Shown here in pieces: positions 1-64,000 of a DNA stretch of 64,000 bases. A model generated the notes under the pieces. It made no database searches, was not told the origin of the DNA, and saw nothing but the letters and a program-made list of their open reading frames with translations. Both the position numbers and the translations under genes were made by a program. The stretch spans positions 31,413,732 through 31,477,731 of the forward strand of contig CAIIXF020000001.1 of the NCBI GenBank assembly GCA_903813345.2, read 5' to 3'. The stretch's first letter is position 1, and each line of letters opens with the position of its first letter. This DNA comes from Owenia fusiformis. Its lineage: Eukaryota; Annelida; Polychaeta; Sabellida; Oweniidae.

Positions 1-661
1 GGCATACCATCCGTACCCCCTTGATGTAAAGCATGTTTAGTTGTGTCATATGTGTTTTCTAGAATCAAATAGGCTGATATAGCACACGGGTTTTACAGAT
101 TTATCTACTCTCAAATATTTTTTTTGTAGATGATCGTTTTGAATCACCTTGTAGAAATAACGAAGGGAGAATTAGTTCAGCTAATGAATGAGTCGAGCTG
201 TTTGATTGGATACTATGCCTATTCAGCCGATTATTTTAATAAGCCATTCTGGTCAGTAGGTCCACACATATACTATGCGGAGATCCAATTCTGTAAGTTT
301 ATAATCTGCGTATAAAGGCCCTTTTATACGTAAAAACTTAAAAATTGACCTTATAATTTCATGAGAACTTTGAAATGATCGACTCGTTCGTGTAGTGATT
401 CACTTTAAAGGGTCTTGTTTATCGTACACTACAAGGACCCGTCAACTAGCGTTTAGTTTATCGTGTTCATAATTGACACTAGCAAAGGACATTGTATTCG
501 CAGTCCCTAGTTGATGATGGAGCTTGACTATATCGGGAATAGTTATGCCCCACTTGGTACAGATTATGAAAATCAATTTGAATTGATTTTAGTTCGACAA
601 GACCCTTTAAACTATAAGTATACGTATAAGTTTTTGAAACAACTTATAACGAAAATTCTCT
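1..661. mobile_element. MITE-like TIR element, copy 1 (left end outside window)
   Basis: This stretch is nearly identical to 39171-39839, where the complete 801-bp element can be seen with inverted terminal repeats (agagaattttcg...cgaaaattctct) and ATT on both sides. Here only the right terminal repeat (about 600-661) is present, because the left ~130 bp lies before the window. The open frames at 130-315 and 511-789 fall in this non-coding repeat and are not supported as genes. Confidence 0.8.
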
Positions 662-2273
662 ATTATCGTTTGGAAACGGTCTATGAAAAAGTCTTATTCC
701 ACTGTGCAGACAAAGTTAAATACATAATTCAAATAAAAGCAAATTGTATAATCGATAGCTACCTTCACCAAAAATCTCTCTATCCCTAGAGACATCTCTA
801 GTAGCTAATGTTTTACTTGTGATTTTTCTAGGTCGGTGTCTCCAGTTAATCACATTTCTTATTTCTCTAGAGATATCTACTTTCACTAGTGAATAGCTAA
901 TAAAACACCTAGTAAATCTTTAGTATTTCTCTAGTTTTTCTTAAATTCAGTACATTTACCATTAGTTCACTTATTTACCAAAGGGTGACAGTACATACAG
1001 TTATAATCCAAAATATGAATTGTAAAATTATTAAACTTCAGCGTACCATATATAACTAATTTCCAAAATTATGTCACAAAAGGTGGGTGTCATTTTTTGT
1101 GTAAGATCCAGTTGTGCCAGGAAAGGAAAAGACGACACATTTTGTAATGCTAATAAATGAGCTCATATGTGAGCTAGCCATCTGAAACTTCTTGTTCTTA
1201 GGACAGCTGAGCAGCGTGTGTGTATGTGGGAATATATAAGCGCAAATGCCAGAGGGAAAGAAATGTCAGTTGTGCTTCCTCTGGTGTGTTCGAGCGTTAA
1301 TAACAGCCATCAAGCAATAGCTGACCTAAATAACGATTTAATCTGGCTATTAAAGCACCAATTGGAATTGTAAATAGCGGAAGTAGAAGTGTACATCTGG
1401 CTCATGCCCATAGACGCAAGTTACGTTTTAAATGTGTTCGATCGAGTGACAATGGCATAAAAAGTCACGTGATCACTGTTTGTTGACAAACGGGGTGTTC
1501 GTAATTTACAACTTCAAACTGACGAGTTAATTTATGCAAATTAATATGTTAATCCGGTGGCCGTTGGTTGCATTAGTGAATAAATATATTTGCGAATATG
1601 ATGACAAAAAGATGAAGTAAAAAGTTGATTATCATATAAGAATTCATCCACACATTGAGCTGATCTCGTTTATTTACCAATTGTTCTGTATTCTGAAAAT
1701 TGCAATTTGTTTTAGTCCGAATGATAATGGCATTTACTGCAAACAGATAAGCACCTTATTGTCAACATTGAAGTCATTTGCCATGACATGTGGTAATACA
1801 ACCAATAATATCAACAACAATAACTTTAAATAATGGCTACCTGTATATGCTATCACACGAACGGTAATGTTTTTATGTATTGTTATTTGTTCAGTTTAAT
1901 TTTATTTGAATATCGCGGTATAACTAATAAAGTATTTAAATTGTTACAAATCCATGGCTTTGGATCAGTGTTAAGTATAAAATTTTGAATTTGCAAATCG
2001 TTTCTGAAAATTCATTGCCAAAGACTGAATCAATGCATGGGTTCATTTAGCATACAAATACTATAATAGTTGACTGCCATTGAGGGTAATTGTGCAAAAA
2101 TAATGTCCTGCTGGAATATAATGTCGATAAACGTGTTCCAAACGATATAAGATAATGAACATGATATTCCAAATGTGAAATTTCTTTATTCTTTTAATTA
2201 GAATATATAATAAGTCATAAAATTGCTTAACGCCATAACTCTGAAAATTGTACACATACAGGATATCGCTACA
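662..2273. other. Intergenic sequence upstream of gene A
   Basis: I see no gene here. Bases 685-765 resemble 13345-13465 in an intron of gene B (shared block ending in aaattg-ataatcgatag), which marks a dispersed repeat. A TATA-like string (gaatatataagc) lies near 1230, but I cannot tie it to a transcript start. Confidence 0.4.
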
Positions 2274-2325
2274 ATGCTGAACATTAAGGCTATCTTGGGG
2301 ATAAGCCTTTTCATAACTGTGCTAC
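2274..2325 (+). CDS. Gene A exon 1: signal peptide
   Basis: Starts at ATG 2274 and ends at donor gtaagt (phase 1). It is 52 nt long, exactly like exon 1 of genes B (9914) and C (54786), and encodes a hydrophobic leader. The 5' flank ggatatcgctaca is also shared with the other two paralogues. Confidence 0.8.
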
Positions 2326-5300
2326 GTAAGTTATCATTTTAATTTCATATATTGATTTTAACTGTAATTTATTTCTTGACGATTGAGATTTTTAGTAATC
2401 AATAACGGGTGAAAAAAGTTGTTTTGGAAAAATTAATTGTGGTCGATTTGTAGTTTTTGAATTTTTTCTTTGCAGATAGCCTGGTAGTGGTAGAAGCAAT
2501 GTATCACAATGACTGCATGATTAAATGTAAGTCGACGGGAACTAGTATCGTAAAGTGTAGGGTAGCGTGCAAGATTCCAAAGGTAAGTAAAATCCTAAAT
2601 ACAATATTTCAGCTAAAAGAAGCATACTATGTATTGTTGGATATCACAATACCCCAATCCAGGATCGTCAATGTCACTGTGACAATCAAACTGTCGAGAA
2701 CGAGATACACTTTCTTCAACAGTGCAATTCTTATGTAGAACTGAGACTCCGTTGTCTTGAAATGTCTTGAGTAAATTCTGGATTTTAACACTTTTAATTA
2801 TATTCAACAGTTTTGCTACATAATGAATGTATGACTACACCAAATCGACAAAGGACACTGTCAAAAACATTGCTAAAAATGCTTTAAAAACTTTCTTTAA
2901 TTTAATAATCCCAAAAAAATTAATGTACCCTATGTAAAGAAAAAAGGTGCATGGTGCATGGTGCATAGTCAGTCATAGCATTTTCAAAATTTTGTATAAT
3001 ATAACTTAACTCCTAGAGGCACGTGGTATAAATAACTGGTGGAAATTAAAAAAAATAGATGAAAATTAAAAAAATAGCAATGGTTAAAAACGTTGTCTCG
3101 CAAACTCACTAATGTGACGTTTACCTTTACACTACTTTATAAATGACAATTTGCTATTATACAGTGTAATACATTTTCCTCTAAGCATAGGACATCATTT
3201 TCTATATGTTATATTCTTTAAAATATTATATGTTATACCATATGTTTGTAAAGCCCGTTCCAAACTGGTCATAACTGACAGGTTTGAAGTAAACATTGAC
3301 ACAGAAAATTATGGAGGTGTTAAAACCCGTCCGAAACATGATTTATAAACGAAACATGATTTAAAAAGCATGTGAAATTAGGGATATGCTGTGAACATTT
3401 TGCTCAATAAACACATTTACATATCACATCTGACATTTTTGGTATGCATAAGCTAAGTGTAGGGTGTATAACATATTTATTGGTCATTTAGAAAGATTAA
3501 GGGTTACAATTATCTTACAATTTCAAATTCATTGTCATTTATGTTACCCCTACACCTAATTTTGAACTGAGAAGAAAGAGACCTCTGAATCTAAAGCATA
3601 TTACCCATACCTGTCAAATAAAAAAATAAGAAGCGAGATATCTTCGTTTAAAAAATCGGAAGAAGTCGGGATTTTTTAAAGAAAAATCTGGGATTTTTTA
3701 GAGAAAAATCTGAGATTTTTTAAAGAAAAATCGGGAAAAAATCGGTATTTCTATGAAAAATTGGGAGAAATCGGGATTGTTTGGGATAATCGGGAGTTTA
3801 CGAGGAAAATCAGGTGGAAATCGGGGTTTTCAAAAATAATCGGGAGAAAATCGGGAGTGATTAGGATAATCGGGCGAAATCGGGAGTTTACAATCAGTTT
3901 TATGTGCCCCTGTTCATTAAGAATATAAATGGTATGGTATTTCGGTTAAAATCATATGCTTTCTTAGGATGCACAGGTGAACGGGATATGTTGGAATGCA
4001 TGTATTGCAGAGTTAGGAGGTTCCCAATTCAAAAAATGTATGACAATATGCATTTTGAAAACGGGTAAGGACTTTAAAATATTCCTGGTGTTTGTTGTTT
4101 TAGGATAATACATATTTTGTTTTTGTCTCATCTTCGACATAGGAATGAGAATAACAATTATATTTACCTAAATACAAGCAGGGGGGACTCCTCCGGATTT
4201 CCCCATAGTATGTATCCAACAGACCGAATATAATATTCGGTCTGTTATGATTGATACCCTTCGCATGGAAATCGCGGCGATATTTTGTGCACATAAATTT
4301 CTCGTTTATTACAAGAATGTTCACCTTGAAAATTGGTGAATATGTTAAAAAGATGTTCATCTTAAACTAGAAGCAAATATATTTGTATAAGGCGGGTACA
4401 AGTTGATATAAAATAATGAAATGTTCAGACTCACCAAAACTTCAGGATGTGTTCAGAAGTAGATCGAAAAATCAATGTCAAGGACGTTTGAGTTCACGAG
4501 ATCCTAACGAGATATGCAAATTTTTGAACTTTGACTTTTAACTTCAAACACATGACCACTTGATTACCCCGGCCTTCCAGTCATGAATATTTCCGCTCTA
4601 TTTACTATAAATGACGAAAATTAATCGGGATAATGATAATAAATGACGAGATCTAATAAATTCCCACACAAATGGAATTTATCAATACGCTTCCGTAATG
4701 TTGCTCCATCCGCTCCAAGTGTTATTTGTTTACAAATAGACTGACGTCACTGGCTAAATCTCGTTTATCGTGAGAATTGGCATTGCCAAAATGGCTTGAC
4801 CTAATCAATGGCTTCGCTACAAGAAGCGTCTGTATATTTTATGAATATCTTCAGTAAGAGGACAATATACAAAAAAATAATATTGTAAGTTCTTTATAAG
4901 GTATTTTATCATTAAACAAACTTATTTGTAACATTTATACAACACCACATTTTACAATAGGTGACTTACAGTCTGAATTTATTCAGAATTTAGAATTTTT
5001 TGTAATCATAGTAGAGCTATAAGTGCAGAAAATATAGCTGAGCAAAGGAACAAAGGACAGAGGGTATTTACAAGGATAACAATCAGATAAAATCAACACG
5101 GTTTACAACATCAACTATTTATTTACAACATAAAACAATACATGCACACAGTAATATGAAACAAGCCACAAACAATAATATATAAAATGGAAATGGCACT
5201 AACGAGATCAAACACCGGAGCGCCAGAGGGCAAATCCACGCCCTAACTTCCGTTATCGTAATACAACATCAAGTATTTGATCTCAAACTACTACTAGTGA

Positions 5301-8300
5301 TAAAGACCTTGTGTACCTCGTTGTACTATACCTAATGTACTTCCGTATATCAACCCTAGTATCAAATAGCCAAGACTCAACAAAACATGGTCCAAAATCC
5401 AAAATCAAACAAGAGGCCACAATCACACAGTCTTCATCACATCCTGCCCTCTGGTCAACTGACAAACTCAACCTTGTACAACTCACACATGAAAGTCAAC
5501 TCTACCGGAACCAGTTGAACCAATGAGAACTCTCTATTCCAAATATCGTCATATGACTAATTAAAGTGTACTGGTTTTCAGCAACAGATATCGATCTAAA
5601 TTCTATAACTTGTTCCAACAACAGGTTTCTATAATGTTGTCAGTTCTATTTACACGACGTTAGCATCGGTTAGAAGTTAAAAACATGAAAAGCCGTAATC
5701 AAGCAACCGTAATGCCTGGGTCACATTTGCCCCGATTCATCGGCCGGCGCATATGACCAAGGCATTACACAAGGTAATCGGACCTTTATTGACTGAAATA
5801 GAATGTTTTCGATCAATATCGTATTGCGCAGAATTATCCGTAACTCGCGTTTTGATCCAAATTATGTGTCGAGTTAAAAATGATTTTCCAAATATTGGTG
5901 GTCATACATTTATCCGTGAAAATATGTTTAAGTGGTCCTGAGCATGTCTCTCGGGTCTCTGCATAACAATATCACCATATCTTTTTTTAGTTTTGTAGGA
6001 ATAATCTCTCAAGGCTTGATCTAATTTGAGATATTTTACATTAATCAGTAAATAGAGAACACAAAATGACTCTATGTAACATTGTGATATTTACCGATAG
6101 AAACATATATAAGCATCTCTAAAAAGAAAAAAAGAAATCACGAAAAATGTTCAACGCTGCAACTACTGGCTCAAATATGATAATTCATTCAGTATTTTAG
6201 GTCATGGACTGTGTTTTGTCTCGCCTCCCCCAAATTACCTATGTCTATATCTAGGAAAAGTATTTACCCAAGGTTTTTTTTACTAATAAGGTAGATCATA
6301 TATACACTCCCCTCCATAAGTTTGGCAACCTTAGCTCCCCATTGAACCAAGTGTTAAAGCCTCTTTACCTTTGAATTTTTATTTATTAGTTAACATGCGA
6401 TGAAAATATTTATAATATTGATGGACACGTTTTCCTCAATTACAATAGGTCCAAAATTGATGATAAATTTGATGAATTTTTGAAAATCGACATTCCCATG
6501 TTAACCAATGGGAAATGGTAGGTTTGTCGCAATTCATATGACAGAATACCCATCCATCCGAGTCCTTGCAAAAAGTACAAGTTAGGTAGGCAATTGAATT
6601 AACTTTATTTAACAAAAAATTGCTACGTTTCTTCAGGTTCAACAAAGCTATAGGTCTTTAATGTAAAATTGTTTTCCAAAAACCTCTCCCATTGAAATAA
6701 CACAGGAGGCGAAAATTGATTTTTAAAATGACTGAAGCTCTGTTACTTTAGTATTCATCAAGTAAACAAACACTTAGTGTACGAAAATGTTAGACAATTC
6801 AATTTTCTATATGAAAAATTTTTTTTTGCTGAATCTTTTACTACATAGATATCCTGATTTCTGATTTGCCCCGAACCCACCATTTCCCATTGGTTTACAT
6901 TGGAATGACGATCTTCAAAAATTCATCAAATTCATCATCAATTTTCGACCTATTGTAATTGAGGGAAAAAAATTAGAAAATTTGGAGGTATTGGAAATAA
7001 AGTCAAATTACGTTTCCAACAATAGTATAAGTATTTTAAACGCAGGTTAAGTAAATAAAAATTCAAATGTAAAGAGGCTTTAATACGTAGTTCAATGGGG
7101 GAGCTAAGGTTGCCAAACTTATGGAGGGGAGTGTACATCTATCACATTCATTTCCGTTACCTGATTAACAATATATTATAAAATGTTGTTTTTTAATTGA
7201 AAAAAGTAAATAGTCTCAATCCTATGTCACTTTGACCTACATTTGACCTCATTTAACCTATTTTGAGATTTTAATACACTGTCTTCGAGAGTTTTGAATG
7301 AACTTTGATATGGTACCTTAGTCTTAACAGTACCTCTTCAAATGCTCGACAGTGTTTTGAAAATAACATTGCCCGCATTAGGGTTAAAAGAATTGAAAAC
7401 GAACAATCACAAACTATTCATTAAGTCTAGTGTTGCCTTTTACAAATACTGTACTGCTATTAGCAGTATATATCAACATTCATTGTAGGAAAAAGTCCGA
7501 TTTATTAGAAAAATTGAGTTGTTAGTTGTGTTTCATGAATAAAATAATTAATATGAGGATGATTAAGTTATTGGCAAAAAATAAGTTTACGTTTTGTTAT
7601 GTTGCCCATTGTACTCAAGTTTGACTCGCTATAGCTAGAAACTACATATAAAACTTTTTACATCAAATCATTGTCAAAATAAAACTTTTTTTCATTTTTT
7701 GACACTCAACTCTTTATATTATATAAGTATAGATCAAACGACCATGAATGATGCATAATATATGTACAAAACAAAACAATAGGCATTGACACTCCCCTCC
7801 AAAAGTTAGGCAACCTTTACTCTGTTGGATTACAATGCTAATGCCTATTTATGTTTGAATTTTTATTTGCATAGTCAGTAAAGAAAATACCATTTCGAAT
7901 AAATCCAAGATTTTTAATTTACAAATCTGAAAATTGTTTTCTAGCTTTTAGTAAAAAACAAAGTCGGTGACACCCACTTCTTTGTCTGAATATGAAGCAG
8001 AATGATGATGGGAAGATTATAATACGAAATTACACACTTTCACGTAAAGTAATTTTCAGGCCTAGGTAGCTACAACTACCTTAATTTAAAATATTTTTGG
8101 TTGTCCAATACTGGATTAAAATACCTTCTAATTAACCTACAGTTTATCACGTTTTTACGTATACTAGATCAATAGAGCTATAATTTAGGATATATTGATA
8201 ACTGAATAGATATTATAGGAAGCTACAAAGCTAATACCAAGAAAGGTGATTTTAAAAATGCGATATGATATTGAGGACATATGAAAGTCTCCTTCCGAGG

Positions 8301-8793
8301 CTAAACAAATCATGATATAGGTATAACTGTCGAATAAGTTTCATCTACTGTATGAATTAGATTGGAATTGTAATAGATAACATTTTGCAAGACATTTACA
8401 ACCCCTGAAATTTTTAACTTTTCATACGCTATCCATACGCCTCATAGGTACTTCGCATGTCCTCTTTGAACCTTAGGTTGTTATTGGAAAAAATGGACGT
8501 CATGGAGTAGTTGCTCAGAATGTATTCCTGGTCGACCAAGGCTGACAGAGCCGCTTGAAATGGAAGATCTTGAAGAGGAACCAATTGAATTAATTGAGAC
8601 TAGAGATTTACACTCTCCGCTCGTTCCAATAAGGTGTGATGGTAAAAAAACGTGCACAAGACGTCGTAGATATTCGTGTCCATTCGTCAAGTTCGAATCG
8701 TACGAGGGCTGTAAGGGTAGTGACTTTGAAGAACAAACTCAAGAGTTTCCATGTTATTATTCGTCAATTGCGTGCTTGTTTTCGGATTATTGA
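2274..8793 (+). CDS. Gene A: small secreted Cys-rich protein with a TSP1-like C-terminus (4 exons, 190 aa)
   Basis: The exons are 2274-2325, 2476-2582, 3968-4064 and 8477-8793. They total 573 nt, exactly 191 codons with the stop, and every junction has AG/GT and matching phase. Residues 1 to about 25 form a hydrophobic signal peptide that begins MLNIKAILGISLF. Exons 2 and 3 hold two small Cys-rich segments with C-x3-C spacing (DCMIKC, CWNAC, CMTIC). The last exon starts like a TSP1 repeat (W-x2-W-x2-W, then WSSCSEC), becomes acidic, and ends in a Cys/Arg-rich stretch. The first three exons match genes B and C, and the last resembles the last exon of gene B, so A looks like a version of B without the vWD and TSP1 core. 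The function is unknown; secretion is inferred. An exon between 4064 and 8477 could have been missed, but none is needed for frame. Confidence 0.72.
2476..2582 (+). CDS. Gene A exon 2: Cys-rich segment
   Basis: Acceptor ttgcag and donor gtaagt, phase 1 to 0. Encodes the end of the leader, then YHNDCMIKC...VKCRVACKIPK. It aligns with exon 2 of genes B and C (YHADCMKKC / YHADCMKRC) but is 6 nt longer near its start. Confidence 0.8.
3640..3895 (+). repeat. Low-complexity tandem repeat (aatcgggaa/attttt)
   Basis: About 250 bp of short imperfect copies of gaaaaatcggga and gattttttaaa in intron 2 of gene A. There is no coding potential. Confidence 0.7.
3968..4064 (+). CDS. Gene A exon 3: Cys-rich segment
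   Basis: Acceptor ttcttag and donor gtaagg, 97 nt, phase 0 to 1, the same length as exon 3 of genes B and C. Encodes GICWNACIAELGGSQF followed by KKCMTICILK. The core CWNxCIAExGG...QFKxCM is kept in gene B and partly in gene C. Confidence 0.8.
6305..7133. mobile_element. Tc1/mariner-type MITE (829 bp), TA target site
   Basis: Long imperfect inverted repeats: the left begins cactcccctccataagtt and the right ends with its complement, with TA on each side (6303-6304, 7134-7135). The arms pair over roughly 230 bp and the middle is AT-rich with no transposase. A related single end lies at 7790. Confidence 0.8.
7790..7900 (+). mobile_element. Solo end of the 6305-7133 MITE family
   Basis: Begins cactcccctccaaaagtta and follows the left arm of the 6305 element for about 100 bp (including gaatttttatttgcatagt). 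I found no matching right arm nearby, so it looks truncated. Confidence 0.5.
8477..8793 (+). CDS. Gene A exon 4: divergent TSP1-like terminal exon
   Basis: Acceptor ccttag, phase 1, stop tga at 8791-8793. Opens with a C-C-Y-W-x2-W-x2-W pattern and SSCSEC as in TSP1 repeats, then runs through an acidic stretch (MEDLEEEPIELIE) and a basic Cys-rich part (CTRRRRYSCPF). Gene B exon 29 opens in the same way (CNSKSWTSWSCSPC), which supports it as a real exon. Confidence 0.72.
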
Positions 8794-8900
8794 AGTCATA
8801 AATGTTATATTGAAAGAAACGTGCATGCCCATTTGTAGTGCCAATTATAAAAGTAAAAGGACCAACATTTGTTATAGTTATTACAGAACACAGCAAGACA

Positions 8901-8906
8901 AATAAA
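8901..8906 (+). terminator. Poly(A) signal of gene A
   Basis: AATAAA about 108 nt after the gene A stop codon. Confidence 0.5.
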
Positions 8907-9913
8907 ACATTAAGTTTACACCAGTCATGGGGAAAACAAACTCAAACTTCCCAAACCATAATATGACCATCCAAGTACCCCTATCACAATCCAGGACCCT
9001 GACATCAAGGGATATTTTTATATATGCACCGATACTCTAGTCTAGTCCAACTATGATTAATAAAAGTTAGGGTTTAAAGAACCACGAAATGTATTGCAAC
9101 AGATTTCACATGTTGGATTTTGGCTATTTTAACAGGTACATATGTTAGGCCAATCCATTAACTCAAGGACAAGCACTTATAGAGATGATAAAATAATTTG
9201 GACTTCGAGTCAGGGAAGGTGCAAACACCCCACCAACATTCTTTTCAAAAATGTTTCCCTGATTAGAAAATTGCAATCATAAATATTAATTCACAGCCTA
9301 AAAACAAGGAATCACACTGTGAAAAAATAACACACTTTTAGTCAAAAAATCAGTCCAATGACAAACCGACCACCAATGTTACCGGTTAAAAGTTACCAAT
9401 ATAACAGAATATGAATTGTTGATAAATTCTCTTTTTAAAGGTGTTTTATCATAACAGTATTAGGAAAACCGCATTCAACCTGCACTAAGTCTTTGTCAGG
9501 TTATACCTCTAAACACAAACTCAATTTTGTAGCAGCGCTTACATGAAAATGTGGTACATTAGTACATGTTGCAAATAAATTGTTAACATGGTAGATATTA
9601 ATCATGTTGAAAAATATCATGAAATGTTCATTTAATAAAAAAAATATTGGGACAGTTTTACATGTAATATTGACTTAAGACGGAAAAGTTATTTTTCATT
9701 ATGAATTAATTCATAATTCATTTTTATTTGAATTTGCTATTATTCCAGGTAGATTTATTTTCTACAACATACATCTCTTACATACACATTACAGACGATT
9801 AACTCTCTGAAATAAAATATTATCTGCTTCACAATATCGATTTTATCCATTAACGTGTTACAATTATGTGAGTGTATGTATTATCAATTATACACACACG
9901 GGACATCGCTAAC
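8907..9913. other. Intergenic region between genes A and B
   Basis: AT-rich and without a supported gene or repeat. Just before the gene B ATG is acgggacatcgctaac, matching the sequence before the ATG of gene C (acgggacatcgctaca) and nearly that of gene A. Confidence 0.4.
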
Positions 9914-9965
9914 ATGCTGTCCTGCAAGAATCTTTTGGGAGTAGTCATTTTTATCACCGTGCTAG
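9914..9965 (+). CDS. Gene B exon 1: signal peptide
   Basis: ATG 9914 to donor gtatgt, 52 nt, phase 1. Encodes a hydrophobic leader beginning MLSCKNLLGVVIFITVL. Confidence 0.8.
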
Positions 9966-12900
9966 GTATGTTCACATATTTTCTTCTTTTAATTCAAAAT
10001 GTTATCTATTTGTGACAGTTGACACACCGGAAGAGCTACTCCTGATATCATTAAATGTATTCTCCCATGAAATATTATTGAATAACGATTTGAAAAAAAC
10101 ATTACATGTAGCCTATACAATTAAAAACAGTACTGAGTATTAGTTTATAATTGAAAAATATAATATTTAAAACAACTTTATAAGCCCGAAATTAAATCAA
10201 CATGATTGATTAAATTGATGACCAGTTTGTAAGACGCGTTTACACGAAATGTTAATGAAGGAACAGAGTGGCAAATGTGTCTGATCCTGTTATTATAATT
10301 GATTGATTATACATAATCGACTATAGTACTGCTTTAAATTATACTTTTCAGGTAGTCTGGTAGATTCAAAGTATCATGCTGACTGCATGAAGAAATGTAA
10401 GACAACAGGAATTAATATCAAGAAGTGTAGGATATCGTGCAAGATTCCAAAGGTAGGCAAAAAACTTGCAAAATGCCACCACCTTCCATTCGTTACCGAC
10501 GCCAACTGCCAAACTCCGAACACCGTCTACAAAAATAGTTGGAAACTATAACAAAAGGCTTATGTCAGGTGGTGACCTATTAAAACTAAAGTACCGTCAA
10601 AGTGTATACATTTCAGCTATAGCGTGTATATGTATTCATCTCATTAATTTTCTAGTTTGTAGAGAGTAAAATATTCTTTCAATGACAAATGATACGTACA
10701 TATCAATAGTCATATCCATCTGTTAGGGAGCCTTGTAAATGTCTTCCTGTTCGTTTAAAATTATAATGTCATTCCGTTGCATTGTGATGTTTACCATATT
10801 TAATTTTTACGTAGGTAGCACACTTGAATGGAACATGTTGGAATGTATGCGTTGCAGAGTTAGGAGGATCGCAATTCAAAACATGTATGACAAAATGCAT
10901 TTTAAAACCAGGTGAGTACATAACATACTTAGTATGTATATATTCCATAACTACCAGGCGGTCGATAGGTTTATACACTTCTCAGTTTGACCAGTTTCGT
11001 TGGGAAAATATTGTTTTCTCAGTAATTCACTACGGTTTTTTTCGCAACCATTATAGAGAATGAGTTTTTTAGAGTAGCTTGCAACCATTTGTCCCATGGT
11101 CATGGAAAAATACTACAACCTCATAAATAATATAGTAATATTGCATTTTATCAGTTAATTGCCAATGGAAGCAGTGGACGGACTGGGGAACGTGTACAGA
11201 ATGTTTGAAATGTTGCGAGAGACATTGCATAAGGACCAGAGGAAAAACACCAGCACTTCGAGGCGGAAAACCGTGCATGGGGTCTCATATAGAATACCAG
11301 GTCGTGAAATGCAGCAAGACTGAGTGCTCGCGTATGTAACTTTATAAATGAAAAATTACACTGCCATGCGATATATCAACATGTAAATGTTGAAACGTAA
11401 TTTTTGTTGAAGCTTCCAATAAGTTATTTAAAATCAAACAACAATATACTGAAAATGGCATTCACTACAGTAGCCATAATTTACCTGTATGTGTTCTGTC
11501 GCAATTTTTCAATTATGAATCGCACCATACTTCATCATGTATGGTACACCTGTGTATAGATAAACATAATATGCAATGGCCATTTTATTTTATTATACCA
11601 ATTGTGTAAATATTATTTATACTGAACATAATTTTTTTAATACTTTTTTAATGCACAATAAAAACAACAACTTACAGGATCTGAATAGCGAATATGAGCA
11701 TCCCGAGTAGCAACTCAAATTGCGCCTTAATACAGCTAGCCTTCAATTTTATGTAGTTTATTGTATGTTTTATGTAGAATAGTACTGCTTTCTTTCAGTA
11801 CACATGCAACCTATCACAAAATTGTCCATTCAATAAAATGATTTAGCTTATATATTTTCAATCATATGTAGATACCTGACCATTGAATTGCTATTTTATT
11901 TGTTATGGTTTGTATGGAATATGCATTCCAGAGCCCGATCCAAGTCCAGGAACATGCGGTGGGTGGGGAGTCTCACATTACACAACATTCGATGGGTTGC
12001 GTTATGACTTCCAAGGTGATTGTAAATACATCCTTTTACGTTCAGTCAACGGTGCATTCAAGGTGAGTAAATAAATGGATCAGTAACACAGAAATACAGT
12101 CCTCTATAAAAGTTTGGAAATGGGGGAGTCTCGTTTTGGAACTTATCAACGCCTATTTATGCTTTGTGATTTCAAAAAAATCATCAAAATTGTCATATAT
12201 TTCCAAAACATTGAAACTGAGGAACAAAATAAAGATTTAAACATCACCAGAAGTTTGTCTAATAAAGATTTACGGTTACAAAATCTAGTGTTGAGGTGAT
12301 TTAATGGCTTAGACAAAAGTTCGACCATTATTAGCTGTTAAAAGTACAATTTCCAAACCTAATGAATGCTCAAAAAATCTTAAAAAATCGTTTACTTACA
12401 TTACAGCCTGCAAAGCATATTAGCGTGTATGCCCCATCAATATTCAAATATAGCTTAATTCAATTAGAAAGACCAATAACTCTTAACTTATTTTTAGATT
12501 GAAGTGAAACATATACGCACAACACCAACAAGCACCGTATCATTCACAATATACGCTGATGTATATGTAGGTGATGATGTCATACGTCTTGGACGCGTGT
12601 CTCCCGTGACGGTAAAATATATGTTCGTTTCAGGGTTTTAGACTTTTCTAGATCAAGAATGCAGATATTCATGTATATAATATGATACTTATGTACATAT
12701 AGTATTTATAGATTATAAATAAGTAGTCTAATAAGCAATATGCCATAAGGAGAAATATAATATTACAATAAGTTATACATTATCCTTATTCTGCTAACTA
12801 TCTGGATTTATAATTGATATGTTCGTATCCTTTACAGGTGAACAGAAATCCAATAGCCCTGTTCCCTTATAATACTGATCTTTACTCCATTGAGGTCAAT

Positions 12901-15900
12901 GGGGCTACTATAACATTCAACTGTCTTGTACTCTCACTGAATGTAGCGTTCAACGATGGTGTCAAAATCAAGCTTGGACGACAATGGATGAATAAAGTAA
13001 GTATAAAAGGACGGGTGTCACCTACCCTTTGCATTCGTTTGACTTCACTTCTTAAAAGAGAGCTTCGTCGTGTAGTTTAACTAGAATCTGCACGCAGGGT
13101 ATATGTGTCACCTAGGGAAGTCTAAAGCGTATAACAAAATACACTAAGGAAATAAGACTTAGAGCATAACCAGTCAAAAAGGAAACAAACCAACAAGCTA
13201 CAGTTATATAAAGAACAAAAGGTTGTAAAAATATCAACTGTGACAGATCACAAAAATAAACACTAGCTAGCTATCCCCATGTACGCGCGCATATAGGCAC
13301 ATACACACATGCACGTACATTTCAGTGGGTTATTATCATTTTGAAGTGGTCAATGAAAAAAGTCTTATTTTACTGTACAGACAAGTTTAAATATATAATT
13401 CCTGTATCAAATAAATGATCATTTACAATGTGTTTGTAAGTAAAAGCAAATTGCATAATCGATAGGTAATCATTGTAGATAGATGGTCTATGTAAGAATT
13501 TCGATGGAAATCAGACTAACGATTGTACAGTTGCGTCAGGTTCTGATATCACTACACAGCCAAACAAGGGCACGTTGCTAGGAGACAGTTATCAGGTGTT
13601 CGATCCAGAAGAGCCGATGTAAGAAAGCGTAAAGCCATACTTCTTTTGAGTTGTATGATATTTCGTAATTTTTATATGATTTATGAACAAATGTTAAAAT
13701 TTCAGGTGTAAGAGTAGTTTGGTGGATGATCTGCCAAACCAGTGTAAGGATGACAAAACATTGGAAGAAGCCAAAGTTGCATGTGAACTTGTAGTTGACC
13801 ATGAAGGTCCATTTGCTGATTGTGTAAAAAGGTACTCTAGATGACGAGATGTTTGTTACATATTCAATTGAAATCGTGATCATAAATTAGTTTACTGAGT
13901 TACTTCTTATTTCAGCGTATGCTTTCTCATATTGTAGAATGTCACGGGGATTTTTACAGAATTTTTTAGAAGATTGTAATGTAGACCACTGTGGAAATCA
14001 CGGGAATATATGTGACATTGCAGCGGCATTTGCCGATTTATGTAGGGAAAATGGTGTCGATGCGCCTTTGTGGAGGGACGTTTTCAACTGTCGTAAGTTC
14101 ATCTAAAAGCCCGAAAGAATCCAACAAAGTATTATTTGAAAAAAATGAAGGCATGTTTAAATACATGTATTTAAACAAGGTTTTATTGTACAATAAAACC
14201 TGTCAAATTCAAACCCCAATGAGCCCAACTAAAAGTATTCTGATCAGGAGGTGCTCACATTTCAAAGTTTTTGCATTTGCATTTTTGAGGAAACATGAAC
14301 ACAGTCTCTATAAATATTCATTGTTCTATTTACCACAAAGCTTTTAAAATGCTCGCAATTTACAATATTCGAACCGTAACACTTCTGACGTGATAGTCAA
14401 ATGTTTGCATCGAATCTCCTGTTGTCACTTTCCACAGTAATCGTACTAATGATCTTATTTTTGGTGAATCAATTTGAAGTACGAAGATGTGTAATGCTTA
14501 TAAAACAATTAAATTTTTATCTTAGAAATGAAATGCGGAGATAATGAAGAATATTTGGCTAATGGTCCAGGTTGTGAGAGGAAGTGTTTAGAGGGCGATC
14601 AGAGATACTGTAACACACCTAAAAGAGAAGGATGTTTCTGTAAAATTGGGTATATCAGATGTAATGGCACGTGTAGTATTGGTAAAGGTACGTTGAAATC
14701 AATTGATACTGATTTTGCAGACTTGAAAATGAGCTGCATATGCAAAACCTTCCAGGTCAAAATATTTTTTTTATATTCACGGTTACATGTGTTGCAGGAT
14801 CCCTTTGGATCATTGACATTTATTTGATCAAAATCCTGTTTTTAGATTATTGTTCTCTTTTTTGTAAGTAGTGATCTGAGGTTGCACTGAATCTAGTTGG
14901 GATATCTTTATAGTCAGGATCATTATTTGAGTTACTAGATGCATAACCAATTGTTTCAGATTACTGTCCGCCTAGTTCTGACCCAAGGTACAGGGCAACT
15001 GAAACGTGCTGTATGCATAGCTCCTGGCATTGGGCTCTTATTGATGGTAGCTACTTCACTCAGGACATTCGTGGTGGGGAGTTAGTAAAACATCTTTGCC
15101 CAAAGGGTCAAGTTTTTAAGGTGACCAGTCACAACGAATGCAAATGCATAAAGGGTATTTATAGTTTTAATAAGGATCTAGTCAAATAGTAAAAACATGA
15201 AATAAATTTTCCACTTAATCAAAAACGACATTTTTCAATATTGTCGTATAAGGTGCTGGTCCTTTTGACTATAGAGGACTCAGTAAGTAATTAATTACAC
15301 ATTCTATGTATAAAATACAATTTCTTGACTAATGTATCATTAATATATATTATATTTTTGATATCTTTTTAAGTGGCCCGAGTGGATGATAAAAGACCTC
15401 GAAAGTTTTGCACTTTTACATTGAGTTCCATGTTAATTGATCAATCTTCGAGTTTTTCGAGTGCAAATGAATAGCTCAATATATCGGATGACCCAACAAA
15501 TTTTGAAAAGTATTTTCTCGTCGACTGATGAATCAAATTCACTGAAAATGTGTACAAACTAGCTGAGTATCATTAGCAAGTTGTAAAATGTAAAAAAGAT
15601 CAAGTAAATAATCTGTGAGAACTAAGAAATTCCAAATAGCATGTCAAAAATTCCCTGGATAAAATAGGTCTAACTGGACTATATGGGAAGACAGTTGCCC
15701 ATCTTGCCCTAAGTCTTGTGGTGGTCTGTTACTTGTGCACAAACCAAGAGCGGAAATGGACAATATTGCACACCAACTTTTAAAAATATGTCCAAATTTG
15801 GTTATTAGTTCATCTAGATGTTTAATTTGCAGGCTGTAAATGGTCAAACTGGGCTACTTGGAGCGAAATCTGCCCATTCTGCCCTAAGTCTTGTGATGGT

Positions 15901-18900
15901 GGATATGTTACTTGTACACGTATCAGGACCAGACAAGGGCCATATTGCACACCAATATCACCTATATCAGAGAGTGAAACATCAACCAAAATATGTCCAA
16001 AAACATGTAAGAATTCAAAGACAAGAAAGTTGTCAATTAAATATCTCACTAAACAGAACTGGTTAGAAGTGCAGATCTTAACTGTTTTTGAAGTTCTGTT
16101 TATGTAACAAATGTGAGAAAATAAATTAATGATTTTGTTCTTTTCTGAGCTATTTGTTCAAACACACGTATATCTTCTTGGGCATATGCTACTGACACAC
16201 ATTTGTGATAAATATGCCGTGGGAATTCTGCCTACAAGTCGTGAGATAAGAAAAAGCAAAAATTGACCCTCGAGGGTCGGACACTTTTTTTATCGAACCG
16301 ATCCGTTTCAGTTAAAGTGTAATCGAGTGGAGTGCCAGTGCCATTTTGATAATGCACTAAGGCTTCACCTTCTTGCATTGTGTGAATAGTTTAATACATG
16401 CCTTCATGCTATCTAATTTGCAATATAAGATGATACAGGATTCTTTATTCGTTTTGTATGAATGGTTTCATTTCCTTAATCGTGTCATAATACCTGAGAA
16501 TCTCGTTCACTTTTCTTAACGCAACATTTGAAAGGGTCGACATGCCACCATACTCGACTAACTTGCATTGCTGTCGCTGATCTAAGTGTAAAACTTGCAG
16601 GTTGCTGGTCGAACTGGACTCCTTGGAGTGAAAGTTGCCCTTCTTGCCCTGGCTGTGGTGGAGGATCAGTAATATGCACACATACTAGTACTAGACAAGG
16701 ACAAAACTGTGCACCAAATGTTCAATTAGAAACTAAAGTTTCGACCAAAACTTGTTTGTCACCACCATGTATGTAATATTTCTTCTTTATCATTGAAAAA
16801 AATGTAAAAATGAATATAATAAGCCCTCTTTCCGGAATTCATACGGATTGGCGACATGAGTTGAATTATATCGGATGATATGTTTCATAATAGCTGAAAA
16901 TCTCGTTCATCGTATACTAGTAAAAGTTTCAATTACAAACTTATTAATCTTAGAGTTTACGTTGATCTACATGTAGATGTTCAATTTACAGGTTGTGCAT
17001 GGTCAACCTGGGCTACTTGGAGCGAGAACTGCCAATCTTGTCCAAACTCATGCGAAGGAGGATCTGTTACTTGTACTCGAGCAAGGACTAGGCAGGGACC
17101 ATATTGCACACCAAAGACTCAATCACAGAATGAAACATCAATCAAAATGTGTCCAAAGATATGTAAGTAGTGGAATGGGTGATAGGTGTTTTTCGTGCGA
17201 TGAAGTCTAAAAATTTTAATTGGTATAATCATTTAGGCCACCTAAAACTACATTTATTCATGAATTTTCAGTTTCCAATTTTTCAGCGTTAAGCGGCTGT
17301 TCCATTTTACCCCCCCTGAAAAACCAAAAGAGGGGTATGTATACAAATGCAGCCATTTCACCATTATACTTCGAGCAATTCTATTGAAAGTTCATGGGAA
17401 CATACATTGTATAATAGACATGTATCATGCAAAATATGAGTGTGAAAGCTCTACTTGTTGCCATGGTAACCACTCGTTGAATTATAAAAATGACTGAAAA
17501 AGGGCGATTTTCGTACATTTGGATTGCAGTAAACTGAACTTATCTTGTTGTAAGAGATTGATTGATCAGTCTAAATATGCTTAAAAACTTCCCAGATGTG
17601 TATGGTACAAATCTAGGGGAAAAGTAAATTTTTGGGATGTTTCTTATATTTTACATGATTTTTTTAATATGCATACCCCTATTCAGGATCCATATGTGCT
17701 TTTCTTGTCTGTAATGTCAAAAACATAGATATCTTCAATATTTCAAGTTGAATCTTTTCTTATATTATACTGGAAAGCTAAATGCATATTAATGAGATCC
17801 ATGGTCAGGATTAATGTAATATTTGTATCTGTTGCTCTGGTGACCACATATAACTATTAATTTTTCGCACATGTTCCATGTTAAATCGTGAAGACAGCAG
17901 ATTTCATCATTTCAGGAATATTTGTCTTGCATCATTACATACACAATACACAGAGTAAAAGGTCTAAAGAGGTACTATATCTAGTATACTTAGATGGGGT
18001 TTGTCATGACTGACTCTTCAAAATTGAGGTTTTAAAAAAAAGCACATGTAATGAAAAATCAGAAAATGGAACTTGTTACAAGATTAAGTTGAAAACAGGT
18101 AAAATGAACTAATAACATTTATGACATATTATTCTCTTACATCTGAAGAAATTGAAAATACATTAAAACATAAATTTTCAGAATAGTTTACCATGAAATT
18201 AAGATTAAACTGAAAAAGTAAATGTCAAACAATATATATTTCAGGGAAGCAATGAGTAAACGAGTCTTGAGAAAGCGTGTTGCACCTGCATCAGAGGCTC
18301 GCGGTGAGACATCTAGGCCAACATATCTGTTTTCCGATTCCAAATGTATTTTTTGTGATAAGACTATTAAATATCTGAAAAACAATAAGAAGGAATATCT
18401 TACACAATGTACTACAAAAATAACTAGAGCAACAATTAATCATGCTATGCATATAAGAGAGGATTGGAACTTAATTCGCAAAATTGGCGGACGTGATCTT
18501 CTGGCTGGAGAGGCTTATTTCCATCAGGCTTGCAAGCGCTCATATTGTGAACCTAAAATTGTTGGAAAACCTGAGGTAGATGACTATGGTGATTTAATTG
18601 AAAAAACTACAGGGACAAATGTCAAATTTGATGAAAAAGAACCAGAGGAATCCAATGACCCATCATTCACCTACATATGTGAAAGGATATCCGAAGACAT
18701 TATGCTTAGGAAGAATGTTGGTTCTCTTAATAACATTCACAAACAATATCAGACCCATAAACAAGAAAATGATCCCGTGAATTATCAAAAGGACTATCGC
18801 AGAAGTAGATTGAAATCTCGCTTGCAGTCTCATTATGGTAATAGAATAGTTTTACAGCCTGGTAAAAATGAGAAAGACATTTTGATTTATAGCTCAAGTC

Positions 18901-21900
18901 TAACTGTATCAGATATTGCCGACTCAGCTGCAATGGTAAATCAGACAAATGAACATGGATGCCTGCAGAAAGCAGCACATTATTTAAGAGACAAGATAAT
19001 TGCTGCTAGTGAAAACGTCTCTCCAACAAACTGGCCACCATCTGCTTCAGAATTATCAGCAAGTATGTTCCACACTATTCCACCAGAGTTGCAATATTTT
19101 CTTATACTTCTTCTATCAGGCAATGACACAAAAATGAACAATACAAAATATAAACGCTTGACTCATACCATAGGGCAAGACATTTGCTATGGTGCAACAA
19201 ATGGATCATTCAAAATGCCAAAACATTACTTGCTTGCGATAGCTATTCATCATCTTACAGGGAGTGCAGAGTTGATCACACTACTGAATCATCATGGCTA
19301 CTGCACCAGTTACACAGAGGTCCTAGAAATAGAGACTGCAATATGTGAAGAGATTAAACAGCAAGTGTCATCCTTACCACCATCAATATCCATTTTGTCA
19401 AACCAAGTTCTGATGTATTGCTTCGATAATTTTGATCTCAATGAGCAGACTCCCAGTGGTTCAGGAACTACACATTCTACCCATGGCATTGTCATTCAAG
19501 AACAGAAATCTGTGAATCCTCACTGTCATCAAGACACAGCTATGGAGGTTGACGCACATACAGAGTCTAGTGAAAGTCAAGGTCAGCTGGAGCCAATGGA
19601 TGATGATGGTGGTGATATTTCTTCAGAATCTCAAGGTGGTGTGCCAATCCTTCTACCTCAGTCAGATGAACATGTTGATGAAATTGTTGATTCTAGTGCT
19701 CAGCCTCCATCACTTGAACCAACTAAGGAACGCTACCCTAATGCAAGGAGATCAGTTAAACTGACAGAGGACATATTACCACCATGTTATGCAGTTAACA
19801 AAGCAGAACCACCTAAAGGGTTTGATGTCTTCACAATCTCAGAGGAAAGTGAGGTGGCATTAGCTAATGCTTCTAGAAGTGATCTGATGTGGATTTTGTG
19901 TCGTCATCAACAGTCAGAAAATCAGAGTGTCCCTAGCTGGGCAGGTTGGGTGTCACTAACAGGCAAGGGCTCAACTAATGTACCAGTTCAGTCTGTTATA
20001 GACTATCTTCCTCCAATAAACCACCCAATAACTGAGAATGCTACAGTTCAAGAGTGCCTGAATATTGCTATGCAAGGAACAGCTGAGGTGGGCCAACATT
20101 ACACATTAGTAACATTTGATCTGGCAGCAGCCAAAAAGGCCCTGAACATTGTATGGCAATTTCAAAAATACTGTACTGTGATAGTAATGTTAGGTGTTTT
20201 CCATTCGCTGTGTTCTTATTTCTGCACCATTGGAAAATTTGTGAGGGGCTCTGGTTTTGAAGAGATACTGCTTGAATCAGAAATTTGTGCTAGTGGATCA
20301 TTAGATGCAGTCCTTAATGGAAAAAATTACAACAGAAGCCTGAGAGTTCACAAGATAATGTATGAAGCACTGGAACGTATGTTGTTGGAGAAATTCCAGC
20401 AGGAACACCAACTAAATCCAGCTGCAAAGAAGAAACTTCAAGATCTAGCTGAAAACCTAAATGAAGAGCTTCTGCAGCAATCCCTCTCTGATAAAGATGT
20501 TAGTGAATTCTGTCAAAAATTCTTCCAGTTCAAAATGGACATCAGACAAGGGAAAATGGGTAAAACTCCACAGTTTTGGGTCCAGTACAGTGATATGGTT
20601 GGCACTGCACTTCAGTATATCCGTGCCACAAAGGAAAATGATCTCAACCTCCACATTGGAGCACACTCAGCCATGAATAGTGCATTCTTTGCCATGGACC
20701 ATCAAAATTATGCCAGATTTCACTGTTACCAATTTCTCACCCTTCTCAACCTGGATAAGAGACATCCTGGTGCAACAGAGCTCATCTCAAACAATGGATT
20801 CTCTGTTTCAAGATCAGATGTATCATGCTCACGAAATCCTGTGGACATTACCATAGAACAAACTATCAATTGCAATGCAAAATCTAAAGGTGGTATTGTT
20901 GGTTTCAGTAGGAACAAGGGTGCATATCAGCGCTGGTGCGTTACACGAACACAGAGAGGACTGTATACAGAGGCTGCCCTTGATATAGCTGGAATGAGAG
21001 ACTCAGACGATATCCTCCATAGAGACAACTCATTAGCCCAAGTAACAACATCTGAAGCTGGTGTAAAGTCAGTAATGCAGGCATTCAAAAGCTTCATCAA
21101 CCCATTTGACATCAATGAGCCTGCTCTTCACTGTGTATCATCTGGTTTGCCAGCCCCAGCAGAAGTTCAAGGGCTGACTGATGCATTACAGAAAGGTTAC
21201 CAAGCAAGTGAACAATTCATTGATAGACTGAGAGATCAAAACTCAGAACTTAAGTTTCACGATAGCATAAAAAAGATGAAAGTCGCAACATTTGCAAATT
21301 CTGCTGTGACCAAGAAGATGACAACTTCAAAAAATAAGGTTGTTGAAATCAGCGCCACAAGAAACCTATTTGGCCAACTACTTAATGTATCTCAAAACAG
21401 TGAGATTAGTCTTGAGAGGCTCATGGGATATTGCATGGGTCCTGTTCCTTGGCCTCTTGCCCTACCTGATGGCTCTCTAGCAAAAACACCAAAGTCAACA
21501 CTCATTCATGAGCTGCAAGGGAATGACAGTATTCCATCTCCCCCATCTGAATCAATAACTATCTTGGATGGAAATATGAGTTTCTATCAAATGGAAAAAA
21601 TAGCACCAACATTTGGTAAAGTTGCAAGAGACATATTCACACGCTTACCAAAATCCAAGAACGTACATTTTGTAACCGATTCCTACCATGAAAACTCCAT
21701 TAAAGATCTTGAGAGAAACAAAAGGGGGCAGTCAGATCCAATTATCCTGAAGGGAGCCCACACTAAAACCCCATCAAAATCATGGAATAACTTCCTAACA
21801 TGTGGCAAAAATAAAGAGGAACTTATCAAGTTCCTGTTACGTGAATGGCAAACCAAGAAGTATGCCAGTAATCTGAAGGGAAGAAACATCTACTTCTCAG

Positions 21901-24900
21901 ACCAAGAGAATACAATTCTACTCACAAGTGATGGTGAAAAGGTTTATACTTCCCCAGTAAATGACCTAGCATCTAACCAAGAAGAAGCAGATACAAAGAT
22001 AATTCTTCACATGCTGTTCGCTGCAAGACATGGAAAACCAGTAATTGTTCGATCCCTTGATACCGATGTCTTTCTAATACTCCTAAGGTATGCTGACAGG
22101 GTCGATGTACCGATATATTTTGACACTGGAAAAGGAGATGGGCGTCGCCTCCTTGACATCCAAGCAATAGCCTCCCGCCTGGGCCAGCAACTTTGTGAAG
22201 CACTGCCCAGCTTCCATGCTTTCACGGGGTGCGATAGCACTAGTGCATTCATTCGCAGAGGCAAGATAAAGCCACTCAAAATTCTTACCAGAGGTCCTCC
22301 AGATGAAAGGAATCGTTTCCTGAAACTGTTTACTACAATGGGAAATACTGTTGAGGTTACCAACCAAATGGAATCTACTGCTGAGGACTATGTTTGCAAA
22401 ATGTACTCTAGAAAAACCAAGCTAAGGAACATCAACAAACTTCGCTATGAACTATTTCAACAAAGATATTCCCCCAAGAAATCAGGAGATGCTTTGACTT
22501 ACGATGGAACTGACTTGTCACTGTTACCCCCCTGTAGAGACTCTATAATTCAAAAGTTGAAAAGGAGTAACTATCAAAGCTATATCTGGAAACAATCACA
22601 CATTGCTGTCAGTGAACTCCCAAATGCCACGTTGCATGGCTGGCAACTTGATACCAATGGTAACATTGAGCCACAATGGTCTAGTTTACCCGTCTTACCA
22701 AAAGACCTTGTAGATCTGCTTGATGAGGTTGCTGAGCCTATTGTACTTGAAGATGCAGACTTCTTGGGAAGTGTTGAGGGTGGAGATGTTCTAGACAGCT
22801 AGAAAAGAAAAATGACTATAAACATGTTAAACTTCAAAACAATGCTAATGGAGGTAAATTTGTACTCTCATACTGTTTTGTGACATTCTCCATTTAATAT
22901 GTGGTTACCATAGCAACAGTTACAAAATTTTTTCTGAAGTGTATCTTAGCTCCTCACTGTAGATTGAGTTTTCCTATTAATTATTCAGTGAAATATTGGT
23001 GATAGCCTACATAGTATACTATAAGAAACTCATTTTGACATTTTAATAGACATTGGAGAAATAATCAATTTCTCGTCTTGAATGAGGGTATGAGTATTAA
23101 AAAAATCATGTAAAATATAAGAAACATCCCAAAAATTTACTTTTCCCCTAGATTTGTACCATACACATCTGGGAAGTTTTTAAGCATATTTAGACTGATC
23201 AATCAATCTCTTACAACAAGATAAGTTCAGTTTACTGCAATCCGAATGTACGAAAATCGCCCTTTTTCAGTCATTTTTATAATTCAACGAGTCGTTACCA
23301 TGGCAACAAGTAGAGCTTTCACACTCATATTTTGCATTATACATGTCTATTATACAATGTATGTTCCCATGAACTTTCAATAGAATTGCTCGAAGTATAA
23401 TGGTGAAATGGCTGCATTTGTACACATACCCCTCTATTGGTTTTTCAGGGGGGGTAAAATGGAACAGCCGCTTAACGCTGAAAAATTGGAAACTGAAAAT
23501 TCATGAATGGATGGAGCTTTAGGTGGCCTAAATGATTATAACAATTAAAATTTTTAGACTACATCGCACGAAAAACACCTATCACCCATTCCACTAAAGG
23601 ATTGTTCCTTAACATTATCAGATTTAAATGAGAGAAAATATTCATAAGTATTTTATTAAACCAGACGTGTTCCAAAAATAGTTACCTTTATTGTTGAAAT
23701 GTCAGTTTAATGTACATGTAAACTAAACTTGTTCTGTGTCCAAGTTCTTGTAAATAAAGTTCATGCATGTCGACTTATTCTCAACTAATATAGCCAATAT
23801 GGCTAATTTAAAGTTTCAACTTGCAGGTTGTTGGTCAAACTGGGCTTCTTGGAGTGAGAATTGCCCTTCTTGCCCTGACTGTGGTGGAGGATCGGTAATA
23901 TGCACACATACTAGGACTAGACAAGGACCAAACTGTGCACCAAATGTTCAATTAGAAACTAAAGTTTCGACCAAAACATGTTTGTCACCACCATGTATGT
24001 AATGTTTCTTCTTTATTATTGAATACATTTGTAAAAAATGAATATAATATGCCCTCTTTCCGGAATTCACACGGATTGGTGACATGAGTTGAATAATATC
24101 GGATGATGTGTTTCATAATAGCTGAAAATCTCGTGCATTGTATACTAGTAAAAGTTTCAATTACAAACTTATTAATCTAAGAGTTTGCGTTGATCTACAT
24201 GTGGATGTTCCATTTGCAGGTTGTGCATGGTCAACCTGGGCTACTTGGAGCGAGAACTGCCAATCTTGTCCCAAGTCATGCGAAGGAGGATCTGTTACTT
24301 GTACTCGAGCAAGGACTAGGCAGGGACCATATTGCATACCAAAGACTCAATCACAGAGTGAAACATCAATCAAATTATGTCCAAAGATATGTAAGGATTG
24401 TTGCTTAACATTATCAGATTTAAATGAAAGAAAATATTCATAAGTATTTTATCAAATCAGACGTGTTCCAAAAATAGTTACCTTAAGTTCATTGTTGAAA
24501 TGTCAGTTTAATGTACATGTAAACTAAACTTGTTCTGTGTCTAAGTTCTTGTAAATAAAATTCATGAATGTCGACTTATTCTCAACTAATATAGCCAATA
24601 TGGCTAATTTAAAGTTTCAACTTGCAGGTTGTTGGTCAAACTGGGTTTCTTGGAGTGAGAATTGCCCTTCTTGCCCTGACTGTGGTGGAGGATCAGTAAT
24701 ATGCACACATACTAGGACTAGACAAGGACAAAACTGTGCACCAAATGTTCAATTAGAAACTAAAGTTTCGACCAAAACTTGTTTGTCACCACCATGTATG
24801 TAATGTTTCTTCTTTATTGTTGAATACATTTTTAAAAAATGAATATAATATGCCCTCTTTCCGGAATTCACACGGATTGGCGACATGAGTTGAATAATAT

Positions 24901-27900
24901 CAGATGATATGTTTCATAATAGCTGAAAATGTCGTTCATTGTATACTAGTAAAAGTTTCAATTTCAAACTTATTAATCTTAGAGTTTGCGTTGATCTACA
25001 TGTAGATGTTCAATTTGCAGGTTGCGCATGGTCAACCTGGGCTACTTGGAGCGAGAACTGCCAATCTTGTCCCAAGTCATGCGAAGGAGGATCTGTTACT
25101 TGTACTCGAGCAAGGACTAGGCAGGGACCATATTGCATACCAAAGACTCAATCACAGAGTGATGCATCAATCAAAATATGTCCAAAGATATGTAAGGATT
25201 GTTGCTTAACATTATCAGATTTAAATGAAAGAAAATATTCATAAGCATTTTATCAAATCAGACGTGTTCCAAAAATAGTTACCTTTATTGTTGAAATGTC
25301 AGTTTAATGTACATGTAAACTAAACTTGTTCTGTGTCCAAGTTCTTGTAAATAAAATTCATAAATGTCGACTTATTCTCAACTAATATAGCCAATATGGC
25401 TAATTTAAAGTTTCAACTTGCAGGTTGTTGGTCAAACTGGGCTTCTTGGAGTGAGAATTGCCCTTCTTGCCCTGACTGTGGTGGAGGATCAGTAATATGC
25501 ACACATACTAGGGCTAGACAAGGACCACACTGTGCACCAAATGTTCAATTAGAAACTAAAGTTTCGACCAAAACATGTTTGTCACCACCATGTATGTAAT
25601 GTTTCTTCTTTATTATTGAATACATTTGTAAAAAATGAATATAATATGCCCTCTTTCCGGAATTCACACGGATTGGCGACATAAGTTGAATAATATCGGA
25701 TGATATGTTTCATAATAGCTGAAAATCTCGTTCATTGTATACTAGTAAAAATTTCAATTACAAACTTATTAATCTTACAGTTTGCTTTGATCTACATGTA
25801 GATGTTAAATTTGCAGGTTGTGCATGGTCAACCTGGGCTACTTGGAGCGAGAACTGCCAATCTTGTCCCAAGTCATGCGAAGGAGGATCTGTTACTTGTA
25901 CTCGAGCAAGGACTAGGCAGGGACCATATTGCATACCAAAGACTCAATCACAGAGTGAAACATCAATCAAAATATGTCCAAAGATATGTAAGGATTGTTG
26001 CTTAACATTATCAGATTTAAATGAAAGAAAATATTCGTAAGTATATTATCAAATCAGACGTGTTCCAAAAATAGTTACCTTAAGTTCATTGTTGAAATGT
26101 CAGTTTAATGTACAGTCCATCTTTTAACGAAAGTGTCACTTTGCCGTCCGCCGTACACTCCTTTGCCGTGCGAGTGCGATACCCTTGTTTTACTTGAGCG
26201 GCGCGGTCGCTTCGCGTGTGTGACTACCTCGCGTTTACCTTGCTTTGCGACAGGACTTAACCCGCGAACCGTTCGTGCTTACACAGTGTTGCCTTCGCTC
26301 AACGATTGTATACGCATATTAATTAAACTAAACCTACATTATTTTTCATTTACATATGTAGTAGAGACTATATTAACTCAACTTTCAGACAAGATTTTAG
26401 TGTTGCGTTTTTCTCAGTTTCAATGAATATTTGATTCGTCTAATCTGTTTTGAAAAAGAATACAATTAAAGTGATTACGGATCATTCCATTTCACATTGG
26501 TCCAGTGGCACACATGTACAAACATTTGAAGCAGTTGTATACGCTTTTCGGTGATTTAATTTTTTTTTAAATTACGTTTATTAATAAGTCGACAGGAATG
26601 TTACGCCTATTCTTCTTACAGTAGTTTCGTGCGCGTGTGTACAGTCCCGGAGTAGTTTTGATGAATTAACCTTTTTGGGGGGACGTGCTCTAGTTGCACT
26701 CCGGCCTTCAATACTACATCATACACGGCCGGTCGGCTCTGACGAAACCCAGAGCAATATAGCAACCATGTTACAGTCTGAATCCACTTTTCTGGCTCTA
26801 AACAAGCCATTTGAGAAACTGCATTAATCGGTCTATAATTCTGCAATTTGTCGTCGGAATTCTTAATAAATAACACCATGGTTAAGCTCGGAACGATAGC
26901 TTCCCGATGGTAAAAAAAATAAATTGAGGGAGGGACAGGAAACCCAGGGGTTCATATTTATTATATGTTCACGTACAAGTTCTCTAAAATACGTGTACAT
27001 GTAGCTAGCCTCTCTGTTTCTACGTACACAACATCCTGTAAATGCACAAACTGTACAAAGAATATCCAAAGAAAATCCTATATAACATCCATAGTAAGAA
27101 CAATGTAAAGTATTTTCCATAAATAAGGGGTTTAAATTTAGTGACATGACATATGTTGTCATAGATATAGTTTATTTCTACTCCCGGGCACAAGGGCCGA
27201 TTACAGCTTGAAATTGTGAAATTGCAACAGACACAATTACGTACATTATGTATCTATGTAATTATGTACAACAGTACATAATTTCGGCAATAGCAAATAC
27301 ACCAAACGTGTGAATTTAATAACTACATTATGATATTCTGTCTCGATATTCTGTATTGGCACTCGACTTCGTCTCGTTCCAATACGGAATTTCTCGAGCA
27401 GAATATATCCTGTATTGCACTTCAAATCATTCAATAACTTTTAATATTATTTACATCCAAAACGTATCGTTCTTACTCTATTGATTCACAACAAGCAAAT
27501 CTAGGGAGTATCACAAATAAAACAAGCATTTCCTCGCGTGCATTTAACTTCTACAGTGAGTAATTATATGTACTCCCGTGGGTTCTCAAAGTTTCACTTA
27601 TTTTAGGCACCCCCCCCCCTGGCCAAAAACTCTTTCAAAATCATGCAGTTTTTCATAATTCTGACCATTTTTCGTGTGATTTTGGGTCAAATTTGCAAAA
27701 TGAAGTCTTCGAATGAACATTCATTTGCCATGATAACCACCGAGATGCAATGGTCAACTTTTGCTTTTACGTTTAATTATAATCAACGCCTTCTCTAAAT
27801 TTCTTGTTAGATCATGAATGCCTGACTTCACCAAGCATTTAAATTATATTTTGCGTTTTATCATCTTTCCCAAAAGCTACAATTCATGCATATGGTACAA

Positions 27901-30900
27901 CTACTACTAACTGACTTTGGTTTATCATTCTTTTGTTGCAAATATGGGAATGTTTCAACGACTTCAATCTAGGGATTTATATAGACGGGACTTCCCCTTT
28001 TGATAATGTAATTATATATTTTTCTGTTTTGTAGGTTCCCGTGGGTAGGATACACACAAGAACAATATACGGCCCATCCTAAAGGGGTACAGACACAACA
28101 ATGGCGTTCTTCAAGTTATAGCCGTGGAATTATATAGTTTATGCATCTTGCCTCAAGCGACGTGTTAAGTCTGACGTGATAACCCTAAAAAGGTTTATCC
28201 CATATTTGGTTTGAGAAACACAGTTGCTGAATACAAGTGCAAACTATGAAATAACCATAATATAACAATAGATAATGTTTGGCATGCATTGTGTTTCTGT
28301 TTCATTGTTAAATTAGTTGAAAGTATATACAAAGAAGTTAATCACCAGGAGGGATTTCATATGGGGAATATCACATGATATGAATATATCCCGAGGGAAC
28401 GCAGTGACAGAGGGAAATATTGATATCATCCGAGGGATATTCTCAATATCATCCCGACAGGTGAATAACGACCTTATACCATGATCAAGAGCAAAATATA
28501 TCTAAAATCCTCTTTTGAATGAGAGAAAATGTTTGAAAAAATTAAAATTTTTGTTTTTGAAAAATGAAATTTTTTAATAATACCCGGGTTGATATCCATA
28601 TCATCCCTCTAATCCCAATATCATCCATATCCTAAATATATGATTTATCACTTGCTATTGAATACTGAGATATTGCTCTGACCATGTTATAAAAAGAATA
28701 ACTTATCATAAGCAGATTTCTTTTCAGGGTGTTCAGCGGCGATGTAGGACTGTAAATAAGCGTCACACACCCCGGACGCACATTTCCTCGGATATTAGAT
28801 CAAATAAGCAGTTATACCTGTTTGCATGTTTTACTTTTGATTTGATTTGATTGTTTAAATTACATAAAATCTAATTTAAGTTCTAATTTAAATTAGATAA
28901 AATGCGTTCAAATGTCACCAGTGTCTGGAGGGTTGAGACTTGATTTAGGAATTAAATTAGAATAAGATTTTTTACTATCTGATTTGTTTCCATCATTGTA
29001 TAACGTTGATCTCATTGATTTATTTTCTAAACCATTTTCCGTTTTGTTGCATGAGTTACTATCTTGATTTCTGTTAAAATAGATAATGCGTTGCAACCAT
29101 TTAAATCCTTTTATATATCCTTTTTATATCCTTTTTTGCTTGTAACCATATTAATTAATGAGCATATGTTTAGAGGGGCATGCCGTTTTATTTTGCCATC
29201 TTCATTTTATATTATCAGCCGTATCTTGATATGTTGAGAATTCTTCAGAGACAACTCCCAGACACTATCATGGACCGACTACTTTCTTTAAAGTATAAGC
29301 TGCGGCCTTCTTGCCAAGGGGATTTTTTATTTGACAACTATGACAAGGATCGGAATGATATAAGCAAAAAATATTCAAAAATTCTTGTTAAGTCTCGGAG
29401 TTTGCTTGCTAAATCTGATTTTCCCCTTAATTAATGAGCATAGGTTTTTATGTTTGTTTCTTTGTTTTTATTTCTTATTTGACAAGTCACATGCATGATG
29501 GGTTTATTTTACGCGTTTATTTTGCCATCTACATTTAATATTGTTATCTGTCTTGATAAGTTGGTAATTGTTCAAAGATATCTCCGAGAAACTATCATGG
29601 ACTGGCTACATTATTCATAAGCTGCTTTTGCCGAGGGGGGGGGGGGCTCAGCCCCGTCAGAAACTTTTCTTCAAGGGTGTGTGGTTTTACCCCCCCCCCC
29701 TTGGGCCTGATCCGTTTCTATTTTCATACCCAACATGGACTGCGTGTGTGCGTGAGTGGAGGGTTTGGTATAATGGGCTTCTAGAGGGGTACTTGGCAGT
29801 CAGAAATTGTTTACGCCACCCCTTCCCTCTATCAAATGAACTATGCATGTAGATTCCTCACATGCATAGAACTATGCTTTGTGTGCTTTATGTGCATTGC
29901 AATAATATCAAAATCAGAATTACGCCTTGTTTTCTAGTAACATTCAACAAAAACAAACGCTCAACTAATTGAGACGTTTGATTACTTAATCCAGCGACCA
30001 TTTCCCGTCATTACATTGCAATGGTATGGTGGCCAGAGGAAATGAGCCTGTATTGATATGTGATTATGGATTAAAGTGAGTTACTAAGTAAGTGGAAAAG
30101 CAACTTTTAGAAATCTAAATTATTTTATACCATTCGCACAGACATTCAATAGGCTAGTTTTTTTTATTCATTTCATTCCTATCCAACAGCAATCATCCAT
30201 GACTTTTGATAAAGAGTGAAATCAACTGTTCAGGCTTCATCATCTTTTGAAACTTCAAGAAGGGAACTTAATTTACATCTGTTTTACTGGTTCAATTTGA
30301 ATATTCAATTAAGGTTTTATCTCCATTATAGATCTAGGAACTGTTTGGGATGCGGGTTTTGGGTCTTATATCTATGTCACCACCACAAGTAGAGACATTT
30401 GTCTCCAACTTTTTTTTGTGAACGATGTTTGGCGGTTGGTGTTCGGCGTTCGGCATCTGCAACAGTAATGCAATAGTACTTTGATTAATGATTATTATGG
30501 TTATACTTGTAGTGTCATCTTGTAGTATCATGGGAACCAAGGAAACTTGCATGGTATTGATAATCCTAAAAAACTTTTAACCCATATAATAATAAGCCTT
30601 TTGATAGCAGTTTGATTTTTCATCGAACATAATTGCAATCAACTCCATGATATTTGGAAAGAGCAAATATTTTGAAAGCAAGTGTAATCAAGTTTCGAGA
30701 TTTCTGATAAAGTTCAATCAAGCTATGACGAAATTAACTTCATTTCCCCATTGCATTGTATCCCCAGAAAATTAAACAGGTGGAGGCATTATACTGTTTT
30801 TAATTTCAAATTGATATCATATTACGCCTTTAATGTAGGCCGAGACCATCGTAACTAATTATCCTCAATTTTCTTATTCTTATTATTTAAAATGCAACTG

Positions 30901-33900
30901 TATTCTAAGATCCATTCCTGCACTTTATTGTGTTCAGTACTATGCAAAGGCGTAACCCGATAACCAATGAAAATAGAACCATTGGATAGAAGAAAATAGC
31001 TTTAAAATGCTCTTTATTGAAAGCGTCTAGCTCAATTTTGAAGGGAGTTGCATCATGTTTTGTAAAACTCAAAACTAATCTTCGAAAAATTTGTTTTTGC
31101 CTTGCTTATGCCAAGATCGCCCCCCCCCCCCTGGGTAACCTGACTGACTGAAAGCTGCCTACGCCCCTCCAGTGTATTAAAATAACTCACGACTTTTTGC
31201 TGGCGGGAAGAGCGTCTGAGGATCAATATGATGCAAGCTTTTCCTATTTTTAATTTGAAAATTGAGAAATTGAATCATTATCTGGTCAGAGAGTGGAATG
31301 CATCGAACATGTACATGTACAATGTCCAGTTGGAACTGGTAATTTAAATTTTCCCTGATCAATTTGAAGCAAGTTAAAAAAGTTTGATCTCCTTCTGAGA
31401 ACTTGTAGATTTTTTGGTCAATTTGAAGAAACTTGCAAAAACTTTGGGAGCGTTTGCCCCCCCCCCCCCCCTCGGCCTATATTCCTTTCAAATCATGCAT
31501 TTTTTCACCATTCTGATTACTTTTCGCATGATTGTCAAAACTGTCAAAAGTTACTCCCCATGGTAATAGCCTTCCACCCTCCTAAATGCATATTTGCAGC
31601 CAATGAAGAAAAAAGATTATATTTGTTTATCAAACAATTTTAAGAAATCAAAATATCCTGTTTGTGCCGGAAAGAGATCGCCGTGCTCCAGACAATTAAT
31701 TAGTATTTGTTTTGTATAGTTACTGATCAAAGATGTCAAATTGTGGGAATCATGAATAATGACCGTTCAGACCAGATTTTAAAATACCAACCACCGAACT
31801 CCGAACACAAACAATCGAGCACCGTCCACAAAAAGTCGGAGACTATATATATAATTCTAGTGGTGGCATAATAACACTTTCATCCTCCCATGGATATACG
31901 AGGAGTCTTATATCCAATATCCAGTCTCATAATAATCAGAGGCATATTGATAATTTTTCATTTGACTTAATACGCCTCTGTTATAATCATGGACGTCTAT
32001 CCCGGTCAGATTATTCCTGGTCAATCACCATGCTACATGCAGGTATATAAGCCATGCACACAGGTATGAAAAAATAACTGTCACAAGAAATGAAAACAAG
32101 CATTTTGGAAAGCAACTATAGGTCAAATATCAAAAATATATTTTAACAACAAAGCAACACAATAAACCGTTGAAAACGTCATTGATTAAAGAAGCACAGA
32201 AAGTAATTAGCTTAACTAAATATCTATAATCGTGCTTTAATAATCTATATGTATTTTTGCAAGAGTTTGTCCCCGTCTGCTAAGGTGATAATAGGGTTAA
32301 GACACACGTGGTTCTTTAGATAACTATTTCTCCCATTTGAACTGTTTACTTGGTCGATTGAGTATAAAGACATACGGAAAACAGTCCCAGGTGAATATGA
32401 GAGTGGAACAGTATCCCCCGGGAACGAAATGTACACGCTCGGGTACAAGTTCTTAAAAACGTGTAACTTAACCTTCTTATAAAACCAAGCAAAGGAAATG
32501 TAAAGCTAGCTTTACATCGTGGAATCAACAACCTTTACCGTTTTTGGAATATGGAGACTCTCTCTTTCAAGCATTCTAGTGCATGGCTCTGATAAATCAG
32601 AATGCTAGCTCTAATAAATTAAAAATGTATAAACTTAAATACAGTACGCAAAATGCCTATCTAAAGATTAATTATTCGAAATGAATCTAGAGCTCGTCAT
32701 CAAAATTGTCATCATCACCGTCAACAGACCAACGTCAACTATTTATGAATACCTGGAAGATAAATTAAACCCTTAATTATTAACTTTAAGTGTTAACAAT
32801 AAAACAAGAAACTGCATGCATAACATGAAGTATAAACACCCGGGTATAGACGCATTGTTGCTGTTGGGCGTCGAGGTAGCATTCACCAATTCAACTGACG
32901 GCTGACAGATTCACCAATTAGGCTATTTCATGTCCAACTCATTTAAATATGAATAGTGACGTCACTATTCCTTCATTTATGTTTAAAATGGCTTAAAACT
33001 AGGTTAAACCACCAGCTGGCATCCGGCAGGTGAATTCAACTACTCATTTAACTCATGAGTAGTACCTGCCATTATAAGTAATTCAGTTTACCACTGATAA
33101 AAAGTAGGTTAAACCACCAGCCGGCAACTGAATTCATGAATGCAACCGTAGTTCTGAATTATTTCTGAACTGTTCCTGCTGAATCACATGATGCGTTTTA
33201 CACCTTTCCTTGAGTAAAGACCCCCGCCCTTCTTTACGTCGTGCCTTCCTCGCATGTGTCCATGTATAACCCCAAAATTCACATGTCCGTCACCTGTAAA
33301 AAGAATATAATATCATTTAGCAGATGAGATATCAAACGGTGACTGAGACATCAAATGTTCTAACCATGGGCCGAGATTAAATATTGTAGTTGCTTAAAAT
33401 TATATATGATGGGGCATGCAGGCTCAATTAATGTGGGACGGGTATATATTTTAAAATCAATAACAATAACAAAAATTAAAATAGCTGTCAGAGTGTCACA
33501 TTCGCTATATGGGCTCACCTTTCGCCACTATGGGCTCACCTTTCGCCACTGAGTGGTTATTTCGGGCATACATTTTTTAATTAATTATTTTTTAATTTGG
33601 TGTGACTGGATATATTTTGCTGTTAAACTATTTGTTTTGCCCATCGTGTAAGCTATACACGCCGTGTCCCGCTGTCTGCCCCAGCAAAGTATTCACATGT
33701 TGTCGAACGATGAGCCCATATGTCATAAGTGTGATAGCTCCATAATAATAATGGTTTGTTTTAAACGTTAAAAATACTCAAACATGTCTAAAATGAAATA
33801 TCATGACTTGAAACCAGAGGCCTTGTTTTAAATACTGTACATTGTATTAACGTTTAATGCTATTTATAGTATGACACATGTACTTTGGTATATTCTAAAC

Positions 33901-36900
33901 ATAATGGTTGGAGTGAAAAAAATCATATTTTCGTATATTTCTGTTTACCTGAAAAGAATATCGAAATGTATCATTGCATTACACAATGCGTTGCTTGCAA
34001 ACATAAGTGAACCTTTAAATTCGACAGACAGTTAACTGTTATTAATTTCATTTAAATCTGTAAAAACGTCTTGAGTTATTTTATAGATTTATTTGTAAAA
34101 CTGCCTGGGAATCCCGGGCTGGGAATGCATTGAATGTCGTGAATTACTACAGTCTCAATACTTTTCCGAACCAATGCAAAAATAAAAAAAATATTATGTA
34201 CTTGTCAATACAGACGAGTGTATCATACAATGCCAATGTATGTGCATGGCGAACTGGTTCCCCTGTAAGTATCCGCCCTATTCAATTGAGTTATTTCATA
34301 GATTTACTTGAGAAATTGCCCGGGAACTGAATGTCATGAATTACTACAAATCTCAATACCTCCCCGAAATCAATGTATCAAGTGTCCAACCTGTTCAATT
34401 GAGTTATTTCATAAATTTATTTCTAATTGAAAGCCCGTGGTAAAACTGTCATTGGAATTAAATGTCATGAATTTCTACAGTCTCAAAAACCAATGAAAAA
34501 AATGTACTTGTCAATACAGTGTATCATACAACGCCACTGTATGTGCAATGGCGAACTGGTTCCCCTGTAAGCATCCGCTCTGTTCAATTGAATTATTTCA
34601 GTGATTTATTTGTGAAATTGCCCGGGAACTGAATGTCATGAATTACTACAAATCTCAATACTTCCCCGAAATCAATGTATCAAGCGTCCGCCCTGTTCAA
34701 ATGAGTTATTTCATAGATTTATTTGTAAAACTGCCTTGGAATTGAATGTCATGAATTACTACAGTCTCAACACTTTTCCAATACCAATGCAAAAATATAA
34801 AATATTATGTACTTGTCAATACAGTTAACGCCCCTGTATGTACATGGCGAACTGGTTCCCCTGTAAGCATCCGCCCTGTTCCTGAATTGAGTTATTTCAT
34901 ATAGGCCTATTTATTTTGTGAAACTGCCCGGGAACTGAATGTCATGAATTACTAATCTCAATACTTTTTCGAAACCAATGAAAAAATATAAAATATCGTG
35001 TACTTGTCAATACAGTAGTGGTGTATCATACAACACCATTGTATGTGCATGGCGAACTGGTTCCCCTGTAAGCGTCCGCCCTGCTCAATTGAGTTATTTC
35101 ATAGATTTATTTGTGCAACTGCCCGGGAACTGAATGTCATGAATTACTACAAATCTCAATACTTCCCCGAAATCAATGTATCAAGCGTCCACCCTGTTCA
35201 ATTGAGTTATTTCATAGATTTATTTGTAAAACTGCCTGGGAATTGAATGTCATGAATTACAACAGTCTCAACACTTTTCCTCAATACAGTGTATCATACA
35301 ACGCCCCTGTATGTGTATGGCGAACTGGTTCCCCTGTAAGCATCCGCCCTGTTCCTGAATTGAGTTATTTCATATAGGCCTATTTATTTTGTGAAACTGC
35401 CCGGGAACTGAATCTCATGAATTACTAATCTCAATACTTTTCCGAAACCAATGCAAAAATATATAACATTATGTACTTGTCAATACAGTGTAACATACAG
35501 CGCCACTGTATGTGCATGGCGAACTGTTTCCCCTGTAAGCACCCGCCCTGTTCAATTGAGTTATTTCATTGATTTATTTGTGAAATTGCACGGGAACTGA
35601 ACGTCATGATTGAATTACTACAAATCTCAATACTTCCCCGAAATCAATGTATCAAGCGTCTGCCCCGTTCAATTGAGTTATTTCATGTAGGCATATTTAT
35701 TTTGTAAAACTGCCCGGGGACTGATTGTCATGAATTACTAAAAATCTCAATACATTTCAAAAACCAATGCAAAAATATAAAATACTATGTACTTGTCAAT
35801 ACATTAGTAGTGTATCATACAACGCCATTGTAGGTGCATGGCGAACTGGTTCCCTTGTAAGCATCGGCCATGTTCAATTGAGTTATTTTATATAGGCCTA
35901 TTTGGTCATAAATTACTACAAATCTCAATACTTTTCCGAAGTCGAGTTATTTCATATTTCAAGAGAAAGCCACATGCTTTACTGACCTGAATGTTTATGT
36001 CGGTAATTTTGACCAATAGCGCGCTCAATGTCTATATTTAGATTATAAACGCACGGGATAATGCTCTTGTTGATTTTACTCCAATCAGCAAGTTAGCATT
36101 TGAACCTTTGATAATATCATTGTGGGATGTCCTACCTCACTTCACTTTCATCTAGGAAAATTTAAAACGACCCTCGCAAAATCGATAAACGTTTTATTTC
36201 TAAATATAATCGAAAGTAATTTGAATAAGTTAAACCAAGTTAATTTAATATCAGGGAGTTGATGACTGTTCAGTTCACATATAAACACTTATAGTTAAGA
36301 TATGCTGTAAAAAGATAATGAAAAGTAATTATGTTTTTGGTGAATGCAGTTTATTTGTAAGGGAGATACCTGGATTTGCAGACTTGTCAACATTTGCTCT
36401 AAGGACGATATTAAGACGAACATGTATTCAGAGATTCATACCATGATGATATTCCTGCGATCTGTACTGCTTGATCTTATTATTAATTGAATTTAATTCG
36501 AGCAATTTCTGCAAATAACATTGGTACATTTTCGTTAAACGTAAATTATCTATTCAAGAAGTTCGTTAGCATTTCTTTCACCGTTTTTTATTGGTTTTCC
36601 CCTGAAGTCAGTCTTGGCAATGAAGCTCAGTACACAAAGCAAGCATCTTGTTTTATCTTGTTTTTCAGTATTAGGAGTAGCCAGAATTTTCCAAGAGGTG
36701 GGGGTGACTTTACCAACAAATTCTAGGGGGGGGGGGTTCACTTTAGCAAATTTGGCCAAAATCACTCAAAAATAGGAAAAACTTCATGATTTTGAAATAA
36801 ATTTTGGCCAGCGGGGGTTTAGGCACCCCTTGGCTACGGACCTGGGAGTATAATTTCCCGAAATCATTGCAAAAATATAAAATATTATATACATATTGTA

Positions 36901-39900
36901 GGCTACTTTACAGAATTTACAAGTACATACAATATCATACAACTACTGTATGTGCATCCCGGGATGGGCATGGCGAACTGGTTCCCCTGTAAAGCATCCG
37001 CCATGTTCTGTTGAGTATTTTGTTAAACTACCCAGGAACTGAATGTCGTGAATTACTACAAATCTCAATACTTTTCCGAAATCAATGCATTATCCGCTGG
37101 TACACTGTACATATTGTAGGCTACTTTACAGAACTTGTACAATATCATACAACGCTACTGTATGTGCATCCCGGGATGTGCATGGCGAACTGGTTCCCCT
37201 GTAAAGCATCCGCCATGTCCTGTTGAGTTCTTTCAAGTATTTTGTTAAACTATCTGGGAATAGAATGTCATGAATTACTACAAATCTCAATACTTTCCCG
37301 AAATCAATGCAAAAGTTAATGACTTTTCCATGTTGTGGGGGTGTGTAAATCAAAATTGCGTTAATAAATGCGTTAATAAATCTTTCTTTTCTTTTTCAAT
37401 ATGATTTTTGTAAATGTTATTAAAATAAAATTAGATATTGTAGGCCTGTATATGCACCTGCTGCAATTACTGGCCAGATAAACACATGCAATGCAACTGA
37501 CATGTCAGTGATATGTCAGTTGTCAACTCCTCTCTAGTATATATAAATGTCCTATGCCAGGCATCATTCATCATTTTGTGAGAGTAGAGCAGAACACTAC
37601 ATCACGGTACGTCTGCATCGAATACCCACTCCTGTTCGCCAACGTATTCTTAACATTTATGGGAGAGGGTACAATCAAGTACAAATAAAACAAATTCTAC
37701 AAGATGAGGACAAGGTACAATTCTCAAGACAGGCTATTAACTTTTTCCTGCGTTGGTACCAGGAAACTGGTATTAGGTAGTTTAAGCTTGAAATGTTTTT
37801 CACAACCTAAACGTGTTGTGCTGGTCGAGTAGCGGGTTGTGCCCAGTAGGATGAGGTTTCTGATTATGTCAGATTGTGTTGTGTGATTGGTGATGTTTCC
37901 AGAGAGTGATCGCTTGTTGGTTGTGTTGTGTTGGTCTGTTGTTTGGTTGTGTGTTAATTTGATAGTCGATTGTGTTTTAGTTCTTGTTTGTCTGGTTGAG
38001 CCTGGTTGTGTTGTGTAAGTTTGGTAGTTGTTTCTCATTAAGTCATGTTAATTTCAAAGTAGTTGTGTTATGTTGTGATTATGTTGTGATTATGTTGTGC
38101 TGGTCGAGTAGCGGGTTGTGTCCAGTAGGATGAGGTTTCTGGTTGTGTCAGATTGCGTTGTGTGATTGGTGTTGTTTCCAGAGAGTGGTCGTCTCGTTGG
38201 CTTTGTTGTGCTGGTTTGTTGTTTGGTTGTGCTTGATTGTGTTAGTTCGATAGTCGATTGTGTTTTGGTGGTTGTTTGTATGGTTGCGTCTAGTTGGGCT
38301 GTGTTAGTTTGTTATCAGGTTGTGTCTCATTAGTTATGTAAACTTCAAATTGGTTGTGTTATGTTGTGATTGTGTTGTGCTGGTCGAGTAGCGGGTTGTG
38401 CCCAGTAGGATGAGGTATCTAGTTGTGTCAGATTGCGTTGTGTGATTGGTGTTGTTTCCAGAGAGGTGGTCGTCTCGTTGGCATTGTATGTTGCTTTGTT
38501 TATTGGTTGTGCTCGATTGAGTTAGTTTGTTAGTCGATTGTGTTTTGGTGGTTGTTTGTATGGTTGAGCCTGGTTGGGCTGTGTAAGTTTGGTATCGAGT
38601 TGTGTCTCATTAAGCTATGTAAATTTCAAATTGGCTGTGTTATGTTGTGATTGTGTTGTGCTGGTCGAGTAGCGGGTTGTGCCCGGTAGGATGAGGTATC
38701 TGGTTGAGATAGACTGTGTTGTGTGATTGGTGTTGTTTTCAGAGAGTGTTGGTTGGGTGTTTTGGTATTCCATTTGGTTCTGTCTGATTGTGTTTTGTGT
38801 TGATTTGTGCAAAATTGTGTTGTGCCCTTCTCTACATAAATGACGATAGGAAATGACATACCAATGCCATAGCCCTAGGATCAACCAAATATACTCTACC
38901 TGTCACATAAGTACTGATTGTGGTTTGGGGAAGCTAAGCTACTAGACCTTGTATCCAGGCCCCCCGACCGAGACCTCTCACTATTAACACAGATTGCATG
39001 ACATGTGCGTGTTTATACGGGTGATGTCTCAAGACATTAGAGAATTTTCGTTATAAGTTTTTTAAAAACTTACACGTATACTTATACTTATAAACCCAAT
39101 AAACAAGGTGTTTCATAATTTCCTAATTCGTCGGGAAATATCTCCTAGGACGGTAATAAAAAGAACCAATGGCATACCATCCGTACCCCTTGATGTAAAG
39201 CATGTTAAGTTGTGTCATATGTCTGTATGTGTTTTCTAGAATCAAATAGGCTGATATAGCACACGGGTTTTACAGATTTATCTACTCTCAGATATATTTT
39301 TTGAAGATGATCGTTTTGAATCACCTTGTAGAAATAACGAAGGGAGAATTAGTTCAGCTAATGAATGAGTCGAGCTGTTTGATTGGATACTATGCCTATT
39401 CAGCCGATTAATTTTAATAAGCCATTCTGGTCATTAGGTCCACACATATACTATGCGGAGATCCAACTCTGTAAGTTTATAATCTGCGTTTTAAGGTCCT
39501 TTTATACGTAAAAACTTAAAAATTGACCTTATAATTTCATGAGAACTTTGAAATGAACGACTCGTTCGTGTAGTGATTCACTTTAAAGGGTCTTGTTTAT
39601 CGTACACTACAAGGACCCGTCAACTAGCGTTTAGTTTATCGTGTTCATAATTGACACTAGCAAAGGACATTGTATTCGCAGTCCCTAGTTGATGATGGAG
39701 CTTGACTATATCGGGAATAGTTATGCCCCACTTGGTACAGATTATGAAAATCAATTTGAATTGATTTTAGTTCGACAAGACCCTTTAAACTATAAGTATA
39801 CGTATAAGTTTTTGAAACAACTTATAACGAAAATTCTCTATTGTCTAAGTCACCACTCCCGAAAACTATGTTATTACGGCTGTCTCCATTAGCCATAAGG

Positions 39901-42900
39901 ATAAACACATAATAAGTGAATAACCTGAGTACAAAAACCGTCGGGCTATGTCCCATTGCCCAGCTTATGGACAACTACCAATTATATTTCATTTCACAAA
40001 CGATCGGACACATTTTTTGTAGTAGAAGGACTATACCATCTCACCACACTCGGTGTTCCAAACATTTCTTTTCAGCGTGCCGAATATATATTCAACAATC
40101 TTTTTCTGCCGACCCGGCAATACAAAAATATATACACTTTATAAACCTTTGGAGATAAACACTCACTCCGATTCATACTTTAAAAACAACGCATTTACTC
40201 ACAAACGACCAACCAAACCAGGTTTCCCCAATCGGGAACCCTATTCAGAATAAACAACCCATTCTTAAAGAACAATGGAAATAAAACACAAACATATACA
40301 ACAAACTATCTAACACATTACCCGTGCATCATATAAAACACATTTCAACAAACAAAACAAACGAAACAAATTTTAACAAACAAACCGACCATATCGTGAT
40401 ACAATTAACCAAAACGCATACACCATCCCGACAAAACACAAACAGGATAATCAAAACATAATGAAATCACAAGAAGACAGCCTCCAAATTCAAGTTAATA
40501 TCTCAACAACAAGAGATGCTACTATCATAACAAACACACCGAAATAAAGTTTAGACATGACACTACACACCCAAACCGTTGAAAAACAACTTACCTACCA
40601 TTTACTTACCAAAAAACGCCACAAAACAAACACGAAATTTACAACCCAAAATACCACAAAACTCCGATAAAACCAAAATACAACCAATCGCGAACAAGCT
40701 AACAACTCCCCCAACGCACACATCGTATCAAAATAAAAACACCTCGCCATAAAGGGTAAACAACAAACCAAACAAACAAAACAAATTAAAAGAAACAAAC
40801 TGACCGCAACTTGATGCAATTAATCAATACGCTACACGATCCCGACAAACCACAAACACAGGATAATCAAAACATAATGAAATCACGGGAAGACAGCCTC
40901 CAAAACCAAATTAATATCTCAACAACAAGAGATGCTACTACCATAACACACACACCAAAATGAACCTCAGACATGACACTACACACCCAAACCATTGAAA
41001 AACAACTTAGCCACCACATAGATACCACAAACGCCGCCAAACATACACGAAATTTACGAACCAAAATAATGCAAAACTTCGATAAAGCCAAAATACAACC
41101 CAGCACGTCGAAATAGATCCCCTAGTCAAGTTAATATCTTGACAATAAGATATACTACCACCACTACACACAGACCAACACGTAGCTCAAACACCAGACT
41201 AAACACCCAAACCTTTAACAAACGGGGAACCCACCACAAACTCACACTACACACATCCAAATGCTACTAAAGACGAACGAATTTACAACTCTTCCAATAT
41301 ATCTACCATCAACATAAAAGATTCACCACCATACATGAAACTTAAACACAAAACCAAAACCACAACTTTTCTTAACCAAAAATTATCTCTAACACAACTG
41401 AATGATCGGGATGTCCAGCCTATCTCTACATTAATGAAGACTGCAGGAAATGACACACAGATGTCATAACCCTAGGATCAACCAATCTACCTGTCACATA
41501 AATACTGACGGTGGTTTGGGGAAGCTTAGCTACTAGACCTTGTCTCCCAGACCCCTCGACCGAGACCTCTCACCATTAACACAGACTGCATGACATGTGC
41601 GGGTGATGTCTCAAGCCATTGTCGAAGTCACCACTCCCGAAAACCAGCCTGGCGCAAGAGTTTAATTTGTCATTTCAGGACGAAATTTTCAGAATTCACG
41701 ATGTAGATACGCTAACGCGTGGCCTTTTTTGATGAAAACAATTTCATTGGTAAATAGTTGTTATTGTTCGCATGCAGTATCTGTTAATTTCATGTAAATT
41801 CATCGCATTGATTAAATTCAGGATCCAATAAATATATGTGCATTTATACTGTACTGTGGTTAAATGGGAACAGATGATTCAAAAAGCATTTTGAAAAACA
41901 CTTTGTTAAATTATTTGTTTTCGTCTAAAGCGACTCATTTAGAGTCTTATAAATTGTATAATATAATGTGATGTACATGGGGAGCAAACATCTACATTCA
42001 TCAGATGTTTATCGGGATGAGGAAGAGAGCTAAATATCCTCTGGAAATGAAAGATCGTGTAATTTAACGTTGAAAGATAATAATGGTTTTAAACCTGATT
42101 TACCATTCGTCCATCGGGTAAGTAAATGGAATCTAAAACACTTAACTACATGAAATTATAATGTGGCGTCCGTGCAACGAATGGTGAGCGAAAGCTACGC
42201 GAATAAACCAACTCCGCTGTACATATGAAATCACCCCGCGATGAGCTTGAAGCGCACTCGTGACGCGCCCGCGGTGACCACGAAAAGCGTTCGAGTTGAC
42301 CACGAAATTCGGGCGGCATGCCGACGACATGGCATGGTGTAAGGCGTGCCATTAGACGTACTGTACCAGGTCGTTCAATAAGTTCTCATAATTTTGCTCT
42401 CATTTTAAGAGTTTTTTATATTTTTCCATGAAAATTTTACAGACGATGCAGAATGTATCTGTGTAACAACCCTGCAAAAATTAAGTTTTAATTCTAATGG
42501 TCGTGAAAATGGCGGTTGTTATAGTAACATGAAAAATGGGTAGGCGGGGCAGATTATTTGATGTCATAGTGGCATATAATTCAGTTCAACATTGTGGAGA
42601 GTAACAAGTGTTTTAATGTCATGTAGTCCCATTTATCCCATGAAATAGTATGGGGTAAATGTTTCTATTCCTACTTTAAATGCTCAAAATAATGTCCATT
42701 GGATGCGACACACTTTCGATGACGTTCTACCCAATCCTGGAAGATTTTATGGAATCCATCAGGAAATCTAGCTCTGAGAGCATTTTGGACTGCATTCTGC
42801 AAATCTTCTTTCGATGCAAATCGAAAACCTCTCAGCTCATCTTTCATTGGGCCAAACACGCCAAAGTCGCATGGGGCTTCATCAGGTGAATATGGTGCCT

Positions 42901-45900
42901 GTGGGAGAACTTCCATTCCGAGTTCTCCTATGGTGTTCAGTACAACTTCTGCCCGGTGACACGGGGCATTATCCTGATGAAATATTCTTGTCGCCAACTC
43001 TAGGAGGGGGCGTTTCTTTGAGAAGGCCCGTTTGAGATGCCTCTTGAGAACCTGAAATAGTCAGTAGGATAGGATACTAATGCCTTTAACATTTGTACTT
43101 AACCATTTTTATAGTTCAAATCTGATTTTAAATTTGATTTGATTTAATGTTTTTACTCTTATATTGATTAATTAATTAATAATGAATAAGCTTACCATTG
43201 CATAATAGTCCTTGTTTATTCTCTGACCATCAGGAATTGCATGCGTAAGCAGCACCCCAGAGCTATCCAAAAACACAATGAACATCACCTTGCCGTCATT
43301 TTTGGTCAGTTTTGCCAGGGTTGAAATGGGAGTAGGTGAGTTCTTAGTTCTCCAACCACTTGATGCTCTCTTCCCAAGGGGCTCATAATAGCTGACGTAC
43401 ACCTCGTCGCATGTGATAATTCGTTGAAGAAAACTATCCCCTTCATCTTGGTATCGTCTTAGAAATTCTTGGGAAACCTCAACTCTGCGGGCTCTCTGGT
43501 CACTAGTTAACTCCTTTGGCACCCATTTAGCACACATGAGGTTCATTTTAAGCTTCTCTTTCAGAATGAAGTGTGTTCTACCTATACTAATGTTCACATT
43601 CTCACTAAGTTCCCGTACAGAGATGCGGCGATCATCATCTAGAACTGTCTTAACTCTTTCAACAGCCTTTGGGTTGGTGACTTTTACCGGTCTGCCAGTC
43701 CGTTTTTCATCCATCACAGATTTTCTTCCCTCTGAACCAAACCTTTGATACCATTGGTATATGGTAGGTGTGCTCATTAACTCCTTTCCATAAATATCTT
43801 GAACTGCTTTTATTGTTTCTCCTCTTGATTTCTTGGATAACACACAAAATCTTATCACACTACGGATTTGAATTTGAATTTCATCTTGACTTTTCACAAG
43901 ACCACAGTCAGCTGCCATCTTGGGTCTCTCTATTGAAACCTTTTCTGTGATGTCATACCTTTTTATGTGATGTCACAGTAATAACTATACTCAGAAAAGT
44001 TGCATCTTTCACACTGATGTCAAAACCTGTTTCTATGGTTGCAAATCTTTCAGATAAAACATATGACATTTCAAGATGAAATCTAACTACATCCATGGAT
44101 TTTACGATCAAATAAAGTTGCCCCGCCTACCGATTTTTGACGTTACTATAGCAACCGCCATTTCCACAACCATTAGAATTAATACATAATCTTTGCAGAG
44201 TTGTTACACAGATACATTCTGCATCGTCTGTAAAATTTTCATGGAAAAATATAAAAAACTCTTAAAATGAGAGCAAAATTATGAGAACTTATTGAACGAC
44301 CTGGTACATGTAAACTAAACTTGTTCTGTGTCCAAGTTCTTGTAAATAAAGTTCATGAATGTCGACTTATTCTCAACTAATATGGCCAATATGGCTAATT
44401 TAAAGTTTCAACTTGCAGGTTGTTGGTCAAACTGGGCTTCTTGGAGTGAGAGTTGCCCTTCTTGCCCTATCTGTGGTCGAGGCTCAGTTATATGCACACA
44501 TACTAGGACTAGACAAGGACAAAAATGTGCACCAAATGTTCAATTACAAACTGAAGTTTCAACCAAAACATGTTTATCACCTCCATGTAAGCAACGCGTT
44601 CTACTTTTTTATTAGAAAAATGTAAATATCCTAACCCCCCCCCCCCTCCTCTCAATTCATATGAATTGGTGATTAGAGATGAATTGCATTCCCTGACATG
44701 TTTCATAATAACAGAAAATCTTGTTTATTCTTCTTTACTAGTAAACATTGTAAAATCAAGATGTCCATTTGGTTATAAGTTCATCTAGATGTTAAATTCG
44801 CAGGCTGTGTAAGGTCAAACTTGGCTAACTGAAAAATCTTGTTCATTGTTATTTACCAGTACCAGTGGTTTTGAATTAATGGTATATGCTCAATCTGCAG
44901 GCTGTGAATGGTCAAACTGGGCTACTTGGAGCGAGAATTGCCCATCTTGCCCTCCGTCTTGTGGCGGAGAATCTGTTACTTGTACCCGTACTAGGACCAG
45001 ACAAGGGCCATATTGCACACCAAAATCTCAATCAAAGAGTGAAACATCAACCAAAATATGTCCTATGATATGTAAGATGTGTTGCATTACATTATAATCT
45101 GTAAAATAAAGACAACGTTTGTTTCAACTACATGAGATATGGAAATGCGAGTACACAATACATGTGTTCTTTATTACTTAGAGGCAGAATCAGATATATA
45201 GGGGATGACAAAATTGCAATTAACATTTACCATTAGCCCACAAATTAATAGTACATATTGTTTATTTATATGATAAGGGCCTTCATTTCCATAATATCTC
45301 GTACGTTCCGAGAATGTCGTTCATTCTTTCTTCACACTATTCTATACAGTCGACGTATACTCTACTGAGATAGTCTAAATTGCTTATATAAAGTATCAAT
45401 TTGCAGGTTGTTGGTTAACCTGGACTTCTTGGAGTGAGACTTGCCCTGATTGCTCAAGCTGCGGTGGAGGATCAGTAATATGCACACATACTAGGACTAG
45501 ACAAGGACCAAACTGTGCAACAAATGTTCAGTTAGACACTAAAGTTTCGACCAAAACATGTTTGTCACCACCATGTATGTAATGTTTCTTCTGCGTTATT
45601 GAAAAAATATGTAAAAATGAATAAATATGCCCCCTTTTCATAATTAGCACGAAGTTGAGAAATGTTGAATGATATGCTTCATAATAGCTGGAAATCTCGT
45701 TCATTGTTCCTTACTAGTTTTAATTTTTACCTTATTCACATTAACGTTTGCGATGATCTAGATGCTTAATTTCCAGGTTGTATATGGTCACCCTGGGCTA
45801 GTTGGAGCGTGAATTGCCCATTTTGTCCCAAGTCCTGTAGTGGAGGATCTGTAAGTTGCACTCGAGCAAGGACTAGACAGGGACCATATTGCACACCAAC

Positions 45901-48900
45901 GTCTCAATCACAGAGTCAGACATCATCAAAAATATGTCCAAAGATATGTGAGCATTGTTTCAAGCTTCCTAAATTGTTAACGAGTGATTTTTTATATATT
46001 TTGAGTTGGTTTTGAGTTTTCACATCGATCTTCCAAAAGATATGACTATATATTCCATACAGAAGTCTGTTTGTTCCAGATAATACAAGGCTTGGCTTCT
46101 AGGGTAGCAGGTATGCCATTATTTGGTATTAAAATAAAGGCATTTGAAATGAATGAAAGTAGCACATAAGGTCAAATATAGTTTACTCGTGGGCATTTTT
46201 ACTTCGCGTGTGGCTGTCATTTCAGATTTGATGAAATTGTAGCAAACACGAGCTAGAATACATGGACACTGATATCTCGAAAAGTAAAACTCCCTATCAT
46301 TTTGATGTACAGGCTTACCGAAAGTGAATGCAACCCATAAATGTGCTTGACACTTCTCGTCATAACATTTTGGGTTATGCCCAAAATGGTCAAATGGTCT
46401 GTTAAAAATGTATCAAAATATGTGTTTTATACGACAACCTCGACGTCGCAGGCTTTCCTGTATGCGGCGCGAAACGTTCTCATATTCAAAGTACTATTAG
46501 TACCCGAGATAGCTCTGATTTTTGCAGTGATTTCTGTTTTTATTACGTGACTGATTGTCTTTGGGTGGTTTGCATAAACAATGGTCCTTTAATTAACCCC
46601 ACGTATAGAAATCTTGGGCGTTCAAGTTGAGTGAGTGCGGGGCTAACAAAGGGTCACATCTACCGATGATCAGTGATCAAATCTTGTGGTGATGAGGAAG
46701 TTTTGAGACAGCATTAGGAATACTTCCCCAGGGACATCAACCATGAGAGAAAATGGTTGCACTTGAAGCCAATCGTTGGAGTGACTGTGCCAATGGTTTG
46801 AGCATCGACTGATCAGCAGGAGATGTGACATGTTGTGGGCCCTCCACTCACCCGACTTGAACGTCCTAGATTTATACCCCTGAGGGTATTAACTGAAGGA
46901 AATATCGAAGCACAAGTGCTAAATGGAAAGGACCAAAAAACTGTAAAGAAATATATCAAAAAGGTGTAAACATGTCATAAGAAAAATATACCCTAAACAG
47001 TATATTAAAAACATGATCAAACGTGAAAAGAAATAATGCCCAACACCCCCTTCCCCTCAAAGCAAGAGCCAATATCACAACCCAGGGCCAGAACACCAAG
47101 AGGACATTTCATTTCAAACGTGGGCGTGGCACTTTTTGATACTTGCCTAATTGCTGCAGAATTAAATAAAAAATACATATTACATTCACAACGATTGACA
47201 TTTAATTAGCACTAACATTATGTACAATAACCTTGTAGTATGTTAATTATCATTATTAGACACTTCAACTATTTTATGTAAGTGTTATCATGACCCTCCA
47301 TTATATCCATATACCCTACTCGATGAGCATCACCAATGGTGTGTCAAATTATTTGTTAAGGTTTGAGAAAATTTTGATATATAAATGTTTCCATGGTAAC
47401 CATATACGTTAGAGATTGGGAATTTCTAGCACTGACTAACCATGGCACTACCTGCCTAATATAAAATTATGAATTTATAACCTACATTAGTATTCTTTTT
47501 ATTCGGGGGTATCAAAGTACCCCGAAGGTTTTCTTGGGGTAGGGGCCCTCTGCCATAAGGCACGGCTTAAGTTTTGCCTTAAAATGGAAAGTAGTGTGTA
47601 GAGGTAGCATCAAGCAAAATATTTTGGCATAGATTTCCTCAAAGCAATATCCACTAATTATGGTACATATTAAGTTTTCTAGATTTCTATAAAGCAAATA
47701 TGTTGGATCACTGAAATAGTCCATAAAATATGAAACTCTCATTCATTATTCATTCATTTTTTTACTTTCAGGCAATTGTTTATGTTCAACTTGTTCAACT
47801 AGACAGAAAAGATGTTTAACATTGCAGGTTGTTGGTCAAATTGGGAAACTTGGAGCAAGAGTTGCCCTTCTTGCCCTCTTTGTGGCGGAGGATCTGTCAC
47901 ATGTACAAAGACTAGGACCAGACAAGGACCGAACTGCACACCAATGTCTCAATCACAGTATGAAACATCAACTAAAATGTGTTCAAAGATGTGTAATCAT
48001 TGCCTCACTTTTGTTGGTTGTTGTAAACTAAAGAAAATGTTCCTGCAAATGTAAAGACCCATCGTGAGTTATCACAGCCTTCTCTCAGTTTCCTTCTAGC
48101 CTACTATATCAATACCGGATAGCTAGCGTCAAGTACATTTTTATTTCGTCCGGTAAGGATGGTCACGACATGGCGAACTTTTTGAACACAGGTTTCTCTT
48201 AAACAAGTCATCACCAAATTCTGAAAAGTTTACACATTGTCAATTTAATGGTCATCTTTTAATGGTAACAATATAATTTGAAATAGACATATATACTTTT
48301 CTCTATATTGTCTTAGAAAACACATCGGACACTTCTTTTGTTCTAGGTATCATATGTTCGGAATGAAATGAAACATCTATTCGAACCTCATTGGAACGAA
48401 AAGACATAAACAAAATATGTTTATGTCTCTCAATATTATAATTATACAAAGGAAAGTCCGGTTGATTTAAAAAAAAGTATCTTGTTAATGAATGTAAAGG
48501 TTTATCTAAGTTAGTTTTTATCTATTTCGTTTTTTGTTTTAATTTTTTGAATACTTTTTGTTAAATCAACCAAAATTTCCTTTGTACAACTATAATATTG
48601 GGAAGTCTAAGAAAATGTTGTATATGCTATTTTGTTCAAACAAGCTTCGGAAAGATAATTTATTTCATTTTCAAGAAATGGTAAAAAGTAACAAAAAAAC
48701 AATTGCACTAAAAACAAGAAATTTTAACAAAAACAGTTATATAAAAATATATAAATTATTTTCGCATTAAATTGTTGTCAATCAGTCAATATTACATAAA
48801 GGACCGTGTTTTTCTACAGAATGTTTTCGATAATTGGTTTAAGAGAAAAAGTATTTCCGTGCTTAACCCCACATTACAAATAATCTATAGATAATTGACT

Positions 48901-51536
48901 GCCATTTTATAAGAATTGTGTGTTCCCTAAGTTACTGGCCATGGGAATCTGATGAGCCGGTTTCTAGATAAGGAAACACTGTAAAACTATCACAGGCTAC
49001 CGAATTAAAACACACCTACCTTTCTCTGGATCAAAAATGGAAGTCTGTGTCCAGTATCTTGGTTTGTACAAGACGAAAATACTGGACGCGTTTCTACCCC
49101 CTGATTTTACTATATTTTTGGATCACCAAATGACATAAAATTAACACACTAGACGTTGTTTTAGACGCTCTTTTGATCTAGGGAGGTGGAGACATTGAAT
49201 AACTGGTCAATCGACATGAAAATCTGCACTTTCTTTATCGGCAAAAAATCCTCAATTCAACTCCTTTGCTCTCCTAAAAATATCGATAGAGTTTAAATAA
49301 CTTGTTTCCAAGTCAAATATAGCTCTATTCCAAATCGATTGACAATGGTCGTTATGATCAAACATGCTGGCATTCAATTATATTCAGTGGATTTGGGATG
49401 CATCTACTTCCGGGTTTATCCATAGCTGATAAAATCCAATTCACTTCCGGAAATGCGCGGTGGACGTAAACTCGTCACAGCATTTCTACTGTACGAAATG
49501 GGTCGAATCATGGTTCTGCATGAATGAATGAAGAATACACTAAGACTATTGGTGCATTAAAAGGTTACATATTTGAAAACGTTATTTAATTTCGAGTTTT
49601 GAAATTGTTAAAAAAGATATATAGAAACTCAGTTGGTGCTGTCATATCGAATTTATGATATCAAAATGACCGTTATAATAACCATAAGAAACCTCAAATC
49701 AAAAATAAAAATCTGCCAAAGTATCTGTATATTTGATTCAATGCTGGAATCTTAATGGATATCATTCCATTTTTTTAACCTTCATGTTTTTGTTTTTTTT
49801 AATTCCTTAATATTGTAATTAGCATTTCCTCCTTTACCTGCAATGCTAGAGCAAGTTAGTGGATATTTTAAAACTGCATTGCGGGTACTGGGTAGTCGAA
49901 ATCCGTGGATTCAGTCATACACATGTTATGTGTCATTAGTTCACGTTTACATACGTGAACATTGCACACATATAACAGCAAATCGAGAAAGTGATTTCAG
50001 AATTTCTGCTGAACATATTGTCTTAAAATCTGCATACACATTCAATATTTATAGTATGACAATATAGGAAAGTTTCACCTGCTACATTCATGTTATAGAG
50101 AAAAGATTTGAACAAGATTTCGTAAACAAAAACAGATATGTCTTACGTCGATTCCAGTATGTAACATTTGGATTGAAAACAGTCACAAATAAATCCAATC
50201 GTAACGTTCACAAATCAACATGATACATTATAATTAAATTGCTTTTTGAAAATATATACTTTATACCATAACCCTACAAAGAAGGGGTTGGATTTTTTAT
50301 CTTACTTCACACAAACATTTTTTGAAACATAAAATAATAATTATATTACTTGATTATTTTTTCCCCCATTATGAAGTAAACCTACGACAAATTATACATA
50401 CCTTCTCAAAGTTGATTTGCCAATGTAATATCACGGGATGTGTGTTTATATCGTAGCTACAAGTTGGTAAATCAATTGACACGGATGTGTTAATAAAGAT
50501 TATTCAAACAAAGGCAACAATTCTTCAATTGAAAAGTACAGAGGCGTGAACTTATGATAACCTCACATGTGCAATATTTTGCATTTAAGTGGGACATTAG
50601 GGAGTAGTATCCATAAGGTAAACGCATATAATCAAGTAAGTATTATAATTCTATGCTGTCACATTTATTGCAGTATCTTCCTGTTCGACGCAAGTGCCAT
50701 TACAGTAAGGTTATTTTGTAATACAATCAATACAATTTATTCATAACTACTAAATGAATGTCCAACTTACAGGTTGTTGGTCAAACTGGGCTACTTGGAG
50801 CGAGAGTTGCCCTTCATGCCCGAAGTCTTGTAATAGAGGATCTGTTAAGTGTACACGGACTAGGACCAGACAAGGACCATACTGCACACCAAATCCCCAA
50901 TTACAGACCGAAGTGTCGACCAAATTATGTACCGATATACCTTCATGTAAGCAATGTTGTCTTGAAGTTATTAACATGTTCAAAGGGTATAAAGGCGCAT
51001 ACGTCCTGGCTCAACAATAAAAACAAAATTATTTAAATAATATATATAAATAAAATATTCACCTAAAGGCAGATGTACTGTCAGCGTACGTCCATTCCCG
51101 TGGCAACCTTGCGCCTTTTTATCACACTTTGAAAATATTTACATTATGTTTACTGCTAACAATTCCCAGGGAGTGATAATAATTTTCAGAACTATTTTGT
51201 AACATTTGCAGACCTTTTGAACTCTTGTTGAAATCGAGTATTAACAAGCAGCCTCTCTTTGTCATAGTTATTTTACTTTTTATGTCAGGTTGCAATTCGA
51301 AGAGTTGGACATCATGGAGTTGCTCACCTTGTGGCATATTTTCATTTCGGGCATCTGAAGATAGAATCACAGAATATGACCGACAGCCGTCCATAAGTAG
51401 AAATTGTAGAAGTAAAAAAGAATGTATCCGTCGTTTTACGTGTTCTTGTCAATCCTTGGCTTGTACGAGTGACACACAAACTAGAACAGAGGTGTGTTAT
51501 TACGTAACACCCATAGGCCGGTGCATCCGTGAATAG
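9914..51536 (+). CDS. Gene B: secreted mosaic glycoprotein, TSP1 - vWD - C8 - TIL - TSP1 x15 (29 exons, 1475 aa)
   Basis: The exons listed below total 4428 nt, exactly 1476 codons, and all splice phases agree. Domain order: signal peptide (exon 1), two small Cys-rich exons, TSP1 (exon 4), vWD (exons 5-8), C8 (9-10), TIL (11), a Cys-rich linker (12), a 10-residue micro-exon (13), 15 one-exon TSP1 repeats (14-28) and a divergent TSP1-like end (29). vWD-C8-TIL with TSP1 is known from SCO-spondin-like and mucin-like extracellular proteins, so a matrix, mucus or adhesive role is likely but inferred. The TSP1 exons are phase 1-1 and carry WxxWxxW, the known C-mannosylation motif. Introns hold a 6.4-kb Academ-like element, a 16-kb block and a mariner, about 25 kb of insertion in a 41.6-kb gene. 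The assembly is my reading; the exact exon use needs transcripts. Confidence 0.75.
10352..10452 (+). CDS. Gene B exon 2: Cys-rich segment
   Basis: Acceptor ttttcag, donor gtaggc, phase 1 to 0. Encodes SLVDSKYHADCMKKCK...IKKCRISCKIPK, close to gene C exon 2 (same 101-nt length) and gene A exon 2. Confidence 0.8.
10470..10580 (+). repeat. Dispersed repeat piece (accgacgcc...ccgaacaccgtctac)
   Basis: Similar strings recur at 31787-31850 (+), at about 30355-30440 (reverse strand) and, weakly, at 55740-55780 in the matching intron of gene C. This points to a short interspersed repeat family; its ends are not clear. Confidence 0.4.
10815..10911 (+). CDS. Gene B exon 3: Cys-rich segment
   Basis: Acceptor acgtag, donor gtgagt, 97 nt, phase 0 to 1. 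Encodes GTCWNVCVAELGGSQF then KTCMTKCILKP. Confidence 0.8.
11155..11331 (+). CDS. Gene B exon 4: first TSP1 repeat
   Basis: Acceptor atcag, donor gtatgt, 177 nt, phase 1-1. Shows W-x2-W-x2-W (QWKQWTDWGTC), an Arg-rich strand (CIRTRGKTP) and Cys positions of TSP1. It is nearly the same as gene C exon 4 (56606-56782) and differs clearly from the later tandem TSP1 exons. If the intron is retained, translation stops two codons past the donor (cgt atg taa). Confidence 0.8.
11932..12062 (+). CDS. Gene B exon 5: vWD domain, N-terminal part
   Basis: Acceptor attccag, donor gtgagt, phase 1 to 0. Encodes SHYTTFDGLRYDFQGDCKY, the start signature of von Willebrand type D domains (PHYxTFDGxxYDFQGxCxY), here SHY in place of PHY. 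Confidence 0.85.
12097..12360. mobile_element. Possible degenerate mariner-type MITE end in intron 5
   Basis: tacagtcctctataaaagt after TA resembles Tc1/mariner termini and the 6305 family. A possible right arm (aatttccaaacct, about 12348) is weak, so only the left end is reasonably supported. Confidence 0.35.
12498..12611 (+). CDS. Gene B exon 6: vWD domain, middle
   Basis: Acceptor tttttag, donor gtaaaa, 114 nt, phase 0-0. Encodes alternating beta-strand-like sequence (STVSFTIYADVYVGDDVIRL), consistent with the vWD core. Confidence 0.75.
12838..12996 (+). CDS. Gene B exon 7: vWD domain, middle
   Basis: Acceptor tttacag, donor gtaagt, 159 nt, phase 0-0. Encodes VNRNPIALFPYNTDLYSIEV and NVAFNDGVKIKLG, matching the V-x-(I/L)-x-W-D-G region of vWD domains in position. 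Confidence 0.75.
13479..13618 (+). CDS. Gene B exon 8: vWD C-terminal part
   Basis: Acceptor attgtag, donor gtaaga, phase 0 to 2. Encodes GLCKNFDGNQTNDC, the conserved GLCGNFNG..NDD signature of vWD, with Lys where Gly is usual. Ends DSYQVFDPEEP. Confidence 0.8.
13706..13831 (+). CDS. Gene B exon 9: C8 domain, first part
   Basis: Acceptor tttcag, donor gtactc, phase 2-2. Encodes NQCKDDKTLEEAKVACELV and GPFADCVKR, typical of the Cys-rich C8 region that follows vWD. Confidence 0.7.
13938..14092 (+). CDS. Gene B exon 10: C8 domain, second part
   Basis: Acceptor attgtag, donor gtaagt, phase 2 to 1. Encodes FLEDCNVDHCGNHGNICDI then FADLCRENGV, with the spacing of C8 (DxC....CD..A.Y...C). Confidence 0.75.
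14526..14681 (+). CDS. Gene B exon 11: TIL domain
   Basis: Acceptor cttag, donor gtaaag, phase 1-1. Encodes MKCGDNEEYLANGPGCERKC..., CNTPKREGCFCKIGYIRC, the Cys pattern of trypsin-inhibitor-like (TIL) domains that follow C8 in vWF-type proteins. Confidence 0.8.
14960..15154 (+). CDS. Gene B exon 12: Cys-rich linker
   Basis: Acceptor tttcag, donor gtattt, 195 nt, phase 1-1. Encodes a segment with six Cys (YC..., CCMHSSWHW..., HLCPKG, ECKC). I do not recognise the family. Its phase and in-frame fit between the TIL and TSP1 exons support it. Confidence 0.65.
15253..15282 (+). CDS. Gene B exon 13: candidate 10-codon micro-exon
   Basis: Thirty nt between acceptor cgtataag and donor gtaagt, phase 1-1, encoding GAGPFDYRGL. 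The frame of gene B stays open with or without it, so it could be a skipped exon or a chance match. Confidence 0.4.
15658..15790 (+). pseudogene. Decayed TSP1 exon
   Basis: Reads SNWTIWEDSCPSCPKSCGG in one frame. A short deletion then shifts the frame before the expected SVTC. It is still clearly similar to exon 14 at DNA level (tgcacaccaa), but has no clean acceptor and no matching donor. Confidence 0.75.
15833..16006 (+). CDS. Gene B exon 14: TSP1 repeat
   Basis: Acceptor ttgcag, donor gtaaga, 174 nt, phase 1-1. Encodes KWSNWATWSEIC...CPKSCDGG...RTRQGPYC. CPKSCDGG fits C-x-x-S/T-C-x-x-G, the known O-fucosylation motif of TSP1. Confidence 0.82.
16601..16768 (+). CDS. Gene B exon 15: TSP1 repeat, type 1
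   Basis: Acceptor ttgcag, donor gtatgt, 168 nt, phase 1-1. Encodes CWSNWTPWSESCPSCPGC and later STKTCLSPPC. It is the first member of the two-exon unit repeated downstream. The O-fucosylation Ser/Thr is absent (CPGCGGG). Confidence 0.85.
16992..17162 (+). CDS. Gene B exon 16: TSP1 repeat, type 2
   Basis: Acceptor tttacag, donor gtaagt, 171 nt, phase 1-1. Encodes CAWSTWATWSENCQSCPNSCEGGSVTC..., with motif CPNSCEGG. The Academ-like element begins 5 nt after the exon. The donor now reads gtaagt instead of gtaagg, its sixth base being the first base of the element, so the insertion kept a consensus donor. Confidence 0.85.
17168..23596 (+). mobile_element. Academ-like DNA transposon (6429 bp), 3-bp target site AAG
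   Basis: Terminal inverted repeats of about 520 bp (17168 to ~17690 and ~23080 to 23596), starting tagtggaatgggtgatagg and ending with its complement. AAG occurs at 17165-17167 and 23597-23599. The same spot in neighbouring units (for example 24391-24400) reads gtaaggattg without an insert, which fixes the boundaries. It encodes one 1526-codon ORF. Academ elements are known for 3-4-bp duplications, and the AcademX lineage for an XPG-like nuclease domain; both fit. Long, nearly identical arms and an open ORF suggest recent insertion. Confidence 0.85.
18222..22802 (+). CDS. Academ-type transposase with XPG-like nuclease region (1526 aa, intact)
   Basis: An uninterrupted ORF inside long terminal repeats. 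The N-terminus has a Cys/His cluster (C42-x2-C45, H101, C104, C109) likely to bind zinc. A central region has VTFDLAAAKKAL (D633), MLGVFHSL (H661) and NYNRSLRVHKIMYEAL, shared as I recall with transposon-derived proteins common in marine invertebrates, and may hold the catalytic acids. The C-terminal third resembles XPG/FEN nucleases: LDGNMSF (D1116), EEADTK (E1255, D1257), SLDTDVFLILL (D1280, D1282) and FTGCDSTSAF (D1338). The D-x-D and the later D are spaced as in FEN1. The start is uncertain: a splice-acceptor-like tatatttcag at 18235-18244 suggests an upstream non-coding exon and initiation at Met11 (18252). The family call is from memory of motifs, not a search. Confidence 0.75.
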   Translation: MSNNIYFREAMSKRVLRKRVAPASEARGETSRPTYLFSDSKCIFCDKTIKYLKNNKKEYLTQCTTKITRATINHAMHIREDWNLIRKIGGRDLLAGEAYFHQACKRSYCEPKIVGKPEVDDYGDLIEKTTGTNVKFDEKEPEESNDPSFTYICERISEDIMLRKNVGSLNNIHKQYQTHKQENDPVNYQKDYRRSRLKSRLQSHYGNRIVLQPGKNEKDILIYSSSLTVSDIADSAAMVNQTNEHGCLQKAAHYLRDKIIAASENVSPTNWPPSASELSASMFHTIPPELQYFLILLLSGNDTKMNNTKYKRLTHTIGQDICYGATNGSFKMPKHYLLAIAIHHLTGSAELITLLNHHGYCTSYTEVLEIETAICEEIKQQVSSLPPSISILSNQVLMYCFDNFDLNEQTPSGSGTTHSTHGIVIQEQKSVNPHCHQDTAMEVDAHTESSESQGQLEPMDDDGGDISSESQGGVPILLPQSDEHVDEIVDSSAQPPSLEPTKERYPNARRSVKLTEDILPPCYAVNKAEPPKGFDVFTISEESEVALANASRSDLMWILCRHQQSENQSVPSWAGWVSLTGKGSTNVPVQSVIDYLPPINHPITENATVQECLNIAMQGTAEVGQHYTLVTFDLAAAKKALNIVWQFQKYCTVIVMLGVFHSLCSYFCTIGKFVRGSGFEEILLESEICASGSLDAVLNGKNYNRSLRVHKIMYEALERMLLEKFQQEHQLNPAAKKKLQDLAENLNEELLQQSLSDKDVSEFCQKFFQFKMDIRQGKMGKTPQFWVQYSDMVGTALQYIRATKENDLNLHIGAHSAMNSAFFAMDHQNYARFHCYQFLTLLNLDKRHPGATELISNNGFSVSRSDVSCSRNPVDITIEQTINCNAKSKGGIVGFSRNKGAYQRWCVTRTQRGLYTEAALDIAGMRDSDDILHRDNSLAQVTTSEAGVKSVMQAFKSFINPFDINEPALHCVSSGLPAPAEVQGLTDALQKGYQASEQFIDRLRDQNSELKFHDSIKKMKVATFANSAVTKKMTTSKNKVVEISATRNLFGQLLNVSQNSEISLERLMGYCMGPVPWPLALPDGSLAKTPKSTLIHELQGNDSIPSPPSESITILDGNMSFYQMEKIAPTFGKVARDIFTRLPKSKNVHFVTDSYHENSIKDLERNKRGQSDPIILKGAHTKTPSKSWNNFLTCGKNKEELIKFLLREWQTKKYASNLKGRNIYFSDQENTILLTSDGEKVYTSPVNDLASNQEEADTKIILHMLFAARHGKPVIVRSLDTDVFLILLRYADRVDVPIYFDTGKGDGRRLLDIQAIASRLGQQLCEALPSFHAFTGCDSTSAFIRRGKIKPLKILTRGPPDERNRFLKLFTTMGNTVEVTNQMESTAEDYVCKMYSRKTKLRNINKLRYELFQQRYSPKKSGDALTYDGTDLSLLPPCRDSIIQKLKRSNYQSYIWKQSHIAVSELPNATLHGWQLDTNGNIEPQWSSLPVLPKDLVDLLDEVAEPIVLEDADFLGSVEGGDVLDS
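23827..23994 (+). CDS. Gene B exon 17: TSP1 repeat, type 1
   Basis: Acceptor ttgcag, donor gtatgt, 168 nt, phase 1-1; CWSNWASWSENCPSCPDC ... STKTCLSPPC. Near-copy of exons 19 and 21. Confidence 0.87.
24220..24390 (+). CDS. Gene B exon 18: TSP1 repeat, type 2
   Basis: Acceptor ttgcag, donor gtaagg, 171 nt, phase 1-1; CAWSTWATWSENCQSC, CPKSCEGG, RARTRQGPYC. Confidence 0.87.
24628..24795 (+). CDS. Gene B exon 19: TSP1 repeat, type 1
   Basis: Acceptor ttgcag, donor gtatgt, 168 nt, phase 1-1; differs from exon 17 by few residues (WVSWSENC, RQGQNC). Confidence 0.87.
25021..25191 (+). CDS. Gene B exon 20: TSP1 repeat, type 2
   Basis: Acceptor ttgcag, donor gtaagg, 171 nt, phase 1-1; differs from exon 18 mainly near its end (SDASIKIC for SETSIKLC). 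Confidence 0.87.
25424..25591 (+). CDS. Gene B exon 21: TSP1 repeat, type 1
   Basis: Acceptor ttgcag, donor gtatgt, 168 nt, phase 1-1; WASWSENC, RARQGPHC. Confidence 0.87.
25817..25987 (+). CDS. Gene B exon 22: TSP1 repeat, type 2
   Basis: Acceptor ttgcag, donor gtaagg, 171 nt, phase 1-1; CPKSCEGG, SETSIKIC. The next unit is split by the 18-kb insertion. Confidence 0.87.
26616..26879 (-). pseudogene. Possible non-LTR reverse transcriptase relic
   Basis: The reverse-strand frame reads KNSDDKLQNYRPINAVSQM and later CSGFRQSRPAVYDVV. NYRPI...GFR-x2-R is the order seen in the N-terminal part of LINE-type reverse transcriptases. It is short and lacks the catalytic box, so it is at most a fragment. 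Confidence 0.35.
27160..34080. other. Repeat-rich, gene-poor interior of the 16-kb block
   Basis: No supported gene. Short dispersed repeats with C- or G-homopolymers lie near 27606, 31115, 31455 and 36728; three share ggccaaaa/caaatcatgca-type flanks. A small direct duplication occurs at about 29150-29290 and 29427-29610 (ttaattaatgagcata...ctatcatggac). Bases 28370-28470 hold local palindromes (atatcaccc/gggatat). An inverted repeat around aggttaaaccaccagc lies near 33000-33120. Confidence 0.45.
29625..29705. repeat. Poly-G / poly-C pair
   Basis: A run of about 12 G (near 29635) is followed ~55 bp later by a run of about 12 C (near 29690). The two can pair as a hairpin. Length in such runs is prone to sequencing error. 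Confidence 0.6.
34090..35960 (+). repeat. Satellite-like tandem array (modules of ~150-200 bp), part 1
   Basis: The phrase gcgaactggttcccctgtaa recurs near 34249, 34552, 34846, 35049, 35319, 35518 (one change) and 35839. Between copies come attgagttatttcatagat, gaactgaatgtcatgaatta and aatctcaatacttcc. Spacing is irregular (about 200, 270, 300, 320 bp), so at least two module types are mixed. The small frames in it are repeat translations. Confidence 0.85.
36840..37320 (+). repeat. Satellite-like tandem array, part 2
   Basis: Two more copies of the same modules (gcgaactggttcccctgtaa near 36974 and 37183, 209 bp apart), separated from part 1 by about 0.9 kb of other sequence including a G-run repeat at 36726. 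Confidence 0.8.
37547..37780 (+). pseudogene. Helix-turn-helix N-terminus of a transposase (fragment)
   Basis: Encodes 77 aa with a homeodomain-like/paired-type HTH pattern: TPVRQRILNIYGRGYNQVQI, then ILQDED...FSRQAINFFLRWYQETG, followed at once by a stop and the GT-rich array. Tc1/mariner-group transposases start with such domains. No DDE region follows, so it is a truncated relic or a stand-alone HTH ORF. A TATA-like tatatataaatg directly precedes the ATG. Confidence 0.45.
37795..38840 (+). repeat. GT-rich tandem array, ~280-bp unit, four copies
   Basis: The string ctggtcgagtagcgggttgt recurs near 37820, 38100, 38376 and 38660, with units about 280 bp apart. The + strand is almost free of C apart from this core (gttgtgttggttg-like text). 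Confidence 0.85.
38835..39037 (+). repeat. Direct repeat, left copy
   Basis: About 200 bp (caggaaatgacata-like start, tagccctaggatcaacc, gaccgagacctctcac) also found at 41440-41645. The MITE at 39039-39839 sits inside this copy; the right copy has no insert. Confidence 0.8.
39039..39839. mobile_element. MITE-like TIR element, copy 2 (complete, 801 bp), target site ATT
   Basis: Inverted ends agagaattttcgttataag and its complement pair over ~60 bp; ATT occurs at 39036-39038 and 39840-39842. The direct repeat at 41614-41640 reads caagccattgtcgaagtc with no insert, giving an empty site. Nearly the same sequence forms bases 1-661 of the window. No transposase; a 3-bp duplication is typical of PIF/Harbinger-like elements among others. 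Confidence 0.82.
39900..41430 (+). repeat. AC-rich, G-poor repeat region with a ~420-bp duplicated unit
   Basis: caggataatcaaaacataat starts near-identical blocks at about 40443 and 40861 (including agacagcctcc and caacaagagatgctacta). A third, weaker copy begins near 41120. The + strand is strikingly poor in G, the mirror of the C-poor array at 37.8-38.8 kb. The reverse-strand frames at 40595-40819 and 40867-41106 are hydrophobic low-complexity translations and not credible genes. Confidence 0.7.
41440..41645 (+). repeat. Direct repeat, right copy
   Basis: Matches 38835-39037 plus 39843-39865 (aagtcaccactcccgaaaac) and serves as the empty site for the MITE there. Confidence 0.8.
42366..44304 (-). 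mobile_element. Full-length mariner transposon (1939 bp), TA target site
   Basis: Inverted repeats of about 190 bp (42366-42553 and ~44115-44304) begin ccaggtcgttcaataagtt and end with its complement, with TA at 42364-42365 and 44305-44306. It carries one two-exon transposase on the reverse strand. The left TA is also the right flank of the 16-kb block, so the mariner probably entered the TA at the edge of that block. Confidence 0.92.
42671..43918 (-). CDS. Mariner transposase (DD34D), two exons, apparently intact
   Basis: Exon 1 is 43918-43196 (241 codons, ends at AM) and exon 2 is 43051-42671. The 144-bp intron has GTAAGC...TTTCAG ends, phase 0, and joining gives a 367-aa protein with no stop. 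N-terminal HTH regions (TPTIYQWYQRFGSEG) bind the terminal repeats in this family. WVPKELTSDQRARR is the usual mariner linker motif. Catalytic acids: D171 (ITCDEVYVSYYEP), D268 (HQDNAPCH) and D303 (YSPDEAPCDFG), with 34 residues between the last two, the mariner spacing. The junction restores YYxxVLKRHL, as expected in mariners. Most mariner genes lack introns, so this one is unusual. The exact start codon is uncertain. Confidence 0.9.
44419..44586 (+). CDS. Gene B exon 23: TSP1 repeat, type 1
   Basis: Acceptor ttgcag, donor gtaagc, 168 nt, phase 1-1; CWSNWASWSESCPSCPIC, CGRGSVIC. It is the first exon after the 18-kb insertion; its upstream intron matches the units before it. Confidence 0.87.
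44803..44835 (+). pseudogene. Truncated TSP1 exon relic
   Basis: Follows a near-normal acceptor (aaattcgcag) and starts gctgtgtaaggtcaaactt, like exon 14, but meets an in-frame tga within 30 nt (CVRSNLAN-stop) and then loses similarity. The preceding ~40 bp also match the intron before exon 14. Confidence 0.7.
44901..45071 (+). CDS. Gene B exon 24: TSP1 repeat
   Basis: Acceptor ctgcag, donor gtaaga, 171 nt, phase 1-1; CEWSNWATWSENCPSC, CPPSCGGESVTC, RTRTRQGPYC. The last Gly of the O-fucose motif is Glu here. Confidence 0.85.
45407..45574 (+). CDS. Gene B exon 25: TSP1 repeat, type 1
   Basis: Acceptor ttgcag, donor gtatgt, 168 nt, phase 1-1; CWLTWTSWSETCPDC, SSCGGGSVIC, STKTCLSPPC. More diverged than exons 17-21, so an older copy. 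Reading SCGGG with the preceding Cys gives C-S-S-C rather than the full O-fucose motif. Confidence 0.83.
45777..45947 (+). CDS. Gene B exon 26: TSP1 repeat, type 2
   Basis: Acceptor ttccag, donor gtgagc, 171 nt, phase 1-1; WSPWASWSVNCPFC, CPKSCSGGSVSC, QTSSKICPKIC. Confidence 0.83.
45948..47827. other. Intron 26 of gene B with a short foldback element
   Basis: No exon or long ORF is supported. Bases 46603-46877 form a foldback: arms of ~75 bp (aaatcttgggcgttcaagt and, inverted, aaatctaggacgttcaagt) around ~120 bp, probably a small MITE. The 69-codon frame at 46341-46550 has no splice context. Confidence 0.55.
47828..47992 (+). CDS. Gene B exon 27: TSP1 repeat
   Basis: Acceptor ttgcag, donor gtaatc (weak), 165 nt, phase 1-1; CWSNWETWSKSCPSCPLC, TRTRQGPNC, STKMCSKMC. 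The weak donor makes the exact end less sure, but phase and similarity support it. Confidence 0.75.
48430..48601. mobile_element. Short foldback element (~172 bp)
   Basis: Left arm caatattataattatacaaaggaaa...ggttgatttaa pairs with right arm ttaaatcaacc...tttcctttgtacaactataatattg. The loop is AT-rich. Probably a small MITE in intron 27. Confidence 0.6.
48602..50772. other. Rest of intron 27 of gene B
   Basis: AT-rich sequence with no exon, repeat array or ORF that I can support. The 74-codon frame at 49843-50067 has no recognisable motif. Confidence 0.4.
50773..50946 (+). CDS. Gene B exon 28: TSP1 repeat
   Basis: Acceptor cttacag, donor gtaagc, 174 nt, phase 1-1; CWSNWATWSESCPSC, CPKSCNRGSVKC, RTRTRQGPYC. 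O-fucose motif present (CPKSCNRG). Confidence 0.85.
51289..51536 (+). CDS. Gene B exon 29: divergent TSP1-like terminal exon
   Basis: Acceptor atgtcag, phase 1, stop tag at 51534-51536. Opens CNSKSWTSWSCSPCGIF, then a Cys-rich part (CRSKKECIRRFTCSCQSLAC) and ends TPIGRCIRE. The order W-x2-W then Cys/Arg-rich matches gene A exon 4, suggesting a shared C-terminal cap. Confidence 0.75.
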
Positions 51537-51569
51537 ACATTACAGCTTGCAATGTACAGAGTATGAAAT

Positions 51570-51575
51570 AATAAA
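51570..51575 (+). terminator. Poly(A) signal of gene B
   Basis: AATAAA 34 nt after the stop codon of gene B. Confidence 0.6.
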
Positions 51576-54500
51576 CATATATATTCTGCATATAATATGG
51601 GTTATGTCTTCATTACATTTTGTAGTTGTTTTTTTGCAAGATAAATGAAGTTTTTTTTCAAACATAGCTTGTGAAGATGTGTCCGATTCCAACCAATCAA
51701 AACATTGTATTTCATACAACTGCATTACAATATACTAACACAATGCATCCAAAGTCATTTTTAGATTACCTCAGTTTCATAATTTCAAGTTAGCTGTTCT
51801 ATCCATTCCCTCGTTTATTGTATTTTTATTAGAAACCAGACTATTACGCATCAAAATAAAGAAGATGCAATTATTCTGCATGGACATTTTTCTCACATAT
51901 TATGTACTAACCGCATCCTGTTTATCGGATGTCGCAAATTGACACCACCCATTAATTCTGCTCCCTCTATATTTGTGGCAACGAGATTGGATATGCTCTA
52001 GTCAGATAAAGGAATGGCATTAAGTTGCATCAATTATGTAAATCCCTTATACAAAACTAGATCTATAATTAATTACCATACAAAATAGAGAATGTTGAAG
52101 AAGTACAGTAAAAACTAAGGTACTGGAACCGGACGAAACGGGGAGGGGAATGTGGCTTTTAAACAGAACCTAATATAGCAAATATAACATGCAACACGAC
52201 AAGCAATATAAAATATAACATTACGTACAAGGTTTATTTAATTTAATATAAAACAGAACATAGAACACAAATAAAACACGAACGTGTAATTGCACTGATT
52301 ATTATATTTGAACTAGTTATAGTATTATGGAAATGTAAAAATGTCTATTTAAAATGTCTATACAACTAGAACTACAGAAGTGTCTAATATAATAAAAGCT
52401 ATGCGAGACGATATAAGGCACTTGGTTGTGGGAAATCATCCTTCAAGTGGGCGTGGAAAGTTCTGCTCGAGATGGCGGGGAACTTGGCTGACTGGGTGTT
52501 GAAATCCCACGGTGATAGTTTTTTCGATCAGCGAATTCCAGCTGCTACGGCACCCCAACGGACTGCTGTAGATTCACAGCTTACGAATCCTTTATCTCGG
52601 GTTGCTCATTGCTGTCTATCGTCGTTGATGAAGTCTTTATTCCGATGTCACATCTAGCCCTAGTTCAACAAGTTAAACCTAGTCTGGGCCTTATTTCTTA
52701 TCTGACATAGCTTGTGGCCCGCCCTAGGTTTAACGTCCGTGCCTATTCGGCCCTTGGTGCAAAATATTTAATAGTGGCCTATGGCAGCGCATAGAATTCC
52801 ATGCGCGTTTAATTTATAACTGATAGTGAGAATTTGCAACAAATAAAACTATGGCATGGAAGTTAAACCCAATCACGGCAACAATAACATTCAGATTAAT
52901 AAATAAAAGCCGTGGTATTGGGTTTAACTTGTTGAACTAATCTAGCCCATGAGCAGAAATCCTTTCACCTAGAAAATGTGCATAGCCCTACCTTGTAGTC
53001 GTGCCTCCAGATATCGTCTGACGCCCTACAACGCTGACGATCTAAAATTCGATTCAATCGTGAGTTGATACAAAATCAACCAATCAGATTATAGATAAAT
53101 ATTTCCAACTCGCGTTCGAATTGCGTTTTCCGTCGTGGTTTGCTTCGTCTTAGTTACAAAACCGGTTTATTTCCGATTAGTCTACCACACAGGATTGATA
53201 TTTAAAGTGTTGCTCCGTTTTTGTGTTTCAGTGAAATAGACTTTAAAAATATTATACTACCGCAACTGCGAAAGCTTTATGTATTAATAATTTCGTTAAG
53301 CAGACCATTACAGTACCATATTAAATATCTTTCAAAACTCTCTCGAGAGGTGTATTAAAAACAGAAAAGTAGGTCGAATTAGGTCATAAGTAGGTCAAAG
53401 TAACATAGGGAGGATATTTTTGGTGTATTTCGCCTTTTCTTAATATGTATAACATTGTATTAGTATATTTAAATGTATCTCAGGGTGTACCAGATGTCAT
53501 GAGAATTTTTAAGGGAAATATAAGGCATTGGTAGTTCTTTGTCAAATTTGGAGCACTTATTAAGCAAACATTAAAGAATAACTGACATCAATTGCAGCCT
53601 CATAGCTGTTTTTTTATTGTCAAATAAAACATGTCTCCAACAATTCCGGGGTCTATGGAGTCGTGTTAATCATTTGACCATAATCGAAAATAGTTTGGCT
53701 GAAAACTTGCATCGAACGCTCTCTAATGTTTATTAAGAGACGTTTAATCAGGACTACTAAATACTCTGCCCTGGCAGGAGCTTCATAAGAAATCCCAGCA
53801 GCCCTCTCTCAGTTCATTTCTAGTAAGTAAGGCAGGAATGGTCCATCTGAGTATCAAATTGACATCAATGAGCTTCGCATATGTACGATGGACAGTCATG
53901 CCGTCATTATCAAGCTCAACCCTTTCGCATGATGACGTGAATTCAGTAGGGAAATGATGGCCTGGTGACTGATAAGTAAGAGCGTTTTTAGGGTAAATAT
54001 GTAAATTACCCACCGTGCTTAGACTTAAAAGTATATCATTGAAAATGTTGATAAGGATTATCACATTTGAACCACTTGTCAACATTTGGTGTAAAATATT
54101 AAATAGAACTGGAGATCATTTCATTGATGTATAAGAATAAAAATAATGGTGCCAAAAGGAGCATTTGGTCTTGGGAGGCAAAACATAATAGCAGTAATCA
54201 CATTCAAAGCAGATTTGCAATTTAGTAAAATACTGATGCCTTACCTTACGGATGTAAGACCTCTGTTCAATAAGATTTTTTCAAGATGGCCACTGAATTC
54301 GGAATAGATTTAGAAGATTTTTGTTAATTGCTGTTTTCAAATTGGCTGCCGATTTTTCAAACGCAAAATTCAAAATGGCAACCACCTTTTAAACGCCTTG
54401 CTAACATTTGTGAGATATTTGCACCTTCGCAAGTTTCTAAAAGCAAGCCGTGCATACGAATTGAGTTGCTGACATGTTGAGAATGTATTTTGATTAAAAG

Positions 54501-54785
54501 TTGATTAAAGTGCGAATTGAAAATTGATGGCGTGAAATTCCATTTCTTTTTCATCATGATTAAATTGTTTTGAACTTATCGTTATTTGAAAAAGACATAT
54601 TGTTTAACAAATATAAAAGATTACATACACAGCATAAACGATTAATTGTCTAACATATAAATGTATCTGCCTCCGATCATAATATCAATTTTAATTCATC
54701 TATGTGTGACAGTTATATATTATTAAGTAAATGTGCGATGAACTGATAAAATTATTAAATTAAACGCATACGGGACATCGCTACA
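51576..54785. other. Intergenic region between genes B and C
   Basis: No supported gene. A foldback element at 52659-52939 has arms tagttcaacaagttaaacc and its complement, with a second inner inverted pair (gttaaaccca / tgggtttaac, 52862-52930). The rest is AT-rich and featureless to me. Confidence 0.45.
52659..52939. mobile_element. Foldback/MITE element (~280 bp)
   Basis: Inverted arms cctagttcaacaagttaaac and gtttaacttgttgaacta, non-coding middle. No clear target duplication. Confidence 0.55.
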
Positions 54786-54837
54786 ATGCTGAAGTGCAAG
54801 ACTATCTTCGGAATAGTCCTTTTTATAACCGTGTTGG
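54786..54837 (+). CDS. Gene C exon 1: signal peptide
   Basis: ATG 54786, donor gtaagt, 52 nt, phase 1. The 5' flank acgggacatcgctaca is shared with gene B. Confidence 0.78.
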
Positions 54838-56782
54838 GTAAGTAACATATTATCCTCTTTTAATTTTAATTGCTATTTAAATCTTGCTGATTGATACCTT
54901 AGAAATTAGTATATGATCAATGTCATCACTGTGATAATTTTAGTCAATATCATGATTTTCTACTAAGTTTCCATATTTTTACTGCAAACGTCTGCATCAA
55001 ATTAATTAGTTTACTTTTCTATGATATTTGATAAATAAAGTCTTCCATATAGTTTTCAAAGGAATTGTAATAACTCAACACCACTATTTAGTATTTCTAA
55101 AACAAAAACTAGTCCAAAACATAGACTGCAAGGAGAAACCTAAGTCAACACTGACATTATTCACGATGTCATCCATTAAACACAAACCTAAAAACGATGA
55201 TGAACTTGTAAGACTTACACATTGGTATGTTTGAATTCTATATTCATAGTTCAGTGACATATCATACATAAACTCAATAAATGTTTTTTCATGTTCTACT
55301 TCATCATTGACAAGGGTCATATTTGGATTGTCATAAAGAATCCTGTATCATTCTTAATTTCATAATAACATGTTTTCCCAGGGAAAATAACAGAGAATAA
55401 TATTGATATTCAAAAATCCCATATCGGATTTGAACGATTTCGTTTCGAATGAACGAGATTCGGACAATTGGGCTTCGGATGTTTGGGTTTTGGACTGATG
55501 TAATTCAGACCAATGGTGTGTTCTCATGTGTTTCCCTGTCTATTAGTATAACATGCATAGTTGATTTAAAGTATTTCAAATCTTATACTTAATAGGTACC
55601 CTGGTAGATGCAAAGTATCATGCTGACTGCATGAAGAGATGTAAGGCAACGAAAACTGGTATCAAGAAGTGTAGGATGTGGTGCAAGATTCCGAATGTAG
55701 GTTAAATATAAAAACAAGGCTTTAACAATCAAAATATCACCGCCTTCCATTTATTAAAGACTCCGAACTCAAAACGCAGGACGTTCGAATCATTTAATTC
55801 AATTAGTACTTAAAAATATATTAGGTAACATTATGTAATATCGCCAAAACAATTCATTCTTGATTGTTATTCGTTTATCAACGTAATTCCTTCTATACTG
55901 TGTAAAATACCCAGTATCAATCGGACACGCCTGTTAGTTTTGAAGTCAAATGTGGACCATGAAGTTTCGTTTCTTCGTGAGGTTTAAATATCATATGCGA
56001 TTTTAGACAGCGCGTGTAGATGGAACATGTTGGAATACATGCATTTCTGAATCTGAGAAACCACAATTCAAAAAATGTCTGGCAATGTGCATTTTAAAAC
56101 CAGGTAATACCTAATGAACATTCTCGACTAATTAGACTAATTTGTGATACATGGGGGTGGTAGAGTAGCAAAGATATGAAAGTTAATGCCAATAAAAACG
56201 AAATTCATAAAATATAGTTACATATCTTGGGCTTTCCCCCTCTTCTTTTGAAGAGGTACTTTAATAAGGTTTAAACAATACCAACAGTATTGAGTCAGAC
56301 AACAAATAAAAAATCACCGGGGTCAAAATGATCTTCCCTCCGACCTAATGTTATAAAAATTACGAAAATCTGATACCAGATACGGTGTCTTGTATTACAT
56401 TGACTCTCGGCTATATTGGCTAGTCTGATAATGAAATATACATAAGGGATATACTAACAGCCAATATACTTAGAGGTATAAAAGACGAAATAAAGGAGGC
56501 ATAAAAATCTCCTTTTGCAACTCAACCAGGCTAAAAATCTTAACGTACATGTGCTCTGACTAGCCAATTTTATATATTACATCATTCGAAGGATTATTTT
56601 ATTAGTTAATTGCCAGTGGGAGCAGTGGACAGACTGGGGACTGTGTACAGAATGTTTAAAATGCTGTCAGAAACATTGTATACGGACCAGAGGAAAGACA
56701 CCAACACTTCAAAGCGGAAAACAGTGCGTGGGGTCTCATATAGAAAACAAGCTGGTAAAATGCAGCAAGATTGATTGCTCGC
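54786..56782 (+). CDS. Gene C: paralogue of gene B 5' end (exons 1-4; downstream part absent or outside window)
   Basis: Exons 54786-54837, 55596-55696, 56007-56103 and 56606-56782 have exactly the lengths (52, 101, 97, 177 nt) and phases of gene B exons 1-4. The product would be a signal peptide beginning MLKCKTIFGIVLFITVL, two Cys-rich segments and one TSP1 repeat. I found no vWD exon in the following 7 kb, which is filled with transposons and satellite. Reading on past the last donor gives a stop after two codons (cgt atg taa), so a 143-144-aa secreted form is possible. It may be a short real gene, a 5' duplicate whose body lies beyond 64000, or a decaying copy. All four exons are open and spliceable, against simple decay. 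Confidence 0.65.
55596..55696 (+). CDS. Gene C exon 2: Cys-rich segment
   Basis: Acceptor aatag, donor gtaggt, 101 nt; TLVDAKYHADCMKRCK...IKKCRMWCKIPN. Confidence 0.78.
56007..56103 (+). CDS. Gene C exon 3: Cys-rich segment
   Basis: Acceptor ttttag, donor gtaata, 97 nt; GTCWNTCISESEKPQFKKC then LAMCILKP. The conserved AELGGS of genes A and B is replaced. Confidence 0.75.
56606..56782 (+). CDS. Gene C exon 4: TSP1 repeat
   Basis: Acceptor attag, donor gtatgt, 177 nt; QWEQWTDWGLCTECLKCC, CIRTRGKTP. Close to gene B exon 4. Confidence 0.78.
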
Positions 56783-57096
56783 GTATGTAACTTTATACCA
56801 CTATCATGCAAATTTCCATATGTTAGATCAAAACGTTAACATTTCAACATGTAGCTTTTTAAAGTATTTATTTAAGGGATGCGTATGAAATGTACTATAA
56901 GTGTGCTACTACACCATTCTGATTTATCAGAGTCGCTCTTTACCTAACGCTTTTGTCCAAAAGGATAGTAAAGGCTGTGGATCCCACAACGCTACTACAC
57001 CGTTGCTCATAAATATGGAATATAACATTCATCAAATGAGAAGTCATTTAAGCAATTTATTTCCTAAAAATACATAATACATAGGCCTAATTAGTA

Positions 57097-59210
57097 GCCC
57101 GGACAGAATTGTTCAATGGTCACTTTTTCTTTAATAACTTTTTTCAATTTTCAGAATTATCCAAAACTAATTACATATTTGAAAACTAAAAAACAAAAAA
57201 AACATTTAAGGAACATCTCTTAATTTATTGATATTATAGGAGTTCAAAGTATGAGTGACGCAAATGCATAATTCATCATTTTGTCTCATATTTGTTCAAA
57301 AATGGCAGCATGTTTCGTGAATTTGAATGTTGAGTTGAAAGTTAATTTTATAAAATGTCATATGCCTATGGGCATCATGCTGCCATCATTACAGTTCTGA
57401 TGGATCCATGAAATATTGCAACTGGCCAATAATCAAATAAAAGAAGTCAAACTATGGAATTTTTTCTGCATCTTTATTCGATTTTCACACTTTTGTATTT
57501 GATTACAACCATTCGATATTCCAGTCTATTAAAATGATTCGAAACACGTAATAAATTTGTTTGTTTTTACACATTTATATTTGATTTATGTACCTATATA
57601 TGCGGTAAATGCACTTGTATATGCGGTTTATGTTATTCAGTGTTTGGTAAAATATCACATATTTAAGTCCATGTACACACACGAACAAAGACAGTTGACA
57701 CATATATTTAGAACACGCATCAAATACAAATACACTTTAGAACCAAACAATGTTCATTTACCGAACAATCATAGAGTACAAAATAGCACGGACATATAGT
57801 GACTTACCCCACATAATTAATGACATGTTTCGCATAAAATTATGTGGGGTAAGTCACGTGACTTACCCCACATAAATGACACATGCATGTAGCATAAAAC
57901 CATTCGGTAAATCACGTGACCAGTGACGTAGAAATTTCAAAATGGATGAAACAAGCGAGGAAAAAGAATTTGAATACGATTCATATTCACAATCCAGAGA
58001 GGAAATTGAGAAGTTATTAAATCATTACAACAGGCATGAGGCTACATAAGTGATCCTTTGTTAATAGAAGATACGTTTTCGCGATTGGAGAATCACACCA
58101 GAGCTCTTTGAATATATAGATGGCGAAAGTCACATGGTCGAAGTCACGTGACTTACCCCACATCAAAACAGTGAACAATGGTTTATATAAAATCATTCGG
58201 TAAGTCACGTGACTTACCCCACAAATGAATATGTTTAGCACAAATGAATATGTTTACCCAATACGAATGGTACTTGGCATCGCACATATTTAAAATACTT
58301 ATCAAATTTATATTTGATCGGGTCGAATACACTTTTGAAGCATCTTACATATTTGTTGTGTAAGACAGTCAATTATATGTGGGATAGTAGGTACTGTTTG
58401 TTGTAACTGGTTTTGTTTATGTTCGGTTTAACTTACTCCGTGGGGTAAAAACCGAAGATATTAATGTTACGAATATTGATGCAATAAATACACTATATCA
58501 AACTCCCTGCAAATGATCTTGAACTCAGCTCTACTGCAATGTTCGGCGGTTGTGTTCAAGAGGATGTTAAAAGCTGAACCCTAATGTGCGGGGTTTGATG
58601 AGACTGAGATTAGGTTCCCAATCTTTTCAAGAGGCCTAAACAGCCATCTCAGAGGCCCTTGAAAAGCTCAAGAACAATTCACATGCATATAAAGATGGGC
58701 CGGGAGGTGTTTGACTGGAAAAGTCGTTCAAAACGATGGAAGTATGACTCTATAGCTGCACGGGTTAAACTAGGGGTAACAATGGAATGGCCGAAAAACG
58801 TTGCCCTGCAACACTTCCAATATAGAGTACAATACAATATACGAACTTTTTCAAGTGTACATACAATTCAATTTAAAACAAAAGGTTTTAAATGCACCCA
58901 AAATAGCAGTCTACTTGACTTCATAGGCCTATGACATTTCTTGAATATTAGCTTTTTCAACTGAACATTCAAATTCACAAAACATGCAGCCATTTTTGAA
59001 TGAAGATGAGGCAAAATGATGAATTATGCATTTGCGTCACTCATACCATAAACGCCTATAATATCAATAAATTAAGAGATATTCCTTAAATAATTTTTGT
59101 GTATGTCAGAATTTTACTCTAGTGTTCAAATATGTAATCGGTTTTTGATAGAACTGAAAATTGAAAAAGTTATTAAAGAAAAAATGACCATCGAACAATT
59201 CTGTCCGGGC
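57097..59210. mobile_element. TIR element (2114 bp), TA target site, nested
   Basis: Arms of about 250 bp: gcccggacagaattgttc and its complement, with TA at 57095-57096 and 59211-59212. The middle has no transposase-like ORF. It contains the palindromic CACGTG repeats at 57.8-58.2 kb. Confidence 0.8.
57799..58225. repeat. Palindromic repeats around GGTAAGTCACGTGACTTACC
   Basis: A perfect 36-bp palindrome spans 57840-57875. Shorter palindromes with the same core lie at 58141-58154 and 58199-58218, and a diverged one near 57911. In addition, 57800-57855 forms a hairpin (gacttaccccacataatt / aattatgtggggtaagtc) with a ~19-bp loop. The core CACGTG is the classic E-box, but a regulatory role here is speculation. 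Confidence 0.8.
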
Positions 59211-59286
59211 TACTGTTAAATCTACAAATCAACATTCTATTGAAAAAAAAGTTTTACATATAAGTTAAGGAATTTGCTGTCATTTA

Positions 59287-59735
59287 GGCTGTCTTCGAAA
59301 ACTAATACCGTGATATCTATCCCCCGCTGTTAACAATATCGACGTTGTTCGAAAACTGTAGCGAGAGCTCTCGAGAACATTGATATGTCGATATGTCGTG
59401 TCTGCGTCGATTCTAAATCCGCGGTTCCAAATATTTACCACGATTTTTCTCCCTCCATTTCTAAGTATTGACCCGGAAGTTCATGAGTCAAAGGTCACCC
59501 AAATATCGGCCCTCGATAATGTGTCGGTAATTCGTCGTGTCTTTCCATTGTTACTGAAAAATCCCGCAGGGATAATGGATTTTTAAATGGAGAATCCGAC
59601 GGGAACGCGGAGGGTCCTCGCGTCCGAGTCGATAGCTGGAGATGGTGAAACATTATGAAAGATTATGAAAAATTATGTAAGAGTATGCAACTAATCATTG
59701 CTAATAGGTACGCGTACTAGTTTTCGAAGGCCGTC
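59287..59735. mobile_element. Harbinger-type MITE (449 bp), target site TTA
   Basis: Imperfect inverted ends (ggctgtcttcgaaaactaat / complement gacggccttcgaaaactagt), with TTA at 59284-59286 and 59736-59738. No ORF of note. TTA duplications are typical of PIF/Harbinger. Confidence 0.6.
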
Positions 59736-59819
59736 TTAAAATAGGGCAGTCTTTGCATTTTCAGAACACCCCGATCCAAATTTTAATGAAAAGCGGATCA
59801 AAGAAGATAAACATCTTGT

Positions 59820-60290
59820 CATGAAGAGGGATGTATCCTATATCCCATAACAGCACTAATGTGCAGTATGTCCTCCTAGTGCTGCAATCAGATCATTCAT
59901 CCCGCGGGGCCAGCTGTCAATGAGATGTCTGACCCATCTACGAAATAAGGTTCCACTACTCAATCAGGGGAGTACACAACTCTGCTAAATCTTGAGATAG
60001 GGCATTCATGTCATGAATTGCTGTTTTTCTCATCCCTCGTGTACTTTGCAGGAGCCCGATAAGCTGACTTTGTCATGGCAGCTGCTCCATATTGCCTGCC
60101 CTGGGGAAATCCTGCATAATGCAGCTATCATGCGCAGGGGCTTGATCATGCTGCAGTTGAAATTTACGCCCAGACACTCTGTTTGCATGTGGTACTAAAT
60201 GTAGGTCCAAAAGGTCACTGTAGACTCACCAATGGTGTGCGACTCTGCTTGGTGAAGGCCACCTCAACTATAACCACAACCCTCTCCATG
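59820..60290 (-). pseudogene. Decayed Tc1-like transposase
   Basis: Reverse-strand pieces read QHDQAPAHDSC (degenerate QQDNAxxHxA, around 60125-60160) and, further downstream, HLIDSWPRGMNDLIAALGG (degenerate C-terminal R-x-x-LI-x-A-GG motif, around 59890). Several frameshifts and stops break the frame. Confidence 0.55.
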
Positions 60291-60406
60291 AGCTACGTTT
60301 AATAAAAATCAGTTTCCTGTGGAAATATGAAGAGGAAATCACGAGACAATAAACATTTTTATGAACCATATCTATAAAATATTCCATATTTATGAGCGAC
60401 AGTGTA

Positions 60407-60895
60407 TATAACCGTAAAGATAGGTATTTGAATATCAGTCATGATTTTTCCATTAAGAATTGCAATTTACTTATGGATATTATTAATGGCGCTTGTTTAT
60501 TTGTAGCGTTTAAGATTAATTGTATTGTTATAGCAAGCATGTAAATATACAATGATAATAAGTTTTGCAACGAAGCACAATAGTAAATTATAACAAGCAA
60601 TGTTATAAATTGTGAACAGTAATCCCGAGTCTCGTCTCCATAGCTGTCAATATACCTTAGCCCTAGAGTCCCTAAGCTAATTGCACTAGCGGGAGTAAAT
60701 ATATTCCTCTATACCCCCCCCCTCTCTAAAGTAAAAAAAATGTCATTCGTCTCAGTAGCTATATTTGACCAAATGATTACTTTTAAATGATTACAATTTA
60801 TTTTATTTGAGATTGTTGATGCATAATTGGATAATTTATCTCCTTTACAATAGAAGATAATCACTTCATTATTACTGAAGGGGTACGTGTATAAC
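60407..60895. other. Unannotated stretch
   Basis: AT-rich DNA with a C-run at 60714. I see no gene or repeat. Confidence 0.4.
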
Positions 60896-60966
60896 ACTGG
60901 GGTGGACTGACTTTTTCACATCAGCCCTTAGCACAGGATTTCATTCTGTGTTTTCATTAACTAATA
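60896..60966 (+). mobile_element. 5'-truncated SINE copy (tail only)
   Basis: About 70 bp nearly identical to 61195-61265 (ggggtggactgacttttt ... cattaactaata), starting inside the 3' end of the tRNA-like head. Confidence 0.7.
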
Positions 60967-61132
60967 CTACTTCCCCTTAGGGGGAATGGTCCGTGTAAAA
61001 GTCCACGTGACATCATGAATAGAGTGATTGACAACCTGGAAAGACAGGTAACTTATATGGGGTCCAGGAAAATGGGCATGTAAGACATGGCTGCAATGCT
61101 ATATATGCAATGTTGATGTGGAAAAGCCAGTC

Positions 61133-61266
61133 GGTCCTGTAGCTCAGTGGTAGAGCACTTGTCCGGAAAGCAAGGGGTCGTGGTTTCGATCCCCACTGGG
61201 GTGGACTGACTTTTTCACATCAGCCCTTAGCACAGGATTCCATTCTGTGTTTTCATTAACTAATAA
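61133..61266 (+). mobile_element. tRNA-derived SINE
   Basis: The head (61133-61205) has RNA polymerase III boxes: A-box-like tagctcagtgg (61140-61150) and B-box-like ggtttcgatcc (61182-61192), and an anticodon-arm-like cttgtccggaaagcaag. The acceptor and T stems pair poorly (a 53-61 mismatch), so it is not a working tRNA. The tail matches the copy at 60896-60966. No poly(A) tail is obvious; the end is taattaacaaaa-like. Confidence 0.75.
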
Positions 61267-61319
61267 CAAAATATGAAGAAATTAAATTTCTTTTAATTTA
61301 CCGTGTCTTGAAGGTGTAT

Positions 61320-63640
61320 CCCAGCTAACAATTTTACGTTGTGATAACGTCGTCAGAATATATGTCTCAAGTTGTAGCAACGTTAATATGGAACGTTGTA
61401 GGTACAGGAAGGTGTGGACTCGCACAGATGTTTAAAGAACGTTACATTTGACTTAAATATCACGTGTCAGGAACGTAGTAGCGACCTTAACAATTACGTC
61501 GCCAAAATAACGAAACTGTAACGTACTTACATTACGTCATATATACGTGGCCAATCTTAATTTCTGGTAACGTTGATATGGAACGTTGTAGGTACAGGAA
61601 GGTGTGGACTCGCACAGATGTTTAAAGAACGTTACATTTGACTTAAATATCACGTGTCAGAAACGTAGTAGCGACCTTAAAAATTACGTCACCAAAATAA
61701 CGAAAATGTAACGTACTTACATTACGTCATATATACGTGGCCATTCTAAATTTCTGGTAACGTTGATATGGAACGTTGGAGGTACAGGAAGGTGTGGACT
61801 CGCACAGATGTTTAAAGAACGTTACATTTGACTTAAATATCACGTGTCAGGAACGTAGTAGCGACCTTAACAATTACGTCGCCAAAATAACGAAACTGTA
61901 ACGTACTTACATTACGTCATATATACGTGGCCAATCTAAATTTCTGGTAACGTTGATATGGAACGTTGTAGGTACAGGAAGGTGTGGACTCGCATAGATG
62001 TTTAAAGAACGTTACATTTGACTTAAATATCACGTGTCAGAAACGTAGTAGCGACCTTAACAATTACGTCACCAAAATAACGAAAATGTAACGTACTTAC
62101 ATTACGTCATATATACGTGGCCATTCTAAATTTCTGGTAACGTTGATATGGAACGTTGTAGGTACAGGAAGGTGTGGACTCGCACAGATGTTTAAAGAAC
62201 GTTACATTTGACTTAAATATCACGTGTCAGGAACGTAGTAGCGACCTTAACAATTACGTCGCCAAAATAACGAAACTGTAACGTACTTACATTACGTCAT
62301 ATATACGTGGCCAATCTAAATTTCTGGTAACGTTGATATGGAACGTTGTAGGTACAGGAAGGTGTGGACTCGCATAGATGTTTAAAGAACGTTACATTTG
62401 ACTTAAATATCACGTGTCAGAAACGTAGTAGCGACCTTAACAATTACGTCACCAAAATAACGAAAATGTAACGTACTTACATTACGTCATATATACGTGG
62501 CCATTCTAAATTTCTGGTAACGTTGATATGGAACGTTGTAGGTACAGGAAGGTGTGGACTCGCACAGATGTTTAAAGAACGTTACATTTGACTTAAATAT
62601 CACGTGTCAGGAACGTAGTAGCGACCTTAACAATTACGTCGCCAAAATAACGAAACTGTAACGTACTTACATTACGTCATATATACGTGGCCAATCTAAA
62701 TTTCTGGTAACGTTGATATGGAACGTTGTAGGTACAGGAAGGTGTGGACTCGCATAGATGTTTAAAGAACGTTACATTTGACTTAAATATCACGTGGCAG
62801 AAACGTAGTAGCGACCTTAAAAATTACGTCACCAAAATAACGAAAATGTAACGTACTTACATTACGTCATATATACGTGGCCATTCTAAATTTCTGGTAA
62901 CGTTGATATGGAACGTTGTAGGTACAGGAAGGTGTGGACTCGCACAGATGTTTAAAGAACGTTACATTTGACTTTAATATCACGTGTCGGGAACGTAGTA
63001 GCGACCTAAACAATTACATCGCCAAAATAACGAGACTGTTACGTACTTACATTACGTCATATATACGTGACCAATCTAAATTCCTGGTAACGTTAATATG
63101 GAACGTTGTAGGTATAGGAAGGTGTGGACTCGCACAGATGTTTAAAGAACGTTATATTTGACTTAAATATCACGTGTCAGGAACGTAGTAGCGACCTTAA
63201 CAATTACGTCGCCAAAATAACGAGACTGCAACGTATTTACATTACGTCATATATACGTGGCCAATCTAAATTTCTGGTAACGTTGATATGGAACGTTGTA
63301 GGTACAGGAAGGTGTGGACTCGCACAGATGTTTATTAAACGTTACATTATTTTGACTTAAGTTTTACGTGCCAGGAATGTAGAACCAACTTTAACAATGA
63401 CTTCGCAAAAATAACGAAACTGTCATGTACTTATGCAACGTCACATATACGTGCCCGGTTTAAAGTTCTGGTACGTTAATTATGGAACGTTGTAGGTACA
63501 GGAAGGTGTGGACTCGCACAGATGTTTAAAGAACGTTACATTTGACTTAAATATCACGTGCCAGGAATGTAGTAGCAACCTTAACGACTTTGCCAAAATA
63601 AAGAGACTGTAACGTTCTTGTCACATACATGGCCAATTTT
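61320..63640 (+). repeat. 190-bp satellite array, ~12 units, with 380-bp higher-order pattern
   Basis: The string gaacgttg recurs at 61391, 61581, 61771, 61961, 62151, 62341, 62531, 62721, 62911, 63101 and 63291, exactly 190 bp apart, then near 63485. Units alternate between form 1 (caggaacg, cgtcgcc, gaaactg, ccaatct) and form 2 (cagaaacg, cgtcacc, gaaaatg, ccattct) for eight units. The last four are form-1-like and increasingly diverged. The 5' edge starts cccagctaacaattttacgt, resembling ends of non-autonomous transposons known in marine invertebrates, so the array may lie inside one. Frames in it are repeat translations. Confidence 0.93.
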
Positions 63641-64000
63641 AACTTTTGGTTACATCAAGTTAGGACAACACGTGCAAGGAATGTTCTCGTAACGTTAATT
63701 ATGACATCAACAAGATATAGTGACAGTAATCCGGTAATGACTAACGTCCAGTTAAATGAATCATTACACAATTATATAGCTAATTTAAAGTTCCAGTTCA
63801 GGAAGATGTAGACACCGATGTTCAGTAAAATTATATATAACACACTAAGCCTAACATTTTCACATGTGAAGGTAAAAGACAACTAACTTATGCTTTGACT
63901 TATTAACAAATGTATATTGTTTTTCCAATAATTAATGAGTTAATACACAAGAACTTTTTTGAGCATCTAGATAGAGAATATTGACACACAGAATTGAACT
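63641..64000. other. Decayed edge of the satellite and unannotated end
   Basis: Pieces of the satellite unit (cacgtgcaaggaatg, aacgttaattatg) fade out by about 63830. Beyond that I see nothing. Confidence 0.4.

Follow-up and report, generated by a model that had tools for sequence, protein, structure and literature searches.

The 64,000-nucleotide stretch of Owenia fusiformis DNA analysed here (the window) carries at positions 17168–23596 a complete DNA transposon of 6,429 bp, which we regard, with a probability of about 0.85, as an autonomous and recently active element of the AcademX type. In its one large protein, a transposase of the cut-and-paste kind appears to be combined with a nuclease that cuts flaps, and the element can be considered a well-preserved, young and possibly mobile addition to a known, little-studied class. 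The features of the element and its surroundings are collected in Table 1. The inverted arms are 521 nt each and 97% alike, with 16 mismatches. When the flanks of the element are joined, they match three neighbouring repeat units of the host at 93–95% across undisturbed AAG sites, and the presence of these three uninterrupted paralogous sites confirms the edges of the element. A preliminary description had placed the transposon at the same positions, with nearly identical arms of ~520 bp, an AAG duplication and an empty paralogous site fixing the ends, and a fully open frame of 1526 codons; all of this is borne out, with three empty sites rather than one.

Table 1. Features of the transposon and its insertion site (positions are those of the window)
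Feature	Position	Strand	Remarks
Host TSP1-like exon upstream of insertion	16994..17162	+	predicted exon end
Donor-like gtaag	17163-17167	+	directly before element
Target-site duplication AAG, left copy	17165..17167	.	bases +3 to +5 of probable host intron
Left terminal inverted repeat	17168..17688	+	begins TAGTGGAATGGG
Single ORF, 1,526 aa, without stop	18222..22802	+	alternative start at 18252
N-terminal Cys/His motif C42-x2-C45 ... H101-x2-C104	18345..18533	+	candidate zinc-binding, common to relatives
Candidate DDE (RNase H-like) transposase core: D402, D633, H661, D875, E879	19425..20858	+	from conservation
FEN/XPG-like nuclease domain: D1116, D1153, K1161/R1165/R1168, E1255, D1257, D1280, D1282, D1338	21474..22346	+	
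Right terminal inverted repeat	23076..23596	-	ends CCCATTCCACTA
Target-site duplication AAG, right copy	23597..23599	.	
Uninterrupted paralogous target AAG	24393..24395	+	further ones at 25194 and 25990

The insertion is probably intronic, since the element adjoins a splice-donor-like GTAAG and lies just behind it. Fifteen repeat units of the host with the pattern CxWSNWATWSENCPSC...RTRQGP...C were compared, leaving aside a weak match at 15651–15800 and short fragments. In all 15 units an in-frame TGT follows the last shared cysteine and reads as T|GT plus a donor-like stretch, a count that is partly made by construction, because the script sought such a codon; the stretches are GTAAG (8), GTATGT (5), GTGAG (1) and GTAATC (1), and AG precedes the start of each unit. 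A stop follows two codons later in all five units with GTATGT, and an exon end at this point is therefore favoured, whereas the K-x-C-C similarity that runs past it in five units (24138, 24939, 25735, 44873 and 50754) speaks against it. At the insertion the donor reads GTAAGT, and in the empty paralogues GTAAGG. The donor seems to be still usable, because the duplicated bases stay in place, and the insertion may be tolerated by the host gene. A reading in which the first codon of the element, TAG, truncates a coding exon was dropped after the comparison of the 15 exon ends. By residue pattern only, the host repeats look like TSP1, and the host is probably a repeat-rich animal gene. Among the 12 of 15 exon units scanned for a TSP1 profile, the best relevant Pfam match had an E of 0.17 (TSP1_CFP_C, in 3 of the 12), and the best relevant PDB match of the host units was the netrin receptor UNC5D at E 0.65, behind ferritin at 0.42; two further scans brought up no relevant match. 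Thus, of the earlier statement that the element lies inside a TSP1 gene, the TSP1-like pattern of the repeats stands, while the site is probably in an intron and no significant TSP1 profile match was obtained.

At the local base composition, a frame open over 1,526 codons is expected by chance with a probability of ~1e-47 per given frame. Translation may begin at the second ATG, a start proposed because L013, a relative with 48% identity, begins nearby. The Cys/His N-terminus reported previously is present in the protein and in its relatives, and is a candidate zinc binder. Neither the window protein nor the family profile gave a significant match in Pfam or PDB, and no full-protein relatives were found in viral contigs and phage records. 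A protein search of the genome, in which 31 of 1,072 first-look candidates were scored, revealed among those scored numerous divergent relatives whose open frames are long. The longest protein from each of 14 relative loci was aligned with the window protein, and to these were added proteins of 2,621, 1,784 and 2,069 aa from three genomic loci listed by a search with Pfam DUF6589. All three of the added proteins matched the family profile, and two of them, L031 being the exception, showed the DUF6589 match as whole proteins. Among a set of 12 proteins, DUF6589 was the sole significant Pfam family, in three relatives and under Pfam's cut-off. The final alignment comprises 18 proteins, the window protein and 17 relatives that are 16–48% identical to it, with near-identical sets among the relatives (L014/L015 and L017/L019/L020). 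The ends of these two sets are obscured by adjacent insertions and a minisatellite; L017, L019 and L020 have a 49-bp tandem-repeat array 3' of the transposase ORF, with ~24 units in L020.

The acidic columns of this alignment that have an entropy under 0.5 and hold 14 or more residues are D402, D633, D875, E879, D1116, D1153, E1255, D1257, D1280, D1282, D1338 and D1511. Eleven of these 12 strongly conserved residues fall in two sets, a candidate DDE set and a flap-endonuclease set, the remaining one being the C-terminal D1511, and the window copy has all 11. D633, H661, D875 and E879 occur in 18 of 18 proteins and D402 in all 15 that reach its column; D402 is the better first DDE residue, because D405 is replaced by G in two relatives. 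The DDE set may be catalytic, as judged from this conservation. No transposase profile in the Pfam and PDB searches matched the proteins, and a single-sequence AlphaFold model of the DDE region was unusable (mean pLDDT 37.1). The central candidate DDE region proposed earlier therefore holds as a conserved residue set across 18 proteins, and lacks a transposase profile match. One of the relatives, the 2,069-aa protein L033 (1967–8176 of G000:C11:19949000–19958900), has, after the first candidate DDE residue and before the second, a domain of the OTU cysteine-protease family (E 2.7e-7); a literature search combining OTU cysteine protease, DNA transposon and transposase turned up only a Helentron paper.

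The nuclease of AcademX elements is of the XPG type. In the window protein and its relatives, the acidic set noted in the preliminary description (D1116, E1255, D1257, D1280, D1282 and D1338) is conserved and D1153, which had been missed, belongs to it as well; D1116 is E in one protein (H33) of the 17 reaching that column. A profile built from 17 rows of the nuclease region, of which the program retained 13, was compared with one of 16 flap endonucleases, phage T5 D15 among them, giving a probability of 90%, a score of 52.7 and an E of 1.6e-6, and the alignment places D1116, D1153, E1255/D1257 and D1280/D1282 on D26, D68, E128/D130 and D153/D155 of T5, ending before D1338. As controls, 100 column shuffles scored at most 19.7, two other regions of these proteins 14.4 and 11.3, and the reversed profile 11.4. 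An initial HH-align test, run against phage FEN sequences that formed a shallow and near-identical set, gave a weak match (probability 5.7%, score 26.6); the second, more diverse set was picked after this weak result, and a different realign option was used. The XPG similarity claimed previously was accordingly found by profile comparison, and the homology of the region to flap/5' nucleases is real at this level. A Pfam XPG_I search of the genome gave four matches, with 10 of 10 candidates scored, and none of these was one of the present proteins; a single-sequence AlphaFold model of the nuclease region was also unusable (mean pLDDT 33.7). The acidic residues of the window protein follow the order found in FEN/XPG 5' nucleases, of which phage T5 D15 is an example, but here the nuclease is joined to a candidate transposase. 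None of the DNA-binding elements of FEN enzymes was recognised in the window protein.

A DNA search of the whole genome (498 Mb, 525 contigs) listed seven long copies including that of the window, as well as some pieces at 65–90% identity. The preliminary description had suggested counting the copies and comparing their ends, and six of the seven terminate exactly at TAGTG/CACTA and are flanked by 3-bp target-site duplications (AAG, TAC, TGA, TAG, AAA and GTA). In the C11 copy (L002, G000:C11:18485458–18491874) the duplication is unreadable, because 12 bp of the right end are lost and the copy lies inside a tandem array of ~128-bp units. The idea that this copy had inserted aberrantly, duplicating 34 bp of flank, was rejected, as both flanks are the same ~128-bp repeat. 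The six contiguous copies differ pairwise by 0.17–0.97%, with 96 private substitutions against three shared variable sites, and such a star-like pattern is as expected of a recent burst. Fourteen of the 16 arm-to-arm differences of the window copy recur in L001, so most of the arm divergence predates the burst. No non-coding derivatives of the window family were seen among the matches listed, and distant end fragments (L009–L012, 69–73% identity) showed no paired ends within the short stretches fetched. An isolated 262-bp internal fragment, 99% identical to the element, lies at G000:C6:19108700–19108961.

These copies also bear on the most serious competitor of the favoured reading, a minority view that nevertheless carries real weight, namely that the window copy is young yet inactive, its frame open only through the short time elapsed and the element silenced or one of its residues faulty. 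Few copies were found in the genome and four of the seven are already broken, one by a stop (L002), two by indels (L004 and L005) and one, the C3 copy, by being split with ~400 bp missing. Against this, the frame is intact in the window copy, L001 and L003, the window copy keeps both acidic sets entire, and comparison of the three intact copies gives a dN/dS below 1 (0.29–0.49), a ratio drawn from just 8 to 16 changes per pair. The element may be mobile at present. The C3 copy (L006/L007, G000:C3:10060934–10065318) is interrupted by another apparent DNA transposon, whose ends are CAGTAGAGATG and which has a duplication of 5 bp (TAGCT).

A sister family is represented in the same genome by L013 (C2:26424508–26431111), whose 1,429-aa frame encodes the protein with 48% identity to that of the window. 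Both elements have terminal TAGTG (TAGTG...CACTA in L013) and a 3-bp duplication (TTG in L013), and they differ in their ends, those of L013 being 674 bp long and 98% alike. A DNA search with L013 gave 248 matches, with 40 of 221 candidates scored, and many of these were ends at 76–78% identity. Three ~4-kb elements carrying L013-family termini (L130, L131 and L132) have ends of ~1,010 bp (92% alike), termini TAGTGCAGTC, and the duplications TTA, GAT and TAG; read in their entirety, these derivatives contain no frame above 140 codons. A 3-bp duplication was therefore seen in four of the six sister-clade loci fetched (L013 and these three), and the ends of L128 and L129, two closer relatives of L013, were not resolved. 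A C-terminal Cys-rich tail is present in 11 of 13 other relatives, L023 and L026 ending before its position, and is absent from the window protein and L013; nor was such a tail seen when the following 300 bp were translated in three frames.

As to classification, one report (PMC10045372) gives target-site duplications of 3–4 bp for AcademX and 9–10 bp for AcademH, a difference in length which seems related to the encoded nuclease and helicase. The window element agrees with AcademX as described there in its 3-bp duplication, its apparent transposase-plus-nuclease plan and the absence of a detected helicase (searched up to E 5, Pfam gave no helicase for the window protein), a likeness drawn from the published description. 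AcademH, with its helicase and 9–10 bp duplication (PMC10045372), differs from the 3 bp seen here. Membership of AcademX is thus supported by architecture and duplication length as set against that description, and the Academ-like label of the preliminary description fits in these features, while as a name it holds by description only. An intact Academ element is in itself unsurprising, because bivalves are reported to have undergone an expansion of Academ elements, for which 100 consensus elements were curated (PMC10294476). It is improbable that another DDE superfamily gained a FEN-like domain independently and became Academ-like by convergence. Such a history would agree with the weak Pfam DUF6589 match in three relatives, and the AcademX likeness comes from a description rather than from a reference Academ sequence; the combination of 3-bp duplication, transposase and nuclease is nonetheless the one reported for AcademX (PMC10045372). 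There is next to no chance that the similar copies stem from segmental or assembly duplication instead of transposition, for although several are more than 99.5% identical, the 400-bp flanks show no similarity between any two copies (E 1e-3), and six of the seven end precisely at their termini with a 3-bp duplication of their own.

For an active AcademX-type element, the protein would bind the long inverted ends via its N-terminal Cys/His motif and neighbouring regions, and the RNase H-like DDE core (D402, D633 and E879) would cut and join the DNA, with insertion through a 3-bp staggered cut. The C-terminal FEN/XPG-like nuclease may process ends, flaps or the gap. We suggest very tentatively, and consider it rather doubtful, that the FEN-like domain is essential for strand cutting or flap trimming, so that two different nuclease active sites would work in one polypeptide. 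Such a mechanism predicts that both residue sets are conserved in relatives 16–48% identical, as is seen. To our knowledge, no Academ-type transposase has been biochemically characterised. The three intact copies with exact ends, together with a sister family that has non-coding derivatives, lend themselves well to a two-component transposition assay, and the two-nuclease mechanism, if true, is directly testable with the near-identical intact copies.

Elsewhere in the window, positions 61365–63568 hold a tandem array of 190-bp units in 11 register-matched copies. In addition, inverted-repeat pairs at 42362–44308 and 57186–59109, with arms of 190 and 155 nt lying ~1.6 kb apart, are possible small transposons.
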